Shown here one piece after another: positions 1 to 33,568 of a stretch of DNA of 33,568 bases. Source of the DNA: Candidatus Pelagibacter sp. (GTDB taxonomy: Bacteria > Pseudomonadota > Alphaproteobacteria > Paracaedibacterales > CAIOTO01); assembly GCA_013823725.1 (NCBI GenBank), contig PNMQ01000004.1:1-33568 (forward strand). The letters run 5' to 3'. Each line of letters starts with the position of its first letter. The first letter of the stretch is position 1. A program made the position numbers and the translations under genes. Below the pieces are notes generated by a model. That model was given only the letters and a program-made list of their open reading frames with translations. It searched no databases and was not told the DNA's origin.

Positions 1-1239
1 ATTATTTATTGTGATTCATGCGGTATTGTTCCCGTTCCAAAAGCAGATTTACCGGTTCAATTGCCCGATGATGTAAGTTTTGATAAACCAGGAAATCCTC
101 TGGATCATCACCCTACATGGAAACATGTGGACTGCCCACAATGTTCTAAACCAGCATTGCGTGAAACAGATACCCTTGATACTTTTTTTGATTCATCATG
201 GTATTTTTTCCGATACGCAGATAATCAAGCGTCTCAGCCTATCAACAGTGAAAAAGCTAATTTTTGGGCACCTGTTGATTGGTATATTGGTGGTATTGAA
301 CATGCAGTTCTACATCTTTTATATGCACGTTTCTTCACAAAAGTATTACGTGACTTGGGTTATGTAGAATGCTCTGAGCCATTCAAGCGACTTTTGACAC
401 AAGGTATGGTTTGTCATGAAACCTATCAAAATGAAGATGGTTCATGGCTCTACCCTTACGAAATTACTAAATTAAAAAATGGTTCATACGTTACCACCGA
501 AGGCGAAAAACCAGTTATTGTTGGTGGCAACATTAAAATGAGCAAATCAAAGAAAAATCTTGTTGATCCTTTAGAAATATTAGCATCCTACGGAGCAGAT
601 GTTGCACGACTGTTCATTTTATCAGATACTCCTCCTGAAAAAGATTTTGATTGGAATACAGAAGCTCTAGATGGTTGTTGGAGATACATCAACCGGGTTT
701 GGCGTTTATGTGAAATGTTTGGAGAATACTATAATCATTCTTCCATACAAAACGATCAAGATGATTTAAAATATAAGGCTCATCAATTCCTAGAAAAAAT
801 GCATGATAGCTATGCCAAAAATGCCTTTAACAAAGTCATAGCATTTCATCGTGAATTTGCCAGAGAACTTGAAGTATCATACAAGGGTGCTTCTAAAGAA
901 GTTTTTGAAGAAGCCTTAAAATTTTTCATCATAACTCTTTATCCTATTGCTCCACATGTATGCAGTGAAACCTATGAACGTATTTTTGGAGAAGTATTTG
1001 ATGCATCTCACGGCTTACCTGATGCAGATCCTACCTTTTCAAAACAAAATGTTATAACCATTGCAGTTCAAGTGAATGGTAAAATGAGAGGTACTTTTGA
1101 CATAGCTCCTGACACATCAGACGACATAATGACAGAACAAGCTTTAGCAGTAGATGCCGTTAAAAATTACGCTAACGTAGGAAATTTAAAAAAATCAATC
1201 GTCGTAAAAAATCGATTGGTCAACTTAATTGTGGGGTAA
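1..1239 (+). CDS. leuS: Leucyl-tRNA synthetase, C-terminal part (5' end outside window)
   Basis: Class I synthetase that charges tRNA-Leu with leucine in the cytoplasm. The reading frame is open from base 1, before the first possible start, with a Cys-x-x-Cys-Gly then VPVP stretch typical of the LeuRS region following the editing domain. Visible next are the DTFFDSSWYFFRY segment of the catalytic domain, a WYIGGIEHAVLHLLYARF segment, and the KMSKS ATP-binding signature at bases 535-549. The C-terminus has the anticodon-binding helices and the final family domain that includes VNGKMRG. About half of a normal LeuRS (roughly 850 residues) is present and the 3' end is intact. The stop is 3 nt before arnC, so the two genes are probably cotranscribed. 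The identification is secure. Confidence 0.97.
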   Translation: MIYCDSCGIVPVPKADLPVQLPDDVSFDKPGNPLDHHPTWKHVDCPQCSKPALRETDTLDTFFDSSWYFFRYADNQASQPINSEKANFWAPVDWYIGGIEHAVLHLLYARFFTKVLRDLGYVECSEPFKRLLTQGMVCHETYQNEDGSWLYPYEITKLKNGSYVTTEGEKPVIVGGNIKMSKSKKNLVDPLEILASYGADVARLFILSDTPPEKDFDWNTEALDGCWRYINRVWRLCEMFGEYYNHSSIQNDQDDLKYKAHQFLEKMHDSYAKNAFNKVIAFHREFARELEVSYKGASKEVFEEALKFFIITLYPIAPHVCSETYERIFGEVFDASHGLPDADPTFSKQNVITIAVQVNGKMRGTFDIAPDTSDDIMTEQALAVDAVKNYANVGNLKKSIVVKNRLVNLIVG

Positions 1240-1242
1240 AAA

Positions 1243-2196
1243 ATGGCAGACAAAAATACTTCTATATCGGTATCCGTTGTTGTTCCAATTTACAATGAAG
1301 AAGATAATATTAAATTATTATTGGAAAGACTGATACCTAGCTTAAAAAAACTAGGTCGTTCATTTGAAATTATTTTTGTTAATGATGGCAGCATAGATAG
1401 TTCCTTAAACCTTTTATTGGAAGGACAAAAAGAAAACGAAGGTCTGATTCGAATCCTCGATTTTAAAAAAAATTATGGTCAACATATGGCCATCATTGCT
1501 GGATTTAATCATGTGAATGGAGAAACAATCATTACGATTGATGCGGATTTACAAAACCCACCAGAAGAAATTTATAAGCTTTTAGAAAAAATTGATGAGG
1601 GTTATGATTATGTCGGTAGTTTCAGAAGCTCCAGGAACGATACATTTTTTAGAAAATATTCATCGCGATTGGTTAATCTAGTACGCGAAAAAATGACAGA
1701 TATCCGCATGAAAGACCAAGGCTGTATGCTTCGTGCATATTCCAAAGAATTAATTCAAAACATATGCGAAAGTCATAATCATTCCACCTATATTCCAGCC
1801 TTAGCCTATACATTGTCTAGAAAAAACACAGAAGTAGAGGTCATGCATGATCAACGAGCAAGCGGTGAGTCTAAATATAATTTAGTGAGACTTATTCGTT
1901 TAAATTTTGATATTTTTACTGGAACTACTATTCTTCCCCTACAACTGTATACTATTTTCGGTTTAGCCATATGTGCAATGAATGGTGGATTAGTCACTTA
2001 TCTTTTGATTAGGCGCATTATTTTTGGACCAGAAGCGCAGGGTCTTTTTACACTTTTTGCGGTTGTATTTTTCCTTATTAGCGTTGTTATTTTAGGAATT
2101 GGTTTAATAGGTGAATATTTAGGACGCCTTACACTTAATTTAGGGCTACAACCTAAATACGAGATTAAATCTGTTTATGACTATACGAAACTATAA
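1243..2196 (+). CDS. arnC: ArnC-type undecaprenyl-phosphate glycosyltransferase (GT2)
   Basis: A membrane-bound GT2 enzyme of 317 residues. In the aminoarabinose pathway ArnC transfers 4-deoxy-4-formamido-L-arabinose from UDP to undecaprenyl phosphate at the inner face of the inner membrane. The protein shows the GT-A start VVVPIYNEEDN, the FVNDGS loop, and a DAD motif at residues 100-102 followed by LQNPPEE. It also has the ArnC-like blocks NYGQHMAI, DQGCMLRAYSKE and SGESKYN, and two C-terminal membrane helices (about residues 235-260 and 273-297), as in E. coli ArnC (compared from memory). The start lies 3 nt after leuS, with GGGG overlapping the leuS end as a weak ribosome site. It is followed by an ArnA-type formyltransferase, which supports the ArnC call over a generic dolichol-phosphate-mannose-synthase-like enzyme. 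Confidence 0.85.
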   Translation: MADKNTSISVSVVVPIYNEEDNIKLLLERLIPSLKKLGRSFEIIFVNDGSIDSSLNLLLEGQKENEGLIRILDFKKNYGQHMAIIAGFNHVNGETIITIDADLQNPPEEIYKLLEKIDEGYDYVGSFRSSRNDTFFRKYSSRLVNLVREKMTDIRMKDQGCMLRAYSKELIQNICESHNHSTYIPALAYTLSRKNTEVEVMHDQRASGESKYNLVRLIRLNFDIFTGTTILPLQLYTIFGLAICAMNGGLVTYLLIRRIIFGPEAQGLFTLFAVVFFLISVVILGIGLIGEYLGRLTLNLGLQPKYEIKSVYDYTKL

Positions 2197-2215
2197 AACC
2201 TATAGGCTTTGAAAA

Positions 2216-3082
2216 ATGAAATGTATGGTGTTTGCCTATAGTCAATTAGGTCATGACTGTCTTAAATTTATGATAGAAAAAACAAATCACGAGGTTTGCC
2301 TTGTCATTACACACGAAGATAATCCTGAAGAAGAAATTTGGTTTGATAGTGTTGAAAAATTAGCAACCACGTATAACATTCCGGTCTACAAACCATCATC
2401 ATTAAAAGAAGAAGCTGTTCAAAAACAGATCTTACAGTTTAGACCGGATGCTCTTTTTTCCTTTTATTACCGCATGATGATTCCTGCTTCTATTTTTGAG
2501 TATCCAACTTTGGGTGCATATAATATGCATGGATCTCTACTACCAAAATATAGAGGCCGCTGCCCTGTTAATTGGGCTATTTTAAACGGTGAAAAAGAAA
2601 CAGGTGTAACTTTGCACGAAATGGTTACAAAAGCTGACCAGGGCGATATTCTAGGACAAAAAAAAGTATCTATTTCTTGTGACGCTACAGCTGGAGAAGT
2701 TACGGATAAATTGATTTTTTTAGCCGTAGAGCTTTTGAAAGAACAAATAGATCTTATCTCTGAACAAAAAATCATAAAGACACCGCAAAACCATTCACAT
2801 GCTACATATTATGGTGGCCGCAAACCAGAAGATGGACAAATTAATTGGTCGTGGTCTCCTCAAAAAATTGCCGATCTCATACGTGCGCTTCAACCTTTTC
2901 CACAATATCCTCCAGCGTACGGATTTATTAATGGAGAAAAAGTTTTTTTCAGAAAAAGTGTGGAGCTAACATCTTTGTCACAAAATAGCCCTTTAAAAGG
3001 AAGAGATGAGCACGGGATGTATCACATTGTGAAATGTGGATCAAAAATGGATCACTTCATTAAATTATATATTCAAGACTAG
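2216..3082 (+). CDS. arnA: Stand-alone ArnA-type UDP-4-amino-arabinose formyltransferase
   Basis: A cytoplasmic 288-residue formyltransferase. In the aminoarabinose pathway the N-terminal half of ArnA uses N10-formyl-tetrahydrofolate to formylate UDP-L-Ara4N. The N-terminal fold starts MKCMVFAYSQLGHDCL. The FSFYYRMMI segment precedes the catalytic block NMHGSLLPKYRGRCPVNW and then KADQGDIL. The catalytic triad of the family is visible as N103, H105 and D141, within one residue of E. coli ArnA numbering (N102, H104, D140, from memory). E. coli ArnA is about 660 residues with a C-terminal decarboxylase/dehydrogenase domain; this protein stops after the formyltransferase part, so the decarboxylase must be elsewhere or absent. 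It sits 19 nt after arnC, probably in one operon. Methionyl-tRNA formyltransferase is the main alternative, but the ArnA-like motifs and the ArnC neighbour argue against it. Confidence 0.82.
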   Translation: MKCMVFAYSQLGHDCLKFMIEKTNHEVCLVITHEDNPEEEIWFDSVEKLATTYNIPVYKPSSLKEEAVQKQILQFRPDALFSFYYRMMIPASIFEYPTLGAYNMHGSLLPKYRGRCPVNWAILNGEKETGVTLHEMVTKADQGDILGQKKVSISCDATAGEVTDKLIFLAVELLKEQIDLISEQKIIKTPQNHSHATYYGGRKPEDGQINWSWSPQKIADLIRALQPFPQYPPAYGFINGEKVFFRKSVELTSLSQNSPLKGRDEHGMYHIVKCGSKMDHFIKLYIQD

Positions 3083-3120
3083 CTTTTAAAACTTATATAA
3101 TTTGTTTGAGTCCAACCAAT

Positions 3121-4491
3121 TTAAATGTATTGTTCCCGATCAGCAAAAATTTTTTCTAGTCTTGGAACAACTTCACTTCTAGCTAATACAATGATAATAT
3201 CGCCCACGTTTAAAATCATATTTTCAACGTTCATATGAACAACATCTTCGCGGATAATAGTCACAATTTTTAGTTTCTTTTTGATAGAAATATCATTAAT
3301 CGTTAAACCAATAACCATACTTCTATCAGAAATCTCGATTTCAAACAAATCGCATATACCTTCTTGAATGGCGTATGCTGTTCGAAGTTTAGCTTGAGAC
3401 AAGAACTCGAGCAATACAGATATCACCATGGATGCAGGTGTTATTACAGAGTCCACACCAAGCGATGTAATGGGGCGAATATAATCTGCACGATTCAACA
3501 ATACGATAGAACGTCTGCAACCTAATTGTTTAGATAGCAGAGACGACAATATGTTCACATTATCTTCGTTTGTTAAAGCTAACACGCATTCAATTTCGTT
3601 TATGTCTACACTATTAAAAATTTCTTGGTCAAGAGCATCTCCGTTTAATATTTTTGTGTATTCAAACTGAGCAGCTAATTTAAGGCATAATTCTGGATTG
3701 CTTTCAATCAATGTAATATCAAAATTAACCCCAGACTTTTCAAGATCTAAAGCAACGCGAGAGCCAATTGAACCACCACCCATAATTAATATGCGGCGGC
3801 TATTTTTAGAGATAAAACCAAAATTTTCCATAATTGAATCAACATTGCTAGAATGCACAAGTACATAAACAATGTCATCTTTAAAAAACACATCTTCCTT
3901 GTCCGGAAATACGATATTACCGTTTCTCATGATGCATACAATTCTAAAATCAAAATCAATTTGGGAAGCTAAAAAACGAATAGGTGTATTAATAAAAATT
4001 GAATCTTCACATATTTTAAAGCTTATAACTTTAAGCAAATCAAGAACAAAAGGAATAACTTCAAGGGCACCTTGAACTCTAGCATTACGAACAAGAGATC
4101 GAGCTATTTCAGCTTCTGGTGATAAGATAAAATCAATATTAAATTCTTTTTTTAAAAGATCACCACGACCTTCTTTGATATAGCACTCTTTTCTAATTCT
4201 TGCAATTTTCTTTCCAGAAAATAAACACGAGGATGCAATTTGGCAGGCTAAAATATTTATTTCATCAGAACCAGTTACTGCAATTAAAACATCACAATCT
4301 TGAATTTGTGCCTGTTCTAAAACATCAGGATCTGTTGCAGATCCTGATATCGTTCTTACGTCTAATTTTTCTGTAATTCTAGATAGAAGTTTTTGGTCGT
4401 GATCAATAATGGTAATACTGTTTTCATTGCGCGATAAAAATTTCGCAACAGTTAAACCTGTTTTGCCAGCACCAATAATAACAATTCTCAT
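3121..4491 (-). CDS. trkA: Trk potassium uptake regulatory protein TrkA
   Basis: Peripheral NAD(H)-binding gating subunit of the Trk K+ uptake channel on the cytoplasmic face of the membrane; its membrane partner TrkH/TrkG is not in the window. The 456-residue length matches the family (about 458). It has the usual duplicated plan: a Rossmann RCK-N domain with GAGKTG at residues 7-12, an RCK-C domain, then a second RCK-N beginning near LIMGGGSIGSRVALDL and a second RCK-C ending in IIVLARSEVVPRLEKIF. The start is 12 nt after the ntrX stop, and the ntrY-ntrX-trkA order is a common alphaproteobacterial arrangement. The hfq and hflX genes that often follow are not here; the operon ends facing the formyltransferase gene across 38 nt. 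Confidence 0.95.
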   Translation of the reverse strand: MRIVIIGAGKTGLTVAKFLSRNENSITIIDHDQKLLSRITEKLDVRTISGSATDPDVLEQAQIQDCDVLIAVTGSDEINILACQIASSCLFSGKKIARIRKECYIKEGRGDLLKKEFNIDFILSPEAEIARSLVRNARVQGALEVIPFVLDLLKVISFKICEDSIFINTPIRFLASQIDFDFRIVCIMRNGNIVFPDKEDVFFKDDIVYVLVHSSNVDSIMENFGFISKNSRRILIMGGGSIGSRVALDLEKSGVNFDITLIESNPELCLKLAAQFEYTKILNGDALDQEIFNSVDINEIECVLALTNEDNVNILSSLLSKQLGCRRSIVLLNRADYIRPITSLGVDSVITPASMVISVLLEFLSQAKLRTAYAIQEGICDLFEIEISDRSMVIGLTINDISIKKKLKIVTIIREDVVHMNVENMILNVGDIIIVLARSEVVPRLEKIFADREQYI

Positions 4492-4503
4492 GTGTGTTAC
4501 AAT

Positions 4504-5934
4504 CTATGCTTCTTCAGCTTCATAAAAATCTTCATCTTCTTTTCCTTTGAAGTCGTAAACTTTCAAAGAACGTAATTTTCGATGCAGAGCAGATCTTTCC
4601 ATTCCAATAAAGCGCGCTGTTTGAGAAATATTTCCAGCAAAGCGTGATACTTGTGTCATTAAATAATCTCTTTCAAAAGCTTCTCTTGCTTCGCGCAAAG
4701 GAAGAACTATTACATCAGAGTTTTTAGCTTGCCATCCTGATTGAAAGCTATAGTTTGACGACAATTCTTGGGGTAATTCAGAAGCTAAAATAGGATCTCC
4801 ACTATTATTTTTGGACATAATTAAAATCCAATCAATCACATTTCTTAATTGAATAAAATCCCCAGGCCAATTATAAGATTGTAAAACAACCAAAGCTTCT
4901 TCTGAAAAAAAGCGGCTTTTTGAATTAGAAGCTTTTGCTGCATCATCCATAAGTTTTTGAGCAATGATGGATATGTCTGTTGAACGATCCCTTAATGACG
5001 GAACAACTATCTGATTAACAGACAATCGATAATACAAATCTTCTCTAAAGTTACCTTTAGAAATTTGATCTTTAACATCTTCAGAAGTGCCACATATAAT
5101 TCTTACATCAAATTCCACCTTGCGGTCTGAACCAATTCGACAAAAGGCTTGGTCTTGCATTATTCGTACAAGTTTGGATTGTAAGGGCAAAGGTAATTGC
5201 GTTATTTCATCAAAATACAAAGTTCCCAAATGCGCCTTTTCAAGCAATCCAATTTTACGCGGTGCATTTGAATCCGATCCAACAATTTCTGTTCCAAATA
5301 GTTCTTCTTCGAATTTATTAGGATGTAACGCGCCACAATTAATAGAAACAAACAAACCTTTTGAACGATCTGATTGTTGATGAATTTCTCGTGCAATCAT
5401 TTCTTTACCTGCACCGAATGGTCCAACAATCATAGTTTTACTGAGTGAATCAGCAGTACTTTTTACAGCTAATTTCAACTGATTCGTAATCTGAGTGTTT
5501 CCAAGCAAATTAACAGCAGAAATTCTAGCTTTCAGTTTCAATTCTTCATTTTCACGTTGCAAATTAGCAGATTCAATCGCACGCCCTATAACAAGTAAAA
5601 GACGATCAGATTGAAATGGTTTTTCTATAAAATCATAAGCACCTTTTTTAATAGCCGATACAGCCGTCTCAATTGTAGAGTGACCACTAATCATGATAAC
5701 AGGAACAAAAGCATGATTTCTTTTAATGGTTTCTAAAATCTTGATACCGTCTCTTTCACCATTGCCAAGCCAAACATCAAGTAATACCAAATGAGGTTGC
5801 CTATGTTTAATCATATCTAGAGCAACAAGCCCTGATGGCGCAGAACGAGTAACATAGCCTTCGTCTTCTAAAATACCAGTTATTAAGTTTCTGATATCAT
5901 CTTCATCGTCAACAACTAAAATTTCGTAAGACAT
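4504..5934 (-). CDS. ntrX: Response regulator NtrX (receiver, AAA+, Fis-type HTH)
   Basis: DNA-binding response regulator of the NtrYX system, 476 residues. The receiver domain has acidic residues D9 and D10, phospho-acceptor D53, and lysine K105 in EKPF. The AAA+ domain has Walker A GPFGAGKE (about 171-178), a Walker B TLYFDE (about 238-243) and REDLYYRLSV. A Fis-type helix-turn-helix near the C-terminus includes FIGMERSALHRKLRSL. The sigma-54 contact loop GAFTGA, expected after ELFG, is absent: the sequence runs ELFGTEIVGSDSN. Loss of this loop is known for alphaproteobacterial NtrX proteins and implies regulation that does not act through sigma-54 activation. The gene begins 12 nt after ntrY and should be cotranscribed with it. 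The identification is secure; the regulon is unknown. Confidence 0.94.
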   Translation of the reverse strand: MSYEILVVDDEDDIRNLITGILEDEGYVTRSAPSGLVALDMIKHRQPHLVLLDVWLGNGERDGIKILETIKRNHAFVPVIMISGHSTIETAVSAIKKGAYDFIEKPFQSDRLLLVIGRAIESANLQRENEELKLKARISAVNLLGNTQITNQLKLAVKSTADSLSKTMIVGPFGAGKEMIAREIHQQSDRSKGLFVSINCGALHPNKFEEELFGTEIVGSDSNAPRKIGLLEKAHLGTLYFDEITQLPLPLQSKLVRIMQDQAFCRIGSDRKVEFDVRIICGTSEDVKDQISKGNFREDLYYRLSVNQIVVPSLRDRSTDISIIAQKLMDDAAKASNSKSRFFSEEALVVLQSYNWPGDFIQLRNVIDWILIMSKNNSGDPILASELPQELSSNYSFQSGWQAKNSDVIVLPLREAREAFERDYLMTQVSRFAGNISQTARFIGMERSALHRKLRSLKVYDFKGKEDEDFYEAEEA

Positions 5935-5946
5935 CTGCTATTCCTT

Positions 5947-7830
5947 TTACATATGATTTTCATCGGTTGTTAAAACTTCTTCATCTCTATTAACGGGTAG
6001 ATCAATTTCAACTCTTGCACCCCCAAGTAAAAGGCTTTTAGACAAAGAAATTTTTCCAGCATGGTCGGAGACAATTTTGTAAACGATCGATAAACCTAAC
6101 CCTGTTCCATTTTGCCTTGTTGTGAAGTATGGTTCAAGTAATTTATTTACATCATCAACTAAAAAACCAGGACCATTATCATCAACTTGAATATTTATTC
6201 TATCACGATAACTAATCACTTTAATAGTAATTTGAGGCTGTTGTTCTTGTAAAATATTTTCTTCAATAGCATGCGTCGCATTAAGCAATAAATTTGTTAG
6301 AACTTGAATCATCTGATAAGGATCAACAAAGGCTATAAAATTTTTTCCTTCGGGAATTAAACTATAAATAACATCTTTTCTGGATTGTTTTTGAATAAGT
6401 ATCGCTTCACTGATTAAATCAACTATATTCACGCGTTCAAACTTTGGTTCAGGCATACGTGCAAAATTTGAAAACTCTGTAACCAGGTTTCCTATGTTAG
6501 AAACTTGCCTGATAATGGTATCGATACACATTTCAAAAGTTGTAGGATCCTTTTCGATTTGATGAAGATATTTTCTTTTCAATCTTTCAGCAGACAGCTG
6601 AATTGGCGTTAGCGGATTTTTAATTTCATGCGCAATTTTTCGAGCAACATCAGACCAAGTCGCCTTCTTTTCAGAAATAATTAAATCCTGTTTTTGCTGA
6701 AACAATTGTATAATCATTTTATTAAAGGTGCGACATAAGTCATCTATTTCGTTTTTAGATTCAGAAGCATTAATCCTAACACTAAGATCACCGCTACTAA
6801 CAAGCTCAGAAGCTTGAATTAATTCTGAAATAGGTTTTATCAACTTATCTGCAAACGCAAGCCCCCACAAAATTGAAGTTAACAATAAAAGCAATAACCC
6901 AATGCAAAAGAAGAAGATAAACACCATTTGTATTTCTTCTAGTTTTTGTGACGATAAACGATAATCTTTAACAGCATGTTTAGTGTGGTCTACATGTTGC
7001 AAAACAACAGGATCAATAAGCTTTCCAATTAACAAATAGGTGCTCGTTAAATGATCTAACTTTAAGATAGCCCTAACACGGTCTTTTGATTCGGTAATGA
7101 CAAAATTTTCTTTTTTAGTTTTTTTAATTTCTTTATTCAAATCTTCCAATAAAGGAAGAAATGTTAGGAATGAACGCGCCAATAATTCAAAATTTCTTTT
7201 ATTCTCTTTAAATACCAATATCTCTGAAAGCTGGCGATCATTAACAGCTTGATTTAAAAAATGTGTTAGGTCATCCGTCTTTTCTGCATAATATGCTATG
7301 TTCGGTCGCAACTGTTCAGCCAATGCATAAATATCATAACTAATAGATTTTTTATGTTCCTTCAAATACGCAGTTGCCACCTCATGTGCTTGATTCAACG
7401 CATCTTTCACTGGTTTTGCCAACCATGTATTTACCCCAGCATTCAAAAAATGAAATGAAAAATAAGCCAAAACAAGAGCAGGGAAAGTACAACTAAAAGA
7501 AAAGAAAGAAATAATTTGAAAATGAAGTTTTGATCCTTTTTTTTGCTTATTAATCCATAAATTTCTAATACGGACTGCAATTAAAAAAATCAAAAAAAGG
7601 ATAATTAAAATATCGAGAGCAAAGAAGAACATTACCCAAAAATCTTTACTAAGACCTTTAGAAATATTTTTGATCAATGACATATACGTCATTGATGCCA
7701 ACACAATAGCTATGGATGATAATGCAAATATAAATCTTGTTTTCAAACGACTAAAGTCATGAAGAACTTCAGACGAGAAGAACTTTGCAATTTGCAAACA
7801 ATATTTTTCTCTAAGATTTTTCCAGAGCAC
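5947..7830 (-). CDS. ntrY: Sensor histidine kinase NtrY
   Basis: Inner-membrane sensor kinase of the NtrYX two-component system, 627 residues. The N-terminus has three closely spaced membrane helices (around residues 32-52, 62-86 and 102-125), then an extracytoplasmic segment of about 170 residues. A fourth helix (around 300-322) leads into a HAMP domain (LIKPISELIQASELVSSGDLS). The dimerisation/phosphoacceptor box HEIKNPLTP lies near residue 400, followed by an ATPase domain with an N box (NATHAIEE), DNGPGF and GTGLGLSIV. An obvious PAS core between HAMP and HisKA, found in many NtrY proteins, is hard to see here: the HAMP runs almost directly into the kinase core. The 5' end overlaps the end of the upstream OPA-family transporter gene by 20 nt, so translation is probably coupled. 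Confidence 0.93.
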   Translation of the reverse strand: MLWKNLREKYCLQIAKFFSSEVLHDFSRLKTRFIFALSSIAIVLASMTYMSLIKNISKGLSKDFWVMFFFALDILIILFLIFLIAVRIRNLWINKQKKGSKLHFQIISFFSFSCTFPALVLAYFSFHFLNAGVNTWLAKPVKDALNQAHEVATAYLKEHKKSISYDIYALAEQLRPNIAYYAEKTDDLTHFLNQAVNDRQLSEILVFKENKRNFELLARSFLTFLPLLEDLNKEIKKTKKENFVITESKDRVRAILKLDHLTSTYLLIGKLIDPVVLQHVDHTKHAVKDYRLSSQKLEEIQMVFIFFFCIGLLLLLLTSILWGLAFADKLIKPISELIQASELVSSGDLSVRINASESKNEIDDLCRTFNKMIIQLFQQKQDLIISEKKATWSDVARKIAHEIKNPLTPIQLSAERLKRKYLHQIEKDPTTFEMCIDTIIRQVSNIGNLVTEFSNFARMPEPKFERVNIVDLISEAILIQKQSRKDVIYSLIPEGKNFIAFVDPYQMIQVLTNLLLNATHAIEENILQEQQPQITIKVISYRDRINIQVDDNGPGFLVDDVNKLLEPYFTTRQNGTGLGLSIVYKIVSDHAGKISLSKSLLLGGARVEIDLPVNRDEEVLTTDENHM

Positions 7831-9223
7831 GAGAACGATGATTCCAAGTTAAAGAAAAAAAGAAAGCTGCTAGAATACCCGCAACAACAATTGACATAAA
7901 GGCCATATCCCAGCCTTCCTTTTCGGCAATAATGGCAAGGCCTACACCTGCAAAAGAACTTCCTGCATAACCAAATGCCCCTGTCAAACCGGTTGCTGTT
8001 CCTGCTGCTCTTTTTGATGCAAAATCAGATGCAGCAACGCCTACCAAAACTTGTGGGCCAGTAATTAAAAAACCTATACCTATCATACAGAAAAAATGGG
8101 TAGATACAGAACCAGAAGGCGATTTCCAAAAAACCAAAGCTACTATGGAAAGAAGAACCATGAACACAGCACCAACTCTCCCTCTATACCCCTTTGTGAA
8201 CCTGTCAGAAAGATAGCCTGCACAAACACCGCCCAAGATACCAGCAATATCATAAACCGCTGACTGTGCAGCAGCAGTGTACAGCGAACTGCCTTTGGCT
8301 TCTCTCAAAAAAGTGGGTGCCCAGTTAAAAATAGACATCCTTACGTAGTAGACAAAAAAATTCGCCAAACACACATACCACACCAACCTATTATTAAAGA
8401 TTTTCTTAACCAGTAGTTCCGTTAAAGGCAAATCCTTATCGGGATCGTCATAGTTAAGTCCATGATGATGTTCGATTGAAGGCAACCCTAAAGATTCCGG
8501 TGTATCACGTAATCTATTATAGAGAAAAATGCTTAACCCAACGCACAAAACACCAGGTATTAAAAACAGATATCTCCAACCAAAATGAAGGATAATAAAG
8601 GGGGATATCAACAACATAAAACCAGCACCAATTTGCTGCGATGAATTCCAAACCGCCCATTTTGTAGCAAGTTCTTTTGGACTAAACCAATGATTAAGCA
8701 ATCGCGCACAAGGAGGCCAACCCAATGATTGAAAACAGCTATGAAGCACCCACATTGACATTAAAAATGTTAGTGATTGCGAAAAACCTAGTGTAAAATT
8801 GATCACTGCTGATGTTAACAAACCAAAAGCCATCAAAAAACGAGCACTATTTCTATCGCCAAAATAGCCGGCAATAATTTTTCCTACACCATAAATAATA
8901 TTAGCAGCAGAAATAACCGCACCCAATTGAATTTTTGAATAGCCTAATTCTGAAGAAATATAAGGCATTGCTGCAGAAAAATTCTGACGCAACATGTAAA
9001 ATCCAGCATATCCTATCATCATGGAATACATGATGCGAAAACGCCAATAGTTGAATAACCCTTTGTTTACGGCTTGTTGAGATTCAGCACAAGCCAATGC
9101 ATCTGAATGCACGTTATCAGAAATCAAATGATCGCTTTGGGTCAAAGAAGATTCTGCTGTCAAAACTTTTATTCCATCTTTTGAAAAAAATTTATATAAT
9201 ATCATAGTATAAGCAGCTAGCAT
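7811..9223 (-). CDS. OPA-family MFS protein (UhpC/GlpT-like transporter or sensor)
   Basis: A 470-residue, 12-helix membrane protein of the organophosphate:phosphate antiporter family (UhpT, GlpT, PgtP, UhpC). Family signatures include FYMLRQNFSAAMPYI, GDRNSARF, GWPPCARLLNHWFSPKE, RLRDTPESLGLPSIE, WAPTFLRE and AAGTATGLTG. The two substrate-binding arginines of GlpT/UhpT have counterparts in MLRQNF and YYVRMS. The binding-site histidine of GlpT (in a WN..HN motif) is replaced by Gln (WNSSQQIGAG). An extra stretch of about 55 polar residues precedes the first helix, so the start may lie further in; an internal Met is at residue 7. It overlaps ntrY by 20 nt. It could import glycerol-3-phosphate or sugar phosphates, or act as a UhpC-like sensor for NtrY; sequence alone cannot decide. 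Confidence 0.85.
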   Translation of the reverse strand: MLAAYTMILYKFFSKDGIKVLTAESSLTQSDHLISDNVHSDALACAESQQAVNKGLFNYWRFRIMYSMMIGYAGFYMLRQNFSAAMPYISSELGYSKIQLGAVISAANIIYGVGKIIAGYFGDRNSARFLMAFGLLTSAVINFTLGFSQSLTFLMSMWVLHSCFQSLGWPPCARLLNHWFSPKELATKWAVWNSSQQIGAGFMLLISPFIILHFGWRYLFLIPGVLCVGLSIFLYNRLRDTPESLGLPSIEHHHGLNYDDPDKDLPLTELLVKKIFNNRLVWYVCLANFFVYYVRMSIFNWAPTFLREAKGSSLYTAAAQSAVYDIAGILGGVCAGYLSDRFTKGYRGRVGAVFMVLLSIVALVFWKSPSGSVSTHFFCMIGIGFLITGPQVLVGVAASDFASKRAAGTATGLTGAFGYAGSSFAGVGLAIIAEKEGWDMAFMSIVVAGILAAFFFSLTWNHRSRALEKS

Positions 9224-9291
9224 ACAGTGCTTTTAAGAAACAAATGTGAGATATGTTTTTTTTCATTCCTAACTTTCATACAATTCGTATA

Positions 9292-9343
9292 TAGTTAATA
9301 TTATGTTAACAGATTATAATATCAAAGATAAAAGATATTACAA
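9292..9343. promoter_or_regulatory. Divergent promoter region between OPA operon and rsmA
   Basis: This AT-rich 140-nt gap separates two diverging operons. It contains ATTATAAT at 9313-9320, which reads as a perfect TATAAT -10 box on both strands. For rsmA (+) the -35 at 17-nt spacing (9292-9297) is poor (3 of 6 matches). For the OPA/ntrYX operon (-) TTGTAA at 9338-9343 lies 19 nt away, which is suboptimal. A shared -10 core serving both directions is possible but unproven. Confidence 0.3.
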
Positions 9344-9363
9344 AAATTATCGATTTCAAAAAC

Positions 9364-10209
9364 ATGCTAAATCTAAATCATATTAAATGTCAAGAAATTG
9401 TCAAAAAGTACAAACTTCTCTCTCATTCATCCTATTCCAAGTCAAAAGGTCAAAATTTTATTTTTGATGATATCTTGTTAGAAAGAATTGTTCATTTTGC
9501 CAATATACCACCTCGTTCACTTTGTTTAGAAATTGGACCTGGACCGGGTGGATTAACAAAAGAAATTCTTAAAAAAGAACCTCAAGAACTTGTTTGTATT
9601 GATACAGATATCATGATCATTCATTGTATAAGTGATGTTTTCAAAGGGTTTAATAATATTAATATTGTTCATGCCAATGCCTTGGATATTACTTTAAAAA
9701 ACACTTTTAAAGATCGTAAATTCCACATCATATCAAATTTACCCTATAATATTGGTTGCGTTTTATTAACCAATTGGATGAGAGAAATTAATCTAATTCA
9801 CGATATGACTCTCATGTTTCAAAAAGAAGTAGCAGAACGCATCGTTGCAACAACAGGAACAAAAAAATATGGCCGTCTTACCGTGCTCTGTCAGATTTTG
9901 TGCGACATTGAGTATGGGTTCGAAGTTGAAAAAGAATATTTCACACCTCAACCCAAAGTTGATTCAACAGTCATCAAACTAAAGCCTAAAGAAAACAGTG
10001 ATCAGCTTATCCCCTTAATACCTATCATAGAAAAACTAACCCATCATCTTTTTCAAAATCGTCGCAAACAAATTAAAAATGCATTCAAAGCATTGTTCCC
10101 TCTAGATTTTGAAGATGTTCTATCATCCGTTAATCTTTCCCCAACTCAGCGCCCAGAAGAAATTCCTGCACAAACTTTCCTAGACATTGCACGTAAATTA
10201 GCGGGATGA
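9364..10209 (+). CDS. rsmA: 16S rRNA dimethyladenosine transferase RsmA (KsgA)
   Basis: SAM-dependent methyltransferase that dimethylates the two adjacent adenines in the 3'-terminal helix 45 of 16S rRNA during late small-subunit assembly. The 281 residues include the entry motif KSKGQNFIFD, the SAM-binding loop EIGPGPGGLTKE (starting near residue 57), an acidic CIDTD, and the catalytic N-L-P-Y motif at residues 125-128. The C-terminal helical domain contains LFQNRRKQIKNAF, typical of the family. Length is normal. It overlaps prmC by 4 nt (ATGA), indicating translational coupling. Confidence 0.96.
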   Translation: MLNLNHIKCQEIVKKYKLLSHSSYSKSKGQNFIFDDILLERIVHFANIPPRSLCLEIGPGPGGLTKEILKKEPQELVCIDTDIMIIHCISDVFKGFNNINIVHANALDITLKNTFKDRKFHIISNLPYNIGCVLLTNWMREINLIHDMTLMFQKEVAERIVATTGTKKYGRLTVLCQILCDIEYGFEVEKEYFTPQPKVDSTVIKLKPKENSDQLIPLIPIIEKLTHHLFQNRRKQIKNAFKALFPLDFEDVLSSVNLSPTQRPEEIPAQTFLDIARKLAG

Positions 10210-11036
10210 ATTCATACTTTTCCCAATGGAGTAAAAAGCTCTCTGTAATTTATGAAAATCCAAATCAAATGATTAGATGGCTGTTGAACGATATGAATCT
10301 TGCAAGCGATGTGCTGAATGAGGATGTCCAAAGTCTTGATCAAAAAACGCAAGAAAAATTACAGCAATATTTACTGCGCTTAGAACAGCAAGAACCTCTA
10401 TCAAAAATTTTTCAATCTAAAGAATTTTATGGAAGAAATTTCAAAACAACAAAAGACACCCTAGATCCACGCTATGAAACAGAACTAATAATTGATGCTG
10501 TAAAGAAATATAAAGCACTGCCTGAATCTTTTTCTGTTCTTGAATTAGGCGTAGGTACCGGATGTGTTATTATTTCATTACTTTTGGAATTTCAAAATGC
10601 AAAAGGTTTAGGTATAGATATTTGTGGGCATGCTCTTCAAGTTGCTAAAGAAAACAAAGAAACCTGGCATATTGGTTGCCGCCTTGATTTGCAAATAAGT
10701 AATTGGTTTCAAAACATTCCTCCATCCATTTATGATATTATTATCAGCAATCCACCCTACATCGAAAATCAGTTTCCTCTTGATAAAAGCGTTGGGGCAT
10801 ACGATCCTCATTTAGCACTTTTTGGAGGAAAAGATGGCCTAGAAGCATACAAATTGATTTTCAAAAATGTAAAAGAATACATGAATGAAAAATCTATCTT
10901 TATAATAGAAATTGGCTTTAACCAATTTGAAGCCATCGCTGAGCTTGCAAAAAATAATCAGCTTTACATCATTGATATTTTAAAAGATTTCCAAAATTAT
11001 AATCGCTGCGTTTTATTGAAAACAAACAATATTTAA
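10206..11036 (+). CDS. prmC: Release-factor glutamine methyltransferase PrmC (HemK)
   Basis: Cytoplasmic methyltransferase that N5-methylates the glutamine of the GGQ motif in release factors RF1 and RF2. The 276 residues show an N-terminal helical substrate-binding domain, FYGRNFKTTKDTLDPRYETE (the family's usual 'PR.ETE' block), the SAM-binding loop LELGVGTGCVIISLL, and the catalytic NPPY at residues 182-185. The ATG lies within the rsmA stop codon region (ATGA overlap). Usually prmC sits beside prfA; here it is paired with rsmA, so the partner gene must be elsewhere. A long T-rich stretch follows the stop but has no clear hairpin. Confidence 0.95.
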   Translation: MNSYFSQWSKKLSVIYENPNQMIRWLLNDMNLASDVLNEDVQSLDQKTQEKLQQYLLRLEQQEPLSKIFQSKEFYGRNFKTTKDTLDPRYETELIIDAVKKYKALPESFSVLELGVGTGCVIISLLLEFQNAKGLGIDICGHALQVAKENKETWHIGCRLDLQISNWFQNIPPSIYDIIISNPPYIENQFPLDKSVGAYDPHLALFGGKDGLEAYKLIFKNVKEYMNEKSIFIIEIGFNQFEAIAELAKNNQLYIIDILKDFQNYNRCVLLKTNNI

Positions 11037-11118
11037 TTTTTTTTTAATTATTTTTTATTAATATGAACCCAGATAATAAATAACTATCCTAAAGTTTATT
11101 TGTATAAGGATGAATATG

Positions 11119-12105
11119 ATGAAAAATAATGTCAAATTATTATTAGCAAGCATTGCTGGAATATTAGTTTTTAACACGGCTTTTGCATCTGATAAAAAGT
11201 CAGGAAAACTTAATACTGCTCAAGGATTCGATGCCCTAGGATCAATGTTAGCCAATAGAACACTTCCAACTGTACCCCCAGCTCCCCCCACTCTTCAAAA
11301 ATCAATAAGCCCTGCAGAAAATATTAAAAATGAATTCTTTATTGAAAACACCAATAAGTCAGTTCTCATATCTGGATTATTAACCAGAGAAGGGAAAAGT
11401 TTATTATTTAAAGAAACAAAATGTGCTGAATTATATCATACTATCAATGGGTTCATCGAAACACGCTTTTCAAGCAGTGAAGCAGCAGAGAAAAGAGAAG
11501 CCATAACGCTCATTTTCTCTGAATTACTTGCAGAAATGGGACAATCACTATTCAGTTACTCCAAAGAAAGCTTCGCTGCATTAGGAGATACTTCAGGTTT
11601 AACTCGAGAAGAAATCGAAGAAAGACAAGGCATTGCAAGAAGAAATAAAATAGCAGCAAATGGAAAATCTATTTTCGGTTCACAAACCCCATCAAACCCA
11701 GAAGCTCAAGCAGCCGACCAAAAAAAATTGGCACAGAAAATGCAAAAACGGAAGGAAATGCAAGAACGAATGGAAAAGCAAGCATTAATGGCACAATCAA
11801 CAACTCCAGAAGATAGAAGTGCTGCTAGCGGAGTCTCTCCTTCTAATTCCCAAAGCATAGAGGGATCTGGTAGCGTAGCCTTCTTACCATTTCCAGTAAC
11901 TCTAAAATCTACTCCAAATAAAGCAAATAGATATAGCACATCAAGTGTTACTTCAAATGACACATCGAATGGTTTCTCATCTGCTCATTCCAGCTTATCA
12001 CGTATGTCGAATTCTTCAAGTGCTAGAACATCACCGGAATTCAGAACCCCGACTCCGAAATTAAACACCCCAACTACAGAACTAACTATTGACGATCTGA
12101 TGTAA
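11119..12105 (+). CDS. Secreted low-complexity protein of unknown function
   Basis: I do not recognise a family. The best ribosome site, AAGGA at 11106-11110, overlaps the first ATG (11110), so that ATG is unlikely; ATG at 11116 or 11119 has proper 5-8 nt spacing, and 11119 is chosen here. The product (about 328 residues) begins with a signal peptide: KNNVK, a hydrophobic core LLLASIAGILVF, and NTAFA as a probable cleavage site. Then come a proline run (TVPPAPPT), a mixed helical section, a charged coiled-coil-like section rich in K/E/Q/M (about residues 200-220), and a long Ser/Thr/Pro-rich tail ending TIDDLM. No catalytic motif is seen. Composition and export signal suggest a periplasmic, surface or secreted host-interaction protein, but that is inference. 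It is monocistronic, ending before a clear terminator. Confidence 0.75.
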   Translation: MKNNVKLLLASIAGILVFNTAFASDKKSGKLNTAQGFDALGSMLANRTLPTVPPAPPTLQKSISPAENIKNEFFIENTNKSVLISGLLTREGKSLLFKETKCAELYHTINGFIETRFSSSEAAEKREAITLIFSELLAEMGQSLFSYSKESFAALGDTSGLTREEIEERQGIARRNKIAANGKSIFGSQTPSNPEAQAADQKKLAQKMQKRKEMQERMEKQALMAQSTTPEDRSAASGVSPSNSQSIEGSGSVAFLPFPVTLKSTPNKANRYSTSSVTSNDTSNGFSSAHSSLSRMSNSSSARTSPEFRTPTPKLNTPTTELTIDDLM

Positions 12106-12150
12106 TCTTTTTGATATTCAAAATTTCTCATTAATATAACTTAAATCAAA

Positions 12151-12188
12151 ATGAACTTGCTCAGAACTTGACAAGTTCATTTTTTTTC
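12151..12188 (+). terminator. Rho-independent terminator after the secreted-protein gene
   Basis: A perfect 9-bp inverted repeat, ATGAACTTG (12151-12159) and CAAGTTCAT (12172-12180) with a 12-nt loop, is followed at once by an uninterrupted run of Ts on the + strand (12181-12187). It separates the secreted-protein gene from atpC. Confidence 0.8.
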
Positions 12189-12229
12189 TTTACTTTTTTA
12201 AATACAAGTTTAAATTAAAAAATAATATT

Positions 12230-12481
12230 TTGAATTCTTTTCAAGTTGAAATTAGAACTAAAGACGAAACTCTTTATCAAGGTTCTGCAAAGCAGGTTCA
12301 ATTAAAATCTATGGATGGATGCATAGGGATTACAACCAATACCACCCACCTATTAGGCGTCTTATTGCCCTGCAATATCAGCATCGTAACAGACTCTGAA
12401 AATGCACCATCTTATTCTTTTGTATGTTTTTCTGGTTTTTACTTAAAATGTGATACACTCTTAAAAATAATACTTCAGTAA
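12230..12481 (+). CDS. atpC: F-type ATP synthase epsilon subunit, short form
   Basis: A small 83-residue protein that matches the N-terminal beta-sandwich of the F1 epsilon subunit: FQVEIRTKDETLYQGSAKQV aligns with the epsilon opening strands, followed by a DGCIGI turn, THLLGVLLPCNISIV, and a final FVCFSGFYLKCD strand. The usual C-terminal helical hairpin (giving about 130-140 residues) is absent; the protein stops just after the sandwich. Short epsilons are known in some alphaproteobacteria. The start is TTG, with no ATG or clear ribosome site upstream. The gene is not beside atpAGD but heads a group with rsfS and rlmH. An ORF of degraded function is possible, though the frame is intact. Confidence 0.72.
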   Translation: MNSFQVEIRTKDETLYQGSAKQVQLKSMDGCIGITTNTTHLLGVLLPCNISIVTDSENAPSYSFVCFSGFYLKCDTLLKIILQ

Positions 12482-12496
12482 AGGCCACCCTGTTCT

Positions 12497-12883
12497 ATGT
12501 CTCAAATTTTCGATCAGTTTTTAAAAATTGTTATTCCTGCTGCTCTTGATAAAAAAGGATCAGATATTTCCGTTATCAATCTAGAAAACCAAAGCTCTTT
12601 CGCAGATGGTATGGTTATTATTTCAGGAACATCCAATAGACATATTCACACTCTTGCAACAAGCATACAAAAAGAATTGTCTCTCAAAGGCATAATATCA
12701 AGGCTTGAAGGCCTTACCAGTTGTGATTGGGTTCTTGTAGACTCTTCAGATGGAATCGTTCACATTTTTAAACCAGATATTCGTGAATTTTATAACATCG
12801 AAGGTATGTGGTCTTCCTTCGTAACAAAAATCAATCCAGATGATTATGAACAAAAAAACAATATTCTAAGCGGAGACGAATAA
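12497..12883 (+). CDS. rsfS: Ribosomal silencing factor RsfS
   Basis: RsfS binds ribosomal protein uL14 on the large subunit and blocks joining with the small subunit when nutrients are scarce. The 128 residues show the family pattern: AALDKKGSDISVINL, then SFADGMVIISGTSNRHI, a basic/helical middle, and the hallmark W(V)LVDSSDGIVHIF followed by REFYNIEGMWS. Length is slightly above the usual 105-120. It lies 15 nt after atpC and its 3' end carries the presumed ribosome site of rlmH. Confidence 0.93.
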   Translation: MSQIFDQFLKIVIPAALDKKGSDISVINLENQSSFADGMVIISGTSNRHIHTLATSIQKELSLKGIISRLEGLTSCDWVLVDSSDGIVHIFKPDIREFYNIEGMWSSFVTKINPDDYEQKNNILSGDE

Positions 12884-12884
12884 A

Positions 12885-13328
12885 CTGCTTAAAACTGTTA
12901 AACTTTGGGCGGTATCTTCCATTCATCATACTGATGAAGGAAAACTATTTCAAGAATACACCAAACGATTTCGTTTCAATTTTGATCAGATTGAGATTAA
13001 AGATCACAACAACACAACGAGTGATCTTCTAAAATTAATCAAAAAGATGACACCCTCAGAGCAATTAATTTTATTAGATGAGCATGGGAAAGAAAATACA
13101 ACTTTTGATTTTTGCGAATTTCTTAATAAAATAAGTCAGAACAACCAAACACCTGTGTTTTTAATAGGTGGCCACAATGGACACCATCCTGATATTAAAA
13201 AATGCGCCCATCATGTTATGTCGCTCAGTAAAATGACTTTACCTCATCTTTTAGCACGAGTTTTCCTGGTTGAACAATTGTACAGATGTCAGCAGATCTT
13301 CTTGAATCACCCTTATCACAGGCAGTAA
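12885..13328 (+). CDS. rlmH: 23S rRNA (pseudouridine-1915) methyltransferase RlmH, CTG start
   Basis: SPOUT-family enzyme that N3-methylates pseudouridine 1915 in helix 69 of 23S rRNA. The C-terminal half is unmistakable: FLIGGHNGH, LSKMTLPHLLARVFLVEQLYR and the terminal NHPYHR. The first ATG in frame (13047) would give only 93 residues and remove the first strands. The frame is open upstream to 12870 and encodes TVKLWAVSS, a match to the family N-terminus (E. coli MKLQLVAVG, from memory), and EYTKRF, so the gene must begin earlier. No ATG, GTG or TTG exists in that stretch. CTG at 12885 lies 9 nt after GGAG (12872-12875) and 1 nt after the rsfS stop, giving 147 residues, close to the usual 155. 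Coupled translation from rsfS is likely. Confidence 0.9.
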   Translation: MLKTVKLWAVSSIHHTDEGKLFQEYTKRFRFNFDQIEIKDHNNTTSDLLKLIKKMTPSEQLILLDEHGKENTTFDFCEFLNKISQNNQTPVFLIGGHNGHHPDIKKCAHHVMSLSKMTLPHLLARVFLVEQLYRCQQIFLNHPYHRQ

Positions 13329-13342
13329 GGGCGATCCAATTT

Positions 13343-14776
13343 TCAATGTGATTCAGTTTTAATATCGATGATTCGCAAAACATTTGTTGCACCTGATTGA
13401 CCAAAAGGGACACCAGCTGTAACAATAACCTGATCACCGTCTTTAGCAAATTCATGTCGAACTGATTCATAATGAGCCAACATTACCACCTGTGTAAAAT
13501 TAGACAAATCTTCCACAAGTATTGCATGAACACCCCACACTAAAGCCATTCGCCGTGCAGTTGCTTGAACAGGAGTTAAAGACAGTATCGGCAAAAGTGG
13601 CTTTTCTCTGGAAACGCGTAATGTGGTGAATCCACTTTCTGAAAATGTAACGATACAAGATACATTAATTGTTTTTGAAACTTGGTGCACAGCTGCAGCG
13701 ATAGAATCTGTAACCGTTTGAGGGCGATCATCATGAATGTCGTGTGCAATTTTACGATAATAGGGATCTGCTTCAACGCGTTGGATTATTTTATCCATCA
13801 TAGATACCGCCTCTACTGGGTACTGTCCTGAAGCAGATTCGGCTGATAACATAACTGCATCTGATCCATCATAGATTGCTGTTGCGACATCGGAAGCTTC
13901 TGCTCTTGTTGGGGTTGGATGATTAATCATAGATTCTAACATCTGCGTTGCAACAATAACGGGCCTACCCAAACGACGGCAATGACGTATAATTTCTTTT
14001 TGAAGTACGGGAACCTCTTCACAAGGAAGCTCTACACCAAGATCACCACGAGCAATCATAATACCATCTGACAATTCAATAATCTTGTCTAAAGATTGAA
14101 ATACGAGCGGTTTCTCAAGCTTACTGATAATCCAAGCTTTGTCACCAATATACTCTTTGGCTTCTAAAACATCTTCCGGTTTTTGAACAAAAGAAAGTGC
14201 TATAAAATCAAGATTATGATCTAAAGCAAATAGAATATCTTCTTTATCTTTTTCTGTTATTGCGGATATCGGCAACAGAATATTCGGTACATTCAGACCT
14301 TTTCTATTTGACAATATGCCACCTACAATAACTTTAGTTTCTGCAGACTGATCTGAACATCTTTCAACTTCTAAAACAATTTTTCCGTCATCTAAAAGAA
14401 GACGCGTTCCTTTTTCAAGGCCCTTAAAAATTTCTGGATGTGGTAGATTAACACGACTATGAGATCCGGGTTCTTTTGAAAGATCTAATCGAAATTTTTG
14501 CCCCTGAGATAAGAAAATCTTTCCATCTTCGAACACGCCGACCCTTAGTTTAGGACCTTGTAAATCCCCAATAATACCTATGGGTTTGCTATATTTTTTT
14601 TCAATATTTCGAATAGCATTAATTCTGTGTAGATGATCTTCCTTTGTTCCATGAGAAAAATTTAATCTAAAAAGATCTGCGCCTTTTAAAAAAAGATTTT
14701 CTATTATTTTTTCATCATGAGAAGTAGGGCCTAAAGTGGCTACGACTTTCGCATATCTAGAACGCTTTATCATCAA
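13343..14776 (-). CDS. pyk: Pyruvate kinase
   Basis: Glycolytic enzyme converting phosphoenolpyruvate and ADP to pyruvate and ATP in the cytoplasm. The 477 residues include VVATLGPTS at the start, RLNFSHG, GDLQGPKLRVG, the metal-binding and catalytic region IISKLEKP, DGIMIARGDLGVELP, ATQMLESM and PTRAEASDVATAIYDGSDAVMLSAESA. The C-terminal allosteric domain is present (VTFSESGFTTLRVSREKP to the end). A ribosome site, AGAGGG, sits just upstream of two adjacent ATG codons (14776 and 14773); the second has the better spacing. It is convergent with rlmH (14 nt apart). An intact pyk shows that at least the last step of glycolysis is kept. Confidence 0.97.
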   Translation of the reverse strand: MMIKRSRYAKVVATLGPTSHDEKIIENLFLKGADLFRLNFSHGTKEDHLHRINAIRNIEKKYSKPIGIIGDLQGPKLRVGVFEDGKIFLSQGQKFRLDLSKEPGSHSRVNLPHPEIFKGLEKGTRLLLDDGKIVLEVERCSDQSAETKVIVGGILSNRKGLNVPNILLPISAITEKDKEDILFALDHNLDFIALSFVQKPEDVLEAKEYIGDKAWIISKLEKPLVFQSLDKIIELSDGIMIARGDLGVELPCEEVPVLQKEIIRHCRRLGRPVIVATQMLESMINHPTPTRAEASDVATAIYDGSDAVMLSAESASGQYPVEAVSMMDKIIQRVEADPYYRKIAHDIHDDRPQTVTDSIAAAVHQVSKTINVSCIVTFSESGFTTLRVSREKPLLPILSLTPVQATARRMALVWGVHAILVEDLSNFTQVVMLAHYESVRHEFAKDGDQVIVTAGVPFGQSGATNVLRIIDIKTESH

Positions 14777-15077
14777 TCCCTCTAACTATAATAGTTGTCA
14801 TTTTTTTTGTTTTGATACTCTAATATATCTACGTTGACATAGATTGCTTTGCCTGTGAACAAAAATATATATCTTAAAATAAGCTTTCTACTCATTGTAG
14901 CACATCTAAAATATAAGACATTTTTAAATCTGCTGTTTTGAATTAAAGTTTTCATCTCTTATTTTGACATATCTTAACTTCATGTATAGAATAAAAATCA
15001 GCGTTTTATCAACTGCTCTGGGTTTATCATATCTTACATTTTCCAATTCACAAAAATGACTTTTATTCTATTTTCTT
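14777..15077. other. Intergenic region between pyk and the nagZ-like gene
   Basis: About 300 nt of AT-rich sequence between diverging genes. The only convincing element is the + strand promoter at 14964-14992. I see no RNA gene, no riboswitch-like fold and no open frame that looks coding. A clean pyk promoter was not found; a TATTAT hexamer lies close to its start on the minus strand, but no -35 is evident. Confidence 0.5.
14964..14992 (+). promoter_or_regulatory. Sigma-70-type promoter for the nagZ-like gene
   Basis: TTGACA at 14964-14969 and TAGAAT at 14987-14992 are separated by exactly 17 nt, giving 6/6 and 5/6 matches to the consensus. Transcription should begin near base 15000, about 80 nt before the nagZ-like reading frame. 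This is the best promoter match in the window. Confidence 0.65.
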
Positions 15078-16246
15078 TTGGCATTGTCCCAAAACGGCCA
15101 AGCACGCAACACAAAGTCTCCATTTAAAAAAAAGATAACTAGAAACAAGTGCCTATCAAGAATATCATTACAAGAAAAAATCGGACAAATGCTTATTGTA
15201 GGCTTTCATGGAACTTCATCTTCTGATCGTTTGGTCAAAAGATTACGTCATCAAATGGAAAAAGGGCTTGTCTCAGGATGCATCTATTTCAAAGAAAACA
15301 TACAAAATAAAACACAATATCTTTCTCTAAGCACCTTTCTGACACAGTCAAAGTCAAAACATAAGCTTCTTTTTGCAGCAGATCTTGAAGGAGGAAAAGT
15401 AAATAGATTCAAAAACATAGAAGGATTAGGTGAAGATTTATTTTTAAGTCCATTTTCCGTAGCGCAAAAATATAAAAACACAAGCATTGAAAAATATAAT
15501 TATGGACAGATCAAAGATTACTACAGCGACATCGCAGCAAAAATCAAAGGCTTAAAAATTAATTATAATTTGCACCAACTGTTGATGTTCACGACCCCGA
15601 TTGTCCCGTTATAGGTAAATTCGGAAGAGCCTTTTCAAAGTCTTCTGCAGAAGTAACAGCATTTGCCAGCATTTTCATGCAAGCTATGCACGAACATAAT
15701 ATTTTATGTTGTATCAAACATTATCCTGGTCATGGACGATCTAAAGAAGATTCACATGTTGGTTTTGTAGATGTGACACCCTTTCATAAAAATGATGAAT
15801 TAGTCCCCTATCAAATACTTACAAGACCCCGGCATGGCTCTAACGATGTGGACAGCATCATGTTAAGTCACGTTATACATAAAAGGATAGACCCTCGTCA
15901 TCCAACTTCTCTTTCTCCCATTCATGTTGCCAACATTAGAAAACATTATAATGGTGTTATTGTTAGCGATGATATGATAATGGGGGCAATTTTGAAAAGG
16001 AATCCTGACTGGAGAAAAGCCTTAGCAGACGGCATTGTTCAAGCTATCAATGCTGGAGTAAATATCGTTATTATCTCCGACATGCCTTACGCATCTAAAG
16101 ATATAAAAAAATATCCCCCCATTAAAAACTTAGTCGATTTTTTTCATCGAACCGTTCAAAATGCAATTAGAAATAATAAAATTGATCTTCAAAAAATTGA
16201 TGATAGTTTCACGAGAATCATCAACATGAAAAAGAAACTGGCATAA
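15078..16246 (+). pseudogene. nagZ: GH3 beta-N-acetylhexosaminidase (NagZ-like), frameshifted
   Basis: NagZ removes N-acetylglucosamine from muropeptides during peptidoglycan recycling. Two frames together encode one GH3 domain. The first (to a TAG near 15612) has ISLQEKIGQMLIVGFHG and LLFAADLEGGKVNRF. The second has KHYPGHG followed by EDSH (the His/Asp pair of NagZ), a SDDMIMGAI nucleophile block, and AGVNIVIIS. The switch lies at about 15562-15571: frame 0 gives KINYNLHQLL, while reading from GCA 15572 in the other frame gives APTVDVHDPDCPVIG, then GRAF, the expected continuation (INYNLAP..DV). One base is therefore missing in TATAATTT. Restored length is about 389 residues, longer than typical NagZ (about 340). 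The TTG start is doubtful; ATG 15056, one T out of frame, would add a signal-peptide-like MTFILFS. It may be a decaying gene or a sequence error. Confidence 0.8.
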
Positions 16247-16264
16247 TTTTATTACCATGCTAAT

Positions 16265-17434
16265 TCATCCCCCCTTTTTACATTTATAAGAATCCAAACC
16301 GTAATAATCACATATAGGATTCCATCCGGAATAGACCCCAACCAATACACTTAATATACTTACTCCAACGATCCATGGTGTTTTTGCGTCTGGAACACCT
16401 AAAGTGTATATCATATTAACAGGAGCAATAGAAATCATGCTTAAAGCCCTTAGAATATAGAATTTTCTACTGCCTTCTTCTAGTGTATGTGTATTGTTTT
16501 TTATTCCCTTATAATATTGATAACACCCTTTTAAAGGATCGTACAAAGCACAGCCTCCATAAATTAATTCTGCCGATCCAAATAAGATTAAAAGTGCAGA
16601 TTCTATTTGTGAAGGGAGATGCTTTTGTAAAGAATAAGTCGAACCACCTCTCACAATATGCCAAATTCCAATATTAAAGAATTGCTGTAAGCGAGATCTT
16701 TCTAATTTTTTTTGATTTAATAGCACTATTTCCTCTAAAGAAAGTGCTTTAAAAGCAGAATTTTCATTCGGTAGAAATTTAACACAGTAAGGGACCGTTT
16801 TCAAAATTGAATATGCCGAATATGAACTTGATGCCAAACCAACAAAACATTGCTGTGCACCAAAGAGTAACGTAAAAGGTGACAATGGATCATGAGGTGC
16901 GGCCAATGAAAACAAAATACCTTCTATCCCTCCTAAACAAGAACCTAAACCTGTTACAGCATAATTTTTTGCAGTACTGATTTCCGACTCTCTTTGAAAC
17001 ATATCAAGATCCTCAACATCTTCCTTTTTTTGTAAACAATAAGAATAGATAGGTTCTATTATTAAACTCATTCCATAAACAATACGAATTAAAGCAACTA
17101 GCTGTAATGCCTGACCAAAATAATTACGATATTGGGCATCAGCAATTTGTATCAGGGCTACAGCACGTATGACTGAAGCAAAACCAGAGAATAGAAATTG
17201 TTTTCTGCGAGCAGTTTCGTTATCTTGTTGCATAGTAAGTATTTTCTTCCTATTGTTTTGGTCAAATTCAACATCAAAAGATTGTTCGACCTTTGGTTGA
17301 TGAACGCCCCCTAGGGAGGAATCAAATATTGATTCAAGATTTTCCTGATCAAAAGGGTAGACCGTTGCTATAGCAAGATTTGATACAGTTATACTCAAAA
17401 ATATCAAAGTAAATAGGATTTTAATTTTTTTCAT
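16265..17434 (-). CDS. Secreted or membrane protein of unknown function
   Basis: I recognise no family. The 389-residue product starts with a classic signal peptide (KKIK, then LFTLIFLSITVSNLAIA, with a probable cut before TVYPF). After about 70 polar residues it contains repeated moderately hydrophobic, glycine- and tyrosine-rich helices (around AVALIQIADAQYRNYFGQALQLVALIR, then GLGSCLGGIEGILFSLAA, and similar units later). The unit of two helices plus a Tyr-rich turn seems to recur (for example GGIEGILFSLAA, RGGSTYSLQKHL and AELIYGGCALYDPLKG). This suggests an internally repetitive polytopic membrane protein. It ends with a lysine/cysteine-rich tail (YKCKKGG). It is transcribed alone, diverging from the CZB gene. 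No enzymatic motif is visible. Confidence 0.7.
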   Translation of the reverse strand: MKKIKILFTLIFLSITVSNLAIATVYPFDQENLESIFDSSLGGVHQPKVEQSFDVEFDQNNRKKILTMQQDNETARRKQFLFSGFASVIRAVALIQIADAQYRNYFGQALQLVALIRIVYGMSLIIEPIYSYCLQKKEDVEDLDMFQRESEISTAKNYAVTGLGSCLGGIEGILFSLAAPHDPLSPFTLLFGAQQCFVGLASSSYSAYSILKTVPYCVKFLPNENSAFKALSLEEIVLLNQKKLERSRLQQFFNIGIWHIVRGGSTYSLQKHLPSQIESALLILFGSAELIYGGCALYDPLKGCYQYYKGIKNNTHTLEEGSRKFYILRALSMISIAPVNMIYTLGVPDAKTPWIVGVSILSVLVGVYSGWNPICDYYGLDSYKCKKGG

Positions 17435-17625
17435 TTTAAATCATTTCATAAATTTAACTTATTTTAAAAACTAATATATGATTATGTCCAAAAAAATTCC
17501 ATACTTATTACAATCAATTTGAAATATTAAACAAAAATATTGATAAAATTTGATATTAAATTCATCATTCATTAATTTGATCATTATTATAATAGAGAAA
17601 TAAATCAACCAAATAGATTTCAACT

Positions 17626-17985
17626 ATGAATTTTGAAAACGCTATACAAATATATATTCAATGGAAAAAACAACTTCAAAATTGCATTCATCATAAAACT
17701 ATTGGAAACCTGGATGCTAATCATATTTGTCAAGATAATCTATGCGAACTTGGGGAATGGTTATACGGTGACCACCCTGAAAAAATATCTAAAGATACTG
17801 TTTTCAAAGAAATCAAAGAAAAGCACAAAAGGTTTCATGAAATCACTGGAAAAATTTTAAAACGAATTGAAAATAACGAAGCACTTGATCCAAACAAAGA
17901 ATTAGGCATTGAATCTGAATATGGTAAAGTCTCTAGCAAGTTGATTGCTTTACTCATGAGAATGCGTGTAAAAACCTCATCATAG
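17626..17985 (+). CDS. Solitary CZB (chemoreceptor zinc-binding) domain protein
   Basis: A 119-residue cytoplasmic protein that is essentially one CZB domain. These domains usually sit at the C-terminus of chemoreceptors or diguanylate cyclases and bind zinc through three His and one Cys. The pattern is visible: a WKKQL helix, CELGEWLYG (Cys40), and HKRFH (His67 and His71). The first expected ligand, a His three residues before the Trp (H-x-x-W), is Tyr10 here (Y-I-Q-W), so metal binding may be altered; extra Cys20, Cys35, His22, His23 and His33 could compensate. A chemoreceptor gene lies about 9 kb downstream, a possible functional partner. A TATAAT at 17588-17593 lies about 32 nt upstream of the ATG, but no good -35 is seen. 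Confidence 0.75.
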   Translation: MNFENAIQIYIQWKKQLQNCIHHKTIGNLDANHICQDNLCELGEWLYGDHPEKISKDTVFKEIKEKHKRFHEITGKILKRIENNEALDPNKELGIESEYGKVSSKLIALLMRMRVKTSS

Positions 17986-18018
17986 CTAGAAAAAAATGTA
18001 TTTAAAGCTTAACTCATT

Positions 18019-19032
18019 TTATATTTTATTATTTAATTTCCTTTTCATCATCCATTGAAAGGAAGGTACTTTTGCCAAATACTGCAAAAGACCACAAGAT
18101 ATAATAATTAATAAGCCACCCATCAAGGTATTGAATTTTAGAGACTCATTAAAAATAAATACACCGATAAATAACCCAACAGGAAAACGTAAAAATTTAA
18201 AGGGAGTTAAAAATCCTGAATGCGCATAAGTGTAAGCTTGTATCAAAGTCCAATGAACAAGTCCGTAAACAATACCTGCACTTAATAATACAAAATGATC
18301 ATGAATATGCAGTGCTTTCCACTGATAGACAGCTAAAGGAAAAGCGACAAATCCCATCCCTAATACAATAAATAGTGTCGATATTAATCCATCTTGATGC
18401 AGAGAAATTTTTTTAACCAGCAAAACAGAAATAGCAAATAATAATGCAGAAAATAGAGGGAACATAAAGTATGAAGAAAAAGATCCTCCCAATGGCTGTG
18501 TAGATAATCCAACGCCACATAGTCCCAGAGCTAAAATCAAAAAATGAGATTTATAAATTTTTTCAGAAAAAAATATACTACTTCCTATGACTGTAAAAAT
18601 ACTACTTGTCATGGAAAGAGTCACAGCATTAGAAAAAGCTAATTTTTGAAGAGAATAAATCCAAAAAATATTTCCTGCAGTTCCAACGATAATGCGAAAA
18701 AACTGCCATTTTTTTTGTGCAAACAAATCAGGTGGAATGGTTCTATTTTTGTATAAAAAAATTGACAGCAGAATAATACCTGCATACATTGATTTTATAA
18801 AAAGAATTTGATAAGCATTTACGTTTTTCAAAGGTCCTGAAATAAGGGTATTTCCAAAACTACCTAAAAGTGTTGATAGAGTGATCATAAAGGCACCCCA
18901 CCAATTCCAACTTGCCGCAGATTGTCTATGTTTCACATGGATCAATCTTTGTATGATTTTTTTCAACCAATCAGCTTTCAAAATTGTAATTTGTGTACAC
19001 CGTTTGGACGTCATCGTCATTTTCAAGAGCAT
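18019..19032 (-). CDS. EamA/DMT-family inner-membrane transporter
   Basis: A drug/metabolite transporter superfamily protein with about ten membrane helices in two EamA repeats, roughly residues 45-175 and 185-320. Typical elements are an initial helix-rich TLLGSFGNTLISGPLK, then QILFIKSMYAGIILL, NAVTLSMTSSIFTVIGSSIFFSE in the first repeat, and LMGGLLIIISCGLLQYL at the end. The substrate cannot be told; members export or import amino acids, S-adenosylmethionine and other metabolites. The longest frame (337 residues) overlaps the 3' end of yebC by 62 nt, and its first 20 residues are polar. A TTG or GTG inside (for example around 18966 or 18936) may be the real start, just after the yebC stop. 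Cotranscription with yebC is likely. Confidence 0.85.
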   Translation of the reverse strand: MLLKMTMTSKRCTQITILKADWLKKIIQRLIHVKHRQSAASWNWWGAFMITLSTLLGSFGNTLISGPLKNVNAYQILFIKSMYAGIILLSIFLYKNRTIPPDLFAQKKWQFFRIIVGTAGNIFWIYSLQKLAFSNAVTLSMTSSIFTVIGSSIFFSEKIYKSHFLILALGLCGVGLSTQPLGGSFSSYFMFPLFSALLFAISVLLVKKISLHQDGLISTLFIVLGMGFVAFPLAVYQWKALHIHDHFVLLSAGIVYGLVHWTLIQAYTYAHSGFLTPFKFLRFPVGLFIGVFIFNESLKFNTLMGGLLIIISCGLLQYLAKVPSFQWMMKRKLNNKI

Positions 19033-19693
19033 CGATAAATTTCAAGATATTAGGAAAATCTTGTTCAGATTTGGTTTCAGCAGCCATAGGCTTCCAAATT
19101 AGTTTTGAAGTTGATGGATCAATACCTGATTTATTTAAGGCATCTCTAACTGTTGCGAAATTTTCAACGGTTGTATAAACTTCAACGCAACCTTCATCAA
19201 GTTGAACAACATCATCTGCATCATTTTCTGTGGCAATTTCAAAAATCGTATCAAATTCAGCATTTTCAATAAAGAAGTAACCTACTCTATCAAACAAAAA
19301 GGCAACTGAACCATCTTCACCTAATGATCCACCACTTTTATTAAAAATGGATCTTACTTCGGACGCAGTTCTATTTCGATTATCAGTCAATGCTTCAACG
19401 ATAACGGCAATACCGTCTGGACCATATCCTTCATAGCGAAGTTCCATATAGTTTGCTTGGTCTTCCCCACCAATTGCTTTTTTAAGTGCACGATCAATAT
19501 TATCTTTAGGCATATTAGCAGAACGTGCCGCAGCCAAAGCTGAACGCAAGCGAGGATTCATAGATGGATCAGGAATACCTGTTTTTGCAGAAACAATAAT
19601 TTCACGTGTTAATTTAGCAAATATTTTTGCACGTTTTGAATCTTGCGCACCTTTACGATGCATAATATTTTTAAACTGGGAATGACCTGCCAT
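18971..19693 (-). CDS. yebC: YebC/PmpR (TACO1) family protein
   Basis: A cytoplasmic 240-residue protein. The family was first described as transcriptional regulators; later work on relatives (TACO1, YebC2) points to helping ribosomes through proline-rich stretches. The signature start MAGHSQFKNIMHRKGAQDSKRAK is present (usual form MAGHSKWANIKHRK), followed by NPRLRSALAAARSANMPKDNIDRA, YEGYGPDGIAVIVEALTDNRNRT and the acidic third domain. Length is normal. The ribosome site AAGG lies 8 nt before the ATG. tRNA-Ser lies upstream on the same strand. It is not beside ruvC, the common neighbour in other proteobacteria. Confidence 0.95.
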   Translation of the reverse strand: MAGHSQFKNIMHRKGAQDSKRAKIFAKLTREIIVSAKTGIPDPSMNPRLRSALAAARSANMPKDNIDRALKKAIGGEDQANYMELRYEGYGPDGIAVIVEALTDNRNRTASEVRSIFNKSGGSLGEDGSVAFLFDRVGYFFIENAEFDTIFEIATENDADDVVQLDEGCVEVYTTVENFATVRDALNKSGIDPSTSKLIWKPMAAETKSEQDFPNILKFIDALENDDDVQTVYTNYNFES

Positions 19694-19748
19694 TAAAAAA
19701 CCTTAAGGAAAATCTTGATTGTTTTAATTTTGAAAATCTCTTTATGTA

Positions 19749-19838
19749 TGGCGGAGGGGGTGGGATTCGAACCCACGGAAGAGTTTCCCCTTCGCCGGTT
19801 TTCAAGACCGGTGCCTTAAACCGCTCGGCCACCCCTCC
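19749..19838 (-). tRNA. tRNA-Ser (anticodon UGA)
   Basis: A 90-nt cloverleaf on the minus strand with encoded CCA (19749-19751). The acceptor stem pairs GGAGGGG with CCCCTCC. The D arm includes GGCCGAGCGG. The anticodon stem CCGGT/ACCGG flanks the loop CTTGAAA, giving anticodon TGA, which reads UCA and related serine codons. The extended variable arm (CGAAGGGGAAACTCTTCCG region) marks a class II tRNA, and the T arm contains GGTTCGAATCCC. All stems pair well. Confidence 0.97.
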
Positions 19839-19855
19839 ATATCAAGAATAATTTT

Positions 19856-19885
19856 ATTATAGTATATAAAAAATTATAAAATCAA
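19856..19885 (-). promoter_or_regulatory. Promoter of the tRNA-Ser gene
   Basis: On the minus strand TTGATT (19880-19885) and a perfect TATAAT (19856-19861) are 18 nt apart, 18 nt before the mature 5' end of tRNA-Ser at 19838. It may also drive yebC and the EamA transporter by read-through. Confidence 0.5.
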
Positions 19886-19958
19886 TCCTTTTCAATAATA
19901 ATTTTGAAATTGCTTTTTGTTATCTCTCTATTTTTTTGTTTGAAAAAATCACAAAGTG

Positions 19959-22538
19959 TTAGTAGTGAGTATCATGAGTATAATGAGTATAATGAGTATA
20001 ATGAAAATCTACAGAAATTTTACCTGAATCTTCCAATGCTTTTTTAATGGCTAAAGCGCAAGTTAAATAATTATTTTCAGAAATATATCCCCCAAAAGAG
20101 ATATAATGTATTGTTTGAGGCAAACTTTCCACCCAGCTTGGAATTTGAGATATAATATTATTTATATCTTTGACTAAATCACCTTCAGGATAATAAGTTA
20201 CAGTGATGAATTCAAGAAATTTAAAATCTTTTACTTCCAATATTTGCCCCATTGAATCAATAAAGGGGACGCAACATAAATGCCTGACGTGTTTTAAATT
20301 GTCTACATATTTCAACATTACAGCATCATGCTCACTAACGACATATCCTTCTGCATGATTCAGCAGATATATACCCCACTCAAACAATGGGGAATTTTCA
20401 TCTACAAGGAACATCCTTATTGTATCACTTGTCAATAAAGTTGGAACACATTGAATTAAATCAATGATACTATTTCTTTGATCAACATTTAAAAACCAAG
20501 ACACTACATTTTCTTGCAAGATTTTACCCACAAAATTTCTCTCATCCAAATCATTTTCTCTTTTTATGGCTAAAAGTATTTTTTTAACTAAAGGTAACCC
20601 TGCATGTTTTTCTAAAAGAACAGGTAATATTTCTCTACGAACATCAGGTGATTTTAAATCGAATTTCATCAATAAGGATGTTACTTCTTCTGGCGAAACG
20701 GCAGAGCGAAGCAATGTAGATTTATCCCTATAATCAGCCCTTAATGATTTGAATAATGGTAAATCTTCTAAGATATTACAAGCTATGTCACTATGGTCAA
20801 CTATAGTGCCTTGGATATTTTTAAAACTAAATATCGCATGTATGGGCCTAATGTCCAATTTAGCCTCCAACTGTCCTTCATGCTGAAGAATCAGCTCTCC
20901 ACCATAGTCCCTAAACCTTCCTGTTCGCTCAGACAGTGCATTTAGACCATCAAATCTCATAGATTTTTCATCCACCTGCGCTTGAGTAATATCAGAGATC
21001 ATCATCGAAAAAAGACCTGAAAGATGCGAATCATCAATAGATTCAAAACTTTCTTGCAAATCACTTAAATGCCTTTGCGTCGCGACATCTGCATCCCCTA
21101 GGTGGCATAAAATTCTCATCATATTAAAAAATCCAGGAATGGCTTCATGCGTATTTTCTGCATCATTCATTTTCTTAGACGGTGTATAATAATGTACATC
21201 AGGTATTCTAGCTACATATTTTCCCCATTCAGATCGTGCATTAGAATCACTAGGATTGGTCATGCTAAATTGGGAATAATATTGTCTTAGCAATGATCCT
21301 TCTTTCCAAACTTCAGGTTTAAAAGACCCATTTTGAAAGCAAAAATAGTTTGTCGCATTTCTAAGGCTTGTTTCAAAACAATCTGAGAAAGTATATCCAT
21401 CTACTTTAATTGAACGATAATGAATTAGTGGTAACTTATCACCATCAAGCATTAATTGTTCCCGATAGATATAGGCCCATACTATATCATAATCATCCTG
21501 ATCATAATGCATCCGAAGCCGTTCAGGGCTTTCTACAATCGCTCTTATCATTGCACGAGTTTCAATAGGTGACCTTAAACTGGAATCACTTAAAAAAGGG
21601 AGATCATCTTTACTATTGGCTTTTTGCCACAAATAAACAGAAACCATTTGATCTAATGTTTCACGTGGATATTCACCTCTTTGTTGTTGGTGAAAGGCCT
21701 GTTTAAATGCATAAGCAAATCTATAACCTTGAAAATCCTGAGGTGTTAAATATTGCCCATCTAAATTTTGCAATTCTAATAATTCTGATTCATACTGTTC
21801 TTTCAGTGCTTTGTTTTTATGAATATTAGTTATTTGTCCTTCTAAAAATCTTAGACGTGCTGCCTTTTCACGAGCTACTTTTTCATTAAACAAATTATTT
21901 TTTCTTAAAGATTTTACAAATAATCCAAGATCGCCTGACTTAAAATCTAATCCTTGGAAAGGAGAATCATTTGCCAAACGCTTTAGACACTCTGACATCG
22001 GCACTTTATGAAGATCTATAAATCTGTAGACTGCAGATCCATATTCATTTATATTATATGAGACAATATTGTGTTCAATAAATTCTTTAGCTGATTCCAA
22101 CAAATGGCGGGAAAACATAATAGAAAACACATCCCAAACAGTTGCATGAGGATTCCTTTTTAACTCTTTTAATGCTTCATAGAATTGAAGAGGAGATGTA
22201 ATTCCTATGACATCTCTTGTTTGATTGGCTACCAAATAGTCGCCCGACGGAGAAGGACATAGAAGATGAACAACGTGTGTCATGTCGTCACAAGGACAAC
22301 CTATATCAAAAGGTAAATGCTGATAATGAAAAGGCCTTCGAAAATTTAATTCCTCTTGTGTTTGAATAAATCGCAAATTAGAGACTACTCTAGAATTAAC
22401 AAAACGGTAGTGCGGAGAATAAACATCTTCTACCATTTGAGCTTCTGTTTTTGAAGGAGCTTCTAAAATAATAGCTGTTTCCATGGATAAAACTACAACT
22501 GGTAAAGTTGTAAAAAGTAATAACCAGTATTTTTTCAT
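19959..22538 (-). CDS. Very large secreted orphan protein with His-Tyr-Thr repeat tail
   Basis: I recognise no family. The longest frame starts at 22595, but its first residues fall in an AT-only inverted repeat; ATG at 22538 gives a textbook signal peptide (KKYW, then LLLFTTLPVVVLS, cut around META) and follows an AAGGAAA ribosome site, so it is preferred (about 859 residues). The mature part is soluble, mostly helical, with 10 or so cysteines (for example a CPCDD pair near the N-terminus). It includes a Glu/Lys/Leu-rich coiled-coil-like part (about residues 230-265 of the product) and a late region that resembles alpha-solenoid repeats. The C-terminus is HYT-HYT-HYT-HDT-HY. It is last in the parC-sfsA-epimerase direction. 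A role at the cell surface or in the host is possible but unsupported by any motif. Confidence 0.7.
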   Translation of the reverse strand: MKKYWLLLFTTLPVVVLSMETAIILEAPSKTEAQMVEDVYSPHYRFVNSRVVSNLRFIQTQEELNFRRPFHYQHLPFDIGCPCDDMTHVVHLLCPSPSGDYLVANQTRDVIGITSPLQFYEALKELKRNPHATVWDVFSIMFSRHLLESAKEFIEHNIVSYNINEYGSAVYRFIDLHKVPMSECLKRLANDSPFQGLDFKSGDLGLFVKSLRKNNLFNEKVAREKAARLRFLEGQITNIHKNKALKEQYESELLELQNLDGQYLTPQDFQGYRFAYAFKQAFHQQQRGEYPRETLDQMVSVYLWQKANSKDDLPFLSDSSLRSPIETRAMIRAIVESPERLRMHYDQDDYDIVWAYIYREQLMLDGDKLPLIHYRSIKVDGYTFSDCFETSLRNATNYFCFQNGSFKPEVWKEGSLLRQYYSQFSMTNPSDSNARSEWGKYVARIPDVHYYTPSKKMNDAENTHEAIPGFFNMMRILCHLGDADVATQRHLSDLQESFESIDDSHLSGLFSMMISDITQAQVDEKSMRFDGLNALSERTGRFRDYGGELILQHEGQLEAKLDIRPIHAIFSFKNIQGTIVDHSDIACNILEDLPLFKSLRADYRDKSTLLRSAVSPEEVTSLLMKFDLKSPDVRREILPVLLEKHAGLPLVKKILLAIKRENDLDERNFVGKILQENVVSWFLNVDQRNSIIDLIQCVPTLLTSDTIRMFLVDENSPLFEWGIYLLNHAEGYVVSEHDAVMLKYVDNLKHVRHLCCVPFIDSMGQILEVKDFKFLEFITVTYYPEGDLVKDINNIISQIPSWVESLPQTIHYISFGGYISENNYLTCALAIKKALEDSGKISVDFHYTHYTHYTHDTHY
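19962..20003 (-). repeat. 9-bp tandem repeat encoding His-Tyr-Thr at the C-terminus of the orphan
   Basis: Read on the minus strand the unit is CATTATACT, present three times exactly, then once with a single change (CATGATACT), then a partial CACTAC before the TAA stop. Because the unit is a multiple of three, copy-number change would alter the tail length without breaking the frame. Confidence 0.9.
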
Positions 22539-22560
22539 AATAACAAATTTCCTTATTTTC

Positions 22561-22632
22561 CTCATAATAATAATAAAATATAATAATAAAATCAAACATT
22601 ATATTTTATTATTATATTTTTATTATTATGAG
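22561..22632. repeat. Long AT-only inverted repeat (hairpin) between epimerase and orphan genes
   Basis: The arms at about 22561-22592 and 22601-22632 are nearly exact reverse complements, both bounded by CTCATAATAATAA, with only a 2-nt bulge and a loop of about 8-10 nt. Apart from the outer CTC/GAG and a CAAAC loop, every base is A or T. The right arm includes the last codon and stop of the epimerase gene; the left arm ends about 20 nt before the orphan's chosen start. It may act as a bidirectional terminator or an attenuator, or be a relic of a small inverted-repeat element. Confidence 0.75.
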
Positions 22633-23546
22633 AAGTTACGTTTAAACTCTAAACACTTAAAATTATATTTATTTTCACAAAGTTTATTTGGTTGAACAAC
22701 ATAATTTGTCAATAGCAACTCTCGACCCATTGCTCCAAAAAGAAATCGAACCACATGATCGCTCAATCTAAAATTGATTTTAGTCTTAAAATGATATCGA
22801 TAAATTAAGGATAAATCTTTAAGATTTATAACTTCAGGGGCTACCATATTCACAGGCCCCTTCATTGATTCTATCTTCAACATCAGCATAATGCTACCTA
22901 CTACATCATCCATATGAATCCATTGAAAAGTATGGTGATCTTCACCAAGCTGAATATTTAGACCGCATTTTAATGGCCATTTCAAACGCTTTAAATAACC
23001 GCCATCACCTATCACAACACCTAACCGCAGCAAACAAACACGAATACCATATTTTTCTGCTTTCAAAGCTTCCTGTTCCCAATCAACGCATAAATTTTGA
23101 GAAAAATGATTTTCTAATCTATCTGAAATAATTTCCTCTTCACCATTTTTTTTATACTTGCCATAAATCGAAATACCAGATGCATTAATTAAAATTTTAG
23201 GCTTGAAATCACAATTTTCAAAATAGTGATTAAGCATTTGGCTGATGCCTATCCGGCTTTGATAAATTTCATTCTTTAAAGATTTTGTCCACAAGCCATC
23301 AGCCAAACTTTTACCTGAAAGATTAATAACCCCATCAAAACACATGCTTGGATCTAATTGATTAACCCAATGACATTGAGATAATGCATTCCTCCAAAAC
23401 GGATTTAATTTTTTCAAGGCATTTTCTTTAGATCTGGACAGTATATAAACTTCAGCACCTTGCTCTGTCAGTTTTTGGCATACATGGCGACCTATAAAAC
23501 CTGACCCACCAACAACAAGATATTTTTTTGAAGCTTCTTCAGTCAT
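22626..23546 (-). CDS. TIGR01777-type NAD(P)-binding epimerase (YfcH/SDR39U1 family)
   Basis: A 306-residue extended short-chain dehydrogenase/reductase of the YfcH-like group, whose substrate is unknown. The Rossmann motif VGGSGFIG is at residues 12-19. Family blocks VINLSGKSLADGLWTKSLKNEI, SRIGISQML, LINASGISIYGKY (with the catalytic Tyr), LRLGVVIG and the FQWIHMDDVVGSI stretch follow, then a family C-terminal domain. The usual Y-x-x-x-K is seen as YGKYKK. It overlaps sfsA by 8 nt, so both are translated from one mRNA. The last codons fall in the AT inverted repeat. Confidence 0.88.
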   Translation of the reverse strand: MTEEASKKYLVVGGSGFIGRHVCQKLTEQGAEVYILSRSKENALKKLNPFWRNALSQCHWVNQLDPSMCFDGVINLSGKSLADGLWTKSLKNEIYQSRIGISQMLNHYFENCDFKPKILINASGISIYGKYKKNGEEEIISDRLENHFSQNLCVDWEQEALKAEKYGIRVCLLRLGVVIGDGGYLKRLKWPLKCGLNIQLGEDHHTFQWIHMDDVVGSIMLMLKIESMKGPVNMVAPEVINLKDLSLIYRYHFKTKINFRLSDHVVRFLFGAMGRELLLTNYVVQPNKLCENKYNFKCLEFKRNFS

Positions 23547-24234
23547 ATATAACTTCTATTTCTTTAAAAAATTCACAATTACCAAGATCATCATTTTGCA
23601 TTGAAAGTGCGTAAAATTGAACTCCTGTTTGTTTTGCACGTAAAAATGCCTGGTAAAAATCAGCGTCTAAATCTTTAGCCACAGAAAAAAAATCGCAATC
23701 ATGACGTTGCACTAAAAAAATAACATAAGCTTGATAAAATGGATTTTCTATAAGATGTGCCAATTCTTTTAAATGCTTAGCACCTCGAACCGTTGGACAG
23801 TCAGGAAAACAAGCATGACTGCCTCTTTTCATATGCACACTTTTGACTTCCACATAAATATCGTTGTCTGCAGTCTTTAGCAAAAAATCAATGCGGGAAT
23901 TTGTTCCATATTTCACTTCTCTTTTAGAAGATATAACTTTGTGAAAAGGTTCAATAATTTTTGAATCAATAAGTTGCCCTACCGTATCATTTGCCATATG
24001 CGTATTAACACCAACCCACGTGAAACTGTCGGAATCCAAAAAATAGTCCCATCGGTATTGAAGTTTTCGCTTTTCACTTAAACCTAAATCTTTTAACAAA
24101 ACTTGTGCGTTTTGAGGAACCCCTAATAGTTTTCCAGAATTAGGGCAATGGGCTGTTACAATCTCACCGTTTTCTAGTTCAACATCAGCTAAAAACCTAT
24201 TATATCGTTTTAATAATCTGCCCTGAACTATCAT
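23539..24234 (-). CDS. sfsA: SfsA family DNA-binding/nuclease-fold protein
   Basis: SfsA was named for sugar fermentation stimulation in E. coli; it carries an OB-like N-terminal part and a PD-(D/E)xK nuclease-like domain whose cellular role is not settled. The 231 residues (E. coli has 234) show [31 protein letters not shown], then the nuclease core SRIDFLL and IYVEVKSV (the D...E-x-K arrangement), [16 protein letters not shown] and AYVIFLVQR. It overlaps parC by 4 nt and the epimerase by 8 nt, indicating a translationally coupled operon. Confidence 0.95.
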
Positions 24235-26507
24235 ACGCTTGAGGCCAAAATATCACCAGCAGATGCACCTTCTGGAATTACCTGAAATTTATTATCTCTT
24301 GGGAAACCTGTAGGTGCCAATCTTCCAGAGCTTGCACGCTTTCCTTTCCACAAAGTAAGGTCTAACAGATTATAAACTTTATTATTTCTAATCCAAAACA
24401 AACCTTTTTCTGATTTCAAAATGGACAAATCACTCATAGTGCCATCTTTATATTTTTGAAGGATCACACCTTTTCCACGCGACATTATTGGGATCTCTTC
24501 TATAGAAAAGACTACCATCTTCCGATTTTGCCCCAAACAAGCAACCAAATCTCCCTCAACACGAAGGCAATATTGCATTTTTTCTCCATCGTCTAAGTTG
24601 AAAACGTTTTTTCCATTCTTTGTTTGAGCAATCAGATCACTGGATTTAACACAAAATCCTCGTGCACTATTGGACACCAATAAAAACAAATCGTCAGACG
24701 AAGGTGGAATCACATACACGTCCACAATATTGGATGAAGCCACCAAGTCAACCATCATGCGAACAGGATCACCAAATCCTCTGGATCTGTTGATTTTATC
24801 CCCACTAATGGTGAAAAATTTTCCATCATCAGCACATAACACAATACGGTCTAGTGTCGTACATTTTAATACAAAGCGTTCTTGGTCTCCTTCTTTGTAT
24901 TTCTGTTCTGATAAAGCATGACCTTTTACAGATCTAATCCAATATTTCTCGGAAATATAAATCGTGATATCTTCTTTTTCAATATATTCAGACCAATCAG
25001 CTGCTATTTCATTTTTAACAAGGGGATCTATTTTTGTTTGGCGTTTGCCGTGAATATAATTTTCACCAAAACGACTTTTAAGATCAATTATTCTTTTAGA
25101 AATTTCTTTATATTGTAATGATGTACTATCGACTAGTTTTTGTAGTTTTTTACGTTCGTCTTCAAGCTCTTTCTTTTCCGTTAAAATTTCAATTTCTTGA
25201 ATTTTGCGTAAAGATCTTAAGCGCATATTTAAAATGGCTTCGGCTTGCACTTCAGAAAGATTAAACCGAGATATTAATTCTAATTTGGGATCATCCTCCT
25301 CTCTAATGATACGAATCACTTCATCAATATTCAGATATGCAACCATTAAGGCATCTAAAATTTCCAGTCGATTTTCAATTTTTTGAATGCGATGGTTACT
25401 TTTTCGAAGCAAAATAACAATCTGATGATCTAAATATCCTCTTAGAATCTGTTTCAAATCCATGAGTTGAGGTACATTATTTTTATCTAAGACATTCAAG
25501 TTTACAGCAAATCTTGATTCAAGATCCGACATTTTAAATAGCATTTCCATCAAAACTTCAGCTGCTACATTTTTATTTTTAGGTGTTATCACAATGCGGA
25601 TATCTTCAGCTGATTCGTCTTGAACATCGTCGATCAACGGAATTTTCTTATCTAAAACAATATCGGCTATTTTTTCAATTAACCGCGATTTTTCAATCAT
25701 AAATGGAATTTCTGTAATCACAATTTGATACATACCATTTTTCAAATTTTCTATTTCATATTTTGATCGAACACGAAAAGATCCCCTACCTGTTTCATAG
25801 ATTTTTAAAATACTATCTGCGTCATCGACCAAAATCCCTCCCGTTGGAAAGTCCGGGCCCTTCACATGTCGCAGCAAATCTGGAACCGTTGATTCCGGTT
25901 TATCAATTAACAACAACATCGCATCACACAATTCACTTAAATTGTGTGGAGGAATGGAAGTTGCCATACCCACAGCTATACCTGTGGAACCATTAGCCAA
26001 TAAATTAGGGAAACATGCTGGGAAAACCACAGGTTCAGCATCTTCACCATCATAGGTCGGTAGAAAATCCACACAATCATCCTCTAAACCATGAAGCAGT
26101 TCCATCGCCAAAGGCGTAAGTTTCGCCTCTGTATATCGCATTGCAGCAGGTGAATCACCATCGATATTTCCAAAATTCCCTTGGCCTTCAACCAAAGGAT
26201 AACGCACCGAAAAATTCTGTGCCAATCTAACCATGGCGGCATAAACAGCAGCATCACCATGAGGGTGGAACTTACCGATAACATCACCTACAACACGAGC
26301 GCATTTTTTAAACCCTGACTGAGGATTTAATTTCAACTGATACATTGCGTAAATCAACCTGCGATGCACAGGCTTTAAACCATCACGCAAATCAGGCAAA
26401 GACCGAGACATAATTGTGGATAAAGCATAGGATAAGTAGCGGTCTCCCAATGCTTTTTGAAAATCAACAGAAATAACTGAATGAGTATTAAGATTATCTT
26501 TTGCCAT
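24231..26507 (-). CDS. parC: DNA topoisomerase IV subunit A
   Basis: Catalytic breakage-reunion subunit of topoisomerase IV, which decatenates daughter chromosomes with ParE (not in window). The ATG at 26507 (MAKDNLN) is preferred to the TTG at 26531, giving about 758 residues. Features are [13 protein letters not shown], the [17 protein letters not shown] helix, the catalytic tyrosine in AAMRYTEA, a coiled-coil/tower region, and a C-terminal beta-propeller. There is no true GyrA box; only MSRGKGVIL remains, and length and [10 protein letters not shown] also fit alphaproteobacterial ParC. The two residues that bind quinolones (Ser and Asp/Glu in sensitive enzymes) are both Ala here (26250-26252 and 26238-26240). 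It is first in the parC-sfsA-epimerase operon. Confidence 0.93.
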
Positions 26508-26533
26508 AATATTCAACTTAAATATTTTCAATC

Positions 26534-26562
26534 AATATAGCATATGAAAGCCATTCATCCAA
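26534..26562 (-). promoter_or_regulatory. Possible promoter of the parC operon
   Basis: On the minus strand TTGGAT (26557-26562) and TATATT (26534-26539) are 17 nt apart, about 25 nt before the chosen parC start. The -10 matches 5 of 6, the -35 only 3 of 6, so this is tentative. Confidence 0.35.
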
Positions 26563-26658
26563 ATGACTATATAAAATCAATATGAATAAATCTGAGAATT
26601 CTAATTAAGCAAATAAGAATGGTACAAATAATATAACTAATAATTTTTATTTAAATTA

Positions 26659-26817
26659 TTGAAAAAATCATTGTATGATACACAAGAAACAAAACAGTCG
26701 GCTAATTTATTCTCGTCAGGACCTGTTTTTATAAGAAATCATTTACCTCAAGAAGATAGCTACTACGGCAATATTTTTTCTGAAATGATTCTAGAAAAAG
26801 AAAAGGAGGAAGAGTAA
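26659..26817 (+). CDS. Short open frame, possible 3' remnant of a gene
   Basis: Fifty-two codons starting from TTG (no ATG upstream in frame before the stop at 26641) and ending in a Glu/Lys-rich tail (LEKEKEEE). The TAA overlaps the ATG of the next frame (TAATG), a layout typical of coupled genes, and the last codons form the AAGGAGGA ribosome site of that gene. No homologue is recognised. It could be the end of a degraded gene rather than a functional peptide. Confidence 0.3.
   Translation: MKKSLYDTQETKQSANLFSSGPVFIRNHLPQEDSYYGNIFSEMILEKEKEEE
26803..26810 (+). promoter_or_regulatory. Strong Shine-Dalgarno site before a broken gene
   Basis: AAGGAGGA ends 6-7 nt before ATG 26817. It is the strongest ribosome-binding site I noticed in the window, where most genes have weak ones, yet in the present sequence the ATG leads to only three codons (ATG AAA AAA TAA). 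Confidence 0.7.
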
Positions 26818-26950
26818 TGAAAAAATAACAAAAATTTTTTCTCTATTAGCGTTATGCGATTTGGAAAATGTTAGTGCATCAAGTTCTGAAGATTCTGATG
26901 AAACCACAGAGTGCAAATATCCATCCTCAAATTCAACAGATGCATTATAA
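26817..26950 (+). pseudogene. Small secreted protein gene broken in a poly-A run
   Basis: ATG followed by six As and TAA gives M-K-K-stop. If one A is added, the frame continues as MKKITKIFSLLALC, then DLENVSASSSEDSDETTECKYP and on to a TAA at 26950, about 44 residues in all. This has a basic start, a hydrophobic core and an acidic, Ser-rich remainder, as in a small exported protein. The strong ribosome site upstream supports a real start. The lesion is one nucleotide in a homopolymer: mutation, transcriptional slippage site or sequencing error. Confidence 0.5.
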
Positions 26951-27117
26951 GATGAGAAAAAAAATAAATTAGATTGAATTATCACCCATGTTAAATCTTA
27001 AACATGCATGTGGCCACCAATGAAATTAAATATCTTTAAAATAAGCAATTTAAAAGCGGTATTTATTTTACTATTCCTTAATTTCTTCATGATTTAATTA
27101 AATCAATCAAATTGTGA

Positions 27118-29763
27118 ATGCGTCGGATTATGAAATTAGTGAACACATCGTTACAAAAATTAGCAACTCATAAAAAAATATGGGTCATTGTAATTGCAAT
27201 CCTTGCTTTCAGTACTTTTTGGCATGTTTTGACAATTGAAAAACATAAAAAAGATCTGATTGCAGCAACGGAAAGTTACAAAAGCACAGCAGAAAAGGAC
27301 TTTAATTTAACGTATCAAAATATTAACGATATGATTAAACAAGTTTATCAAAAATTAAAAACCATAAGCGTTCTACCTGGTGTTAAAAATTTAAATGCTG
27401 GCAAAGATATTCCCAGCGAAGAAACCATAGAGACCATATATCAACTTTTTCACAATTTGAACGAATCTATTGCTGTTTCAAAACTGCATATCTCCACCAT
27501 TAATTCAAATGCTGAAGCATCCATAGATGACAAGCAAGCTTTGCTCAAACCATTAATGACTATCGATAATTCTATAAACTCTCTTGATAACAGCTCGAAA
27601 CGATACAGTATACTGAGCAATCAATGGAACTTAGCAAAAAAAAACAATAAATCAGCAGCAAATGAAGCTTCTGAATATCGTCAAATCAAAGAGCAAATGC
27701 AATGGTTTGAAGCAAATTACAATTCATTAGACAAAATTCAAAATGAAATACCTTTATCCAGTGGTTCTTTAACGGATAGTGATCATTTTGGAAAAACAGA
27801 TAGAAACGACTCAAGAACTATTATTTTCTCCGTTCCGTATTATGACCAAAGCGGAAAATTTAAAGGATGTATTTCAATCGTAATATCGATGAAAGAAATA
27901 GAAAAAAGACTTCCACAAAAAGGATATACACTATTTAATAAAAACTACAAAATATTTATGAAGTCCAAAAATTCAATTCAAGTGGATGCATCTAAAGAGT
28001 ATATTGAAAAAGGAACCATCGATCCAAGCTTAGTTTTTTCAAAAAATAAAGAAGTTAATTTTCACGACCCACGTAGTTCTTGGGTTTTATGGAGTGGTAT
28101 TTCAAATAAAGAATTTGAAATGGATAGCAGCTTTGTTAATCTTGAAAAATTTAATAGATTCATTCATCTTATGGTCATTGGCTGGATGTCGTTTGCATGC
28201 TTTACACAAATTAGACGAATCTTAAGAAACGCACGTGAACAAGATAAACAAAAAGCACTAGCAACTATAGGTAACTTAATCACGCGATTATCGAACGATG
28301 ATTATGAATTTGAAGTTCCCCATACCCATCGCAATGATAATATTGGAGAAGTCGCACGAGCTCTTCACGTTATGAGAGAAAAGGGAATAAGATTAATTCA
28401 AGTTCGCGCAGGACTTGATAATATCAACACATTCTTGATGATTTGTGATAATGAAAAAGTCATTCAATACGCCAATCCTTCTTTCTTACAATTTTTTAGC
28501 CGATTTTTAGGTATTCCAGCACAACAAATTATCGGAAAACCAACTTCGTTTTTGAGGAATAATATTTTGGAGAATCTGATTATTAGAGAATCTGATGACA
28601 AACAAAGACTTGAATTTGGAAATCATGTGCTAGAAGTTATGGCGTCTCCCATATTTATAGGTAATCAAGAACATGTTGGATCCGTCATTATATGCAATGA
28701 TATAACCAACGAATTACAAACCTTACAAGAAGTTGAAGCAATTGTTGACGGTGTGTTGAATGGAGACTTATCTCTAAGCATTAATACTTCCGAACAATCA
28801 GGAGCCCTTTTAAAAATTTCAATAGGTATTAATCAGTTGATCAGGAAACTATCATCAACATTTGGTGAAATCCAAAAGGTCATGTCTTCGCTTGAAAAGA
28901 ACGACTTATCACAGTTTCTTCACGATGATTACAAGGGACAATTCCTAACATTAAAAAATTCTATTAATAACGCGCTCAATGGTCTGTCTTCAACCATCAG
29001 AATTTTTAGTGATAACACTCAATTTATTGCTAAAGCAAGCAACCAAACGGTAGAAGCTCTTTCTCAAATAACCTCAGGTGCACAACATCAACTTACGTCC
29101 ATCACACAACTGGCGGAAACCATCCAAAATGCAACAATATCTATCACAGATGTTGCAAATAATACAGACAAAGCAAGCCACCTTGCACAAACATCTGTTG
29201 GATATGTGGATTCAGGGCTTATTCTGATGCAACATATGATGGAAGTGGTAAACAAGCTTGATGAAAACAGCAAACAAATTAGCACCATTACGGATACCAT
29301 TGAAAAAATTTCAAACAAAACAAACTTACTAGCCTTAAATGCTTCTATCGAAGCAGCCCGGGCGGGTGAACAAGGAAAAGGATTCGCCGTTGTTGCTGAT
29401 GAGGTTGGAAAACTAGCTATCAGCACAGCAGGATCTACGCAAGAGATTTCACAACTTGTCGAACAAGCCATGAACGGAACGAGAGAAGCATTTTTAGCCG
29501 TTTCGGAAGTGAATGAAAGTATGAGCAAAATCAAAGAATCAGTATCAACCAGTGACGACATGTTGCGATACGTCTCTCAAATTATGGATCAACAGAAAAA
29601 TACATTGCTTAACACAAATAAAAACGTATCTAGCCTTCGAGAAATCGCAAACAGTAACGCTGCAGCGTCTGAAGAAATTATGGCAACAATTCGTGACTTA
29701 AATCAAATTATCGAAAAAAACCGTATAGAAGTGAATAAATTTCAAACACGTGATACCCATTAA
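27118..29763 (+). CDS. Methyl-accepting chemotaxis protein with PAS and HAMP domains
   Basis: An 881-residue transmembrane chemoreceptor that would signal to CheA/CheW. A first helix lies at about residues 20-40, then a large extracytoplasmic sensor region (about 41-340, Cache-like in layout), and a second helix (about 344-365). Next comes a HAMP region (ending in [11 protein letters not shown]), a PAS-like domain (about 430-545, with [10 protein letters not shown] and IIGKPTSFL), a second HAMP-like linker ([23 protein letters not shown]), and the signalling hairpin. The conserved tip [23 protein letters not shown] lies near residue 744. No C-terminal CheR-binding pentapeptide is seen. No flagellar or che genes are in the window. 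The ATG is preceded by no clear ribosome site; a second ATG follows three codons later. Confidence 0.92.
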
Positions 29764-29784
29764 GCTCTACGCCTTACAAGAAGA

Positions 29785-29813
29785 AAAAAAGTCGTTTCAA
29801 AAACGACTTTTTT
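29785..29813. terminator. Bidirectional terminator between chemoreceptor and plsY
   Basis: AAAAAAGTCGTTT (29785-29797) and AAACGACTTTTTT (29801-29813) form a perfect 13-bp stem with a 3-nt loop. The A-tract and T-tract let it act for the + strand chemoreceptor gene and the - strand hisS-plsY operon, which converge here. Confidence 0.9.
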
Positions 29814-29824
29814 CTGTTCATTCC

Positions 29825-30595
29825 CTATACAACCACAACGTCTTCCTGTTTTTTGAGAATGCGCATTATGTTTTTAATGTGACTTAACAATATAATAAAC
29901 ATAATAATCATTACAAAAATAGCACTTTGTTGTGTAAATATATAATTCCAATATTTTGACTCGGTAACCTGATCAATCGTCATCATAAAATGACTGAAGA
30001 CAAAATTAATAAGACTTACACTAACAAAAGCTATCAACGCAGACATTGACGATGTCTTAGTGATTTTATAAGAAATAAACCACACTGCAAGAATAGAGCC
30101 AAATACATACGGATCGCATACAGCTAAAACACCAAGAGCTGTAGCAACACCTTTGCCACCTTTTAGTTTTAACCAAATAGGGAATATATGACCCAGAATA
30201 ACCAAGATAGAAATCATATAAATTACAAAGTCATTGATAAAACTTAGATTTTCAAAATCTGCCTCTGACCTTAGAGCTAAGATAAGAATGAATGAAACAA
30301 TTAAACCTTTAGAAAAATCAAATAGAAGGGTCAATGCAGCGACATATTTGTCGCCTGTTCTTAACGCATTCGTTGCACCAATATTTCCAGATCCCAATTC
30401 TTGCAAATTACCTAAGCCTGCCCATTTGGCAAGCAAAAAACCATACGGGACAGATCCCATCAAATAAGCAGAAACAACTAAAAACCAAAAATCTAAATTG
30501 AGAAAGGGAATGAAATTTAAAATAAAAATTCCAGAAGTAAATACCAAAATACCAAAAGACTTCAAGAAAAGATGAATTTTATTATACGTTTTCAT
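29825..30595 (-). CDS. plsY: Glycerol-3-phosphate acyltransferase PlsY
   Basis: Inner-membrane enzyme that moves an acyl group from acyl-phosphate to glycerol-3-phosphate, the first step of phospholipid synthesis (partner PlsX). The substrate motifs GSVPYG, GSGNIGATN (residues 68-76) and GHIFPIWLKLKGGKGVAT are present. The protein has 256 residues against a usual 200 or so: an extra N-terminal membrane helix (about residues 10-32) and a C-terminal extension with another helix (about 222-242). The start ATG overlaps the hisS stop (ATGA), so translation is coupled. The substrate glycerol-3-phosphate might be supplied by the OPA-family protein at 7811-9223, but this is speculative. Confidence 0.94.
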   Translation of the reverse strand: MKTYNKIHLFLKSFGILVFTSGIFILNFIPFLNLDFWFLVVSAYLMGSVPYGFLLAKWAGLGNLQELGSGNIGATNALRTGDKYVAALTLLFDFSKGLIVSFILILALRSEADFENLSFINDFVIYMISILVILGHIFPIWLKLKGGKGVATALGVLAVCDPYVFGSILAVWFISYKITKTSSMSALIAFVSVSLINFVFSHFMMTIDQVTESKYWNYIFTQQSAIFVMIIMFIILLSHIKNIMRILKKQEDVVVV

Positions 30596-31863
30596 ACATC
30601 TACTTTCTGTGATCGAGCATATTTCAAAAATGATTCTATACTTAATTTTTGACTAAACAAAGATAAATCATATAAATGCATCACTGGCTTGAGCACTTTG
30701 AACATAAATTCTTGAGTGTCTTGTTCTGCTGAACCGACAAAACAGAAAAAATGCGCTTGCATATTTTCGGCTAACTGAATGCGTTTAGGCAAAGGGCCTG
30801 TATGTATGATTTCACAGGCAATACCAGATGTTCTTATGGTCTGAGCAATCTTTAAGCACATCATTTTTTGATCTTCTGATTCGGGACACAAGATTATCTT
30901 TATTTCAGAAAGGCTTTCTTGTGGGGCCTGGCATGCCAACATTAATCTTTCTAAACCACAACCAAACCCCACTGAAGGAATATCTGCACCACCCATCAAC
31001 TTTATTAAGCCGTCATATCTTCCTCCACCTAGCAATGTATCTTGCGCACCAAGTGCTGTGGATTTAAATTCAAAAACCGTATGACAATAATAATCTAAAC
31101 CTCTCACAAGACTAGGATTTTCTACAAATGGGATATTCAACTGAGTTAAAGATCTGCATATATTTTCAAAAAATATTTTTGATTCTTCGGTTAAAAAATC
31201 TTTTAATTGCGGTGCACTAGAACAAATTTTTTGATCGTTTTCATTTTTTGAGTCTAATATTCTGAGCGGATTTTTTGCCAAACGGCGCTGACTATCTTCT
31301 GATAAATCATTTTTGAACTGAGTCAAATAATCAACTAAATGTTCTCTGAATTTTTTCCTAGATTCAGAGTCACCCAAAGTATTCAGGTGCAATGTGAAAT
31401 CATGCACATTAATTTTTTTCAAAAGATCATACGCAAACGATAAAAGTTCAACATCTGCTTGGTAAGATTTTTCACCTACATATTCTACGCTAATTTGGTG
31501 AAATTGACGTTGGCGACCTTTTTGTGGGCGTTCATAACGAAAAAATGGACCATACGTAAATCTTTTTTGTGGTAACTGATGGATAAGACCAGACGTCAAC
31601 AATGACCTCATAACAGGTGCCGTTCCTTCAGGGCGTAATGTTATGGACTCTCCACCACGATCAGGGAAAGTATACATCTCTTTACCAACAATATCGGAAT
31701 CTTCTCCCAATGGTTTTAAAAAAACATCCGTGTATTCCATAATGGGTGTTTGAATTTCTTTAAATCCATACAGCTTTGCCAGCTCTTGCGCTTGGTTACA
31801 AATATATCTAAAGCAATCTAAATCTTGATCATATAAATCTTTTGTTCCGCGAACAGATCTCAT
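30592..31863 (-). CDS. hisS: Histidyl-tRNA synthetase
   Basis: Class II synthetase that charges tRNA-His, a cytoplasmic homodimer. The 423-residue length is typical. Visible features are the N-terminal RGTKDLYDQD, motif 1 around FKEIQTPIMEYTDVF, motif 2 TLRPEGTAPVMRSLL then FTYGPFFRYERPQKGRQRQFHQISVEYVG, the histidine-specific LVRGLDYYCHTVFEF, motif 3 SVGFGCGLERL, and GGGRYDGL. The C-terminal anticodon-binding domain is intact. No strong ribosome site precedes the ATG. It is first in the hisS-plsY pair. Confidence 0.97.
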   Translation of the reverse strand: MRSVRGTKDLYDQDLDCFRYICNQAQELAKLYGFKEIQTPIMEYTDVFLKPLGEDSDIVGKEMYTFPDRGGESITLRPEGTAPVMRSLLTSGLIHQLPQKRFTYGPFFRYERPQKGRQRQFHQISVEYVGEKSYQADVELLSFAYDLLKKINVHDFTLHLNTLGDSESRKKFREHLVDYLTQFKNDLSEDSQRRLAKNPLRILDSKNENDQKICSSAPQLKDFLTEESKIFFENICRSLTQLNIPFVENPSLVRGLDYYCHTVFEFKSTALGAQDTLLGGGRYDGLIKLMGGADIPSVGFGCGLERLMLACQAPQESLSEIKIILCPESEDQKMMCLKIAQTIRTSGIACEIIHTGPLPKRIQLAENMQAHFFCFVGSAEQDTQEFMFKVLKPVMHLYDLSLFSQKLSIESFLKYARSQKVDV

Positions 31864-31994
31864 CTTTTTATTATTTTTGAATGTATCTAACTAGCATTGT
31901 ATTGCTTTATAAGATCATATTCAAGAAGACAAAAATACACTGTGCTCTCAATCTTTTCTAAACCATTAATAAATTCATTTTATGTAGGGGTATT

Positions 31995-32126
31995 TCACTT
32001 TCCTTTTCTAAGAATCAGAAGATGCGAAAATGCAAAAATCAAAATAAACAACATATGATATACGTCTCTTAAAATTTCACTTTTTTTGTTAAATAATTCT
32101 CTTGTTACATACTTCTTTTTTTCCAC
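31995..32126 (-). CDS. Possible 43-residue single-span membrane protein
   Basis: A GTG-initiated open frame on the minus strand coding a basic N-terminus (EKKKYVTRELFNKKSE), one hydrophobic span (MLFILIFAFSHLLIL) and a basic end (RKGK). It starts 6 nt after the stop of the frame-broken gene at 32133-32379, as expected of a small operon. No ribosome site is evident and the length is short, so chance is possible in AT-rich DNA. Function unknown. Confidence 0.3.
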   Translation of the reverse strand: MEKKKYVTRELFNKKSEILRDVYHMLFILIFAFSHLLILRKGK

Positions 32127-32132
32127 ACTATA

Positions 32133-32379
32133 TTACTGTTCATTCAGCTTTTGACAAAACACAGATTCATTTTTTTTACCATTTTGACAACTATACTTTT
32201 GTTCACGCTCAACAAAGTCTTGAAATTGAATATCTGAATTAAACATACAATAGTTAGTTGCAACGTTAATGAGGCTGTATCCTTTAAATAAGAACATAAA
32301 ACTACAAATTAATAAAACACTGTATACGTATATATTTTTTAATTACATTTTGTTTAGAAAGATTAGGTTGAATAGTCAT
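32133..32379 (-). pseudogene. Small membrane protein gene with one-base frame lesion
   Basis: ATG at 32379 (minus) opens MTIQPNLSKQNVIK and then meets a stop after 25 codons. If one A is removed from the six-A run after GTA ATT, the frame continues as NVIKNIYVYSVLLICSFMFL, then a short linker, NYCMF, QDFVEREQKYSCQNG and QKLNEQ to a TAA at 32133. The result is an 81-residue protein with a single membrane span and four cysteines, three of them in the last 50 residues. The 54 codons from the internal ATG remain open in the present sequence. No family recognised. Confidence 0.45.
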
Positions 32380-32452
32380 TTTTGCACTCAATAAAACATA
32401 AATTTAAATTTATAATATCAAAAAACGTCATAATCTAAAAAAAATTGATTCA

Positions 32453-33568
32453 TTAGTTAAGCTTGGATAATTGTTCTACGATTTTTTTACACCATGCCAA
32501 TTTTAATCGAGGATCAGACAAATCTGCTAAGAAAGATATTTTATGATCTGGCCTTAATTTAACCATTCCTTTTTGTGCAAATTTTGATTTTTTCAAAAAT
32601 GATAAAAGTTGCTCTGGATTTTTAGGAGAATTATTCTTGAATGTAATAGTCAACCCTTTATTGCCGGCATCAATTTTTTCAATATTAGCCATCCAACAAT
32701 AAATTTTAATGATCAAAATATCCATTAAATTTTTAAATTCTTGAGGAGGTTGACCGAACCTATTGACAATTTCATTCACAAAATCTTCTGCATCTTGAAT
32801 GTGTTTAAGCTTTGCAGATCTTCTATACAGATTCAATCTAACTCCCAAATCTTGCACATAATCTTCAGGAATAAGGACGGGTACACCAACATTAATAAGA
32901 GGGGACCAATCTTCCAAAAGTTCTTCATCAAGTTCTGAATCAATATTGTAATTCTGTTTTAAATTTAAAATAGCTTCTTGTAACATATTCTGGTACATCT
33001 CTATACCAATATCTTTAATATGCCCTGATTGTGCTTCACCCATAATATTACCCGCTCCTCTAATATCAAGATCATGACTTGCTAGACTAAACCCAGACCC
33101 CAAACTATCCAGACGTCTTATCACATCCAACCTTTTTTTAGCCTGTTGTGTTAAACGTTCTTCTGATTCATATGTTAGATATGCATAGCTTGCCTGTGTC
33201 CCTCTTCCAACTCTACCTCTTAACTGATAAAGCTGAGATAATCCAAAAAGATCAACCTTATCCACAATCAATGTATTAGCATTAGGCACATCAATACCAG
33301 ATTCTACAATGTTAGTAGAGAGTAAAATATCAAATTCTTTATCATAAAATTTGGTCATAACATCTTCTAGATCGGTCGCAGATAATTGACCGTGTGCAAT
33401 ACCAATACGAGCCTTTGGCAACATTAATCTAAGCTCTTCTTCTAATTTAGGCAATCTCTCCAATCGAGGTGTCACAAAGAAAACCTGTCCTTGGCGATTC
33501 AATTCTCGTTGAATGCCATCTCTTATGATATATGGGTTAAAAGGAATAATAATGGTTCGAACAGGTTG
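32453..33568 (-). CDS. mfd: Transcription-repair coupling factor Mfd, C-terminal part (5' end outside window)
   Basis: Mfd is an ATP-driven translocase that removes stalled RNA polymerase at DNA lesions and recruits UvrA. The frame is open to the window edge (22 codons upstream of the first possible start, containing VREAI-like residues RTIIIPFNPYIIRDGI). What is present is the second RecA-like domain and the C-terminal domain: FFVTPRLERLPKLEEEL, IAHGQLSATDLEDVMTKFYD, LLSTNIVESGIDVPNANT (motif V), GLSQLYQLRGRVGRGTQASYAYLTY (motif VI), DLDIRGAGNIMGEAQSGHI and the D7 autoinhibitory domain. The 371 visible residues are about one third of a full Mfd. The identification is secure. Confidence 0.96.
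   Translation of the reverse strand, partial: QPVRTIIIPFNPYIIRDGIQRELNRQGQVFFVTPRLERLPKLEEELRLMLPKARIGIAHGQLSATDLEDVMTKFYDKEFDILLSTNIVESGIDVPNANTLIVDKVDLFGLSQLYQLRGRVGRGTQASYAYLTYESEERLTQQAKKRLDVIRRLDSLGSGFSLASHDLDIRGAGNIMGEAQSGHIKDIGIEMYQNMLQEAILNLKQNYNIDSELDEELLEDWSPLINVGVPVLIPEDYVQDLGVRLNLYRRSAKLKHIQDAEDFVNEIVNRFGQPPQEFKNLMDILIIKIYCWMANIEKIDAGNKGLTITFKNNSPKNPEQLLSFLKKSKFAQKGMVKLRPDHKISFLADLSDPRLKLAWCKKIVEQLSKLN

Follow-up and report, generated by a model that had tools for sequence, protein, structure and literature searches.

The presence of a gene for an OPA-family protein immediately in front of ntrY and ntrX, in a 33,568-nucleotide stretch of DNA (the window) from the start of contig C2 of an alphaproteobacterial genome of 1.26 Mb, raises the question of whether this protein senses a host metabolite for the NtrY-NtrX two-component system, by analogy with the enterobacterial UhpABC cascade, or is a transporter merely cotranscribed with it. 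The former was proposed in a preliminary description of the locus, with the latter as a fallback. The gene order on the minus strand is OPA with ntrY, ntrX and trkA directly downstream, and the divergent rsmA and prmC are located upstream of OPA:

7811 to 9223, minus strand: gene of the OPA-family (MFS) organophosphate transporter, 470 amino acids from the first ATG, recognized by its ORF, profiles and structure match
5947 to 7830, minus strand: ntrY, sensor histidine kinase with NtrY_N, HAMP, HisKA and HATPase domains, annotated from GTG 7830
7795 to 7797, minus strand: TTG, the likelier start codon of ntrY, judged by N-terminus length in four family members
4504 to 5934, minus strand: ntrX, response regulator of the AAA+ type that lacks the GAFTGA loop, recognized by NCBIfam and domain profiles
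3121 to 4491, minus strand: trkA, potassium-uptake regulatory subunit and old member of the ntrYX operon, model over cut-off
9224 to 9363, no strand: 140-nt gap between OPA and rsmA, the presumed promoter place of an OPA-ntrY-ntrX-trkA transcript

The identification of all four genes agreed with the preliminary description. The OPA ORF is intact, with approximately 56 residues preceding the first conserved block of the protein, and its product is a member of the OPA family within the MFS: it matched the GlpT structure 1pw4 with E=2.4e-83, the similarity is full-length, and both phosphate-site arginines (equivalents of GlpT R45 and R269) are retained. The NCBIfam OPA models scored 203–349 bits, each under its own cut-off: TIGR00881 gave 349 bits, the GlpT model 337.7 (cut-off 632.55), the UhpC model 327.5 (cut-off 564; E. 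coli UhpC itself scores 863.7), the UhpT model 213.9 (cut-off 497) and the PgtP model 203.5 (cut-off 750). The identities, computed over approximately 435 alignment columns, were 38.6% to Staphylococcus equorum GlpT, 35.6% to Priestia GlpT, 33.6% to E. coli GlpT, 32.2% to E. coli UhpC, 25.8% to UhpT and 25.6% to PgtP. With models under cut-off and about 26% identity each, the protein belongs neither to UhpT nor to PgtP, and the supposed closeness to UhpC found no support in the identities, which are higher to all three GlpTs. Judged from its sequence, the protein is predicted to be active in transport.

The alignment with GlpT, near full-length at 34–39% identity, demonstrated that R45, K80, Q134, Y266 and R269 of GlpT are all kept, as R79, K115, Q165, Y292 and R295, respectively. 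R79, K115, Q165 and R295 are near-universal among 115 relatives, with R79 and R295 each present in 114 of them and a single gap in the remaining one. In contrast, H165, K46 and D274 of GlpT are replaced by Gln196, Gln and Asn, respectively. The change of the GlpT binding-site His to Gln had been correctly noticed in the preliminary description, but it is no UhpC mark, because UhpC keeps the His (H163), as do UhpT and PgtP. Gln occupies this position in most of the window's subclade, with His in many other relatives and Asn in some Rickettsia, so that it marks a part of the window's clade and not UhpC. The changes at His165 (to Gln) and Lys46 (to Gln or other residues) could mean either an altered substrate or altered transport. 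A true likeness to UhpC is W189, matching UhpC W156, whereas UhpC also keeps K47, which the window protein does not. The stretch RLRD-P-LGLP, taken for UhpC-like, proved not to be distinctive, since RDTP-S-GLP is found in the aligned GlpT as well.

Because a tree with DgoT as outgroup contained a branch roughly 10 changes per site in length, the protein was placed in a second tree from which DgoT was omitted (37 rows, unrooted, without chlamydial UhpC). Here the window protein joined its own family with support of 95/90 inside a 13-row clade (100/100), which was nested in a 27-row clade (100/99) of transporters from alphaproteobacterial endosymbionts, i.e., Rickettsiales including Rickettsia and Megaira, Holosporales and Paracaedibacteraceae; the relatives of the window genome and protein carry names such as Candidatus Paracaedibacteraceae (MAGs of the same family), Finniella, Odyssella and Holosporales. 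UhpC, GlpT and UhpT were each placed on branches of their own. Grouping with UhpC was rejected by the AU test for both the 13-row clade (p=0.005) and the window's family (p=1e-12), and grouping of the 13-row clade with GlpT was rejected as well (p=0.003), ruling out GlpT orthology. The comparison with UhpC, UhpT and GlpT, suggested in the preliminary description as a check, thus assigned the protein to none of them (including E. coli and Citrobacter UhpC) but to the endosymbiont clade. As the root of the tree is not fixed, this topology is compatible both with a sister position to UhpC and with a place outside all named transporters. The members of the endosymbiont clade share the phosphate-site residues and a host-associated lifestyle with the window protein, but only in the window's family is ntrY their neighbor. 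We know of no assayed member of the window's OPA clade. OPA relatives with 43–49% identity were also present in MAGs labeled as other phyla (L102, Opitutia UBA1116, and L097, a Deltaproteobacteria MAG), representing either horizontal transfer or contamination.

The 20-nt overlap of OPA with ntrY, from which translational coupling had been claimed, arises when the ntrY ORF is read from its first possible start, GTG 7830. TTG 7797 lies 13 nt past the OPA stop, has a Shine-Dalgarno-like stretch AGAGAA just upstream and gives NtrY an N-terminus of approximately the same length as in the four aligned family members; on these sequence features it is the more likely start. In the four relatives the two genes are separated by +10, +58, +58 and +10 nt with no overlap in any of them, and the overlap, which depends on the start codon chosen and is not conserved, was rejected as proof of translational coupling. 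The OPA-ntrY junction showed no terminator-like site, and matches resembling promoters were no more frequent around OPA than in shuffled sequences. Cotranscription of OPA with ntrY-ntrX-trkA is likely from this layout.

Several other genes of the window also deserve mention. A nagZ-like gene of glycoside hydrolase family 3 (15078–16246) is split into two ORFs, which suggests a broken gene or a frameshift, and an RlmH-like SPOUT methyltransferase ORF (13047–13328) matches only the C-terminal part of its family. With ORFs called from the first start codon, the EamA transporter ORF (18019–19032) overlaps the upstream same-strand yebC ORF (18971–19693) by 62 nt. A methyl-accepting chemotaxis protein (27118–29763) and a separate ORF with a chemoreceptor zinc-binding (CZB) domain (17626–17985) are unexpected in a small symbiont-like genome.

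The distribution of the OPA-ntrY pair was followed through the 42 genomes of the order. An OPA orthologue was found in 39 of them (exceptions: G002, G007 and G014) and NtrY in 41, with G007 and G014 having NtrY without any OPA orthologue. In the window's family (f1) OPA adjoins ntrY in all five testable genomes (G000, which is that of the window, G001, G003, G004 and G005), with G002 left out of the count since its contig ends in ntrY; among the 42 genomes no such adjacency was found in the other families. In a scan with one genome per species, adjacency was present at four of the 80 loci, all from the four window-family relatives, and absent at the other 76; at least 600 bases were available on both sides at 73 of the 80 loci. 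The adjacency, therefore, is neither chance nor specific to one strain, and it is restricted to a single family.

The neighborhoods of the two genes outside this family were different. OPA follows PBP1A without ntrY in f7 and is located directly behind dnaA in f8 (L034, L035 and L041) and at 17 other loci; at the remaining loci it follows other genes. In a Holosporales group from rumen and termites, OPA is found directly behind dnaA, where a distance of only some 40 nt often separates the two matches (L055, L058–L062, L064–L066 and others), and a candidate DnaA-OPA fusion in L071 resolved into two ORFs divided by a stop. The operon ntrY-ntrX-trkA, known from alphaproteobacteria, is found gene for gene in this order in f4, f6, f7 and f8 with no OPA gene in front, and the participation of trkA is thus not the new arrangement it was taken for. 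In f2, f4 and f6, ntrY-ntrX(-trkA) is preceded by dus and a short Fis-like HTH ORF, with OPA absent from the cluster, and elsewhere in the order it is found near hsp33 or clpB. The Fis-type ORF between dus and ntrY encodes 93–95 amino acids (L135:5677-5964, L137:2625-2906 and L138:6022-6306) and is possibly an ntrC remnant.

Four members of the window's family have the order PBP1A-OPA-ntrY-ntrX(-trkA), which makes the OPA-ntrY junction look like the seam left by a single rearrangement of two older blocks. In the window genome OPA-ntrY is kept and the link to PBP1A is lost; its PBP1A-like gene is on the same contig, at a distance of about 280 kb. In G001 a gene for the type VI secretion protein TssF was observed near the PBP1A-OPA-ntrYX block (L126:10400-12226). 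Judging from these gene orders, the pairing appears to have arisen by a rearrangement specific to this lineage. The persistence of the pair in the window despite the lost PBP1A neighbor could hint at selection on it, and we consider it rather unlikely that OPA and ntrYX form a functional operon without direct sensing, retained because NtrYX and sugar-phosphate uptake gain from being expressed together or from NtrX autoregulation. Such an operon would fit the conserved block in the four members and the role of sugar-phosphate uptake as a precursor supply for peptidoglycan and LPS, as well as the role of NtrYX as an envelope regulator in other alphaproteobacteria, with control of envelope composition in Rhodobacter according to work cited in PMC9275681. 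However, PBP1A-OPA occurs without ntrYX in f7 and OPA stands behind dnaA elsewhere, the window itself has no PBP1A link, and in one small family shared descent alone is sufficient to explain the pair.

The same adjacency was the starting point for the sensor proposal, in which the OPA protein would bind an external sugar phosphate and switch NtrY directly, leading to phosphorylation of NtrX. E. coli UhpC is a sensor of glucose-6-phosphate that is itself able to transport. In Salmonella, UhpC senses glucose-6-phosphate and switches UhpB, resulting in UhpT expression (PMC11077982). In the window an OPA gene, a kinase gene and a regulator gene follow one another at short spacing, an order conserved in its family and kept after the change of the upstream neighbor, and NtrY, like UhpB, is a membrane histidine kinase paired with a response regulator. 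The order in E. coli, however, is uhpA-uhpB-uhpC-uhpT, with uhpC downstream of uhpB, the opposite of what is seen here. The partner domains also differ: UhpB is composed of MASE1 and HisKA_3 and UhpA is of the LuxR type, whereas the window NtrY retains its own NtrY_N region in place of MASE1, followed by HAMP and HisKA, and NtrX is of the AAA+/Fis type. The NtrX model NF051870 gave 570 bits on the window NtrX against a cut-off of 600, by far the best family. The GAFTGA loop, which is needed for sigma-54 activation, was absent from NtrX in all nine members of the order compared.

A further point in favor of an OPA input to NtrY is that no PAS domain was found in the window NtrY by domain profiles, in which, together with the missing GAFTGA loop of NtrX, it departs from the alphaproteobacterial ntrY-ntrX-trkA operon. 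PAS was present in the scanned members of f6 (L137) and f4 (L138) and not found in those of f1, f2, f7 and f8. Since f2, f7 and f8 lost PAS with OPA located elsewhere, the loss does not follow the adjacency, and it was rejected as a sign that OPA had replaced the PAS input. We give hardly any credence to a recruitment of the OPA transporter as a metabolite input of NtrY in this one family, in which it would substitute for the lost PAS and let the host sugar-phosphate supply set the NtrX output. Direct switching of NtrY by a UhpC-like sensor is highly improbable as well, considering that all other families of the order have NtrY without an adjacent OPA gene and that it is present in two genomes, G007 and G014, with no OPA orthologue at all. 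Moreover, a query with the OPA protein found no second OPA gene in the window genome: the sole other match was an MFS protein with 22% identity, best recognized by TIGR00893 at 113 bits, so that a sensor would have no UhpT to induce. The clade, the domains of the partner proteins, the missing target transporter and the absence of linkage in other families all led to the rejection of a UhpABC-like cascade.

The reading that remains, that of a transporter, leads to the question of its cargo. OPA transporters are described as a route by which endosymbionts obtain host sugar phosphates, and they are reported from putatively endosymbiotic Alphaproteobacteria (PMC11257099). The window genome has PGI and PFK, and a pyruvate kinase gene lies in the window itself. 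Searches for glucokinase, ROK kinase and PTS EIIC, the three types of sugar entry covered, detected none in this genome and, across the order, 0, 1 and 1 (over cut-off) among the 42 genomes, respectively. This combination points to a host hexose phosphate as the most likely cargo, albeit PFK and PGI may run in the gluconeogenic direction. The main alternative is glycerol-3-phosphate or dihydroxyacetone phosphate, and transport of these or another triose/C3 phosphate instead of hexose phosphate is a tenable, if tentative, possibility: the identity to GlpT is slightly higher than to UhpC and clearly higher than to UhpT, Rickettsia OPA relatives belong to the same larger clade, and a GlpT is reported to be highly conserved in Rickettsia, for which import of glycerol-3-phosphate and dihydroxyacetone phosphate is known (PMC5615194). 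However, the genome encodes its own GpsA and PlsY, so import of glycerol-3-phosphate is not required, and the step that is missing is the entry into glycolysis through PGI and PFK.

Taken together, the locus very probably contains an ordinary OPA transporter of host sugar phosphate, of a type widespread among alphaproteobacterial symbionts of eukaryotes, rearranged to a position before ntrY-ntrX-trkA in one family, in line with the fallback of the preliminary description. The protein would be a secondary transporter that imports a phosphorylated metabolite of the host against phosphate, and the imported compound, most likely a hexose phosphate, would feed Pgi and Pfk. It would represent the order-wide transporter of the Paracaedibacteraceae-like/Holosporales group rather than a dedicated sensor. 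A rearrangement, whose direction we infer, would have joined the end of the PBP1A-OPA block to the old ntrY-ntrX-trkA operon in the ancestor of the window's family, so that OPA became the first gene of the operon, probably cotranscribed with it.

The transporter, then, is of a known kind and has a lineage-specific neighbor, and the finding as it stands carries little weight beyond annotation; a sensor cascade, if true, would have given NtrYX a new input. The best-hit names UhpC, GlpT and PgtP carried by members of the window's OPA clade are better read as "OPA transporter, substrate unassayed". The gene set of the window genome, with PGI and PFK but no detected glucokinase, ROK kinase or PTS, makes the uptake of host hexose phosphate a testable proposal for the order.
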